The position numbers and the translations under genes were made by a program. A stretch of DNA of 45,638 nt from Clostridia bacterium (GTDB lineage: Bacteria > Bacillota > Clostridia > Oscillospirales > CAG-272): contig JAFVQW010000039.1 of assembly GCA_017504605.1 (NCBI GenBank), forward strand, positions 1 to 45,638. Direction: 5' to 3'. Below, piece by piece: positions 1-45,638 of this stretch (the stretch's first letter is position 1; each line of letters starts with the position of its first letter). The notes beneath the pieces are model-generated. The model was not told the origin of the DNA and made no database searches. It saw only the letters and a list, made by a program, of their open reading frames with translations.

Positions 1-1136
1 ACGCGTACTCCGTCTTGCGTCGTCGTTGCGACAAGATAGTCAAGCGCGTCCTTTATTTCTTCAAGGTATGGTACCTCCATGCCGAAAAACTGACAAAGAA
101 GTGCGGGGATAACTGCTCTTGCAACATCGTCCTGATAGCAATCGTACCAGCCGCTCTCCGACCAACGGAGCATTCCCTTATGCTCGCCGCTTTTGATTTG
201 AAAATTATCAAAAGTGAACTTGAAGAGCTCTTCTGCTATGTTCTTGGATTTTTCACAGCCGTTTATCAATGCATTAAACATCAAAGCACCGGCAATCTCG
301 TTTGTACAGTCAGCTCTGACGTTTTTGTTTCGGCTATGTTCCCCCGTTCTTGCTAATATGCGATTAGAGAAGCCTTCCTTCGCGCCACCTTTGCCACAGT
401 TGTTGAGCGTTTCGGACTTCTCAATCCATTCTACTGCACGTTTAATTATTTCATCGGCATCTTTTGCCGATGTTACCTTACATTCGTTGTAGGTATATGC
501 GGGTGTGTCAAACTCCAAGTCTATCTTCTCGCCGGCAAGAAAAGAAATAATCCCTGAAACAAGCGTCTGCCATCTTTTTCTCGGAGCAAACCTTGCACGG
601 TGGAAATTTGACAGTCTTATTGAGGATACGAGGGTTTTGTCATCATACCACCACAAGGCATACGTACCGTTCTTGTGTTCTTCCTCGCTCATTTCTATAT
701 TAGAGTGAGCGCACACATGCTCCTTATAGGTGAGTATCGGACGTGAATTTTCAAAAAGATTACCGTACCTTATACAGTCGTTGTCTTGACCGTCAAAAAG
801 ATCGCCGTCATTTATATATTCACATTCCAATCCTTCTCGACGGTAAACCATTCTTTGACGCGCGGTGTTCAAATTGCCACTTTTTCTTGTTAAAAGAAGA
901 GCGCCGACGAATTCAAAAAATATCGGTTTTCCCTCAGAGTGCATTTTCTCCGCAAAATTGTGAAGCGGTGCCGACATTGAGAGTGCCGAGACCTCCGCAC
1001 CACCAAGAATACACAGCGCGTCGTATTTGCCATCAGCGATCGGCTCGCTTGTGGATTTTACGGTAATTTTGCAGTGCTTTGACATAAGCGAAAGAAAATC
1101 AGACTCGCTGTCCGTTATCACCAAAATGTTATTCAC
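1..1136 (-). CDS. Partial protein of unknown function, possibly carbohydrate-related (N-terminal 378 residues)
   Basis: The reading frame is open from the window edge to a GTG codon at 1134-1136. That start is supported by an AGGAG ribosome site about 7 nt upstream. The first ~100 residues look like a small alpha/beta fold (MNNILVITDSESDF, then LCILGGAE and GKPIFFEFVGALL), reminiscent of a class I amidotransferase or ThuA-like domain. The part after about residue 270 is helical and rich in W, E and D (RADCTNEIAG, LRWSESGWYDCYQDD), which recalls the alpha/alpha barrels of glycoside hydrolases. I do not recognise the family, so the carbohydrate link is inference, helped by the divergent AraC regulator next door. 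The C terminus lies outside the window. Base composition is clearly more AT-rich than the genes right of 2,700, suggesting transfer. Confidence 0.75.
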   Translation of the reverse strand, partial: MNNILVITDSESDFLSLMSKHCKITVKSTSEPIADGKYDALCILGGAEVSALSMSAPLHNFAEKMHSEGKPIFFEFVGALLLTRKSGNLNTARQRMVYRREGLECEYINDGDLFDGQDNDCIRYGNLFENSRPILTYKEHVCAHSNIEMSEEEHKNGTYALWWYDDKTLVSSIRLSNFHRARFAPRKRWQTLVSGIISFLAGEKIDLEFDTPAYTYNECKVTSAKDADEIIKRAVEWIEKSETLNNCGKGGAKEGFSNRILARTGEHSRNKNVRADCTNEIAGALMFNALINGCEKSKNIAEELFKFTFDNFQIKSGEHKGMLRWSESGWYDCYQDDVARAVIPALLCQFFGMEVPYLEEIKDALDYLVATTTQDGVR

Positions 1137-1154
1137 GTTTTTCTCCTTTCGGTA

Positions 1155-1183
1155 TTGACAAATCATTCGAAATATTTTACAAT
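1155..1183 (+). promoter_or_regulatory. Sigma-A promoter for the AraC-type regulator
   Basis: TTGACA at 1155-1160 and TACAAT at 1178-1183 are separated by 17 bp. Transcription would start near 1190 and give a leader of about 70 nt before the ATG at 1263. Confidence 0.75.
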
Positions 1184-1262
1184 ATAATTATACTGAAAGA
1201 AAAGGTCGTTTAATAGTTGTATTTTGACCAAAAAATATAACTGCATTGACTTTGGAGGTATA

Positions 1263-2090
1263 ATGTTTTCTGACGGATTTAAAAAGAGATATACCACTAT
1301 TCCGTTTGCAATTTATAAAAAAGGCAACACAGCCACCGCCACGCTTTACTCTCATTATCACAAGGAAATCGAGTTGATAACGGTTATAGAAGGAAGCGTT
1401 GATTTCTATATAGGCGCAGATTTGTATGAGGTAAAGGCCGGCGACGTTCTTGTAATTCCGCCTTATGCGGTGCATCACGCGTTTTTTCACCCTAATACAT
1501 ACCACGAGTGCATCTGCTTTGATGCTTCCATTCTGTGGGATGAGTCGCTGAAGTGCAGTCTTGAAAAGGGTACTATTACCGTCTCCTCTGCAGTCAAATC
1601 CAATTCCGAGGTTGGTTCTTTGGTTTACGAATGCGCCAGAGCGGCATTTAATGCATACGAAAAAAGAGAACCGGGTTGGGAGCTTGAAGCTATCGGAAAC
1701 CTTTCTATCATATTTGGCAGACTTTGTGCCTCCTCGTTTTTTGTAAACTCAAAAAACGTAGATACGGAACAAGACTTTGTGCGCAACGTTCTTGAATACA
1801 TCAAAGGGCACTTTGACGATCAGATCACCTCCACAACTGTCGCAGAGACTCTGTACATAAACAATTCCTATTTTTGCAGAATATTCAAAAAAAGATTTGG
1901 TTGTTGCTTTTCCGAGTATCTGACAAACTATCGAATTGAGCAGGCAAAAATGCTTTTAAATATGACTGATATGTCGGTGTCAGACATTGCTATTAAGTGC
2001 GGTTTTTGCGGCTTTAGTTATTTCAGCAAAACTTTTAAGGAAAAGGTGGGTAGCACCCCTTCTAAATATAGGCTCAAAAAAGCAGATTGA
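1263..2090 (+). CDS. AraC/XylS-family transcriptional regulator with cupin sensor domain
   Basis: This is a DNA-binding regulator of 275 residues. An N-terminal cupin (residues ~15-90; SHYHKEIELITVIEG, then AGDVLVIPPYAVHHAF) is the usual sugar or effector pocket. The C-terminal ~100 residues hold two helix-turn-helix motifs typical of AraC (TVAETLYINNSYFCRIFKKR and MSVSDIAIKCGFCGFSYFSK). I chose the ATG at 1263 over the upstream ATG at 1224 because GGAGGT lies directly before 1263 and nothing precedes 1224. It diverges from the partial gene at 1-1136, so control of that gene is the natural inference. Composition is AT-rich like that neighbour. Confidence 0.9.
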   Translation: MFSDGFKKRYTTIPFAIYKKGNTATATLYSHYHKEIELITVIEGSVDFYIGADLYEVKAGDVLVIPPYAVHHAFFHPNTYHECICFDASILWDESLKCSLEKGTITVSSAVKSNSEVGSLVYECARAAFNAYEKREPGWELEAIGNLSIIFGRLCASSFFVNSKNVDTEQDFVRNVLEYIKGHFDDQITSTTVAETLYINNSYFCRIFKKRFGCCFSEYLTNYRIEQAKMLLNMTDMSVSDIAIKCGFCGFSYFSKTFKEKVGSTPSKYRLKKAD

Positions 2091-2165
2091 TAGAACTTTT
2101 ATGTGCCACCTATCAAATAGACAGATTAAAAATTAAATAACCTGTTAGTAGAATTGGAGCAAAGA

Positions 2166-2205
2166 AAAAACACGCAAGGTTGTTTATACCCTGCGTGTTT
2201 TTAAC
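2166..2205 (+). terminator. Intrinsic terminator after the AraC gene (bidirectional)
   Basis: AAAAACACGCAAGG pairs with CCCTGCGTGTTTTT around a 9-nt loop. The T run follows on the plus strand, and the A run gives a T run on the minus strand. Confidence 0.75.
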
Positions 2206-2303
2206 TTATTCGCTTGTTATTCGTCGCGTTTTTTCTTGATGCCAAAGAAATCTCTTGTAAAGAAAAATACGAACCCTTTGTGAGAGTTCGTATTATTCAT
2301 GTC

Positions 2304-2319
2304 TGGTGACCCGTACGGG
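2304..2319. repeat. Duplicate of the tRNA-Glu 3' end (att-like direct repeat)
   Basis: The 16 bp TGGTGACCCGTACGGG recur exactly at 2464-2479, where they are the CCA end, discriminator, acceptor strand and part of the T arm of tRNA-Glu. A truncated 3' copy next to a tRNA is the classic footprint of an integrase-type element. The 144 bp between the copies hold small hairpins (GTCTTG-ACA-CAAGAC near 2340-2355) and no ORF. No integrase gene is visible in the window. Confidence 0.55.
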
Positions 2320-2427
2320 TAGACGTCTCGCCTACAAGGTCTTGACACAAGACGGCGAGGCTATTTTTCGAACCCAATCCCAAGCTTGGCGCTTGGTGTG
2401 TGTCCGATAGCGCACGAAGACAAAAAT

Positions 2428-2461
2428 AAAAAGCTAAACCGAAAATTCGGTTTAGCTTTTT
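2428..2461 (-). terminator. Intrinsic terminator of tRNA-Glu
   Basis: A 16-bp perfect inverted repeat (AAAAAGCTAAACCGAA / TTCGGTTTAGCTTTTT) with a T run on the minus strand lies directly after the tRNA 3' end. Confidence 0.85.
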
Positions 2462-2463
2462 AT

Positions 2464-2538
2464 TGGTGACCCGTACGGGAATCGAACCCATGCCTCAGCC
2501 TTGAGAGGGCCGCGTCTTAGCCGCTTGACTAACGGGCC
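2464..2538 (-). tRNA. tRNA-Glu (anticodon CUC)
   Basis: On the minus strand the cloverleaf reads acceptor GGCCCGT / ACGGGTC, D arm GTC...GAC, anticodon stem CGGCC / GGCTG with loop CTCTCAA (anticodon CTC, decoding GAG), and T arm ATGGG-TTCGATT-CCCGT. The CCA end is encoded (2464-2466). It has its own strong promoter and terminator and stands alone. Its 3' end is duplicated at 2304-2319. Confidence 0.92.
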
Positions 2539-2567
2539 GTCACCGCGCTTTCGCGCATCGCTTGACT

Positions 2568-2596
2568 ATTATACAACAATTTTTTCGAATTGTCAA
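2568..2596 (-). promoter_or_regulatory. Sigma-A promoter of tRNA-Glu
   Basis: On the minus strand, consensus TTGACA (2591-2596) and consensus TATAAT (2568-2573) are 17 bp apart. This is a near-perfect promoter, as expected for a stable RNA gene. Confidence 0.9.
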
Positions 2597-2688
2597 CCCC
2601 CTTTTTCAAAAAATATCTGTTTTTTATTTTTTCTTTTCAGGGCTTCTGTCTCGCGTGTGCCTATTATTAGAAAAAATATAGTTTTTCG

Positions 2689-2717
2689 TTGCTTTTTTCT
2701 TTGAATAGTGCTAAAAT
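2689..2717 (+). promoter_or_regulatory. Candidate promoter for the second AraC gene and rlmD
   Basis: TTGCTT (2689-2694) and TAAAAT (2712-2717) are 17 bp apart, about 40 nt before the ATG at 2759. The -35 box is weak. Confidence 0.5.
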
Positions 2718-2758
2718 TAATCTGTTAGACCTGATTTTTTCTGTAAGGGAGCTTTTTT

Positions 2759-3598
2759 ATGGATTTTACCCGTCTTAACCCCGTCGTCCGCTCTGCCGGT
2801 ATCTTTGAGAGTGTCGGCTGCGGCGAGGAGCGAATTGCATACGATGCGAGAATTATATACGTGGTATCGGGAGACCTGACGGCGAGCGTCGGCTCGGAGA
2901 AGCTCGGGCATCTCGGCCCCGGGCATATGCTCTATATCCCCTCGGGTGTGCCGTATAAGCTTCGCGGGCAGTATTTTCGCGTGGCGGCTCTGTCCTTCGA
3001 CCTCACGGGCGAGAGCCCCGAGCCGAGCGAGCGTATGGCACCCGTCGCCACGGCTCTTTTCGACCCCTCGCTTTTGCACCCGACGGCGGAGCACGCCCCC
3101 TTTGACAAATATATACACCTGCCCGATATGGAGAGCGAGCGCGAAGGCCTGCTCGAGATGTGCGACGTCTTTACGAGCGCTGTCGGCGAGTACCGCGCAC
3201 GCGTGTCGGCTATGTTAAAGCTCTTGCTGATTAAGCTCGCCGAGCTCGCAGACGAAAACGCTCTCCCCGCCAGAATGATAGAGGCGCTCGACGCATATAT
3301 CCGCGAGAACGTCGGCGAGGAGATTTCAAATACCGAAATCGGCGCGATTTTCGGCTATCACCCCTTCTACGTCAGCCGCGTTCTCAAGGAGAGCCGCGGG
3401 CAGACCCTGCGCCAATATATAATTTCCTACCGCCTTGGCCTTGCTAAGAATATGCTCCGCTATACCGCGAAGAGCGTCGGCGAGATCGCCGAGGAGTGCG
3501 GCTTTACCGATGCCTCTTATTTCACGAAGACCTTCAAGAGCGCCCTCGGCGTAACGCCTAAGGAATACCGAAATTCTTTTAAGGACGATTTCATTTAA
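2759..3598 (+). CDS. AraC-family transcriptional regulator
   Basis: This is a 279-residue regulator. Residues 1-~100 form an AraC-type N-terminal cupin (LGHLGPGHMLYIPSGVPYKL). The last ~100 residues carry the two AraC helix-turn-helix units (SNTEIGAIFGYHPFYVSRVL and GEIAEECGFTDASYFTKTFK, then the usual TPKEYR). The start follows an AAGGGAG site. The stop codon overlaps the start of rlmD by one base (TAATG), so the two are translationally coupled. That is an odd pairing of a regulator with an rRNA methylase, and the target genes cannot be told from the sequence. Composition matches the GC-rich core genome, unlike the AraC gene at 1263. Confidence 0.9.
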   Translation: MDFTRLNPVVRSAGIFESVGCGEERIAYDARIIYVVSGDLTASVGSEKLGHLGPGHMLYIPSGVPYKLRGQYFRVAALSFDLTGESPEPSERMAPVATALFDPSLLHPTAEHAPFDKYIHLPDMESEREGLLEMCDVFTSAVGEYRARVSAMLKLLLIKLAELADENALPARMIEALDAYIRENVGEEISNTEIGAIFGYHPFYVSRVLKESRGQTLRQYIISYRLGLAKNMLRYTAKSVGEIAEECGFTDASYFTKTFKSALGVTPKEYRNSFKDDFI

Positions 3599-4974
3599 TG
3601 AAAAAGAACGACATATACACTGTAGAGATTACAGATATGACAAATCTCGGCTTCGGCGTTGCGAAGATTGACGGGCTCGTCGTCTTCGTCAGCGGCGCCG
3701 TTACGGGCGACGTCGCCGAGGTGAAGATTATAAAGCTGCAATCGAGCTTCGCCGTTGCAAGACTGCTCTCGATTGTGAAGAGGAGCACTCTCAGACTTCC
3801 CGAGGGAGAGGAGCGCTGCACGGTGCCGCACTGCACGAGCTGCGCCTACCGCGCTATGACGTATGAGGCGGAGCTTGCCGAGAAATCGGGCACCGTCCGC
3901 GCGGCGTTTGCTAAGGAGGGCTTATCGCATATAGATATTCTCCCCATAATCCCCTCGCCGAAGCTCGCTCACTACAGAAACAAGGCACAGTACCCCGTAT
4001 CACAGCTTAGCGAGGGCGAGTACGTTATCGGCTTCTATAAGCCGAAGTCGCACACCGTGTGCGAGGCGGCGAGCTGCCCCGCGGCGCCCGCCGTCTTCTC
4101 GGACATAATCGAAGAGATACGCCGTCACCTCGTACGCTATAATATCCCCGCATATAACGAGGCCACGGGCGAGGGCCTTATCAGACATATATATCTGCGC
4201 CGCGGCGAGGTCAGTCGGGAAATTCTGCTCACCCTCGTTCTCACCCGCCGCACTCTCCCCCACTCGGACGAGCTCTGTGCAGGCCTCACCCGCCTCTTCC
4301 CCGATGTTAAGGGAATACTTATAAACGTGAACGACCGTGCGACGAACGTCGTTCTCGGAGACGAATATATCACGCTATGGGGCAGAGATTATATTTTCGA
4401 CACGCTCGCGGGTGTGAGGCTTAAGCTCACCGCCCCCTCGTTCTATCAGGTGAACCACGGCGCCGCCGAACTTCTCTATAAAAAGGCGCGCGAGCTCGCC
4501 GCTCTCTCGGCGGGAGACACGCTCCTCGACCTCTACTCGGGTGTCGGCTCGATAGGCCTTTCTATGGCCGAGGACCTCGGCGAGCTTATCGGTGTCGAGA
4601 TTGTTCCCTCCGCCGTCGAGTGCGCGAGGGAGAACGCCGAGGCAAACGAAATTCAAAGCGCACGCTTTTTCGTCGGCGATGCCGCAGTAACCGAGCGCCT
4701 GCTCGACGGAGCGGAGCGCGCCCTCGGCAGAAAAATCGAGCCCGACGTTATCGTTGTCGACCCGCCGCGTGCGGGCTGTGACGAGCGACTGCTCCGCTTT
4801 ATAGCCGAGCGCGCTCCGCAAAGAATTGTTTACATTTCCTGCAACCCCTCGACCCTCGCCCGAGACGTGCGAGTTTTAGAGAGCCTCTCCTACACCGCCG
4901 GCGGCGTGACTCCCGTGGATTTGTTCCCGGGGACAGGGCACGTTGAAACTATTGTTTGTCTTCGCAAACAATAG
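3598..4974 (+). CDS. rlmD: 23S rRNA (uracil-5-)-methyltransferase, RlmD/RumA family
   Basis: This 458-residue enzyme is predicted to methylate C5 of a uridine in 23S rRNA using S-adenosylmethionine. Residues 1-60 are a TRAM RNA-binding domain. Cys74, Cys79 and Cys82 (C-x4-C-x2-C), with a fourth Cys in VCEAASCPAAP, fit the iron-sulfur site of this family. The SAM motif is DLYSGVGSIGLSMA, and the catalytic part is VVDPPRAGCDE followed by YISCNPSTLARDV with the nucleophilic Cys. The exact target (U747 or U1939 type) cannot be assigned by eye, so the product could also be called RlmCD. The last 11 codons and the stop lie in a 17-bp hairpin. Confidence 0.9.
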   Translation: MKKNDIYTVEITDMTNLGFGVAKIDGLVVFVSGAVTGDVAEVKIIKLQSSFAVARLLSIVKRSTLRLPEGEERCTVPHCTSCAYRAMTYEAELAEKSGTVRAAFAKEGLSHIDILPIIPSPKLAHYRNKAQYPVSQLSEGEYVIGFYKPKSHTVCEAASCPAAPAVFSDIIEEIRRHLVRYNIPAYNEATGEGLIRHIYLRRGEVSREILLTLVLTRRTLPHSDELCAGLTRLFPDVKGILINVNDRATNVVLGDEYITLWGRDYIFDTLAGVRLKLTAPSFYQVNHGAAELLYKKARELAALSAGDTLLDLYSGVGSIGLSMAEDLGELIGVEIVPSAVECARENAEANEIQSARFFVGDAAVTERLLDGAERALGRKIEPDVIVVDPPRAGCDERLLRFIAERAPQRIVYISCNPSTLARDVRVLESLSYTAGGVTPVDLFPGTGHVETIVCLRKQ

Positions 4975-4981
4975 TTTCAAC
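4942..4981 (+). terminator. 17-bp hairpin over the rlmD stop codon
   Basis: GTTGAAACTATTGTTTG (4942-4958) and its exact complement (4965-4981) flank the loop TCTTCG. The stop codon TAG at 4972-4974 is in the 3' arm. No T run follows, so it may act in mRNA stability or as a Rho-like or DNA-level site rather than as a standard terminator. It directly abuts the palindrome array that starts at 4982. Confidence 0.6.
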
Positions 4982-5179
4982 AACTAAGTTTGCCCTTACG
5001 GGCAAGTGAAGTTGCCTTCGGCAGTGAAGTTCACTGCGTGAGTGAAGTTTCGCCTAGCGGCGAAGTGGGGCAAACTTAACTTCACTTTGCGAGTGGAGCG
5101 AGCAAAACTTCACTGTAAGGAAATTTGCAGAGCAAATTGACGAATAACTTCACTACGAGCGAGAGCGAGTAACTTCACC
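4982..5179. repeat. Palindrome array A (solo AGTGAAGTT / AACTTCACT array)
   Basis: Three AGTGAAGTT units (5005, 5023, 5041) are followed by four inverted AACTTCACT-type units (5078, 5106, 5146, 5171). Most spacers are themselves small palindromes, such as TTGCCC-TTAC-GGGCAA, TGCC-TTC-GGCA, TTCGCC-TAGC-GGCGAA and AATTTGC-AGA-GCAAATT. The array begins with ACTAAGTTTGCCC and switches orientation at GCAAACTTAACTTCACT. Both features are shared with the arrays in the elements at 19,549 and 22,942. The conserved core and ends of those larger elements are absent here. No ORF is present. It fills the gap between rlmD and the next gene. Confidence 0.85.
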
Positions 5180-5202
5180 AAACACTAAGAAGGAGAACTC
5201 CT

Positions 5203-5868
5203 ATGAAGCTGATTTTTAACGCGCTGATAAAATACATAATGGGGCTTGTCTTGGTAGGCGTGCTTCTCTTTCTCCCTGCGGGGACCCTCGTATACCCCGG
5301 GGCGTGGCTATTTATCGCACTGCTCTTTATTCCGATGCTCTTTATGGGAATTGTCCTCTTTATCAAATCCCCGGCGCTTCTTGAAAAGCGCCTTGACGTC
5401 AAGGAAAAGCAGGGAGCACAAAAGGGTGTTATCGCTCTTTCGGGTTTAATGTTTCCAATAGGGTTTATTTTATCGGCAATTGACTTCCGTTTCGGTTGGT
5501 CAAGCGTGCCGCTTTGGCTCGTAATAGCGGCCTCCGTGTTATTTTCGGTTGGCTACGGAGCCTACGCCGAGGTTATGCGCGAGAACGCATATCTCTCGCG
5601 CACGGTAAAGGTGCAGGAAAATCAGAGGGTTATCAGCACCGGGCTCTACGGCATCGTCCGTCACCCGATGTATCTTGCAACGCTGCTTATGTTCCTGCCG
5701 CTGCCGCTAATACTCGGCTCGCTTTGGGGACTTATTCCGTTCGCGCTCTATCCCGCCGTAATCGTCGTTCGGATTTTGAACGAGGAGCGAGTCCTGACGG
5801 ACGGGCTCGACGGATACAAAGAATATAAGGCCAAGGTAAAATACCGCCTCATACCGTTTGTTTGGTAA
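5203..5868 (+). CDS. Isoprenylcysteine carboxyl methyltransferase (ICMT)-like membrane methyltransferase
   Basis: This 221-residue integral membrane protein has about five hydrophobic segments. The C-terminal half carries the phospholipid/isoprenylcysteine methyltransferase signature: RVISTGLYGIVRHPMYLAT, with the RHPMY SAM-binding motif, and later ILNEERVLTDGLDGYKEY. In bacteria such proteins methylate small membrane-associated substrates that are mostly unknown, so no substrate is assigned. AAGGAG precedes the ATG. It lies downstream of palindrome array A and 27 bp before the next ORF, with which it may be co-transcribed. Confidence 0.85.
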   Translation: MKLIFNALIKYIMGLVLVGVLLFLPAGTLVYPGAWLFIALLFIPMLFMGIVLFIKSPALLEKRLDVKEKQGAQKGVIALSGLMFPIGFILSAIDFRFGWSSVPLWLVIAASVLFSVGYGAYAEVMRENAYLSRTVKVQENQRVISTGLYGIVRHPMYLATLLMFLPLPLILGSLWGLIPFALYPAVIVVRILNEERVLTDGLDGYKEYKAKVKYRLIPFVW

Positions 5869-5895
5869 AGACAATTTTGAAAGGAGAGCTCGCAA

Positions 5896-6282
5896 ATGAC
5901 AGGAACGCAAAGAGCAATTATTATAGGCGTAACAGCCGCCGTAATGCTTACGATTATAATTATATCGGTAATACGCGACAGTAAAAAAAACAAAACAACG
6001 CTTAAAGAGGACGAGGACAGACGGCTCGCCTACGAGCCGTGCTGCGTGACGGTTCACGCCGAGGTTTTGGACATGGCTTGCGTGGTAAGGAGCGTTCCGC
6101 ATCAGGGCTATAAGCTGCCGAGAGCCGAGCGTGGCTTCTTCGTCAAGCTCCGCGACGACGAGGGAAAAATTTACGACCTCTCGGTTGAGGAGAGCATCTA
6201 CGACGGCTTTGAGATTGGACAAACGGGAAGTCTGACACTCGTCGACGGAGAGCTTAACAGCTTTTGCTTAGACGAAGAATAA
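5896..6282 (+). CDS. Single-pass membrane protein of unknown function
   Basis: This is a 128-residue protein. Residues 7-26 are one hydrophobic segment (AIIIGVTAAVMLTIIIISVI), followed by a basic and acidic linker and a soluble ~90-residue domain rich in beta-type sequence (GFFVKLRDDEGKIYDLSVEE, then GQTGSLTLVDGELNSF). The layout suggests an anchored domain with OB or beta-sandwich character outside or inside the membrane. I do not recognise the family. AAGGAG lies before the start. Confidence 0.7.
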   Translation: MTGTQRAIIIGVTAAVMLTIIIISVIRDSKKNKTTLKEDEDRRLAYEPCCVTVHAEVLDMACVVRSVPHQGYKLPRAERGFFVKLRDDEGKIYDLSVEESIYDGFEIGQTGSLTLVDGELNSFCLDEE

Positions 6283-6469
6283 CAGCATTAATTATCTCGG
6301 CGCACAAAGCTTCGGCCTCTACGCCTTCTCGGCGTGGGCGATACGCTTACCTATCTTCTAATTATAATTATCGCGGCAGTCATCGAGGACGGCGCGAAGC
6401 AAATTTATCGATGTGCGAGGGCCCGCGGCGAGCGGCAAGCCTCATAAAAACTGTTTAAGGAGAACCGAA
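6283..6469 (+). other. Intergenic region with a possible short or decayed membrane ORF
   Basis: No clear gene is visible. From a GTG near 6,336 one frame reads VGDTLTYLLIIIIAAVIEDG and runs on to a TAA near 6,447, looking like one membrane helix with a basic tail, but no ribosome site precedes it. A different frame just upstream reads YLGAQSFGLYAFSAWAIRL. The two could be pieces of one frameshifted small gene, or chance. Confidence 0.25.
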
Positions 6470-7108
6470 ATGCCCACATATTTATTTGATTTCGACGGCA
6501 CGCTCGTTGATTCCATGCCTACCTTCGAGGCTATTATGCTACGAATACTCGACGAGTACAAAATAGAATACACGAGTGACATAATTAAAATTATCACCCC
6601 CCTCGGGTATCACGGCACGGCGGAGTATTTCCGCAGTCTCGGAATACCGAGCACCGCCACGGCACTCACCGAGGAAATGATGGCGTATGCGGCAGAGGAA
6701 TACGAGAAGCGCGTGCCCGCAAAGGTGGGTACCGTCGAAGCTCTTACACAGCTTAAGAGCCGCGGCGCGAGCCTAAACGTCCTGACGGCGAGCCCGCACG
6801 CTATGCTCGACCCGTGTCTTAAGAGACTCGGCATATGGGATTTGTTTGACAACGTGTGGTCCTGCGACGACTTCGAGACGACGAAGGCAAATCCCGAAAT
6901 ATACCGCCTCGCCGCCGAGAAAATGGGGTGCGAGGTCGGCGAGGTTATATTTGTTGACGACAACGTAAACGCCGTCGCCACGGCAAAGTCGGCGGGAATG
7001 CGCTCGTACGGAGTTTTCGATTTATCCTCGGCGTCCTATATAGAGGAAATGAAGAGAACGGCTGACCGATATGTTATGCGCCTTGACGAGCTTCTTAGCG
7101 AGGTGTAG
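6470..7108 (+). CDS. HAD-superfamily (subfamily IA) phosphatase
   Basis: This 212-residue protein is a haloacid dehalogenase-type hydrolase, probably a small-molecule phosphatase of the phosphoglycolate phosphatase or beta-phosphoglucomutase group. Motif I is FDFDGTLVDS near the N terminus (nucleophile and acid Asp), motif II is VLTASPH, motif III is the Lys in TTKANPEIY, and motif IV is VIFVDDNVNAV. An alpha-helical cap lies between residues ~15 and 80. AAGGAG at 6457-6462 selects the ATG at 6470 over an upstream in-frame ATG. The GNAT gene follows 4 bp after the stop, so the two are one operon. The substrate is unknown. Confidence 0.88.
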   Translation: MPTYLFDFDGTLVDSMPTFEAIMLRILDEYKIEYTSDIIKIITPLGYHGTAEYFRSLGIPSTATALTEEMMAYAAEEYEKRVPAKVGTVEALTQLKSRGASLNVLTASPHAMLDPCLKRLGIWDLFDNVWSCDDFETTKANPEIYRLAAEKMGCEVGEVIFVDDNVNAVATAKSAGMRSYGVFDLSSASYIEEMKRTADRYVMRLDELLSEV

Positions 7109-7112
7109 TCTT

Positions 7113-7556
7113 ATGACCTTTATTGCAAAGCATTTTAACGAGCTCTCACCGACAGAGCTTTATGAAATTTTAAAATCACGGCAGGAGATATTTCTGCTTG
7201 AACAAAATATAATCTGCCAGGACCTCGACGGGCTTGATACCGACGCGCTTCACTGCTTCATTATGGACGGCGGGCGCGCCGTGGCCTGCCTTCGCGCCTT
7301 CTATTTAGACCGTGACACCGTAAAAATCGGCAGGGTTCTCACCCTCACGCACGGCGCGGGACACGGCCGAGCCCTTATGGAGGGGGCGCTCTCGGCAATT
7401 GCCGAAAAAATGCACGCAAAGAGCATTACCGTTAGTGCGCAAACGCAGGCGGCGGGCTACTATGCCGCCTTCGGCTTTATTGCCGAGGGGGATACCTATA
7501 TCGAGGACGGCATAGAGCATATTAAAATGACACGGAGCGCCCTATATGCTGATTGA
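7113..7556 (+). CDS. GNAT-family N-acetyltransferase, ElaA-like
   Basis: This 147-residue acyl-CoA-dependent acetyltransferase has the N-terminal signature SRQEIFLLEQNIICQDLDGLD seen in part as RQEIFLLEQNIICQDLDGLD, which matches the ElaA branch (family form: R-x2-IFVVEQ-x-CxYxDxDG-x-D). The acetyl-CoA loop is HGAGHGRALME. The start codon is the ATG after GAGGTG at the end of the HAD gene. The in-frame ATG at 7071 lies inside that gene and is unlikely. It overlaps the following PHP gene by 11 nt. The substrate is not known for this branch. Confidence 0.85.
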   Translation: MTFIAKHFNELSPTELYEILKSRQEIFLLEQNIICQDLDGLDTDALHCFIMDGGRAVACLRAFYLDRDTVKIGRVLTLTHGAGHGRALMEGALSAIAEKMHAKSITVSAQTQAAGYYAAFGFIAEGDTYIEDGIEHIKMTRSALYAD

Positions 7557-8250
7557 TATGCACGCCCACACCTCGGGGATAAGCCACTGCTGCCTCGGCG
7601 ATGCCGAGCGGATTGTACGCGATGCCCGCGCCGTTCGTATTGACGGAATTCTCTTGACTAACCACTACTGCAAAAGCTACGACGAGGGCGGTGACGGCCT
7701 CGCTCTCGCTGAAAGATATACCGAGGAATACCGACACACGAAATCTGTCGGCGAGGCCGAGGGCCTTCGCGTTTTCTTCGGTATTGAGGTTACTATGGAG
7801 CGGCTCGACTTTCTTCACCTCGTGGTGCTCGGTGTCGGAGAGGACTTCCCCCTTCGCCACCCGCTGATGTTCGACTACGACCTCCCGGCACTTCGGCGCG
7901 CGGTGGACGGCGACGGCGGTCTCATTATTCAGGCGCACCCCTATCGGCGCTATAACTACCCGCTCGTGGACGAGCTTATAGACGGAATGGAGCTAAGCTG
8001 TCACAAGCTATACTGCGGCACGCATAAGGACGAGATACTCTCACTCCTTCGCGGGAGGAATAAGATTCTCACCGTCGGCGGCGACTATCACGCCGATGCG
8101 GGACGGCCCCCGTGCGGAGCTTATATCCCGAATGAAATAACCGACACCCGGGCTCTCGCCTCGTTTCTCAAGGAAGCGCGCGAGTACGAAATCCTTATAG
8201 AGGAGCCGTGGGAGTCTCGGCCTACAAAAATAAAGTATTCAAAGGAGTAA
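7546..8250 (+). CDS. PHP-domain metal-dependent phosphoesterase
   Basis: This is a 234-residue PHP hydrolase. The metal ligands are visible as MHAHTSG (His6, His8), TNHY, GIEVTM (Glu), QAHPYR (His) and GGDYHAD (Asp, His) near the C terminus. Family members hydrolyse phosphoesters such as histidinol phosphate, 3',5'-nucleotides or oligonucleotides. The short stand-alone form here points to a small-molecule or nucleotide phosphatase, and the substrate is open. The start overlaps the GNAT gene by 11 nt and the next gene begins 3 bp after its stop, so the cluster 6,470-9,159 is tightly coupled. Confidence 0.88.
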   Translation: MLIDMHAHTSGISHCCLGDAERIVRDARAVRIDGILLTNHYCKSYDEGGDGLALAERYTEEYRHTKSVGEAEGLRVFFGIEVTMERLDFLHLVVLGVGEDFPLRHPLMFDYDLPALRRAVDGDGGLIIQAHPYRRYNYPLVDELIDGMELSCHKLYCGTHKDEILSLLRGRNKILTVGGDYHADAGRPPCGAYIPNEITDTRALASFLKEAREYEILIEEPWESRPTKIKYSKE

Positions 8251-8253
8251 TGT

Positions 8254-9159
8254 ATGGAAGAACAGAACCAAACCCCTCGGCGCGGGAAGGTCTTTTTAGG
8301 GGATTTTCTCGCGGGCTTTGCCATGGGAATTGCGTTTATTATTCCCGGCTTCTCGGGCGGCTCGGTTGCCGCTATACTCGGCGTGTATGAGAAGCTCGTC
8401 GGGGCAGTCGCCGATATATTCAGGAGCTTTAAGAAAAGCGTTGTTACTCTTATTCCCATAGCGCTCGGCCTCGTTCTCGGTGCGGTGTCACTTCTCTTCC
8501 CTCTCGGCGCGGCTCTCGAGGCCTTCCCTCTCCCGACGGTCTCGCTTTTCGTCGGACTCGCCATAGGCGGAGTTCCCTCGATAACCGACAGGGTGCCGGG
8601 GAAGCCGAGTGCTAAGAATATTACGGCACTGCTTATCCCCGCATTTTTAGCCCTCGCTCTCTCCTTCCTTCCCGTCTCGGCCGAGCGTGACCTGTTCTCG
8701 CTCTCGCCGTTTGGCTACCTCGTGCTCTTTTTGGTCGGGCTCCTCGGCTCGACGGCGCTCGTCGTGCCCGGCATTTCGGGCAGTATGCTGCTTCTCATAT
8801 TAGGCTATTACAACCCTCTTATTAAGGCCTTTACCGAGCATCTTTTGCTCGGGCGCGATATTTTAAAATCCCTGCTTGTCCTCGGCAGCTGTGCTCTCGG
8901 TATTGCGGTAGGATTTTTCCTGATTTCGATAATTATGCGCCGCCTTCTCGAGCGCTATCCGCGCTCGACCTATTACGCCATCGTCGGCTTCGTCGTCGGC
9001 TCCCTCCCCACCGTGTATATCTCTACGGCTAAGGATGCGGGCCTCACGCTCGCATCGCTCCCCCCGTCGGCGTGGCACTGGATAGCCTGCGCTCTTCTTC
9101 TCGCCCTCGGCGTACTTCTCTCTCTTTCCTTCACCCGCCTCGCAAAAAAGAAAAAATAA
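8254..9159 (+). CDS. popT: DUF368 family protein, predicted undecaprenyl phosphate translocase (PopT)
   Basis: This 301-residue polytopic membrane protein has about eight hydrophobic segments. It carries the paired family signatures IPGFSGGSVAAILGVYE near the N terminus and VVPGISGSMLLLILGYYNPL in the second half, which mark the inverted repeat of DUF368. DUF368 proteins were shown to return the lipid carrier C55-P across the membrane for wall synthesis (PopT). Assignment here is by family. AAGGAG precedes the ATG. It is the last gene of the HAD-GNAT-PHP cluster. No clear terminator follows before 9,241. Confidence 0.88.
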   Translation: MEEQNQTPRRGKVFLGDFLAGFAMGIAFIIPGFSGGSVAAILGVYEKLVGAVADIFRSFKKSVVTLIPIALGLVLGAVSLLFPLGAALEAFPLPTVSLFVGLAIGGVPSITDRVPGKPSAKNITALLIPAFLALALSFLPVSAERDLFSLSPFGYLVLFLVGLLGSTALVVPGISGSMLLLILGYYNPLIKAFTEHLLLGRDILKSLLVLGSCALGIAVGFFLISIIMRRLLERYPRSTYYAIVGFVVGSLPTVYISTAKDAGLTLASLPPSAWHWIACALLLALGVLLSLSFTRLAKKKK

Positions 9160-9240
9160 AATCCCCCCGCCCCTCATAAGCGCGCCCCGCGCCGAATATA
9201 CTTGAACAAACGGCAGAATTAAAATATACAGGGGGAAAAT

Positions 9241-9729
9241 ATGTTCGTTTGTTCGGTAAGAGCGTCCACCCTCAAGTTTTTTGCGCTTATCGCGGTGACG
9301 CTTGCTATTCTTATCACCGTCCTCGCCGTAGGTGAGGGCGACGCGGTCTTTGCCTCGGCCAACGGGGTAGAAATCAATTACGGTAATATAAAGACAAAGG
9401 AAGACAGGATAGCCTTTATAGAGGGCTTCGGCCTTCGGGTTGATGCGGGCTCGGAGACCGAGGAGGCATTCGCCATGCCCGAGAGCCTCGACCGAGTGCT
9501 CCTCGGCTACAACGAGCTGCAAAGGTCGCAGGGGCTCGACATCTCGAAATACCTGAGAAAGAAGGTAACCCACTACTCCTACCGCGTAACGAATTACGAG
9601 GCGGAGGGCGAGGTGTTCGTCAATCTTCTTGTTTACAAGAGCAGGATTATCGCCTGCGACATATCATCGGCCGAGAGCTCGGGCTTCGTGCTACCCTTGA
9701 CCGAGATAGATAAGACAAAAATAAAATAA
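9241..9729 (+). CDS. DUF4830 domain protein with N-terminal membrane anchor
   Basis: This is a 162-residue protein. Residues ~10-30 form a signal or anchor segment (LKFFALIAVTLAILITVLAV). The rest is extracytoplasmic and matches the DUF4830 pattern as I know it: FIEGFGLRVD, then an acidic stretch, PESLDRVLLGYNELQRSQGL, DISKYLRKK and NLLVYKSRIIACDI. The family is common in Clostridia and uncharacterised. The start follows AGGGGGA. A strong terminator follows the stop. Confidence 0.8.
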   Translation: MFVCSVRASTLKFFALIAVTLAILITVLAVGEGDAVFASANGVEINYGNIKTKEDRIAFIEGFGLRVDAGSETEEAFAMPESLDRVLLGYNELQRSQGLDISKYLRKKVTHYSYRVTNYEAEGEVFVNLLVYKSRIIACDISSAESSGFVLPLTEIDKTKIK

Positions 9730-9731
9730 AA

Positions 9732-9765
9732 AACGCGCTTGGGAATAACCCCAAGCGCGTTTTAT
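9732..9765 (+). terminator. Intrinsic terminator after the DUF4830 gene (bidirectional)
   Basis: AACGCGCTTGGG and CCCAAGCGCGTTTT flank a short loop, followed by TTTATTT. The A run before it makes it usable for the small minus-strand gene at 9771-9869 as well. Confidence 0.85.
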
Positions 9766-9770
9766 TTGCA

Positions 9771-9869
9771 TTAACCGTTGCAGCAGCAACAGAAAACAAC
9801 GATGATTGCAAGGATGATAATCCAGGTGCAGTTATCGTCAAAAATGTGGCATAAGCAGTTGTTGTTCAT
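9771..9869 (-). CDS. Very small cysteine-rich membrane peptide (32 residues)
   Basis: The ATG at 9867-9869 is preceded by a near-ideal GGAGGA site (9873-9878) and the frame closes with TAA at 9771-9773. The peptide starts MNNNCLCHIF, has a hydrophobic helix (WIIILAIIVVF) and ends CCCCNG. Short peptides of this design, with an Asn/Cys head, one membrane helix and a terminal Cys run, recur in Clostridia, where I recall labels such as chorion class high-cysteine protein; no function is established. Seven Cys in 32 residues is extreme. The shared terminator at 9732-9765 closes it. Confidence 0.7.
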   Translation of the reverse strand: MNNNCLCHIFDDNCTWIIILAIIVVFCCCCNG

Positions 9870-9963
9870 ATGTTCCTCCGAAGATTTTACTTGGCGGTCA
9901 GGACCCGCTCACTACATACTATGCAAAATCGGGGGAGAAGGTTAAAAGGCCTGCCGAGGTTAC

Positions 9964-12069
9964 CTAATCAAAATCAAACACAACCTCACCGTCGGCTATT
10001 TTGAGGCGGGCGCCGAACGGCTTTCCTTTTTTTGATATGAAGCCGTTAATTTTCGCGGTCTTACCCTCGGCAAGAAGACGGCGTGCCTCGCTAATCGGTA
10101 TATCGCGGCGGCATATCTGCACGCCCACCGTAAATTTACAGCCCTCGGTGTAGCCCATACAGCCGTATTTGTAGCGACCTCTGACGACGTTCCTCGCGCA
10201 GAGCGGACACTTGCCGACAATCTCGCCGAGCGTGCCCGTATTCACGGGCGGGGGTGCCGCGGGAGCCGATTTGAATATCTCGGCAATTTCACTCTCGGCA
10301 AGCTTCACGCTCTCGTCGACCGTCATCTCGCCGCGGAAAACCCTCTTCAGGGCGCGGCCGAGCTCGCTCGTCTTGTATTTATCCATAGCTATACCGAGCC
10401 GCCCGATGGATTCAATCAGAAATTCGCCGCCGTCAAGTATGGTATACACGTCCTTTTTAAGGTCGATATATCCGCTCTTTTTAGCGTTGTCGATAATACC
10501 CGTCCTCGTGGCCTCGGTGCCGAGCTCGAGTCCCTCAAAAATCGCACGGTAGTCGTCGGCATCGTCAACGACACCGCTCTGCTCGAGCTCCTTTGCCCGA
10601 GCCTTATCGTCCTTGAAGGGATTTTTCAGGTATTTATTAAGCGTTTCAATTGTGTAATGCCTCGGGGGCGTCGTCTGCTTCTCTCTCGGGGCGAAGTCGA
10701 TATTTACCTCGTCTCCGACCGAAAGCGTCGGTAGAATTTTATCCTTACCCGAGTAGTCGTCGTACCTCGTCCAGCCGGGCTCGCGGATTATAGTTCCCTT
10801 TAGGGAAAATTCCTCGTATTCTCCGACCTTCACCTTGATTTCGCTCTTCTCCGCTACGCACTCCTCGGAGCAGAATACCGCGACGAAGCGGCGAAAAACC
10901 GTCGAATAAACCTCACTCTCCTCCCTTGAGAGCTTATCCTTAGCGGGTATTTTATAGGTCGGGGTCAGAGCCGAGTGCGACTCAATCTTTGAGTCGTCAA
11001 ATATATATTTCGAGTCACGAAAGCGCACGGGATAGCCCATTTTCGATATATTCGCAAGGATTGCGCGTATCTTATCCTTCTCGGCCGTGGCAAGATACTC
11101 GGAGTTCGTTCTCGGATAGGTAAGATATCCGTCCTCGTAGAGCTTCTGTATAATGCGAAGACTGTCCGACATCGACATCTTGTACTTCTTACCGAGCACG
11201 TTCTGAAGCGTTGAGAGTGAGTAGAGCTTGCCCGGCAGAATTGCCTCGCGCTTGCTCTCGCACAGCGTAACGACGGCTCCCGCCTCGTTGTATTTTTTAG
11301 CGAGCTCCGCGGCCGCCTCGAGCTCATCTTTTGCAAACCTTTGTTTACTTGTCAGCTCAATTTTCTGCCCGTCGGTTTCAGCATCGCTCGAAAGAGCATA
11401 ATATATCTCGGGCTTGAAATTGCGTATTTCCATATCGCGCTCGTAAATTGCGCGCACAATAGGCACTATTACTCTGCCGACGCGGAGTAGCTTTCCCGTC
11501 TTGATAGTGGCATAGCGTGTAAGATTAACGCCGTATAGCCAGTCGATATAGGTGCGGGCATAGCCCTCACCCGCGAGGTTGTCGTACTCGCTCTCGTCCT
11601 TCATCTCCGACAGAGCCCTCTTAACCGTCTCGGGTGTCTGGTCGGGGAGCCAGAGGCGCTTCTTCGCCTTCTCTGTCGCAAGTGCATTCTCGATACAAAG
11701 ACGCACTATTATCTCTCCCTCTCGGTCGGCGTCTCCCGCGTTTACGACGGTATCGACGTCGGGACGGTTGCAGAGTGTCTTGATTATCTCAAACTGACGG
11801 CGCACACCGGGGTCTACCCCACGCTTATCATCGGTGCGGCGAAGCTCGAAGCGGAATTTCTCGGGGAAGCAGGGCAAATTATCAAGCGTCCATCTCGTCT
11901 CGCTCCCGTCTCCGTAGGCCTCTACGTCAACGAGCGAGAACAAATGTCCGAAGACCCAGGTGACGATATATCCGTCGTTTATAAAATATCCGTCGCGCTT
12001 ATCCATCTTACCTATTCCCGCGACGATATTGCGCGCGAGGCTCGGCTTCTCGGCTATGATAAGAACCAT
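9964..12069 (-). CDS. topB: DNA topoisomerase III (type IA)
   Basis: This 701-residue enzyme passes single strands through a transient 5'-phosphotyrosine break and decatenates or relaxes negatively supercoiled DNA. The TOPRIM domain starts at MVLIIAEKPSLA and holds the metal-binding DADREGE at 113-119. The catalytic Tyr is Tyr318 in YLTYPRTNSEY. A C-terminal zinc-finger-like unit (KCPLCARNV, YGCMGYTEGCKF) and a second repeat end the protein. Length is normal for TopB. GGGGGGAG precedes the ATG. It is a stand-alone gene on the minus strand, with no conjugative genes nearby, so it looks chromosomal rather than part of an integrative element. Confidence 0.95.
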   Translation of the reverse strand: MVLIIAEKPSLARNIVAGIGKMDKRDGYFINDGYIVTWVFGHLFSLVDVEAYGDGSETRWTLDNLPCFPEKFRFELRRTDDKRGVDPGVRRQFEIIKTLCNRPDVDTVVNAGDADREGEIIVRLCIENALATEKAKKRLWLPDQTPETVKRALSEMKDESEYDNLAGEGYARTYIDWLYGVNLTRYATIKTGKLLRVGRVIVPIVRAIYERDMEIRNFKPEIYYALSSDAETDGQKIELTSKQRFAKDELEAAAELAKKYNEAGAVVTLCESKREAILPGKLYSLSTLQNVLGKKYKMSMSDSLRIIQKLYEDGYLTYPRTNSEYLATAEKDKIRAILANISKMGYPVRFRDSKYIFDDSKIESHSALTPTYKIPAKDKLSREESEVYSTVFRRFVAVFCSEECVAEKSEIKVKVGEYEEFSLKGTIIREPGWTRYDDYSGKDKILPTLSVGDEVNIDFAPREKQTTPPRHYTIETLNKYLKNPFKDDKARAKELEQSGVVDDADDYRAIFEGLELGTEATRTGIIDNAKKSGYIDLKKDVYTILDGGEFLIESIGRLGIAMDKYKTSELGRALKRVFRGEMTVDESVKLAESEIAEIFKSAPAAPPPVNTGTLGEIVGKCPLCARNVVRGRYKYGCMGYTEGCKFTVGVQICRRDIPISEARRLLAEGKTAKINGFISKKGKPFGARLKIADGEVVFDFD

Positions 12070-12268
12070 TTTTCTCCCCCCTTCATTTTCTTCACAACTG
12101 TTATTTTAACATATTCTCTGGTAATTTTCCACCCTATTTTTCAAAAAAACGAATATTCGTCCCTTTGCACAACCTTTTTCTATCTGCTCTGTGGCCTCGG
12201 GCGTAGTATTCTTGCCAGAGGAGCGCCGAATTTTTGCTTCGTTAATATATTAACTTAAGACATTCCTA

Positions 12269-12297
12269 TTGATTTTACGCGCAAAATGTGGTAGAAT
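12269..12297 (+). promoter_or_regulatory. Sigma-A promoter of the atp operon
   Basis: TTGATT (12269-12274) and TAGAAT (12292-12297) are 17 bp apart. The start point near 12,304 gives a short leader ahead of the GTG at 12,330. The sequence 12,070-12,268 between this promoter and topB shows no gene. Confidence 0.75.
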
Positions 12298-12329
12298 ATT
12301 TATCGGTTATACGCCGCAGGAGGTGTAGC

Positions 12330-12659
12330 GTGTATAAAAAATGGCTCGGAGCACTGTACTCCTTAAACATAATCTTTCAATCCTTCTTCTCGCTCGTCTT
12401 CCCCGCGGGGCTCGCCCTCGGTATAGCCTATCTCTCGGTCACGCACCTCGGTGCGCCGAGGTGGCTGTATGCACCGCTTATTACCGTCGGTGTCGGCGCG
12501 GGACTTGTATCGATGGTGCGCTTCATCATTACCTCTATGAACGCTCTGTCCCGTCTCGAAAGCGAGCAGGCGGAGGCCGACAGAGAGCGACGCGAGGCAA
12601 AAAGAAAGGACGAGCAGCGGCGCGCTGAATTTAAAGAAAACGGAGATGCTGATATATGA
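12330..12659 (+). CDS. atpZ: AtpZ-like small membrane protein of the ATP synthase operon
   Basis: This 109-residue protein has two hydrophobic segments (residues ~10-35 and ~45-70) and a highly charged tail (RLESEQAEADRERREAK). Size, topology and position first in the atp operon fit AtpZ/F0F1-ATPase subunit proteins, which with AtpI have been linked to ion uptake and rotor-ring assembly. The start is GTG at 12,330, chosen because AGGAGGTG lies 5 nt upstream. The in-frame ATG at 12,288 overlaps the promoter. The stop overlaps the next gene by 4 nt (ATGA). Confidence 0.75.
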   Translation: MYKKWLGALYSLNIIFQSFFSLVFPAGLALGIAYLSVTHLGAPRWLYAPLITVGVGAGLVSMVRFIITSMNALSRLESEQAEADRERREAKRKDEQRRAEFKENGDADI

Positions 12660-13111
12660 ATAATGATAAGTCCTCGGCGGTAAGACAGGCACTGCTTTTG
12701 GCTCTCGGTGAGCTTTTGGTGCTCGGTATTGTCGTCGGCGTGTATTTAATAATAGACAAGTTCACCTATTCCGTCCTTCTCGGCGCCGCGCTCGGTGCTC
12801 TTGTCGGTATATTCAACTTTTTCTTCCTCACCGTTTCGGTCAACCGCGCAGTTGACGAATATCTCCGCCTTCGCGGGGAGCGCGAGATGAGCGAGGAGGA
12901 GCTCGAGCGCTTCACGGCGGAGCACTCGGCGAGGGTGCAGAATGCGGCCAAGGTGTCCTATATCGTCAGAACCGTCGCTATGCTCGGCGCGCTCGTGCTT
13001 GCGTTTGCCCTCAGCACGCACTTCGACGTTCTCGCCACCGCCATTCCGTTACTTATGTACAGACCCTTGATGTATTTCGTCGAGATTTTTGAAAGGAAGA
13101 AGGGGGATTGA
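12656..13111 (+). CDS. atpI: ATP synthase subunit I (AtpI-like)
   Basis: This 151-residue protein has four predicted membrane helices in two pairs. The first pair is ALLLALGELLVLGIVVGVYL with SVLLGAALGALVGIFNFFFL. The second pair follows a ~45-residue polar, Glu/Arg-rich linker. AtpI helps assemble the c-ring in several bacteria. The linker is longer than in many AtpI proteins, making this one larger than the usual ~110-130 residues. It overlaps atpZ by 4 nt and ends one base before the atpB start. Confidence 0.8.
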   Translation: MNNDKSSAVRQALLLALGELLVLGIVVGVYLIIDKFTYSVLLGAALGALVGIFNFFFLTVSVNRAVDEYLRLRGEREMSEEELERFTAEHSARVQNAAKVSYIVRTVAMLGALVLAFALSTHFDVLATAIPLLMYRPLMYFVEIFERKKGD

Positions 13112-13112
13112 T

Positions 13113-13925
13113 ATGAAATTATCCGTCAACGGCCCGAAGATACTCGTGCGCATTACCGCGCTGTACGAGAAGCTTGGGGGCATATTCGGAAATCTCGTTA
13201 CGCAGACCACCGTCTCGATTTTTCTCGTCACCTTAATTCTTATTATCGCCGCGTGGGCGCTCACGCGCCGCCTCTCAAAGCGACCGGGGCGGGTACAGGT
13301 CGTGGTCGAGAAGCTCGTCGGTATGCTCTACAACCTCGTTTCCGACACTATGGGCAAGCATAATTTGAAATTTGCCCCCTATATCGGTACGATTTTCCTC
13401 TCCTCTATTTGCGGCACTCTTATCGGAATGACGCAGATATTCCGCTCGACGACGGGCGACCTCTCGGTCACTGCGGCCTGGGCCCTCGTCACGACGGGAA
13501 TGGTGTGGTATAACAATATTAAAAACTTCGGCTTCAAGGCCTGGCTTCGGGGCTTCACCGAGCCCATCGTGGTTATGACGCCTATGAATATCGTCAGCGA
13601 AATTGCGAGCCCAGTATCGATGGCCTTCCGTCACTTCGGTAACGTCGCGGGCGGCTCGGTGCTTACGGCGCTCATATACGGCGCTCTCTCGGCCGCAACC
13701 CACGCTCTTTTCAGCTGGCTTCCCGACGCGGTTCTCTCGGTATTCCCCCCTATACTTCAGGTGGGCATACCCGCATTTTTATCGATTTACTTCGACCTTT
13801 TCTCGGGCTTCGTTCAGGCCTTCGTGTTCTCGCTTCTGACTATGGTTTACGTCGGAGGTGCCTGCCCGCCGCCCGAGGAAATTCCCGAGCGCCCTCGTAA
13901 AAAAAGAAAAAAGGACGCGGCATAA
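13113..13925 (+). CDS. atpB: F0F1 ATP synthase subunit a
   Basis: This 270-residue membrane stator subunit forms the ion half-channels next to the c-ring. The essential Arg is Arg173 in AFRHFGNVAGG, equivalent to E. coli aArg210. The closing helix QAFVFSLLTMVYV is also family-typical. The tail is Pro/Lys/Arg-rich. The ATG at 13,113 follows GGGGGAT and lies one base after atpI. It is part of the full atp operon. Confidence 0.93.
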   Translation: MKLSVNGPKILVRITALYEKLGGIFGNLVTQTTVSIFLVTLILIIAAWALTRRLSKRPGRVQVVVEKLVGMLYNLVSDTMGKHNLKFAPYIGTIFLSSICGTLIGMTQIFRSTTGDLSVTAAWALVTTGMVWYNNIKNFGFKAWLRGFTEPIVVMTPMNIVSEIASPVSMAFRHFGNVAGGSVLTALIYGALSAATHALFSWLPDAVLSVFPPILQVGIPAFLSIYFDLFSGFVQAFVFSLLTMVYVGGACPPPEEIPERPRKKRKKDAA

Positions 13926-14210
<285 letters not shown>

Positions 14211-14254
14211 TTTGTCAACAGAAATTTCAGCGTAAATGAAAGAGGGAGTGCTCC

Positions 14255-14776
14255 ATGGAACTTTTTTTAAATGAATTCGAGTCATTCGTCGGAGTTAACT
14301 TCTGGACGATGATTTTTGCATGGTGCAATCTGATAATACTGTACGTTTTCCTTCGCAAGCTGCTCTTTAAGCCTGTGAAGAAGATGATTGACGACCGTCA
14401 AAGGGAAATTGACGATATGTACGCGGGAGCCGAAAAGAATGAGGCCGATGCGGCCCGCCTTAAGGCGGAGTACGAGGAGAAGCTCTCCTCGGCCGAGGCA
14501 GAGAGCGAGGATATTATCCGCACTGCCACCCGCCGCGCACAGCTTAAGGAGGAGGAAATCCTCCGCGATGCGGGTGTCGAGGCGGCGAGGATAATCGAGC
14601 GTGCCGAGGAGGAGATTACGCTTGAGAAGCGCCGTATCATCAACGAGGCTAAGGACGAGGTGTCCGACATAGCCCTCGGCATCGCCCGCGCGGTAATCGA
14701 GCGCGACATAGACAGGGCCGAGCACGATAAGCTCATCGACGACTTCATCTCGGGCATGGGTGACGGAAATGACTGA
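14255..14776 (+). CDS. atpF: F0F1 ATP synthase subunit b
   Basis: This is the 173-residue peripheral stalk subunit. One N-terminal membrane helix (WTMIFAWCNLIILYVFL) is followed by KLLFKPVKKMIDDRQREIDD and a long charged coiled coil to the C terminus, the standard layout that links subunit a to the F1 head via delta. GAGGGAGTG precedes the ATG. The end overlaps atpH. Confidence 0.93.
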   Translation: MELFLNEFESFVGVNFWTMIFAWCNLIILYVFLRKLLFKPVKKMIDDRQREIDDMYAGAEKNEADAARLKAEYEEKLSSAEAESEDIIRTATRRAQLKEEEILRDAGVEAARIIERAEEEITLEKRRIINEAKDEVSDIALGIARAVIERDIDRAEHDKLIDDFISGMGDGND

Positions 14777-15302
14777 TACCGGAAAATACGGAAGTGCTCT
14801 TTTTAAGCTCGCCGAGGAGTGCGGAGTAACCGACGAGGTGCTCGCGGATATTCACACGCTCCGCGCCGTGCTTAATTCCGAGCCGAGCTATACGCGCCTT
14901 CTCGACACGCCGACGCTCAAAAAGGCAGAGCGCACCGCTCTTGTCGGCGAGGCTATCGGCTCGCTTAATCTCTATCTTGTCAATACGGTAAAGCTGCTTG
15001 CCGAAAAGCGGCTCGCCTACACTCTCCCCACCGTACTTGATGTCTTCGTCGACGAGTACGATGCATCGCGCGGCATCGAGCGTATCGAGGCGATAAGCGC
15101 CGTGGCGCTAAGCGGGGAGCAGCTCGCACGCCTTACCGAGCGGCTCGAAAAAATTACGGGCAAGACGGTAATAATCAGAAACACCGTTGATGCCGATATT
15201 CTCGGCGGCATCAAGCTCCGCTATTGCGGAGTACAGCTGGATGGCTCGGTTAAAACCCGACTCGACAGCCTCGAGAAAAAACTCAAAAATATCCTAATTT
15301 AA
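14769..15302 (+). CDS. atpH: F0F1 ATP synthase subunit delta
   Basis: This is the delta (OSCP-type) subunit of about 177 residues. It has an N-terminal helical domain (KYGSALFKLAEECG) and the C-terminal signature ADILGGIKLRYCGVQLDGSV ahead of a final helix. It binds the top of F1 and the b dimer. I chose the ATG at 14,769, which overlaps the atpF stop by 8 nt. A GTG at 14,760 is an equally in-frame alternative adding three residues. Confidence 0.9.
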   Translation: MTDTGKYGSALFKLAEECGVTDEVLADIHTLRAVLNSEPSYTRLLDTPTLKKAERTALVGEAIGSLNLYLVNTVKLLAEKRLAYTLPTVLDVFVDEYDASRGIERIEAISAVALSGEQLARLTERLEKITGKTVIIRNTVDADILGGIKLRYCGVQLDGSVKTRLDSLEKKLKNILI

Positions 15303-15323
15303 ATTTCAAGGCTGGGGAATAAA

Positions 15324-16841
15324 ATGCAGTCAAAAATTGATGATATCAGTAAGATTATCAAAGAACAGATAAAAAATTACGAGAACCGTACCCGCGAGGA
15401 CGAGGTAGGCTACGTAATCTCGGTCGGCGACGGCATTTCCAAGGTGCACGGGCTCGAGAAGTGCCGTGCCAACGAGCTTCTCGAATTTGTCAACGGCACC
15501 TTCGGTATGGCTCTTAACCTTGAGGAGAGCCTCGTCAGCTGCGTTCTTCTCGGCAGCGACGTCGGCATCAGCGAGGGCAGCCTCGTTAAGCGCACGGGTA
15601 AGGTCGTCTCGGTCCCCGTCGGCGAGGCACTCGTCGGAAGAGTTGTAAACGCTCTCGGACAGCCGATTGATGCCAAGGGCCCTATCGACACCGAGCTCTA
15701 CAGTCCCATCGAGCGCCGTGCCTACGGCATCATCGAGAGAAAATCGGTCTCGGTGCCGCTCCAGACGGGCATTAAGGCTATTGACTCTATGATACCCATA
15801 GGCCGCGGTCAGCGCGAGCTTATTATCGGAGACAGAGGAACGGGTAAGACGGTTATCGCCACCGACACCATTATAAATCAGAAGGGCAAGGACGTTATCT
15901 GTATCTACGTCGCAATAGGACAGAAGCAGTCCACCGTTACGAGCGTCGTTGACACGCTTTACAGAAGCGGTGCTATGGACTACACGATAGTCGTATCGGC
16001 AACCGCCTCCGACTCGGCCCCCCTTCAGTATATCGCTCCCTACGCCGGCTGTGCTATGGGTGAATACTTTATGGACCGCGGCCGTGACGTGCTCATAGTC
16101 TACGACGACCTCTCGAAGCACGCCGTGGCATACCGCGCACTTTCGCTTCTTATCAGACGTCCCCCGGGCCGCGAGGCATATCCCGGCGACGTATTCTATC
16201 TTCACTCGAGGCTTCTCGAGCGTGCGGCGCGCCTTTCTCCCGAATACGGCGGCGGCTCGCTTACCGCGCTCCCGATTATCGAAACGCAGGCGGGCGACGT
16301 CTCGGCCTACATTCCGACCAACGTAATTTCGATTACCGACGGACAGATATTCCTTGAGAGCGAGCTCTTCCACTCGGGTGTCCGACCCGCGGTTAACCCC
16401 GGTATCTCGGTCTCCCGTGTCGGCGGTAACGCCCAGATTAAGGCTATGAAGAAGGTCTCGGGCACGCTGAAGCTCCTTTACTCGCAGTATCGCGAGCTTG
16501 CGGGCTTCGCACAGTTCGGCTCCGACCTCGATGCCGATACCAAGGCCCGCCTTGAGCAGGGTCAGCGTATCGTCGAGGTGCTTAAGCAGGACAGGAACTC
16601 GCCTATCGACGTCGAGCTCCAGGTTGCTATCATCTACGCCGCCTCGAACAATATGCTGAAGGATATTCCCGTCAGCCGTATTCGCGATTTTGAGAGTGAG
16701 CTTTTCGAGCACCTCACGGCGACGAGGCCCGAGCTCCTTGCTAAAATCAAGGAGGGCGGAACGCTTACCGACGAAATATCCGAGGAGCTCCGAGCGGCTA
16801 TCGGCTCGGCCAAGGAGAAGTTCCTCGGTCTTAACGATTAA
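15324..16841 (+). CDS. atpA: F0F1 ATP synthase subunit alpha
   Basis: This is the 505-residue non-catalytic nucleotide-binding subunit. It has an N-terminal beta-barrel, the Walker A motif GDRGTGKT at 169-176, and the family signature [17 protein letters not shown]. Length is normal. A weak ribosome site (AAGGCTGGGG) precedes the ATG, 21 bp after atpH. A long antisense frame covers this gene but is a codon-bias shadow. Confidence 0.97.
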
Positions 16842-16864
16842 ATCCACGAAAGGGGGCACGGCAT

Positions 16865-19130
<2,266 letters not shown>

Positions 19131-19145
19131 GGCGGGCGCGGCTCT

Positions 19146-19547
19146 ATGAATAAGTTTCGCTTACAGATAGTTACCCCCGACGGCATTGAATACGACGGCG
19201 AGGCCGAGAGCCTTCTCGTCCACACCGTCACGGGAGATATGGAGATACTCGCGGGACATATGGAGATGGCGGCGGCCGTCGGCACGGGCAGAGTCAGAAT
19301 TCTCACGGGCGAGGGCAAGCTCTTCGCCTCGGCGAGCGGTGGCTTTCTCACCGTGTCGCGTGGGGAGGTTAAGCTCGTGTGCGTGACCTTCGAGCTTCGC
19401 GAGGATATCGACCTTGCACGCGCGGAGGCCTCTCGCCTGCGTGCGGAGGAAAAAATCAAAAATGCGAAGGACGACAGAGCACTCGCCGCGGCCAAGGCCA
19501 AGCTCGCGAGAGCGATAAACCGCATTAAAGTAGCAGAAATGAAATAA
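19146..19547 (+). CDS. atpC: F0F1 ATP synthase subunit epsilon
   Basis: This 133-residue subunit has an N-terminal beta sandwich (LQIVTPDGIEYDGEAESL, then TGDMEILAGH) and a C-terminal helical hairpin of alternating Arg, Ala and Glu (AEASRLRAEEKIKNAKDDRA). It couples gamma to the c-ring and can inhibit ATP hydrolysis. It is the last gene of the operon. Its stop is followed within 2 bp by the left arm of the split terminator element at 19,549. Confidence 0.93.
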   Translation: MNKFRLQIVTPDGIEYDGEAESLLVHTVTGDMEILAGHMEMAAAVGTGRVRILTGEGKLFASASGGFLTVSRGEVKLVCVTFELREDIDLARAEASRLRAEEKIKNAKDDRALAAAKAKLARAINRIKVAEMK

Positions 19548-19548
19548 T

Positions 19549-19948
19549 AAAGTGCCCGTATCGATAGCGTGGTATCCTTAGCGGAGAATTTAAAAAACAA
19601 CTATAAGTGCGAGCATCGCATTTGACTGGTCAAATGCTTTATGGGCTAAGCCCAAGCCCCTATTACAAACAGAAAGAGCAAACACGCAAAGGGGAAAAAC
19701 CTTATGTGTCTGCTCTTTTTTCTGTCAGTGAAGTTTTTGCTGTCGCAAAAGTGAAGTTGTGTGATACACAGTGAAGTTGCTCGCGGGGGGCTCGCAGTGA
19801 AGTTAAGTTTGCCCTCACTTCGCCGTCAGGCGAAACTTCACTCACATAGTGAACTTCACTATCGAAGGTAACTTCACTTGCCCGCAGGGCAAACTTAGTT
19901 AGCGTGAATGCTCCGTTAAGAGCATCACGCTATTGATGCGGGCGCTTT
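19549..19948. mobile_element. Terminator-splitting palindromic element B
   Basis: The two ends are 38-bp inverted repeats (19549-19586 and 19911-19948) with 8 mismatches, 6 of which become G-U pairs in RNA read on the plus strand. The right arm runs directly into a T run, so together they form the atp terminator with about 320 nt in its loop. Inside are a core (19587-19670) with the 20-nt palindrome at 19618-19637 and GGGCTAAGCCC, a hairpin of arms 19671-19685 / 19706-19723, and a palindrome array with four AGTGAAGTT units (19727, 19750, 19770, 19796) and three AACTTCACT units (19834, 19852, 19870). No ORF. The same element lies inverted at 22,942. Mobility is inferred. Confidence 0.7.
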
Positions 19949-19952
19949 TTTT
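19911..19952 (+). terminator. T-run half of the split atp operon terminator
   Basis: The arm CTCCGTTAAGAGCATCACG... ends in GGGCGC followed by seven Ts. Its partner arm is 325 nt upstream at 19549-19586, beyond the inserted element, so termination would need long-range pairing. Confidence 0.6.
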
Positions 19953-19953
19953 G

Positions 19954-19982
19954 TTGACTATCAAATAAATTTGTGCTACAAT
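19954..19982 (+). promoter_or_regulatory. Sigma-A promoter of the Met-gamma-lyase-like gene and TPK
   Basis: TTGACT (19954-19959) and TACAAT (19977-19982) are 17 bp apart. It lies immediately after the terminator T run and about 25 nt before the ribosome site. Confidence 0.8.
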
Positions 19983-20015
19983 ACTTAGGTAAGAAAAAAC
20001 ATTCGGAGATTTGCG

Positions 20016-21275
20016 ATGTATTACGGATATAAGATAAGCGACTATACGGCAAAGCTCGCGGAGCGTGCCGAGTGTGACTGCCGCGAGGTTTTTCGGAAAA
20101 TAGACGAGAATGCTCTTCTCTGCTCCTCTAAGGTGCTATCGGCATTTCAGGAGTGCCGCGTATCGACGAGCGACTTTATAGAGGTTACGGGCTACGGCTT
20201 CACCGACTCGGGAAGAGACAAGCTCGAGGAGGTTTACGCCCGCGTTTTCGGTGCCGAGGACGCGCTCGTCAGGCCTCAGCTTATGTCGGGCACCCACGCC
20301 CTCTACGTCACCCTCGGCGGGCTTTTAAAGCACGGCGAGACCCTCGTCTACGTCTCGGGCGAGCCCTACGACACGCTGAAGAGCGTTATCGGCACTGCGG
20401 GCAATAGCCGCAATTCGCTTATAAAGAACGGAATTAAATACGAGGAAATCGACCTTATCGGAAACGACTTCAACCTCGAGGCTATAAGAGAGCGCCTCTC
20501 GCGCGGCGACGTTCGCGTGGCGGCTATACAGCGCAGCCGCGGCTACTCCTCGCGTAAGAGCCTCACGATAGACAAGATTGCAGAGGCTATACGGGTTATT
20601 AAGGAGGTCTCCCCGAACACCGTCGTTATGGTCGATAACTGCTACGGCGAGTTCACCGAGGACCGCGAGCCGACCGAGGTCGGCGCAGACGTGTTCGTCG
20701 GCTCGATGATGAAGAACCTCGGCGCGGGCCACGCGGTGAGCGGCGGCTACTGCGTAGGACGGCGCGAGGTTATCGAGGATATTGCCGAGCGGCTTACCTC
20801 GCCCTGCATAGGCAAGGACCTCGGCGCGAACTTCAATCAGCTTGCCTCCTTCTTTAAGGGTCTCTTTATGTCACCCGGGGCGGTCGCGGCAACGCTTAAG
20901 TCAATGGCCTTCGCGGCGCGCCTTCTCACCCTCGCGGGCTACGGCGACGTTGACCCCGCCTTCGACGAGGTGCGCACCGACATAGTACAGACCGTGAACT
21001 TCCACTCGGCCGAGAAGCTGATAAAGTTCTGTAAGGGTATTCAGATGGGCTCGCCCGTCGAGGCGTACTGTATCCCCGAGCCCGGAGATATGCCGGGCTA
21101 CGAGCACCCCGAGATTATGGCGGCGGGCACCTTCGTCACGGGCGCTACGAACGAGCTCTCCTGCGACGGCCCCGTATGCGAGCCCTACACCGCGTATATG
21201 CAGGGCGGGCTTACCTACGAGTACGGCAAGCTCGGCGTTATGCGCGCGCTCGACGTTATGCTCGATTTGGGTTAA
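20016..21275 (+). CDS. Methionine gamma-lyase family PLP enzyme (YnbB / aluminium-resistance family)
   Basis: This is a 419-residue fold-type I pyridoxal-phosphate protein. It matches the Met_gamma_lyase family often labelled aluminium resistance protein: SDFIEVTGYGFTDSGRDKLE, RPQLMSGTHAL, YDTLKSVIG, MVDNCYGEF (Asp pairing with PLP nitrogen) and SMMKNLGAGHAVSGGYCVG, where the Lys should bind PLP. The true reaction in this family is poorly defined; cleavage of Met or another sulfur amino acid is the family-level guess. GGAG precedes the ATG. The thiamine pyrophosphokinase gene follows 30 bp later, probably on the same transcript. Confidence 0.88.
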   Translation: MYYGYKISDYTAKLAERAECDCREVFRKIDENALLCSSKVLSAFQECRVSTSDFIEVTGYGFTDSGRDKLEEVYARVFGAEDALVRPQLMSGTHALYVTLGGLLKHGETLVYVSGEPYDTLKSVIGTAGNSRNSLIKNGIKYEEIDLIGNDFNLEAIRERLSRGDVRVAAIQRSRGYSSRKSLTIDKIAEAIRVIKEVSPNTVVMVDNCYGEFTEDREPTEVGADVFVGSMMKNLGAGHAVSGGYCVGRREVIEDIAERLTSPCIGKDLGANFNQLASFFKGLFMSPGAVAATLKSMAFAARLLTLAGYGDVDPAFDEVRTDIVQTVNFHSAEKLIKFCKGIQMGSPVEAYCIPEPGDMPGYEHPEIMAAGTFVTGATNELSCDGPVCEPYTAYMQGGLTYEYGKLGVMRALDVMLDLG

Positions 21276-21305
21276 GTAAATATTACTTTACATTTTAGAG
21301 GCATT

Positions 21306-21914
21306 ATGAAGACTTGTTATATAGTTGGTGCGGGGGATTTTACCCTGCCCTTTACCCCGAGTGAGGACGATTTGGTTATTGCCGCCGACGGCGGCTATGC
21401 CGCGCTTTCTTCACACGGTATACGGTGTGACCTTCTTATCGGCGACTTTGATTCGCTTAGCTCTATACCGAGCGGCATCGAGCTTCTTCGCTTTCCCGTG
21501 GAGAAGGACGACACCGACACCGCCCTCGCATACCGTGAGGGCGTGCGGCGCGGATATACCGATTTTACCGTCCTCGGCGGTGTCGGCGGGCGTGACGACC
21601 ACACCTTCGCAAACCTCTCGCTACTCCTCGCCGCTCGCACGGCGGGACACCGTATGACGCTTATCGGCGAGCGTATGCGCGCCTTCGTCATTAAGGACGA
21701 GAGCATTTCCATCTCGGGGCGGGACGGGCAGACCGTGTCGGTCTTTGCCCTTGGCGGAGATGCCGTCGGCGTTACTCTTCGGGGCCTTTATTACCCCGCC
21801 GAGAATATTACCCTCACCTCCGCCACAGCGCTCGGCGTGTCGAATCACCTCGTCGGCGAGTGTGCCGAGGTCTCGGTAGAGAGCGGCGCTGTGCTCGTTA
21901 TGGTGGAAATTTAA
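21306..21914 (+). CDS. thiN: Thiamine pyrophosphokinase
   Basis: This 202-residue enzyme transfers pyrophosphate from ATP to thiamine, giving thiamine diphosphate. Motifs are AADGGYAAL, GDFDSL, KDDTDTALAYREG and GGVGGRDDHTFANL in the N-terminal catalytic domain, and a C-terminal beta domain with ATALGVSNH that binds thiamine. GAGG precedes the ATG. The neighbour downstream is a TPP-riboswitch-controlled ThiT, so uptake and phosphorylation of thiamine are adjacent, a salvage arrangement. This gene itself lies upstream of the riboswitch. Confidence 0.93.
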   Translation: MKTCYIVGAGDFTLPFTPSEDDLVIAADGGYAALSSHGIRCDLLIGDFDSLSSIPSGIELLRFPVEKDDTDTALAYREGVRRGYTDFTVLGGVGGRDDHTFANLSLLLAARTAGHRMTLIGERMRAFVIKDESISISGRDGQTVSVFALGGDAVGVTLRGLYYPAENITLTSATALGVSNHLVGECAEVSVESGAVLVMVEI

Positions 21915-21922
21915 ATTTCCTC

Positions 21923-21951
21923 TTGACAAGCGGGAAAAAGAGTGCTACAAT
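21923..21951 (+). promoter_or_regulatory. Sigma-A promoter of the TPP riboswitch-thiT unit
   Basis: TTGACA (21923-21928) and TACAAT (21946-21951) are 17 bp apart. Transcription would start near 21,958, just before the aptamer. Confidence 0.88.
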
Positions 21952-21967
21952 TAACCTAACCAAACAG

Positions 21968-22052
21968 AATACACGTCAGGGGTGCCCTGTGGCTGAGATG
22001 GCTTTTGCCGAACCCTTTAACCTGATACGGATAATGCCGGCGTAGGGAGATT
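21968..22052 (+). promoter_or_regulatory. TPP riboswitch (THI element)
   Basis: The conserved aptamer parts are visible: CAGGGGTGCCC, then CTGAGATGG, ACCCTTTAACCTGAT, GGATAATGCCGGCGTAGGGA. These match the thiamine pyrophosphate aptamer. A terminator hairpin follows before thiT, so TPP binding should stop transcription. The expression platform is transcriptional. Confidence 0.96.
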
Positions 22053-22073
22053 TGTTTTTCACTTAAAAATCGT

Positions 22074-22114
22074 ACCGCACGGAGTATTGTATCCTGTGCG
22101 GTATTTTATTTTTA
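22074..22114 (+). terminator. Riboswitch expression-platform terminator
   Basis: TACCGCACGGA pairs with TCC-T-GTGCGGTA (one bulge) and is followed by TTTTATTTTT, 14 nt before the thiT start. Confidence 0.85.
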
Positions 22115-22127
22115 AGGAGGGAACGAA

Positions 22128-22934
22128 ATGAAAGGTTCCAAAGCAACAAGAGCTCTTATAGAGAGCTCAATGATGGTGGCTCTCGCCACCGTCCTCAGTA
22201 TACTTAAGATTATCGAGATGCCCTACGGCGGCTCGGTAACCGTCGCCTCGATGCTCCCCATAGTCGTGCTCGCCTACCGCCACGGCGCGGGGGTCGGCCT
22301 CGGCGCCGGTCTCGTTTACGCGGCGCTCCAGCAGCTCCTCGGCTTAAAAACGCTGTCCTACTTTACAACCCCCGCCTCGGTGATAGCGATAATCCTTCTC
22401 GACTATATTATCGCCTTTACCCTCGTGGGCCTTGGCGGCGTGTTCAGAAAATGCGCGAAAAGGCAGAGCACGGCTCTCGCTCTCGGCGCCGCGCTCGTAT
22501 CGGTTTTGCGTTATATCTGCCACACCGTCTCGGGCGCTACCGTCTGGGCGGGTCTCTCCATTCCCACCGAGGCGGCGCTCGTCTATTCCATAGGCTATAA
22601 CGCAACCTATATGCTCCCCGAGGCGATTATTCTCGTCGCTACCGCCTTTTATCTCGGCACGGCTATCGACTTTAGCCGCCGTATACCCGAGCGCGCCGTA
22701 GCTCCCGAGGAGAGCGGAGCCTCGCCGCTTCGCGCAGTTGCGCCCACGGCACTGCTTCTCGGCCTCGTTGCCGACGTAGTTCTTATAGCGCCTCATCTTC
22801 AGGATGCCGAGAGCGGTATGTTCGTTCTCAGCGGCCTCTCGAACGTAAGCTGGCTCTCGGTCGGCATCATCTCGGCCGTCGCCGCCGCTACAGCGATCAT
22901 CTTCTTCCTGCTTTCAAAGAAGGAGCAGGCTTAA
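22128..22934 (+). CDS. thiT: Energy-coupling factor thiamine transporter S component ThiT
   Basis: This is a thiamine-specific S component that works with the shared ECF ATPase and EcfT, which are not in this window. The N-terminal ~185 residues hold about six hydrophobic helices and the ThiT signature GGSVTVASMLPIVVLAYRHG; TVSGATVWAG and YNATYMLPEAII lie in the later helices. Total length is 268, about 70 residues longer than usual ThiT. The extra C-terminal part has two more hydrophobic segments (TALLLGLVADVVLIAPHL and VGIISAVAAATAIIFFLL). A TPP riboswitch and a consensus AAGGAGGG site control it. The stop is 8 bp from the left arm of element C. Confidence 0.9.
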   Translation: MKGSKATRALIESSMMVALATVLSILKIIEMPYGGSVTVASMLPIVVLAYRHGAGVGLGAGLVYAALQQLLGLKTLSYFTTPASVIAIILLDYIIAFTLVGLGGVFRKCAKRQSTALALGAALVSVLRYICHTVSGATVWAGLSIPTEAALVYSIGYNATYMLPEAIILVATAFYLGTAIDFSRRIPERAVAPEESGASPLRAVAPTALLLGLVADVVLIAPHLQDAESGMFVLSGLSNVSWLSVGIISAVAAATAIIFFLLSKKEQA

Positions 22935-22941
22935 GCAAAAA

Positions 22942-23374
22942 AACAGAGCTTCCGTATGCGTGTTATCCTTAACGGAGAACACGCATAACTAAGTTTGCCC
23001 AAGTGGGCAAGTGAAGTTTACCGCGTGAACCCCCAAAATACACGCTGTGTCTTTCGGGGAACCCCTATGTAAGTGAAGTTATCCTGCGGATAGTGAAGTT
23101 TTGCCTTCGGCAAAGCATAGCAAACTTAACTTCACTTGTGCGTAGCACAAACTTCACTGCAACGCAACTTCACTTTCGCGTCAGCGAAAACTTCACAAAG
23201 AGAAAAGAGAGGACATTACGGAATTCCACCGTTTTTGTTCTCTCTTTCTACTTGTAATAAGGGTTTGAGCTTAGCCCATATCAGCATTTGACCGGTCAAG
23301 TGCGATGCTTGCACTTTTGCCAAAGTGTAAATTCTCCGCTAAGAGCATCACCCTTATGGGAAGCTCTGTTTTTT
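22942..23374. mobile_element. Terminator-splitting palindromic element C (core inverted relative to B)
   Basis: End arms at 22942-22977 and 23334-23371 share a perfect outer ACAGAGCTTCC and the inner ends TATCCTTARCGGAG / ATGCTCTTARCGGAG also found in element B. Flanking A and T runs make a bidirectional terminator between convergent genes. Reading the minus strand from 23,334 leftward gives AATTTA, AAGCATCGCA, the 20-nt palindrome (23284-23303), ATGGGCTAAGC, TATTACAA and a hairpin (23205-23215 / 23236-23246), in the same order as element B. The array has three AGTGAAGTT units (23010, 23072, 23092) and four AACTTCACT-type units (23128, 23150, 23166, 23189). No ORF. Mobility is inferred. Confidence 0.7.
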
Positions 23375-24341
23375 ATTTAGCCTCGGATTTCGGATTTCTG
23401 CGAGGCGAGCGCGGCTTGCGCGCCTTTCTTCTGATGTTGGACCGCTCGAGTGCGCGGTCGAATTCGAGGAGCTGCTCCTCGGTTGCCTCGGCAATCGTGC
23501 GCTTGGCACGCCAGGTCTCGTTAAAGTTTCTGTGTAATTTAAGCACCTCGAGCATCTCGCCGTCGCGCTTACAGGAGAAGCGCAGGGTATATCTCTGCCC
23601 CTTCGAATGGAGCGTGCGCCCGATTTTCACAAGAGGCGCCGAGCAGATAGGGCATTTCGGCCTCGCGACTATGTCGTCGTCGAGCATCTCGTTTATCGTG
23701 ACGTATCCGTCGTCACCCGCATCGGCATCGCCGATAACCCCACTCTCGAGGAATTCGCCGCGATAGGCCGAATATGTACGAACGCCCTCGGGGACGTTCA
23801 GCCTCTGTGCCACAAGGGCCGTGAAATAGGCATCGTTCAGCGCATCGTGCGCGGGGAGCGTTTGAGGAATTTCGAAATACTCCATAGCGTACTCGAGCGA
23901 GCGCTGCTTCGATGCTCCGTCGGTCTGACGGTTGAATATGAGCTGTAAATCGTAGGTCTCGGCGAGCCAGTCGGCAGAAATGCCGTGAACGTGGAAGTTC
24001 TCCTTCAGCATAGGAATGTCGTCGGGGCCCCAGGTAAGGAAGGCGAAGTCCCTGCCGCACCACTCGCGGAAGCTCTCCGCCGCAGAGGTGAGGGGCGCGC
24101 CCATATCCATCTTCTCCTGCGAGATGCCGGTAAGCTCGGACACGTGCTTATGCAGCTTCTTGAAGTACTTCGGCTTCACGACAATCTGATACGAGCCGCA
24201 AATACGCATATTCTTGTCCATCTTTACCGCGCCAATCTGAATAACCTCGCCGCGAAGACGTGAGGAGAGCTGTCGCTGCACCGCGAGCGCCTTCTGCGCG
24301 TATGCCTGATTCCATTCCAGGTCAAGCGTGATATAATACAT
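23373..24341 (-). CDS. DEDD-family 3'-5' exonuclease (KapD-like)
   Basis: This is a 322-residue RNase T/DnaQ-type exonuclease. Exo I is YITLDLEWNQ, Exo II spans FAFLTWGPDDIPML, and Exo III is PAHDALNDAYFTALVA with the His and Asp pair. It resembles KapD and related stand-alone exonucleases that act on RNA or DNA ends. The C-terminal ~110 residues add a small Cys pair (KCPICSAPL) that may bind zinc and a basic Arg-rich tail. Its stop codon lies in the T run of the split terminator of element C. A 16-bp-spaced promoter reads from 24,407. Confidence 0.88.
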   Translation of the reverse strand: MYYITLDLEWNQAYAQKALAVQRQLSSRLRGEVIQIGAVKMDKNMRICGSYQIVVKPKYFKKLHKHVSELTGISQEKMDMGAPLTSAAESFREWCGRDFAFLTWGPDDIPMLKENFHVHGISADWLAETYDLQLIFNRQTDGASKQRSLEYAMEYFEIPQTLPAHDALNDAYFTALVAQRLNVPEGVRTYSAYRGEFLESGVIGDADAGDDGYVTINEMLDDDIVARPKCPICSAPLVKIGRTLHSKGQRYTLRFSCKRDGEMLEVLKLHRNFNETWRAKRTIAEATEEQLLEFDRALERSNIRRKARKPRSPRRNPKSEAK

Positions 24342-24379
24342 ATTTTATATACCTTTTCGATAATCGTTTTCCATAGTAT

Positions 24380-24407
24380 ATTATACCACATATAAATCAA
24401 AAGTCAA
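24380..24407 (-). promoter_or_regulatory. Sigma-A promoter of the exonuclease gene
   Basis: On the minus strand TTGACT (24402-24407) and TATAAT (24380-24385) are 16 bp apart. Confidence 0.7.
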
Positions 24408-24423
24408 TATCAAAAACTGTTTC

Positions 24424-24452
24424 TTGACAATCTTCGCTCAATGGTATATAAT
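24424..24452 (+). promoter_or_regulatory. Sigma-A promoter of glnN
   Basis: Consensus TTGACA (24424-24429) and consensus TATAAT (24447-24452) are 17 bp apart, back to back with the exonuclease promoter. No obvious regulator site is visible. Confidence 0.9.
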
Positions 24453-24485
24453 ATGTACATATTTATTTTTTTAGGGTGAGCTTTT

Positions 24486-26585
24486 ATGGATATGAACGAG
24501 AAAATACCCGAAATATTCGCACAGCAAATCTTCAGCGAGGACGTTATGCGCGCAAGACTGCCGAAGGACGTCTACAAATCGCTTCTCCATACTATCGCCA
24601 CGGGCGAGGAGATTGATGCGGGGATTGCCGACGTCGTCGCGGGCGCGATGAAGGATTGGGCAATCGAGCGCGGTGCTACGCACTTTACACACTGGTTTCA
24701 GCCTCTGACGGGCGTTACCGCCGAGAAGCACGATGCATTTCTCTCCCCCGTCGGTCACGGTAAGGCGATAATGGAGTTCTCGGGCAAGGAGCTCATCAAG
24801 GGCGAGCCCGATGCCTCCTCCTTCCCCTCGGGCGGTCTGCGCGCCACCTTCGAGGCGAGGGGCTATACCGCCTGGGACCCCGCGTCCTACGCATTTGTTA
24901 AGGACGGCTCGCTTTACATTCCCACCGCCTTCTGCTCCTACACGGGCGAGGCGCTCGACAGTAAGACACCGCTTCTTCGCTCTATGGATGCCGTCAGCTC
25001 GGCGGCGCTTCGCATAGTCCGTCTCTTCGGTGACACGACTACCGAGAGAATTACCTCGACCGTCGGCGCCGAGCAGGAGTACTTCTTAATTGAGGAGTCG
25101 GATTTCAAGGCACGGCGCGACCTCTTCTACTGCGGAAGAACGCTTTTCGGCGCTCCCGCGGTTAAGGGACAGGAGCTTGACGACCACTATTTCGGCGTTC
25201 TCCCGCCGAGAGTATCCGAGTATATGAAGGAGCTCGACCGCGAGCTCTGGAGGCTCGGCATCAGCGCTAAGACCAAGCATAACGAGGCGGCTCCCGCACA
25301 GCACGAGCTCGCCCCCATATACTGCACGACAAATATTGCCGTTGACCAGAACCTGCTTACTATGGAATATATGAGAAAGCTCGCGCCGAAGTACGGCATG
25401 GCCTGCCTTCTCGCCGAGAAGCCCTTCTCGGGCATTAACGGCTCGGGTAAGCACAATAACTGGTCGCTCGCCACCGATACGGGTAAAAACCTCTTGAAGC
25501 CCGGGAAGAAGCCCGCGGAGAATAAGCAGTTCCTTCTCTTCCTCGCCGCAACGGTCAAGGCCGTCGACGAGTATCAGGACCTGCTCCGCATCTCCGCCGC
25601 TACCGCGGGTAACGACTGCCGCCTCGGCGGCGGCGAGGCTCCCCCCTCGGTTATATCAATCTTCCTCGGTGACGAGCTTGATATGATTGTCGATTCCATC
25701 TGCTGCGGCAGTGAGTATCTTAAGCAGGATACGAAATATATGTCACTCGGTGTTCCCTCGGTGCCGAAGGTAAGGCAGGACACCACCGACAGAAACCGCA
25801 CCTCGCCCTTTGCCTTTACAGGTAACAAGTTCGAATTCCGTATGGTTGGCTCGTCGCAGAACATCTCGCTTGCCAACACCGTTCTCAACACCGCCGTTGC
25901 CAACTCGCTTACCGAATTCCTCGAGGTGCTCGAGGGTGCGGAGGACTTCGAGGCGGCCCTCGACGGCCTTCTTCGCGAAACCTTCCGCCGCCACAGGAGA
26001 ATTCTCTTCTCGGGCAACTCCTATTCGAAGGAGTGGGAGGCTGAGGCGAAGGAGCGCGGTCTCTCGAACTTCAAGACCTCGCCCGAGGCATACGCGCACT
26101 TCACCGATGAGAAGAACGTGGCGCTCTTCACCCGCTTCGGCGTTATGACCGAGACCGAGATGAAATCCCGCCGTGAGATTTTCTTCGAGAGCTACCGTAA
26201 AATCAAGAATATTGAGGCACGCACTATGCTCGAGATGACCGTGCGCGACTATATTCCCGCCGTATCTCGCTACGTCGGCGAGCTCTCGGCATCTATCTCG
26301 GCACGACGCGGCGCCGTTGCCTCTGCCGACGTGAGCTGCGAGAGCGATATAGTTGAGAAGCTCTCGGCGCTCCTCGCTAAGACCTATACCGCCTACGGCG
26401 AGCTTCAGCGCGTCGAGAACAATGCGGTTAAGAAGGCCACCGACGAGGAGGCGGCGTTCTATTACAAGGACAGCGTAATTCCGAAAATGGAGGCGCTTCG
26501 CCGCACCGTTGATGCTATGGAGGTTCTGACCGCGCGTGAGGCCTGGCCCGTGCCGACCTACGGGGACATTACCTTCAGAATTTAA
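24486..26585 (+). CDS. glnN: Glutamine synthetase type III
   Basis: This 699-residue enzyme makes glutamine from glutamate, ammonia and ATP. The type III features are the large size and the N-terminal domain, with ATHFTHWFQPLTG, EKHDAF, KGEPDASSFPSGGLR, STVGAEQEYFLI, KHNEAAPAQHELAPI, KHNNWSLAT and NRTSPFAFTGNKFEFR. The metal and ammonia residues of the GS fold are present. A single strong promoter precedes it. Length is typical. No GlnR or PII genes are nearby. Confidence 0.95.
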   Translation: MDMNEKIPEIFAQQIFSEDVMRARLPKDVYKSLLHTIATGEEIDAGIADVVAGAMKDWAIERGATHFTHWFQPLTGVTAEKHDAFLSPVGHGKAIMEFSGKELIKGEPDASSFPSGGLRATFEARGYTAWDPASYAFVKDGSLYIPTAFCSYTGEALDSKTPLLRSMDAVSSAALRIVRLFGDTTTERITSTVGAEQEYFLIEESDFKARRDLFYCGRTLFGAPAVKGQELDDHYFGVLPPRVSEYMKELDRELWRLGISAKTKHNEAAPAQHELAPIYCTTNIAVDQNLLTMEYMRKLAPKYGMACLLAEKPFSGINGSGKHNNWSLATDTGKNLLKPGKKPAENKQFLLFLAATVKAVDEYQDLLRISAATAGNDCRLGGGEAPPSVISIFLGDELDMIVDSICCGSEYLKQDTKYMSLGVPSVPKVRQDTTDRNRTSPFAFTGNKFEFRMVGSSQNISLANTVLNTAVANSLTEFLEVLEGAEDFEAALDGLLRETFRRHRRILFSGNSYSKEWEAEAKERGLSNFKTSPEAYAHFTDEKNVALFTRFGVMTETEMKSRREIFFESYRKIKNIEARTMLEMTVRDYIPAVSRYVGELSASISARRGAVASADVSCESDIVEKLSALLAKTYTAYGELQRVENNAVKKATDEEAAFYYKDSVIPKMEALRRTVDAMEVLTAREAWPVPTYGDITFRI

Positions 26586-26620
26586 AAAAGGGCTGTCGCA
26601 TTTAGACATAAACGAATAAA

Positions 26621-26656
26621 AAACGAGAGGTATTGTGAAAAATCACAGTACCTCTC
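26621..26656 (-). terminator. Terminator of the recA-recX transcript
   Basis: GAGAGGTA (26625-26632) and TACCTCTC (26649-26656) enclose a further small stem, GTGA/TCAC. Read on the minus strand it is followed by TTTTTTATT. On the plus strand, after glnN, the T run is poor. Confidence 0.75.
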
Positions 26657-26708
26657 TTAATATTATGTGTGCTTTGGGCAAATCAAGGTCGAAGGCCTTA
26701 GGCTTCCT

Positions 26709-27278
26709 TTACATATATCCGTGCTTATATTTTATCTGCCGCCTGTCCGTGCCCTCGGGATATTTTTCCATAAGAGCCTCGAAATTTTCCTCGAAATCAA
26801 TCTCGCCAAGCGACACGAGCTCGTCTGTCACCTCTTCAATATCGGTGCGGCTATAGCCGCGCGAGGCGAGCTTCGCGGTTATTCGTCCGCGCCCGACAAG
26901 ACGTGTGTTGGCCTCGGTGAGAATAAGGCGGCGCAGCTGCTCGCGCTCTCTTATATATCCAAGCGCGAGGCACTCCTCTACGCACGCGCGTGAGAGCTCG
27001 CGCGAGAAGCCCGCGCGAACGAGCTTAATATAGAGATTTTTTCGGCTGTTATCGGCATAGCCCAAAATCGAGAGTGCCTTCTTCATCGCGCGGCGGCGCT
27101 CGTCCTCCCGCCGAAGAGTATCGAACGTCGCCTCGTCGAGCGTCTCCCCCTCGGATATACCGAGAGAAAGGAAAAATTCACGCCCGACGGAAAGCCTTAT
27201 CCTCTCCCCCTCGCACTCTATACCGAGCACGACCGAGGCAGAGTCCCGAGCCTCTCTTATGTAAACCAAAATTGTCAT
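26709..27278 (-). CDS. recX: Regulatory protein RecX
   Basis: This 189-residue helical protein binds RecA filaments and limits recombinase activity. The RecX pattern is visible: ALSILGYADNSRKNLYIKLV (family RxRSxxEL-type region), FSRELSRACVEECLALGYI, and RGRITAKLASRGYSRTDIEE near the C terminus. An N-terminal ~65-residue beta extension precedes the three-helix repeats. It lies directly downstream of recA with an intercistronic hairpin. Confidence 0.9.
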   Translation of the reverse strand: MTILVYIREARDSASVVLGIECEGERIRLSVGREFFLSLGISEGETLDEATFDTLRREDERRRAMKKALSILGYADNSRKNLYIKLVRAGFSRELSRACVEECLALGYIREREQLRRLILTEANTRLVGRGRITAKLASRGYSRTDIEEVTDELVSLGEIDFEENFEALMEKYPEGTDRRQIKYKHGYM

Positions 27279-27294
27279 TATAAGCCCTCTGAGT

Positions 27295-27324
27295 ACGGCG
27301 TGGCACCGAAAGCTGCCACGCCGT
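27295..27324 (-). terminator. Intercistronic hairpin between recA and recX
   Basis: An 11-bp perfect stem ACGGCGTGGCA / TGCCACGCCGT with an 8-nt loop lies between the recA stop and the recX start. No T run follows on the minus strand. It may lower recX expression or stabilise the recA message. Confidence 0.5.
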
Positions 27325-27332
27325 GTTAAATA

Positions 27333-28433
27333 TTAGATGTCTTCCTCGTCAAAATCCTTGATTTCGAACTCGTCGTCATCGGCGACGGATGCATCGCTTT
27401 CGGCGGCGTTGTTTACCTTGTCGCGTATCTGCATCTCGAGCTTGTTCATAAACTCCTTGTCGCTCTCTATGTACTTCCTGACGTTGTCCTTACCCTGACC
27501 GAGTCTCTCGCCGTCGTAGTAGAACCACGCACCGCTCTTCTCGATAATCTCGAGGCGGATAGCCATATCGATAATCTCGCTCGCCTTGGAAATACCCGTG
27601 CCGTAGAGAATATCGAACTCGGCGGTCTTGAAGGGGGGAGCGACCTTATTCTTTACAACCTTGCACTTGGTGTGCGCGCCGTAAACGTCGGTGCCGTTCT
27701 TAAGCACCTCGCTCTTACGCACGTCGATACGGACGGATGCGTAGAACTTAAGCGCCTTACCACCCGTCGTAACCTCGGGGTTGCCGTACATTACGCCAAC
27801 CTTCTCACGGAGCTGGTTGGTGAAGATAACTATGCAGTTCGACTTTGAGATAGCGCCCGAGAGCTTTCTCATCGCCTGGGACATAAGACGTGCCTGCACG
27901 CCGACGTGGCTCGCGCCCATATCGCCCTCAATCTCCTGGCGGGGAACGAGTGCCGCTACCGAGTCGATAACGATAATGTCAATCGCGCCCGAGTTAACGA
28001 GAGTCTCCGCAATCTCGAGGGCCTGCTCGCCGCAGTCGGGCTGGGAAACGAGAAGGTTGTTAATATCAACGCCGAGGTTCTTCGCATAAACGGGGTCAAG
28101 CGCGTGCTCGGCATCGATGAATGCGGCCTCGCCGCCCTGCTTCTGCACCTCTGCGATTACGTGAAGCGCAATAGTCGTCTTACCCGAGGACTCGGGGCCG
28201 TATATCTCGGTTATTCTTCCGCGCGGAATTCCGCCGACACCGAGCGCAAAGTCAAGAGCGAGCGAGCCCGTGGAAACCGCAGATACGTTCATAGCCGCGT
28301 TCTCGCCGAGGCGCATAATAGAGCCCTTACCGCACTCCTTCTCAATTCTCGATATAACCGTTTCAAGAGCCGCGCGCTTATCGCCGCTGCTTACCTTTGC
28401 CGCACTCTCGGGTGCGCTCTTTTTAGTTGCCAT
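27333..28433 (-). CDS. recA: Recombinase RecA
   Basis: This 366-residue recombinase drives ATP-dependent strand exchange and LexA cleavage. Walker A is GPESSGKT at 79-86, Walker B is [12 protein letters not shown], and the DNA-binding loops include [18 protein letters not shown] and [20 protein letters not shown]. The acidic C-terminal tail ends [14 protein letters not shown]. The start MATKKS is chosen because AAGGAG lies 9 nt upstream; a longer frame reaching 28,487 has no such site. No LexA box could be confidently identified upstream. Confidence 0.97.
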
Positions 28434-28506
28434 TTTATTTTCTCCTTTTATTTTTATAGAAGCGCGCTGTGTGACGGGGCAGCCCAAAGCGCGGTTTTAA
28501 ACGAAA

Positions 28507-29781
28507 TCAGAACAGGCGGCAGGCGCCGAGGGGTCTGATAGAGAGCGGCATCGCCGCGCCCTCACCGAATACCGCATCCATAGCGCGAACGTAGCCGTCG
28601 AGCTCGGACGTAGGAAGGAATACCTGTACCGTGCCCGCAAAGCCGCCGCCGTGTACACGGTATGCGGCCCTTTTACCCGAGAGGAATACCTCGGTAAGCG
28701 CGAGCGCGAGCGAGAGGCCCTGCTCCCTTACGTTTTGATTGGTATATACGTTCTGTAAATATTCGAAGGAGGAGCGGCCCGACTCGAGAATTACGCCGAA
28801 GAGGCCGTCAATATCACCCGATACGAGCGCGTCGCGTGCCGCCGCAACCCTCTTATTCTCATTAAGGAAATGTATCGCACGCAAAATTGCACGGTCGCCC
28901 ACGCTCTCGCGGAGCGAGGGGATGCTCTTTACAAGAGTATCCATATCGGTCTCTCGGAGCACCGATTTACCGAGAGCGCTCGCCACGGCGTGCATCTCGG
29001 CGGGAACCGAGGCGTAGTCCTCGTTGAGGTTCGCGTGATTTCCGCCCGTGTTGACGATACAGAGCGAGTAGCCGCGCTCGGCGAGCGAGAAGGCTATCGG
29101 CGTCACGACCGGGCTCTTCGGCTCGCAAAAATCTATATACACGAAGCCGCCAACGGCACAGGCCATCTGGTCCATAAGTCCGCAGGGCTTGCCGAAGAAG
29201 ACGTTCTCGGCGTACTGAGATATCTTCGCGATTTCCTTATTGTCTATTTTTCCGTCGTTATAGAGGTAGTTAAAGATATTTCCAATCATCACCTCGAACG
29301 CGGCAGAGGAGGAAATGCCGCTGCCCTTAAGCACCTCGGTCGTCGCGTAGGCGTCATAGCCGCCTATCGAGTAATCGTTTATCACAAGGCCGTGTGCAAC
29401 GCCCGCGATAAGCGCGGCGCTCGAGTAGTTGGGGTATGCCCCGGGCTCGTCGGTATCGGCGAGCGAGATTACGCTCTCGGGATATCCCTCGGACTGAAAT
29501 CTGACTATGCCGTCCTCGTTCGGCGAGGCTATAGCGATAATATCGCGGTTAATAGCCCCCGCGAGCACCTCTCCGTGATTGTGGTCGGTGTGGTTACCCG
29601 AAATCTCGCTTCGGCCGGGCACCGAGAAAATATATATATCCCTGTCGGCGCCGTATTTTTTCTCGAACTCCGAGATAGCGCGGATAAATCTGTCCCTTTG
29701 TGCCGCAGTGTCGGCGTAGAGCTCGGAGTATTTCTCGAGCGCGCCCTCGGCAATTAAGCTCTTAAGTGCAGTTGAATTCAT
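28507..29781 (-). CDS. galK: Galactokinase (GHMP kinase family)
   Basis: This 424-residue kinase phosphorylates galactose at C1 in the Leloir pathway. The signatures are the galactokinase N-terminal motif in a variant form (PGRSEISGNHTDHNHGEVLA), the GHMP ATP loop VLKGSGISSSAAFEV, CGLMDQMACAVGG with the catalytic Asp, and VHGGGFAGTVQVF. Length is normal to slightly long. No galT or galE lies nearby, so the sugar could differ. AGGTTTT precedes the ATG. It sits between recA and miaA on the same strand. Confidence 0.88.
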   Translation of the reverse strand: MNSTALKSLIAEGALEKYSELYADTAAQRDRFIRAISEFEKKYGADRDIYIFSVPGRSEISGNHTDHNHGEVLAGAINRDIIAIASPNEDGIVRFQSEGYPESVISLADTDEPGAYPNYSSAALIAGVAHGLVINDYSIGGYDAYATTEVLKGSGISSSAAFEVMIGNIFNYLYNDGKIDNKEIAKISQYAENVFFGKPCGLMDQMACAVGGFVYIDFCEPKSPVVTPIAFSLAERGYSLCIVNTGGNHANLNEDYASVPAEMHAVASALGKSVLRETDMDTLVKSIPSLRESVGDRAILRAIHFLNENKRVAAARDALVSGDIDGLFGVILESGRSSFEYLQNVYTNQNVREQGLSLALALTEVFLSGKRAAYRVHGGGFAGTVQVFLPTSELDGYVRAMDAVFGEGAAMPLSIRPLGACRLF

Positions 29782-29795
29782 TTTTAAAACCTCGT

Positions 29796-30752
29796 TTAAT
29801 TTGCTAAAAGCTCCCGCGCAAGAGAGATAAGCTCTCCCGAGAGCGTGTTAAAATCCTTTATTTTCCCGTTTTCGCCGTCGACAAAGAGACGGTGCGCCCC
29901 CGTGTGACGGAACCAGGTAAGCTGGCGCTTCGCATATCTGCGTGTCGAGAGCTTTATCTTCTCGACGGCCTCGTCGAGGGTTACCTCGCCGCGTATATAC
30001 TCTATCAGCTCCTTATAGCCGATGGCCTGCGCGGCGGTCGTGCCCTCTACCAAAAGTCCCTCGTTAAGAAGCTCCGTTACCTCGGTAAGGAGCCCCTCGC
30101 GCATCATCTCGTCAACCCGCCTGTCAGTGCGCGAGTAAAGAAGCTCGCGGGAGTGAAAGTCGAGTGTAATCACAGGGGCCTCTATATCGGGGGGTGTTTC
30201 CTTTGAGAGGCGGTCAAAGTAGCTCTTCGGCTTACCCGTCGCATCGTAAATCTCGATAGCACGCAGAACCCTTTTGACGTTGTTCATATGCGTAGCCTCG
30301 GCCGACTGCGGGTCAATCTCATACAGGTGCTCCCAAAGAGCGCGCACGTCGTCCTCGCTTTTTATTTTTTCAAGCGCCGCCGCACGCCGTGCGGGGTCGC
30401 TCGGGGGCACCTCGGGTACGGGTGCACGAAGGAGCGTGTCAAGATAAAGGCCTGTTCCGCCAACGAAAAGCGGCAGTCTGCCCCGCTCCGAAATATCCCG
30501 TGCCGCCGCCATAGCGGCAGTGCGGTAGGCCTCGGCACTGTAATCCTCGGTGGGAGATAAAAAATCGATTAAGTGATGCACGGCGGCGGCGCGCTCCTCG
30601 GCCGTCGCCTTAGCCGTACCGATATTCATTCCCTTATAAATCTGCATTGAGTCAAGAGATATAATCTCACACCCAAGCTCCCGCGCGAGGGATATAGACA
30701 GCGCGGTCTTACCCGAGGCGGTGGGGCCCGTGAGGGCAAGTGCTTTTATCAT
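29796..30752 (-). CDS. miaA: tRNA dimethylallyltransferase MiaA
   Basis: This 318-residue enzyme adds a dimethylallyl group to N6 of A37 in tRNAs reading codons that start with U. The motifs are P-loop LTGPTASGKTALS, SLDSMQIYKGMNIGTAK, GGTGLYLDTLL, the region around NNVKRVLRAIEIYDATG, and QLTWFRH near the C terminus. It lies 14 bp upstream of galactokinase on the same strand. The usual partners mutL and hfq are absent. Confidence 0.95.
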   Translation of the reverse strand: MIKALALTGPTASGKTALSISLARELGCEIISLDSMQIYKGMNIGTAKATAEERAAAVHHLIDFLSPTEDYSAEAYRTAAMAAARDISERGRLPLFVGGTGLYLDTLLRAPVPEVPPSDPARRAAALEKIKSEDDVRALWEHLYEIDPQSAEATHMNNVKRVLRAIEIYDATGKPKSYFDRLSKETPPDIEAPVITLDFHSRELLYSRTDRRVDEMMREGLLTEVTELLNEGLLVEGTTAAQAIGYKELIEYIRGEVTLDEAVEKIKLSTRRYAKRQLTWFRHTGAHRLFVDGENGKIKDFNTLSGELISLARELLAN

Positions 30753-30776
30753 ATCGGTTTCCTGTTTTGTAAATAA

Positions 30777-31712
30777 TTATTTGCAAATTTCGCCTATCCA
30801 TGCCGCGAGGAATTCAAAAACCTCGCCACGGCAGGTCTCGTTAAAGAGCTCGTGCCTCGCACCCTCGTAGGTCTTACACGTCACCTTACCCGCCCCTGCA
30901 ATCAGGAGCTTCTTATACACCTCGGCGTGTCCGCGGCCGAAATTGCCGACGGGGTCACAGTCGCCGCTTATAACGAGGGTCGGCAGCTCCTTCGGATATG
31001 CCTTATACCACGCGCGCGAGTTGCAGGCGTCGAGCATACGGAATAGGTCGGAAAAGCCCGAGGCGGTGAAGATAAACGAGGCGTATGGGTCGTCGCCCTT
31101 ACCCTTTATTTTGTCGTTATCGCGGGAGAGCCAGGCGTATTTGCCCTCGGATTTGTCGAATTTCTTGTTATAGGAGCCGAAGGCGAGGGTGTCGAGAAGA
31201 GGGCTCCTGTGCCGCCCGCCTTTGAACAGCGAGACGAGTGCGGCCACACCGCGGCCCATAGCGGTAAGAGGGTTCTTCCCCGCCGTGCCGTGTATTATTA
31301 CGCCCTTTATGCTATGGGGATATCTGTTAACGTAGAGGCGCGCGAGGAAGGAGCCCATACTGTGTCCGAGAAGAATTACGGGCAGAGCGGGAAAGCTCTC
31401 GCGCAGATATCTGTTCATCGTGTGCATATCGCGAAGAAGACAGGTAACGCCGTCGCGCTCGGCAAAATAGCCGAACTCATCGGGTGTCCCCGCCGTCTTT
31501 CCGTGTCCGAGATGGTGATTGCCCGCAAACACGTAGCCCTCGGAGCAAAGATAGTCGGCAAGCTCGGTATATCTGCCGACGTAGTCGGCCATTCCGTGTG
31601 CGAGCTGAACTATTCCCTTCACCTCGGCGGTGCGGGGAATATAGAGCTCGGCATATACCGTGCTCCTCCCGTCCGTGGATTTATAGCTTATCTCTTGAAA
31701 GCGGTAATTCAA
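30777..31712 (-). CDS. Alpha/beta hydrolase, monoacylglycerol lipase-like (serine aminopeptidase S33 domain)
   Basis: This is a 311-residue serine hydrolase. The oxyanion region is GIVQLAHGMADYVGRY, the nucleophile Ser lies in LLGHSMGSFLARLY, the acid in VISGDCDPVGNFG, and the His in EGARHELFNE. This pattern matches monoglyceride lipase and lysophospholipase proteins. No signal peptide is seen, so it is cytoplasmic. The start is TTG at 31,710-31,712, supported by GGGGGTGA just upstream. Natural substrate unknown. Confidence 0.87.
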   Translation of the reverse strand: MNYRFQEISYKSTDGRSTVYAELYIPRTAEVKGIVQLAHGMADYVGRYTELADYLCSEGYVFAGNHHLGHGKTAGTPDEFGYFAERDGVTCLLRDMHTMNRYLRESFPALPVILLGHSMGSFLARLYVNRYPHSIKGVIIHGTAGKNPLTAMGRGVAALVSLFKGGRHRSPLLDTLAFGSYNKKFDKSEGKYAWLSRDNDKIKGKGDDPYASFIFTASGFSDLFRMLDACNSRAWYKAYPKELPTLVISGDCDPVGNFGRGHAEVYKKLLIAGAGKVTCKTYEGARHELFNETCRGEVFEFLAAWIGEICK

Positions 31713-31735
31713 TTTATCACCCCCAAAAAGTAAAA

Positions 31736-32674
31736 TCAGTAGCCGCCGGAATTCAGAAGTGCCCTTACCTCTTCATCGGTGGGAATAGAGGAGGCCGCAC
31801 CCTTTCTCGTTACCGCAATAGCGCCCGCGGCGTTGCCGTAGCGCGCCGCCGCCTTAATATCGCCGCCGTTGCGAAGATATTCCGCGGTAAGTGCCGCGGT
31901 GAAGCTGTCGCCCGCGGCGGTCGTGTCAACGACGTTGCCCGCGCGGAAGGGCGGCAGAAGGAAGTAATGCTTTCCGTCGTAGACGAAGCACCCGCGCTCG
32001 CCCTGCTTGATTACTATGTATTTTGCGCGTACGCGCTTGTAGAGCGCGAGTGCCGCGCGGAGCGAGCTGTCGGCTCCCTGCGGCATAATACCCGTATATT
32101 CGAGCGTCTCGGCCTGGTTAGGCGAGAACACCTCGACCTCGGGCAGGTTCTCGAGCGGATAGTCACGGCTCGCGGGTGCGGCATCGATAAACACGGGAAT
32201 ACCGCGCGAGCGCGCCATTTTGGCCGCCGAGAGTGCTATCTGGAAGGGTATCTCGAAGCCGAGATATACGGCATCGGGAAGACAGGAGAAGGCCTCCTCG
32301 ATATTATCCTGGGTAAGATGAGAATTGGCACCGGGATAGACGACTATGCGGTTTGCGCCGTCGCCCTCGCGCATTACCACGGCAAGGCCCGTGGGATTTT
32401 CTCGGTCAACCTTGATAAACGAGGTGTTTATTCCGTTTTCCTTGTAATACTCGTACAGCTTCTGTCCGTGAAGGTCGCGGCCGAGCTTAGCCGAGAGAAT
32501 GCTCTCGGCGCCGAGCCGTGCGAGCGCTACCGCGGAATTAGCTCCCTTGCCGCCCGGAACGTAGGCAACGCCGCCGTCGTCCATAACCGTCTCGCCGCGC
32601 TCGGGTAGCTTATACATATTCATCGCCAGGTCCATATTAGCACTGCCGATGACAAGAATTCTCTTTTTGTTCAT
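31736..32674 (-). CDS. rbsK: Ribokinase (PfkB family)
   Basis: This 312-residue sugar kinase phosphorylates ribose at O5. Motifs are GSANMDLAMNMYKLPERGE (N-terminal substrate region), GGKGANSAVALARLGA (PfkB signature 1) and the C-terminal anion hole with catalytic Asp, DTTAAGDSFTAAL. The monovalent-cation loop region is present near the C terminus (NAAGAIAVTRKGA). No ribose transporter or RbsD is nearby, so nucleoside salvage is a fair alternative role. Confidence 0.9.
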   Translation of the reverse strand: MNKKRILVIGSANMDLAMNMYKLPERGETVMDDGGVAYVPGGKGANSAVALARLGAESILSAKLGRDLHGQKLYEYYKENGINTSFIKVDRENPTGLAVVMREGDGANRIVVYPGANSHLTQDNIEEAFSCLPDAVYLGFEIPFQIALSAAKMARSRGIPVFIDAAPASRDYPLENLPEVEVFSPNQAETLEYTGIMPQGADSSLRAALALYKRVRAKYIVIKQGERGCFVYDGKHYFLLPPFRAGNVVDTTAAGDSFTAALTAEYLRNGGDIKAAARYGNAAGAIAVTRKGAASSIPTDEEVRALLNSGGY

Positions 32675-32693
32675 ATCCTATGCTCCTGTTAAA

Positions 32694-35027
32694 TTAGGCA
32701 ATATCGCCGTCAACGACCGAGAGCTTGAACACGCGTGCATTTTCGGCAAGCTCGCCCGCGAGCGTTCCCTCTCTGCCGCGGCAGGTGAACACGAGGCTCT
32801 GATTACCCTCGTCGGCAAGGCTCGCCACCGCCTTCATCATCGAGCGGGCGCGGACGTTGTCCTGATGAGCGAAGCTCTCGTCGAAGCAAATCGGGGGCTT
32901 CTCCTTATAGAGCATATCGATAAGCGCCATACGAACCGCGATATACGCGAGGTCGCGCGTTCCGCCCGAGAGGAAGTCAACCGAGCGGCTCTCGCCGTCG
33001 GGGGCGGTAAAGGTAACCTTAAGCCCGTCGCTTACGTCGAACGCGTTATATTTCTTGTCGGTCATAACCTCCATAAGAGAGGTTGCATATCCGCCGAGGC
33101 GAGGGGAAATCTCCTCGCGCAGATTATCCGAGGCGGTCTCTATGGCACCGAGCGCGACGAAATAGGCCTTATGCCTTGCGCGAAGCTCGGCGGCACGGCT
33201 CTCAATGCCGTGAATTCTCGAATAATAGTCACCGGGGTCGAGCGCACGGCTCTTAAGCGCGATAAGCTCGCTCTCAACGCCGAAGGCACGCTTCTCGGTT
33301 TCCGCAATCTTGGCCTTAAGCTGTGCTATACCGGTAATAATCTCGTCGTGGTTTACTCCCGCGAGCGATTTTCTCTTAAGCGGAGGCACCTGCGCACGAA
33401 TGTCAATCTCATTCTTGTCGGAGAGGGTGCGCCTGATTTCGCGCACGGTGAGCTCTATGATGCTCTTCTCCTCGCTGAGCCTTCTGTTCTCTGCGAGGAA
33501 GCCCGAAATTTTCTCCTCGAGCTTATCGAGGAAGTCGTTAAGCGCCGATGCGGGCGGATCTCCGCCCCAAAGACGGATATGAGCGTCAAGCTCGGCCTTA
33601 GCCCTCTCGTGGTCGAGCCTCGCCTTATCCCTCGCCTCGGCCGCGAGCTCGGTGCTCCTTATCATACCGTCGCGCTTAGCACGCGCCTCACCGATAACGG
33701 CAATCTTGCCGAGCAGGTCGGAGTAGGTCTCAACGCCGAATTTCGAGGCAAGCTCGCTCTGGCGCCTGTTATTCTTCATAATCATATAGCCCTCGAAGGC
33801 GGCACCGCCGAGCGCCAGGGCGCCGACAAGTCCCACGAGCACGCGGAGTATGGGGCCCGCGAGAACGCCCTTTGCGGCAATCTCGCAAACGAGCGCGGCG
33901 ATAAACACGAGCGCCCCGAGCGCCGAGAGAGCGATGCTCTTCACAATCTGCTTGCGATGAGAGCGTGCACGCTCGATAACGGCAGCCTCGCCGCCGTGCT
34001 CGTCGGAGAGCACGATAGCGCTCTCAATCTCGCGGGTAATTCCTATCGCGTTCTTCTCCTTGGTGTAGCGCTCCTCTGCCTCCTCCATCGCGGTAAAGGT
34101 GTCGTTAACCGCACGGCGCATCACCGCGAGGTCGGTAAGGTATTTGTCATCGGGGACGTAGCCCTCGTGAGTATTTTTCTCTATAAACGCCGCGTAGGCC
34201 TCAGCCTTCGCCGCGCACTCCTCCTCGAGCTCGTGGAGCTTGTCGAAGGTCTGTATCAGCATTACGTTCTTATAGCAGTTGTCCGAGTCGTAAAGGCGTG
34301 CGAGCTTATCCTCGGCCTCCGCCTTCTCGCGGCGGATAGCGTGAAGCTCACTCTCCTTGACGAGTATCTGCTTGTTATCCTCGTCGGCACGGCGCATAGC
34401 ATCCTCGAGCTGCTCTCGCTTAGCCTCGAGGTCGGCAATCGTGCCGCCGCTGCCGTTTCTATGTAGGAGAGCCTCCATTCTGTCGGAAATCTTCGCCGCG
34501 GCGCGCTGGTTATTAAGCCGCTCGCTGCCCGAGAAGAGTATATTCTCGATAGACTCCTTGACCGAGCCAGAGTTAATTGCACTGTCGCCTATCTGACCGA
34601 CGAAGGCGGTGTTCTCAAAGAGCTCCCGCGTAACGCCGAGGAATACCTCGCCCGCTGGCATCTTTCCGAACGCATTGGCGCCCGACTCAATATCTATAAT
34701 CGCGCACTCCTCCTTAAAGGTCGGGCGAGCGTTCGGCGCATCGACCCTCTCGGTCTTACGCGTGACGAGATACCTCTTACCGCCGACTCTGACGGTGAGC
34801 GAGCCCTCACAGGTGCCGCTCGACCAGCTTATTCTCTTGGTGCGCTCGGTAACTCCGTCCTCGCCCGAGGCGGTGTCGAAGCCGAAAAGCATATACTTGA
34901 TGAAGGCGGCAATGGTGCTCTTACCCGCCTCGTTCTGTCCCTCGATTACGTTGACCCCCGAGGAAAGCTCGAGCGTCATATTACTAAGAAGACCAAAGCT
35001 CTTGATGTCAATTTTTTCGATAATCAT
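32694..35027 (-). CDS. SMC/SbcC-like AAA ATPase with central membrane helices (YhaN-like)
   Basis: This is a 777-residue ATPase of the RecF/SbcC/Rad50 type. Walker A is GQNEAGKSTIAAFIKYM near residue 30. The C-terminal half ends with the ABC signature SGGTRDLAYIAVRM and Walker B PICFDESFAH. Between them lie coiled coils. Around residues 355-420 there are two hydrophobic helices (ALSALGALVFIAALVCEIAA and LRVLVGLVGALALGGAAFEG), which suggests membrane attachment at the coil tip, as in YhaN. The usual nuclease partner (SbcD/YhaO-like) is not adjacent. Its start overlaps the stop of the DUF6062 gene by one base. Confidence 0.85.
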   Translation of the reverse strand: MIIEKIDIKSFGLLSNMTLELSSGVNVIEGQNEAGKSTIAAFIKYMLFGFDTASGEDGVTERTKRISWSSGTCEGSLTVRVGGKRYLVTRKTERVDAPNARPTFKEECAIIDIESGANAFGKMPAGEVFLGVTRELFENTAFVGQIGDSAINSGSVKESIENILFSGSERLNNQRAAAKISDRMEALLHRNGSGGTIADLEAKREQLEDAMRRADEDNKQILVKESELHAIRREKAEAEDKLARLYDSDNCYKNVMLIQTFDKLHELEEECAAKAEAYAAFIEKNTHEGYVPDDKYLTDLAVMRRAVNDTFTAMEEAEERYTKEKNAIGITREIESAIVLSDEHGGEAAVIERARSHRKQIVKSIALSALGALVFIAALVCEIAAKGVLAGPILRVLVGLVGALALGGAAFEGYMIMKNNRRQSELASKFGVETYSDLLGKIAVIGEARAKRDGMIRSTELAAEARDKARLDHERAKAELDAHIRLWGGDPPASALNDFLDKLEEKISGFLAENRRLSEEKSIIELTVREIRRTLSDKNEIDIRAQVPPLKRKSLAGVNHDEIITGIAQLKAKIAETEKRAFGVESELIALKSRALDPGDYYSRIHGIESRAAELRARHKAYFVALGAIETASDNLREEISPRLGGYATSLMEVMTDKKYNAFDVSDGLKVTFTAPDGESRSVDFLSGGTRDLAYIAVRMALIDMLYKEKPPICFDESFAHQDNVRARSMMKAVASLADEGNQSLVFTCRGREGTLAGELAENARVFKLSVVDGDIA

Positions 35028-35761
35028 TAGGTACTTCCTCCGTTCTTTCGTCCGTCCTTAATATCCTCCTCGGGCTCTGTGCCGAGGAAGGCAATCGCGC
35101 GCTTGACCGAGTCCTTTGCGTTATACCACGGCTCCTCGTCGTAGCGGTAATCGAACTTCTTGCAAAACCAGCTCACGTCGGAGCGAAGCGAGGTGATATA
35201 TCTCTTTTCCACCGCGTGAATGGCATCGTAGAAATCTATATAGGTGCGCTTCGGCATCTTCTTCGAGGCGTACTCGAGAATAGCGCGGTAGTGCGGCAGG
35301 CAGAAGCGGTCGACCCGCTCGAGCTTACGCCTGAAATCCATATCGCTCTCCCAAAGGTAGCACACCGTCGCAATCATCGCCGAGAGATTTTTATTTATTC
35401 GCCCGCAGACGTAGCAGCTCTCTTCAAGCTCCCCGAGCGCCGCCGTCGCGGCCGCCCTCTTGTTCCCGAGAACCGTGGGTCCGTCGAGCAGCCTCTCAAC
35501 CTCGGCAAGGTGGCTCTCCAAAATCAGTCCAAGGCCGAGCATACGCCGCCGCCCGTGCATCATCTTATAATGCTCGAGGCAGAAGCCCTGCTCGTTCGTC
35601 TTAATCCTGATGTCGGGCTCCATCATCGATGCGCCGAGTATAATGTCAAGCTCATCCTCCTGTAGCCTCCTGAAAAGCATACAGATAGGGCAGCCGCACT
35701 CGGGCTTCTCAAGCACGGCGTCAAACGCCTCGTTGACGGGTATTGTGTAAATCTGCTCCAC
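35027..35761 (-). CDS. DUF6062 family Cys-rich protein
   Basis: This is a 244-residue soluble protein with repeated Cys and His pairs: CGCPICMLFRR, CLEHYKMMH, CYVCGRI, CLPHYRA and a late Cys in WFCKK. The pattern CPxC plus CxxH is duplicated, which suggests two metal or redox sites and an internal repeat. I recognise the layout as DUF6062, common in Clostridia and with no known role. The start is GTG after AGAGGAG. Its stop overlaps the ATG of the YhaN-like ATPase (TAATG), so the two products are probably made together. Confidence 0.8.
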   Translation of the reverse strand: MEQIYTIPVNEAFDAVLEKPECGCPICMLFRRLQEDELDIILGASMMEPDIRIKTNEQGFCLEHYKMMHGRRRMLGLGLILESHLAEVERLLDGPTVLGNKRAAATAALGELEESCYVCGRINKNLSAMIATVCYLWESDMDFRRKLERVDRFCLPHYRAILEYASKKMPKRTYIDFYDAIHAVEKRYITSLRSDVSWFCKKFDYRYDEEPWYNAKDSVKRAIAFLGTEPEEDIKDGRKNGGST

Positions 35762-35798
35762 GGCTTCGGCTCCTCTCTATAAAAGTATCCGCGCGCTC

Positions 35799-35827
35799 TT
35801 GAAATAACGCGCAAAATATGCTAAAAT
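35799..35827 (+). promoter_or_regulatory. Sigma-A promoter of the OGG-type glycosylase
   Basis: TTGAAA (35799-35804) and TAAAAT (35822-35827) are 17 bp apart. It lies upstream of, and reads into, the opposing promoter at 35853-35881. Confidence 0.65.
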
Positions 35828-35852
35828 ATATATAAATTATTATCCATCTTTA

Positions 35853-35881
35853 ATTATACAACAATATTTACGCAATTGCAA
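35853..35881 (-). promoter_or_regulatory. Sigma-A promoter of the DUF6062-ATPase operon
   Basis: On the minus strand TTGCAA (35876-35881) and TATAAT (35853-35858) are 17 bp apart. The predicted start near 35,846 faces the opposing start near 35,834. Confidence 0.7.
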
Positions 35882-35896
35882 GAGGAGAAAATCAAA

Positions 35897-36844
35897 ATGT
35901 TCACTAAAACGAGGGAGAAAGTAAACGGCAGAGATGCGATAGTGGTTCGCGGCCTCGGCCCCTTCTCGCTCTCCGACACGCTTCGGTGCGGACAGTGCTT
36001 CAGATTTGAGGAGATACCCGCCGAGGAGGGCCTCGACGAATATCTGATAACGGTAGGGAGAAGCCTTATAGATGCGGGCCAGCGAGAGCGCGGCGAGCTT
36101 ATCCTCTTCGGTATGACCGACGGGGAATTTGACAGTGTTGCCCTGCCCTTTTTCTCGCTTGAGAGCTCGCTCTCCGAAATAAAGGAGGATATCCTCCGTC
36201 ATACGGATTCGGAGTGGTTAAAAAACGCGGCCGAGCTCGGCGCGGGCATAGCCATTCTGCGCCAGGAGCCCTGGGAGACGCTTCTTTCCTTCATAATATC
36301 TCAAAACAACAACATTCCGAGAATAAAGAAGATTATAAAGCAGATCTCCGCCGAGTACGGAGTAAATATAACTTTACAAAACGGCGGCTCCGCCGTCTGC
36401 CCGCTCGGGCTTCAAGAGGGTACCCCGTGCGAAGAAAAGTGCCGCGCGTGCGGCATCTGCTACACCTTCCCACGCCCCGAGGACATCGTCGCCCGTCCCG
36501 AGCGCCTGCTCGTCTCGCGCCCGGGCTTCAGATACGGATATATGTGTGATGCGGCCGAGCGAGTGCTGAGCGGGGAGGTCAATCTCGATATGATTGCCGC
36601 CGCCCGAAGCTACACCCACACCGTCGAGGCCCTAAAGAAAATCCGCGGTGTCGGCGACAAGGTCGCCGCCTGCGTTGCACTGTTCGGCTTTTCAAACCTC
36701 GAGGCCTTCCCCATTGACGTATGGATGAAGCGGGCTATCGACCTTTACTTCGACGGCAGTCTCGACCCCGCCACGCTCGGCCGATACGCCGGTGTCGCCC
36801 AGCAATACATATTCCACTATATAAGGAATGTAGAAAACAGTTAG
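35897..36844 (+). CDS. ogg: 8-oxoguanine DNA glycosylase/AP lyase (OGG1-type)
   Basis: This 315-residue base-excision enzyme removes oxidised guanine. The N-terminal OGG domain has LRCGQCFRFEE. The HhH-GPD part has LLSFIISQNNNIPRIKKII, IRGVGDKVAACVALFG with catalytic Lys255, and PIDVWMKR with Asp274. Between residues 168 and 188 there is a Cys cluster (C168, C178, C182, C185, C188; the last four spaced x3, x2, x2), not part of the classic OGG1 motif set. The ATG at 35,897 follows AGAGGAG. An upstream in-frame ATG at 35,876 would lie before the ribosome site. Confidence 0.9.
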   Translation: MFTKTREKVNGRDAIVVRGLGPFSLSDTLRCGQCFRFEEIPAEEGLDEYLITVGRSLIDAGQRERGELILFGMTDGEFDSVALPFFSLESSLSEIKEDILRHTDSEWLKNAAELGAGIAILRQEPWETLLSFIISQNNNIPRIKKIIKQISAEYGVNITLQNGGSAVCPLGLQEGTPCEEKCRACGICYTFPRPEDIVARPERLLVSRPGFRYGYMCDAAERVLSGEVNLDMIAAARSYTHTVEALKKIRGVGDKVAACVALFGFSNLEAFPIDVWMKRAIDLYFDGSLDPATLGRYAGVAQQYIFHYIRNVENS

Positions 36845-36867
36845 ATTTTTAACCCTACCTTTTTAGT

Positions 36868-36907
36868 AAAAAAGCGGTGAAAGGCATTAAGCCTTTCACC
36901 GCTTTTT
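36868..36907. terminator. Bidirectional terminator between ogg and infB
   Basis: A perfect stem AAAAAGCGGTGAAAGGC / GCCTTTCACCGCTTTTT with a 5-nt loop sits between convergent genes, with T runs on both strands. Confidence 0.92.
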
Positions 36908-36941
36908 GTTTTCGATTATGCCAAAAAATGCACGTCGGAGT

Positions 36942-39848
36942 TTATCGAGCGACCTCTTCCATAATAAACGCCTCAAGAGTATCGCCCTCGCGAATATCGT
37001 TGAACTTCTCAATTCCAACGCCGCACTCGTATCCGTCGTTAACCTCCTTAACGTCGTCCTTAAATCTTCTGAGCGAGGAAATCTTATCCTCGAAGATTAC
37101 GACGCCGTCACGGACGATACGGATAGAGGACTGCCTCGTAATCTTTCCGTCCTGGACGTAGCAGCCCGCGATAATGCCGACACCGGGCACCTTAATCGTC
37201 TGGCGAACCTCGGCATGACCGAGAAGCACCTCGCGGAAGGTGGGTGCAAGCATGCCCTTCATAGCCGCCTCTACCTCATCTATAATCTCGTATATGATGC
37301 GGTGTGTACGGATATCTACGTTGCTCCTCTCTGCCGAGTCGAGCGCGTTCTTGTCGGGACGGACGTTGAAGCCGACGATGATTGCATCGGAGGCCGCCGC
37401 GAGCATAACGTCGCTCTCGGTAATTCCGCCGACGGCAGAGTGAATAACGCTTACCTTAACCTCTTCGTTCGAGAGCTTAAGAAGCGATGCCTTAACCGCC
37501 TCGGCAGAGCCTGCTACGTCTGCCTTAACGATAATATTGAGGGTCTTAACGCCCTCGGCAATACGGGTGAAGAGCTCGTCGAGGTTTACACGCGCGTTAG
37601 CGGCGAGAATTTCGGCTCTCTGCTTCTCACGTCTTTGCTCGGCGAGGCTTCTCGCCATTCTCTCGTCCTCAACTCCGTTGAGCTCGTCGCCTGCCTCGGG
37701 AACGTCGTCAAGACCGATAATCTCAACGGGAACCGAGGGGCCCGCCGTCTTGACGGTCTTGCCCTTGTCGTCGACCATAGCCCTTACACGGCCGACAGCC
37801 GTGCCGACTATAACGTAGTCGCCCTGGTGGAGCGTACCGTTCTGAACGAGCACGGTAGCAACGGGGCCGCGGCCGCGGTCGAGCTTCGACTCGATAACGA
37901 TACCCTTTGCACGCTTCGCGGGATTTGCCTTCAGCTCCTTGACCTCCGCTACGAGCAGAACGCTCTCGAGAAGGTCCTCGATACCCATACCCGTGTGCGC
38001 AGATACGGGCACGCAGATTACGTCACCGCCCCATGCCTCGGGAACGAGCTCGTACTGCGTAAGCTGATTGAGTATATTGTCGGGATTAGCCGTCGGCTTA
38101 TCCATCTTGTTTATAGCAACGATAATGTCGATGCCCGCCGCCTTAGCGTGGTTGATTGCCTCAACCGTCTGGGGCATTACGCCGTCGTCCGCGGCAACAA
38201 CGAGAATTGCGATATCGGTGGACTTCGCACCTCTCATACGCATAGCCGTAAAGGCCTCGTGACCGGGAGTATCAAGGAAGGTTATATCCTTGCCGTTAAT
38301 CTTAACACGGTATGCGCCTATTGCCTGCGTAATTCCGCCCGCCTCGCCGCGAGTTACGTTGGTATGTCTGATTGCATCGAGTATAGAGGTCTTACCGTGG
38401 TCAACGTGACCCATAACGCATACGACGGGTGCACGCTCCACAAGGTCGGCCTCATTGTCCTCGGCCTCGGTGAAGAGGCGCTCCTCGATTGTAACGACAA
38501 CCTCGCGGGTAACCTTAGCGCCGAACTCGTCTGCAACGAGCTCCGCCGTCGCGTAATCGACGACGTCGTTAAGGCCCTTCATCTCGCCCATAAGCATCAG
38601 CTTCTTAATAACCTCGGCAGCCGTCTTCTTAAGGCGCTGAGCAAGCTCGGAAACGGTAATCTCATCGGGAACGGTAATCTCGAGCTGCTTATTTCTCGCA
38701 CGCTCGGCCTCCATTTTCTTGATACGCTCCTGTGCCGCTCTCTCCTTATCCTTGGCACTCTTCTGGTTCTGGCCTCTGTTGTCCTGCTTCTTGAGCTTGG
38801 TCTTAGCCGACTTGTTATCGGTGCCGTTAGCGATAGCGTAGTAGCGGTCGTTGAAGCGGTCGTCGTATTTCGAAAGGTCTACGTCGGAGCCCCTCGTATC
38901 GATAACCCTCTTGCCCTCGGCACTGCCGCTCGCATACTCCGCACCGATGTTTACACCGCCGCGAACGTCGCCGCGTGCCGCATTCGTGGGAAGAATGGTC
39001 TTAAGCTGCTGCTTCTGTGCGCGCTTCTCTTCCCTTTTGGGAGCCGCCTTCGCACGCTCCTGCATAGCCTCCGCCTGTCTTTGTCTCTTCTCAAGCTGAG
39101 CACGCTGTGCCTCCTGAGCGGGACGGAGCGTCGAGGTAGCCCTCGCCTCTGCCACAGCCGCGGGTGCGGGTGCAGGCTTCTTCACCTCGGGTGCGGGTGC
39201 GGGCCTCTGGTCGGGACGGCGCCCGTCGGGGCGGGGTCTCATTCCCTCGGCGTTGCGGTTCATATTCTCGCGACGGCGTGCGAACGGGTCGTCGGGCCTC
39301 GCGCTGTAGGAATTCTGATAGGGTGCACGCTCCCTCTGCTGATTGCCGTAGGGGCGGCCTCCGTTATCTCTTTGCTGATTGTTATATCCGCCGGGGCGGT
39401 TACCGCCCTGCTGCTGACGGTTGTCGCGCATAGGCGCGCCGTCGCGCCTCGGTGCTCCCGCCTGTGCCCTCTCATCTCTCTCGGGCGCGGGTCTTGCCTC
39501 GGGGCGCCTCTGCTCGGGCCTCTTGGCCTCGGCGGGTGCCTCGGGCTTTGCCGCCTCGGGCTTCTTCACCTCGGGTGCGGGTGCCTCGGCGGGTGCGGGC
39601 TCTGCCTTCTTCTCGGCCGCCTTCGGCGCCTCGCGTACTATCGATATTGCCGTCTTGCCCTCGCAATAAGCATCGAGGTCCTTAATCTGATGACCGAGGG
39701 TCATATGCTGCATAAACGTCTCGAACTCCTCGTCGCTGACCGATGCACCGCTGTTCTTCTCAATTCCGACAGCGCGGAATGCATCGATTACGTCCTTGGA
39801 CTTAAGCGAAAAGTCCTTCGAAACGTCGGTTATCTTCATTTTTGCCAT
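36942..39848 (-). CDS. infB: Translation initiation factor IF-2
   Basis: This 968-residue GTPase brings initiator tRNA to the 30S subunit. The N terminus has IF2_N-type sequence ([20 protein letters not shown]) and then a ~300-residue disordered stretch rich in Pro, Ala, Glu, Arg and Asn/Gln/Gly repeats. A second IF2_N segment precedes the G domain with G1 [17 protein letters not shown]3 [15 protein letters not shown] and G4 NKMDKP. The C-terminal initiator-tRNA-binding domain ends the protein. It is the last gene of the rimP-nusA operon. A long antisense frame covering it is not a gene. Confidence 0.97.
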
Positions 39849-39911
39849 TTATTTCACCGTTTTCCTCTCTTATGAGTTGGAAAATCTCCCTTTCGTCGTT
39901 TGTCTCTGCCG

Positions 39912-40253
39912 TCAGGTGCCGTCACCCAAGGAGAGCTTCTTTATCGCCTGTGCGAAGCTCGCATCGGTGAGGGCCACCGCCGCGGGCGCATAGGTCTTAC
40001 CGAGGAGCCGTCCGAGCTCCTCCATATCGACATTTAGGGGAAGAGCCTCTATACCGTAAAATTCGCATTTCGTGGTAAGCTTCTTCCTCGTGTTCTCGCT
40101 TGCTCTCTCCGAGATAAGAACGAGGACGGGTGCCGCGTTGCCCTTCGGCATCAGTCGGCAAATCTGCTCCGTTCCTATAACGAGCCTGCCCGCCCGCCGC
40201 GCGAGCCCGAGCATTCCCGTAATTCTCGAGTGTAAATTATTCTGCGAGTGCAA
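39912..40253 (-). CDS. ylxQ: L7Ae-family ribosomal/K-turn RNA-binding protein (YlxQ)
   Basis: This 113-residue protein has the L7Ae fold with GMLGLARRAGRLVIGTEQI and VLVLISERASENTRKKL, typical of YlxQ. Members bind kink-turn RNA. The start is TTG at 40,251-40,253: the last codons of ylxR contain GGAGG exactly 6 nt before it. It overlaps ylxR by 17 nt, so the pair is coupled. The operon order nusA-ylxR-ylxQ-infB is standard for Firmicutes. Confidence 0.9.
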   Translation of the reverse strand: MHSQNNLHSRITGMLGLARRAGRLVIGTEQICRLMPKGNAAPVLVLISERASENTRKKLTTKCEFYGIEALPLNVDMEELGRLLGKTYAPAAVALTDASFAQAIKKLSLGDGT

Positions 40254-40524
40254 TCTGTTCCTCCATAGCGTCGTAAATGCTCTCGGGGATAGTACATTCG
40301 AGGGCGGCCTCGAGCCTCTTTGCCCGTCTCGCCCGCTTCAAGCACTGCGCGCTCTTGCATATATAAGCGCCGCGCCCCGATTTCTTACCGACGAGGTCAA
40401 GGACTATCTCCCCCTCGGGAGTGCGGAGCACTCTTACAAGGGTGTTCTTCGGAAATCTCTCTCCGCAGCCCGAGCACCGTCTTATCGGTTGCTTTCTTAC
40501 GACAGCCGTCTTGCCGTCAGCCAT
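40237..40524 (-). CDS. ylxR: RNase P modulator / RNA-binding protein YlxR (DUF448)
   Basis: This is a 95-residue basic protein. The family hallmarks RRCSGCGERFPKNTLVRVLR and GKKSGRGAYICKSAQCL (with GRGAY and the Cys pairs) are present. YlxR proteins (RnpM) have been reported to bind RNase P RNA and modulate it, and in other work to act on transcription. It lies 3 bp after nusA and overlaps ylxQ. Confidence 0.92.
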   Translation of the reverse strand: MADGKTAVVRKQPIRRCSGCGERFPKNTLVRVLRTPEGEIVLDLVGKKSGRGAYICKSAQCLKRARRAKRLEAALECTIPESIYDAMEEQIALAE

Positions 40525-40527
40525 AAT

Positions 40528-41559
40528 TTACGCCTTAATGTCTATCTTACAGCCCGTGAGCCTTGCAACAAGCTTCGCGTTCTGTCCCTCTTTACCGATA
40601 GCCAAAGAGAGCTGGTCGGGAGAAACGGTTATCCTTGCGGAGCGCTCGCTCTCCATAACCACCGAGATAACCTTCGCGGGAGAGAGCGCCTCCGCGATGA
40701 ATTCCTCGATGCTTTCGCTGTATCTTATAATATCCACCTTCTCGTTTCCGAGCTCGTCGAGAATGGCGTTTATTCTCATTCCGTTCTTACCGATGCAGGA
40801 GCCGATAGCGTCAACGTTCTCGTCACGCGACTCAACCGCGATTTTGGTTCTGCTGCCCGCCTCGCGCGATACGCCCTTGATAACGATAGTACCGTCTGCA
40901 ATCTCGGGAATCTCAAGCTCGAAGAGCCTCTTAACGAAGTTCGGGTGAACTCTCGAAAGAGAAACGATAGGACCGCGCGACTGCTCGGTGTTAACCTCGG
41001 ATACGAATACCTTTATTCTGTCGCCGACCTCGTGAAGCTCGCCGGGTATCTGCTCGGACTTAAGAAGCGTTGCATAGCCCGTGCCGGTGTCGAGAATGAG
41101 GTTTCCGCTAATCATATCAACCTTATCGACAACCGCGGTAATAATCTCCTCGCGCTTTTGTTCGTATTCTCTCGTCTGCTTCTCGCGCTCTGCCGTGCGG
41201 ATAGCCTGAATTATCATCTGCTTACCCGTCTGCGCGGAGAAGCGGCGGAAGGTCTTGGTCTTAAGCTCGTTCTCAACCACACCGCCGAGCTTGTGGCGGC
41301 GGCTGAGCGCCTTAGCATCGGAGAGGGCAATCTCGCACTTGGGGTCAACGACCTCGCCGTCGGGAACGACGGTGCGCTGCTGATATACCTTCATATCGCA
41401 CTTAACGGGGTCGAGGTGCACTCTGATAAGAGCCGTCGCACCGACCTCTTTTCTGCATGCGTTGGCAAGCGCCTCCTCGACCTTACCAAGCATATACTCC
41501 TTTGAAATGCCGCTTTCCTTCTCGAGAAGGTCAAGGGCGTTAAAAAGCTCTGCGTTCAT
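40528..41559 (-). CDS. nusA: Transcription termination/antitermination factor NusA
   Basis: This 343-residue factor has an N-terminal RNA polymerase-binding domain (FNALDLLEKESGISKEYML), an S1 domain (after residue ~135) and two KH domains with GSRTKIAVESRDENVDAIGS-type and IGKEGQNAKLVARLTG motifs. The short length without the C-terminal acidic repeats is the usual form in Firmicutes. It pauses polymerase and aids intrinsic termination. The operon leader contains a terminator-like hairpin (42136-42159) that could be its autoregulatory target. Confidence 0.95.
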   Translation of the reverse strand: MNAELFNALDLLEKESGISKEYMLGKVEEALANACRKEVGATALIRVHLDPVKCDMKVYQQRTVVPDGEVVDPKCEIALSDAKALSRRHKLGGVVENELKTKTFRRFSAQTGKQMIIQAIRTAEREKQTREYEQKREEIITAVVDKVDMISGNLILDTGTGYATLLKSEQIPGELHEVGDRIKVFVSEVNTEQSRGPIVSLSRVHPNFVKRLFELEIPEIADGTIVIKGVSREAGSRTKIAVESRDENVDAIGSCIGKNGMRINAILDELGNEKVDIIRYSESIEEFIAEALSPAKVISVVMESERSARITVSPDQLSLAIGKEGQNAKLVARLTGCKIDIKA

Positions 41560-41643
41560 TTTTTCGGTTTACCGGCAACCTTTCGCCCGATATATCGGAG
41601 CATCGGTTGCTTCCTTTCTATCTTGATTATTTTAATAACTTAT

Positions 41644-42108
41644 TTAATCCTCGGTGTACACCGTGGTTATTTTCGAAACAGCCTCGCGGCCGAGCGAGAG
41701 GCTGCCGCCCTCCTCGGAAACGGTAATAACGCCGTCGGCGTAGCTCTCGAGTATACCCGTCACCGTCTTACGCCCGTCGGTGTGGGGGGCAAAAAGCTTC
41801 AGCTCCACGAGAGCGCCGAGAGACGAGTTAATATGAAAATCGGTGCGGAGCTCGCGCTCAATTCCCGGCGAGGAGACCTCAAGGTAATAGAAGCTCTCGA
41901 TGGGGTCGCACTCGTCGAGGAGCGGGTCGATAGCCCTGTGCACCCTCTCGCAGTCCTCAATGCCTATTCCCGCATCGGAGTCAATCGTAATCTCAAGGTG
42001 ATAGTCGGCCCCAATCTTCGAGAAGGTAATGTCCCAAATTCTGTAGCCGAGCTCGGTAACGGTAGGCTCGATAAGCTCCCTTACCGTCTCTTTAACGCTT
42101 TTCTTCAT
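41644..42108 (-). CDS. rimP: Ribosome maturation factor RimP
   Basis: This ~154-residue protein assists 30S maturation. Signatures are VKETVRELIEPTVTELGYRI and IDSDAGIGIEDCERVHRAID with YYLEVSSPGIERELRT. I prefer the ATG at 42,106-42,108 (MKKSVKE) because AAAGGGCGG is well spaced from it; a GTG three codons upstream lies too close to that site. It is the first gene of the rimP-nusA-ylxR-ylxQ-infB operon. Confidence 0.93.
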   Translation of the reverse strand: MKKSVKETVRELIEPTVTELGYRIWDITFSKIGADYHLEITIDSDAGIGIEDCERVHRAIDPLLDECDPIESFYYLEVSSPGIERELRTDFHINSSLGALVELKLFAPHTDGRKTVTGILESYADGVITVSEEGGSLSLGREAVSKITTVYTED

Positions 42109-42135
42109 TTTTCGCACCGCCCTTTACAAAAACTT

Positions 42136-42159
42136 GAGAGTGACCCGCGGGTCACTCTC
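42136..42159 (-). terminator. Leader hairpin of the rimP-nusA-infB operon (candidate attenuator)
   Basis: A perfect 24-nt palindrome (12-bp arms, GAGAGTGACCCG / CGGGTCACTCTC) is followed on the minus strand by AAGTTTTTG. It lies between the operon promoter and rimP, so it would stop transcription in the leader. The T run starts two bases after the stem, typical of terminators that depend on NusA. Confidence 0.6.
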
Positions 42160-42183
42160 CTTACTTTTCATTATTCTGTATCT

Positions 42184-42211
42184 ATTATAGCACACTTTTT
42201 GGAAAAATCAA
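42184..42211 (-). promoter_or_regulatory. Sigma-A promoter of the rimP-nusA-infB operon
   Basis: On the minus strand TTGATT (42206-42211) and consensus TATAAT (42184-42189) are 16 bp apart, giving a start near 42,177 and a leader of about 70 nt. Confidence 0.75.
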
Positions 42212-42245
42212 TACCTTATAGAAATATTTTTAAATATTTGGCGAT

Positions 42246-42650
42246 TTATTCCTTGTAATACTTCAATAAGTGATTAAGCACGTCGCGCCTTAGGACTATT
42301 CCGATGAAGCAGCCGCGGTCATCGACTATCGGCACCGAGTTATGCTCCTTAACCATCTCAATAAGCTCGCTCATTGAGGCGTTATGGAAGAGTGGGCGGG
42401 TGTAATCTCTGTCGAGTATCTTCATAACGCTGTCGCGCTCGGCCGCGCGCGAGTTGAAGGTGCCGTTATCAAGAAAATACTTGAATATGTCGTCGTTACG
42501 AAGCGTGCCGATATACACGCCCTCCTTGTCGAGGACGGGAATAGCGGTATATCTGTGATATTTCATTTTCTCAAGTGCCTGGCGGACGGTGCTGTCTGCA
42601 TCAATATATTCAACAAGACTTTTCGGTATTATAAAGCGTAATACGTTCAT
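42246..42650 (-). CDS. Tandem CBS-domain protein
   Basis: This 134-residue protein is made of two CBS motifs: residues ~15-60 (TVRQALEKMKYHRYTAIPVL, IGTLRNDDIFKYFL) and ~75-130 (PLFHNASMSELIEMVKEHNS, VPIVDDRGCFIGIVLRRDVL). CBS pairs usually bind adenine nucleotides such as AMP or c-di-AMP and act as energy or signal sensors. No catalytic domain is attached, and the partner is unknown. AAGGAT precedes the ATG. The pantothenate kinase gene lies 25 bp upstream on the same strand. Confidence 0.88.
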   Translation of the reverse strand: MNVLRFIIPKSLVEYIDADSTVRQALEKMKYHRYTAIPVLDKEGVYIGTLRNDDIFKYFLDNGTFNSRAAERDSVMKILDRDYTRPLFHNASMSELIEMVKEHNSVPIVDDRGCFIGIVLRRDVLNHLLKYYKE

Positions 42651-42674
42651 TTCTATCCTTTCCGCCCGAGTAGC

Positions 42675-43514
42675 CTACGAGAGAGCTAAGAGTGCACTGC
42701 CGATAACAGTCGAGAACTCGCTCTTCTCGGGCATTATAAAGTTAACGCCGTAGTGCATACCGTTAAATTCGGTAAACTTCTGTTTACAATACGGCAGGCG
42801 TGTCAGATTTCCCGTCAGGACTATGTCGCGCACGCCCGCGTGGCGCGAGGCAAAAATCGAAACCATACCGACGGTCTCGAAGACCATATTCATAATTCCG
42901 AGAGCTATATCGTCCTTTGTCGCGGTGTCCGAGACGTTGCCGAAGTTCGCCGCCGTAAGCTCATCAAGAAGCCCCGTAGTATTATCCCGTGCGGCGATAT
43001 CCTTAATTCTGAGGTCGATGTTCGCAAGGCTGCCGCCCGCGGCGTACTCGATTATATGCTCGATGCTCTCGGCACCGACAAGCAGCTTCGACAGCCCGAC
43101 GAGCGTACCGCCGCCGACACCCGTGCCGCCGAGATACTCCATTCCGCCCGTGCGCGAGGCGTGCACGATAGCCGTGCCCGTGCCCATGCTCACCACAAGC
43201 GCACGGTCGAGGCCCGAGAGGTAGAGGCCGCCCTTACCTATGCTCTCGAACTCCTCAACGCGACGGCAATCGAGGCCGTAAAGGTCCTTCTTAACGTAGG
43301 ACGAGCCGACACCCGTCATCATAATACGCCGTATATCCTTAATCGCTATGGCGTTCTCATCGGTGAACTTGCCGAACGCGCCGTAGGTCGAGGTTATGGG
43401 GTCGTTAGCCTTAACTATCTGGGGCGCAATAAGCTCACGCCCACCCTCATTCTCGCGGAAGCCGACAATCTTAGTCGTGCTGCCCCCGACGTCAATTCCT
43501 ATAACTACACTCAT
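42675..43514 (-). CDS. coaW: Type II pantothenate kinase
   Basis: This 279-residue kinase catalyses the first step of coenzyme A synthesis. The ASKHA-fold motifs are IGIDVGGSTTKIVGF (phosphate 1), SMGTGTAIVHA with YLGGTGVGGGTLVGLSKLL, and IVLTGNLTRLP near the C terminus. These match the Staphylococcus-type (type II) enzyme. CGGAG precedes the ATG. It follows the MutS-like gene by 23 bp on the same strand, so the two may share a transcript. Confidence 0.9.
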   Translation of the reverse strand: MSVVIGIDVGGSTTKIVGFRENEGGRELIAPQIVKANDPITSTYGAFGKFTDENAIAIKDIRRIMMTGVGSSYVKKDLYGLDCRRVEEFESIGKGGLYLSGLDRALVVSMGTGTAIVHASRTGGMEYLGGTGVGGGTLVGLSKLLVGAESIEHIIEYAAGGSLANIDLRIKDIAARDNTTGLLDELTAANFGNVSDTATKDDIALGIMNMVFETVGMVSIFASRHAGVRDIVLTGNLTRLPYCKQKFTEFNGMHYGVNFIMPEKSEFSTVIGSALLALS

Positions 43515-43537
43515 TATTTACTCCGTTTTGTAAATAT

Positions 43538-45145
43538 TTATTTGCGTTTTTCGCTCATTAAGCCCTCGAACGAGAGACCGTACCTGTCTGCAATATCCTT
43601 CGCATAGGATTTTCCGTCGGGCTTCTGCCTGTGTATCTTAAACGAGCGCTGTCCCTCGTCAATTCCCGCGACGAGCGTATCAACCGACACGCCCCCCGCC
43701 TCGGCCGAGCGCTCGTTTATCTCGGGGAGCTGCGATGCGAGGTCGTGAAGGTGGGTCGAGAAAATACCGCGCACGCCGATAGCGGCGAAGGCCGAGAGTA
43801 TCTCGGCGGCGATATACGACGCCTCGTAGGCGCCGGTGCTCGAGAGCGACTCGTCGAGAAGTATCAAGCTCTCTTCGCTGACACCGTCGAAAATCTCGCG
43901 CAGTCTCGCGCACTCCTCGCCGAGCCTACCCTTATCGATAGTGTCCTCGGCGCCCTCGGGGAAGTGAGTAAATATAGCATCGGTAACCGATATGCGCGCC
44001 TCGGCGGCGGGCACGGGCAGACCGAGCTGGAGCAGAGCCTGAGCCGCGCCGACGGCAACGGTGATAACCGATTTACCGCCGCGGTTGGGTCCCGTAAGGA
44101 CGAAGATACGTCCCGCCTCGTCAAACTCGAAGTCGTTGGTTACAATCTCGCCCTCGGACACGAGCGCGACACGCGGGTTATATAGACCCCTTGCAAAAAA
44201 GCACTTCTCCTCCCTCGGTGCTATCTCGGGATAGCATATAGAGCAGCCGGGGCGACTGCCAAGCGTGCGGCAGAGCTCTGCCGCGCGTGAGAGAAATTCA
44301 ATCTCGGGAAGAAGCTTCAGGAGAAAATCGGTATTCTCGGATACGTAGTCGGCAACGATAGAGCGCCAGCCGCGCACGGAGGAGCGGAAGACCTCGTTTA
44401 TCGCGCCGAAGAACGCGCCGTTAAGCGCCTCCCTCTTATTATCGCTCTGCCCGTCGGAGAGCGGCGAGAGAGGAGCAATAGAGGTGAATGCATCGTTTTT
44501 AAAGGAAAGTCGGAGAATCTTGTCAAGGAGCTTGCCCGACTTAAACCTTTCGGAATTAATAGATATTACGGCCGCGCTGACAGGGCGCATCTCGCCGTCA
44601 AGGTTAACTCCGACGGTCACGCTCTTAACCTCGCTGACTCTCGCGGAGAGCGCACGAAGCCGCTCGTTAAGGTCTACGTAATACTCGGACTCGGTAAGCT
44701 CGCGCACGAAGTCGGCAAGGCGTATAAAGGCCGCACTCCGAACCCGCTCACGCACGCCAGAGAAGCCGCGCGCGAGGCTATCGAGCGCCGCAACGTAGAG
44801 CTCAATCTCGGTAATACTGTAAAGGTAGGAGTCAGCCGCGCTGACCTCCTCGTCGTCGAGGCGGCGAAGCTCGCGTATATCGTCGAGCGTCGGATATATT
44901 CCCGTGAGAATATCCACGAGCTCGGGAACAGCGATAAGGTCGCGCACGACCTCGCGGCGATATTTAATAACCTCGCTCTCACAGGTGAGAAAATCGGTAA
45001 GCGAGGAGCTTTTAAGCGCGAATATTTCATTTAAGCCGAGCTCGTCAAGAACGCGGCTCGATATATTGGGAAGATTATCCCTATTGAGGTGTCGCTCGTA
45101 AGCGTCAAGATCGGGATAAAGCAGGCTCAAAAATTTGTTTTCCAT
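43538..45145 (-). CDS. MutS-family DNA mismatch repair-like ATPase (no mismatch-recognition domain)
   Basis: This is a 535-residue protein with the MutS lever and clamp-like helical region followed by the ATPase domain: Walker A FVLTGPNRGGKSVITVAVG, the loop GRLGEECARLREIF, Walker B SLILLDESLSSTGAYEA and signature His in GIFSTHLHDLASQ. The N-terminal mismatch-binding and connector domains of true MutS are missing, as is the Smr nuclease of MutS2. It belongs to the short MutS-related proteins of Firmicutes with no agreed role. CGGAG precedes the ATG, and a sigma-A promoter reads from 45,213. Confidence 0.88.
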   Translation of the reverse strand: MENKFLSLLYPDLDAYERHLNRDNLPNISSRVLDELGLNEIFALKSSSLTDFLTCESEVIKYRREVVRDLIAVPELVDILTGIYPTLDDIRELRRLDDEEVSAADSYLYSITEIELYVAALDSLARGFSGVRERVRSAAFIRLADFVRELTESEYYVDLNERLRALSARVSEVKSVTVGVNLDGEMRPVSAAVISINSERFKSGKLLDKILRLSFKNDAFTSIAPLSPLSDGQSDNKREALNGAFFGAINEVFRSSVRGWRSIVADYVSENTDFLLKLLPEIEFLSRAAELCRTLGSRPGCSICYPEIAPREEKCFFARGLYNPRVALVSEGEIVTNDFEFDEAGRIFVLTGPNRGGKSVITVAVGAAQALLQLGLPVPAAEARISVTDAIFTHFPEGAEDTIDKGRLGEECARLREIFDGVSEESLILLDESLSSTGAYEASYIAAEILSAFAAIGVRGIFSTHLHDLASQLPEINERSAEAGGVSVDTLVAGIDEGQRSFKIHRQKPDGKSYAKDIADRYGLSFEGLMSEKRK

Positions 45146-45184
45146 TTTTCTCTCCGTTTTTCTCTGTATACCTTACCAATATAT

Positions 45185-45213
45185 ATTTTACCATATTAAA
45201 AATACAAAGGCAA
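45185..45213 (-). promoter_or_regulatory. Sigma-A promoter of the MutS-like gene
   Basis: On the minus strand TTGCCT (45208-45213) and TAAAAT (45185-45190) are 17 bp apart. The sequence 45,214-45,357 shows no gene. Confidence 0.65.
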
Positions 45214-45357
45214 GAGATAAATTAAAAATATTCCCCCTGCCCCGTCAGAAAAGGTGAAAAACCCAATTCTTCAAAGAAAAAACCGCTATAATCCCTTGGG
45301 AAATTGTATTTTCCGCACTCTAATCACCACTGTCGCGCAACAACAATATCGCTAAAA

Positions 45358-45383
45358 AGAGCCGCCGATTTCTCGGCGGCTCT
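45358..45383 (-). terminator. Intrinsic terminator of the partial gene at the right edge
   Basis: AGAGCCGCCGA (45358-45368) and TCGGCGGCTCT (45373-45383) form a perfect 11-bp stem with loop TTTC. The minus strand continues into TTTTTAGC. Confidence 0.88.
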
Positions 45384-45395
45384 CGCTTATTAATT

Positions 45396-45638
45396 TTATA
45401 CGTTGTAGAACTCTACAAGCTTCTTAAGTCTCTCGTACTTAGCCTTTGCGGTTGCCTCAGCCTTCGGGGAGAGCTCCTTTGCTCTCTCGGGTAGCGTAGC
45501 GGCGCGAGGGTATTGAATGACAGTCCGGTGGACTGTCAGACCCCGAGCGTGACCGAGCCCGCAGGCGAGTAGCGTAGCGGCGCGAGGGTATTGAATGACA
45601 GTCCGGTGGACTGTCAGACCCCGAGCGTGACCGAGCCC
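45396..45638 (-). CDS. C-terminal part of a protein (possibly pyruvate:ferredoxin oxidoreductase) with an in-frame repeat insertion
   Basis: The frame is open from the window edge to TAA at 45396-45398 (80 codons). The last ~31 residues, from PERAKELSPKAE through KAKYERLKKLVEFYNV, resemble the C-terminal helix of pyruvate:ferredoxin oxidoreductases (weak, by eye). Everything before that is encoded by two copies of a 78-bp repeat, each adding 26 residues (GLGHARGLTVHRTVIQYPRA, then ATLLAC) without a stop. A strong terminator follows. Whether the protein is functional with this insert, or is a broken gene, cannot be told because the rest is outside the window. Confidence 0.55.
   Translation of the reverse strand, partial: GLGHARGLTVHRTVIQYPRAATLLACGLGHARGLTVHRTVIQYPRAATLPERAKELSPKAEATAKAKYERLKKLVEFYNV
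45491..45638. repeat. 78-bp tandem palindromic repeat (one full and one partial copy)
   Basis: The unit starts GTAGCGTAGCGGCGCGAGGG at 45,491 and again at 45,569, identical over all 70 bp visible of the second copy. Each unit contains the palindrome TGACAGTCC-GGT-GGACTGTCA. Its length is a multiple of three and the minus-strand frame stays open through it. The array runs off the window edge, so copy number is unknown. Confidence 0.9.

Follow-up and report, generated by a model that had tools for sequence, protein, structure and literature searches.

Introduction

Tn4451-type integrative mobilizable elements are moved by the large serine recombinases (LSRs) TnpX/TndX, which, in the available portion of PMC5704250, are described as having low target specificity and recombining between 2-bp identical sequences. 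A multi-targeting LSR clade, in which 63% carry DUF4368, includes Cp36, whose target motif consists of an A-rich stretch, an AA core and a T-rich stretch in the accessible text of PMC10083194, while the core is called non-conserved in that of PMC13137831. For one solved serine integrase, the part of PMC3783163 available describes a 25-bp attP half-site and a preference for thymidines at attB positions 17-19. Short, gene-less elements are represented among MITEs by BrickBuilt of P. gingivalis, a MITE with a minisatellite, which has inverted repeats and an internal repeat array (available text of PMC4596501), and likewise by the Tn3-derived TIMEs. Gut-1 was described in 2010 as a probable ncRNA known solely from human gut samples (PMC2864571, accessible portion).

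Two related repeats, B and C, lie in a 45,638-nucleotide stretch of a Clostridia bacterium genome (the window, meaning the whole stretch of DNA that was analysed). Both are very probably non-autonomous, MITE-like elements of an LSR transposon family, mobilised in trans and using intrinsic terminators as landing sites. An earlier note on this DNA had offered either a noncoding RNA of about 400 nt or part of a non-autonomous element moved by single-strand chemistry; the first reading is too wide, and the second was right in kind and probably wrong in chemistry.

Anatomy and genomic context of elements B and C

Copies share one layout, running from a left end, GGGTGATGTTCTTAGCGGAGAATTT, through a conserved module with small hairpins and a terminator-like hairpin with its T-run, to an array of short units (AGTGAAGTT in this window) with little palindromes between them, and then to a right end, CTCCGTTAAGGATAACACGC, that doubles as the 3' side of a hairpin (Table 1). 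B and C are 74-91% alike in ungapped blocks. B has as neighbours an ATP-synthase-epsilon-like gene that ends at 19547, which we take to be atpC because it follows the beta-subunit gene, and a methionine gamma-lyase-like gene (at 20016; by Pfam). C is flanked by genes for a thiamine transporter and for an exonuclease-domain protein.

Without mismatch, TTGACYGGTCAA occurs in the window at 19622-19633 and 23288-23299 only, and ATGGGCTAAGC at 19641-19651 and 23269-23279 only. The shared core motifs quoted in the earlier note are present as given, on the + strand at 19587-19716 and as the reverse complement roughly at 23195-23335, and the hairpin that it described does pair in both copies (19675-19685 with 19706-19716, z -5.6, in B; z -3.2 in C). 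The arms quoted for C are a + strand reading, and in element orientation they are AAGAGAGAACA / TGTCCTCTCTT. The extent assigned to the core, 19587..19723, is too narrow, its motifs being the left third of a unit that spans 19567-19930.

Other repeats and structures are present in the same stretch. Nested in the array of C, at window 23020-23067, is a further palindromic repeat, GTGAACCCCCAAA...GGGGAACCCCT, which also occurs within the 5' module of other copies (L014, L065, L108, L113 and L337). An ordinary TPP riboswitch lies at window 21968-22065, upstream of the thiamine transporter gene and after a thiamin pyrophosphokinase gene. At the contig end (window 45488-45638) lies a pair of 73-nt direct repeats, nearly identical to each other, which include the inverted repeat TGACAGTCC/GGACTGTCA.

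Table 1. Positions in the window of the elements, their parts and the host terminators around them
Feature	Position	Strand	Remarks
Third AGTGAAGTT array, without either family end	4930-5180 (array 4981..5180)	+	Gut-1 match inside
5' arm of the intrinsic terminator of the host atp operon, interrupted by B	19549..19562	+	AAAGTGCCCGTATC pairs, including G-T pairs, with 19935-19948
Left 2-bp direct repeat AT of B	19564..19565	+	Positions -3,-2
Element B, whole, 364 bp	19567..19930	+	Ends GCGTGGTATCCTTAGCGGAG ... CTCCGTTAAGAGCATCACGC
B left end, predicted half attachment site	19567..19586	+	Family consensus GGGTGATGTTCTTAGCGGAG
B 20-nt palindromic hairpin GCATTTGACTGGTCAAATGC	19618..19637	+	Helix 1 of covariation alignment
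B small GGGCTAAGCCC hairpin	19642..19654	+	Helix 2; conserved, no two-sided changes
B intrinsic-terminator-like hairpin and T-run	19675..19721	+	Helix 3; arms covary
B array of AGTGAAGTT / AACTTCACT units with small palindromes between	19727..19900	+	Related to Gut-1 match at 4981-5053
B right-end hairpin	19901..19930	+	Stem varies among copies, pairing kept; CCGTTAAG core retained
Right 2-bp direct repeat AT of B	19932..19933	+	Positions +2,+3
3' arm and T-run of host terminator split by B	19935..19952	+	Pairs with 5' arm
3' arm of host terminator around C, T-run beyond	22942..22953	-	GGAAGCTCTGTT with AACAGAGCTTCC at 23359-23370
2-bp direct repeat TA, right of C	22955..22956	-	Same dinucleotide at 23355..23356
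Element C, whole, 396 bp	22958..23353	-	Ends GGGTGATGCTCTTAGCGGAG ... CTCCGTTAAGGATAACACGC
2-bp direct repeat TA, left of C	23355..23356	-	Same dinucleotide at 22955..22956
5' arm of host terminator around C	23359..23370	-	Pairs with 22942..22953

A dispersed family with varied arrays

The genome of origin (1.74 Mb, 83% complete) holds 19 matches to B, B included, and the 23-nt left-end pattern, with up to two mismatches, has 84 sites in 23 of the 36 genus genomes, that genome included, against none for the reversed control; the repeat pointed out in the earlier note is thus real, far beyond chance. A BLAST-type search with one whole copy gives matches in 34 of 59 genomes, again with the genome of origin among them. 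Of 197 genomes sampled across the order, 16, the own genome among them, contain the exact right-end pattern; they are spread over 11 families, and the pattern is in none of 12 sampled genomes from other genera of the same family. A scan of named genomes yielded at least 117 stretches. Among the 80 matches listed, titles read Clostridia, Clostridiales, Oscillospiraceae, Ruminococcus and, once, just bacterium; where the matches listed had a titled source, it was the hindgut of goats, sheep, deer, cattle or buffalo. A phage or plasmid origin gained no support: one whole copy gave no match there, and the patterns were absent from IMG/VR.

Distinct insertions number 82, B and C both included, and measure 194-504 bp (median 361 bp). 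They are short, without coding capacity, and bounded by terminal inverted repeats carrying CTCCGYTAAG, as is usual for MITEs, and 2-bp direct target repeats stand at both ends in 73 of the 82. The earlier note was right in proposing a mobile element that is non-coding and non-autonomous and has a structured part. Copies L342 and L365 are 98.4% identical over 365 bp with different flanks, in records titled Oscillospiraceae and Ruminococcus; such near-identity in differently titled hosts suggests recent movement, if the titles are right.

The unit types of the array vary between the same ends, e.g. CGATATG, ATGAAATC, ATGAATTG, GTGATATT and GTTATGA (L018, L045, L054, L088 and L208). In the composite elements of L197 and L324 a right-end hairpin stands at each outer end, and the arrays between them are of two different kinds.

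Rfam family RF01706 (Gut-1) matches above its gathering cut-off at window 4981-5053 (51.7 bits) and in L045 (54.7 bits), matches below it in L013 and L088, and does not reach it in B or C. The Gut-1 matches lie in arrays of the mobile family, a location that may be compatible with transcription of Gut-1. The absence of any known family implied by the earlier note accordingly gives way where Gut-1 matches part of the array type and otherwise holds. The third array in the window is bounded on its left by another perfect hairpin (TTGAAACTATTGTTTG / CAAACAATAGTTTCAA) in place of the usual right-end hairpin.

Insertion into intrinsic terminators

Most copies occupy the loops of intrinsic terminators. 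A 2-bp direct repeat (positions -3,-2 equal to +2,+3) flanks 73 of the 82 insertions, against a mean of 32.7 and a best of 46 in 2000 shuffles and 25 for the next best offset; the 9 insertions without it are counted as misses. Its types are AA (46), TA (15), AT (8), TT (3) and AC (1). Outside these cores, 65 of 82 insertions have flanking arms that pair with each other, where 300 shuffles give 6.7 on average and 14.0 at best; the arm sequences differ between copies. An A-run lies to the left in 68 of 82 and a T-run to the right in 68 of 82, the reverse controls giving 2 and 1; by position, A makes up 80-87% between -16 and -18, and T makes up 76-80% between +16 and +18 (90 rows including double readings, 82 of them distinct). 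Targets have little in common beyond these A/T tracts, which makes an IS110/IS1111 element, with its DEDD transposase and a guide RNA complementary to a fixed target, an unpromising comparison. One or the other run is present in 16 of the 17 insertions without pairing arms, and the tracts, not the pairing of the arms, may be the recognised feature.

Gene context was read from the 56 of 82 sites with enough flank. At 54 of these an open frame of at least 100 codons reads in from at least one side, and no orientation bias relative to the upstream gene is found (such frames enter from both sides at 32 sites, from the left alone at 11, from the right alone at 11 and from neither side at 2), the count being of such open frames and not of proven genes. 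A gene-order comparison shows atpC in genome G035 followed by the same downstream gene as at B, with the hairpin terminator between them uninterrupted. None of 16 orthologues examined by eye (24 other genomes have a match) carries an element within 220 nt 3' of the atpC stop. No empty site was found at the DNA level, the relatives being too distant, with 81% for the downstream gene as the highest value.

In 30 of 34 copies of the ACTTAG type the interior arm beside the right end matches the junction (2000 shuffles: mean 16.0, best 25), which is not what simple target duplication would produce; no such match is seen in other array types, which have varied cores with a constant interior.

The right-end hairpin (about 27-33 nt) is also seen alone in terminator loops (L163, L165, L178, L182, L189, L190, L194, L210, L219 and L220), where its stem is continuous with the terminator arms and very long hairpins result. 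Flank pairing of at least 10 is found for 8 of 120 solo right-end hairpins. Their flanks are complementary, not repeated, and do not follow the 2-bp rule.

The same ends on larger elements and beside a serine recombinase

Larger elements share these ends and carry other cargo. L407 holds a 3.1-kb element (8576-11670; core AA on both sides, arms pairing) with an 814-aa ORF that has a secretion-signal-like start and no Pfam match. L319 holds one of 1.2 kb (2834-4062, core AA) with two ORFs identified by eye, one for a small kinase-like ATPase and one that is endonuclease-like, and L409 one of 0.9 kb (11435-12393, reverse-complemented) with a HIT-domain protein, a core TT read by hand and arms that pair poorly. 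In genome G093 the right end on contig C32 is the commonest right end among mini-elements, CTCCGTTAAGGATAACACGC. The terminator arm AATAAAAAGCGCCGCGC flanks this end on C32 and a left-type end on C34, with core AA on both sides (by hand), the pattern that a single element of 11 kb or more would show if the assembly had broken it in two; since it is spread over two contigs, that element would be whole only by this reconstruction. A 2-bp identical core at both junctions, as in LSR elements, is thus found for the family and, by hand, also in G093, L407 and L409.

The last gene of the G093 element encodes a large serine recombinase, P0002, with Resolvase, Recombinase, Zn_ribbon_recom and DUF4368 domains, and its best PDB match is the catalytic part of TnpX. 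In P0002 and two close relatives (97 and 80% identity), in three genomes and at three different sites, AATTCTCCGYTAAGAACATCACGG begins 49-50 nt past the recombinase stop; the L449 version, AATTCTCCGTTAAGAACACAACGG, is two or three letters off. Read in reverse, this recombinase-side sequence corresponds to the mini-elements' left end: 22 nt of the L448 end are identical to the complement of the consensus left end, and the complement of the B left end matches the recombinase-proximal end of L447/L448. At the L448 flank a terminator is not clear. The match of the ends to those of serine recombinase elements, at three LSR loci, makes such an enzyme the probable mover.

Beside 20 other recombinase matches (23 matches in 50 genomes; at most 43% identity) the mini-element ends are absent. 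Within the genus, LSR matches occur in 29 of 69 genomes, near full length at no more than 43% identity and as two short pieces at 51-59%, and the loci examined (30 of 70 matches) lack the ends bar one match in L431 with 3 mismatches, taken as chance. The genome of origin (83% complete) has no match to a P0002-type recombinase, so the copies may be relics or may rely on one lost or missed. B and C, at 364 and 396 bp, are too short for an LSR gene and are thus possible satellites, not members, of the LSR elements.

Terminal inverted repeats of about 20 bp and a 2-bp A/T-rich duplication would equally suit a MITE of a DDE-type transposase whose ends the serine recombinase elements share or have captured, and the cores do vary freely in several array types. 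Such an origin is improbable, however: no transposase-bearing version was noticed between the ends among the sites and ORF lists read, the end-adjacent gene is an LSR in the query and in both close relatives, and the A-run/T-run target suits the multi-targeting LSR clade.

Covariation and folding

Covariation was assessed on 66 copies over three named helices, with the structure taken from copy B. C, which scored too low for the list of 69 five-prime modules, was added by hand, and four of the 69, namely L007, L169, L177 and the second of the L310 copies, were excluded. Across the three helices 90.9% of the cells are paired. Cells changed on both sides number 111, against 37.6 +/- 4.3 in shuffles and at most 25 with slid partners. 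The structure came from copy B, so that the slid control favours it, and the rows are related to each other. Two coarser measures are not above shuffles: 9 pairs show two-sided change (7.5 shuffled, reached by 90 of 500 shuffles; slid versions 3-6), and further pair types number 28 (26.7 shuffled, reached by 154 of 500; slid versions 11-19). The paired changes described in the earlier note hence stand at the level of cell counts and not by the coarser measures.

The terminator-like hairpin holds 101 of the 111 two-sided cells, at 6 of its 11 pairs (e.g. A-U 28, U-A 21, G-C 11 at one of them). In the 20-nt palindrome a single clear swap is seen, with A-U replaced by U-A in 7 of 66 copies; the GGGC hairpin and the first small hairpin show no two-sided change. 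With nearly all such changes in one hairpin and none in the small ones, the folded RNA of about 400 nt proposed in the earlier note is not demonstrated. The alignment suggests that selection has likely acted on the terminator-like hairpin.

That covarying hairpin, fold energies lower than those of shuffles and the description of Gut-1 as a likely ncRNA (in the accessible text) could also belong to a functional structured RNA or terminator family in which Gut-1 and the 5' module would act as an sRNA and which would owe its spread to ordinary descent instead of mobility. Descent of this kind is very unlikely, given unique flanks with 2-bp repeats, split terminators, a patchy spread (11 families against 0 of 12 sampled other-genus genomes of the own family), 98.4% identical copies in differently named hosts and other cargo between the same ends.

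A REP/RAYT-like or IS200/IS605-like single-strand element, for which the palindromic right-end hairpin with its variable but paired stem and solo occurrence in terminator loops might speak, has next to no likelihood, since the two ends are inverted repeats and the insertions carry a 2-bp repeat. Y1_Tnp is present in 9 of 36 genus genomes and absent from the own genome. The 11 Y1 loci have no good end match (three are weak, with up to 4 mismatches, in L222, L227 and L229), no Y1 partner stands beside the repeats, and a Y1/HUH partner was rejected. The single-strand (Y1/HUH) chemistry of the earlier note is accordingly left unsupported.

A model for mobilisation

Under the LSR reading, a recombinase of the DUF4368 kind would bind each end as half of a dyad-symmetric site, through the motif CTCCGYTAAG located 13-22 bp from the crossover. 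In the copies CTCCGTTAAG stands at 13-22 from the centre of the 2-bp core, which falls inside the 25-bp attP half-site in the available part of PMC3783163. The enzyme would be provided by a larger relative, and the two ends would be joined in a circle. Through recombination at the 2-bp A/T core this circle would then enter a target flanked on opposite sides, each at a distance of about 14 bp, by an A-run and a T-run. Intrinsic terminators fit this A-run/T-run pattern, of which they are common natural instances, so that insertions would come to lie between genes, in terminator loops. The element's own terminator-like hairpin near the left end is predicted to limit damage and may restore termination. 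Classical serine integrases keep a fixed core, and the variable core for that reason counts against an LSR, though for Cp36 the core is described as non-conserved in PMC13137831 and given as AA in PMC10083194.

Beyond B and C, a cassette system is conceivable, though somewhat short of an even chance, in which one recombinase clade would move both gene-less mini-elements and single-gene passengers with the same two ends, terminators would be safe landing sites, and each mini-element would bring a replacement terminator. Passengers with shared ends comprise the HIT protein, the kinase-like ATPase and the large secreted-looking protein.

If the LSR reading is true, multicopy MITE-like satellites of LSRs exist, and multi-targeting recombinases, which serve as genome-engineering tools, naturally use terminators as landing sites across the genome. 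It would also give the orphan Gut-1 RNA a carrier and provide 82 natural targets from which recombinase specificity is readable. In the literature searched, mostly outside subscription journals and partly in excerpt, neither MITE-like satellites of LSRs nor terminators as LSR targets were found.

Comparison with described systems

With the Tn4451 type the family shares an associated LSR whose best PDB match is TnpX. B and C differ from these elements in being about 0.4 kb long, gene-less and multicopy, and in lying in intrinsic terminators with A/T cores.

The likeness to the DUF4368 clade rests on the DUF4368 domain of the LSR found here and on the Cp36 target, A-rich 5', with an A/T core, and T-rich 3', in the available portions of PMC10083194 and PMC13137831; Cp36 is thus likened through clade membership and target motif. 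In contrast, terminators as natural targets and gene-less derivatives go unmentioned in the accessible text of these papers, and the word 'terminator' has no occurrence in that of PMC13137831.

Gut-1 is listed as an ncRNA, whereas here it is part of mobile-element arrays. BrickBuilt and TIMEs derive from the IS5 or Tn3 families, whereas the ends described here match an element of a serine-integrase-type recombinase.
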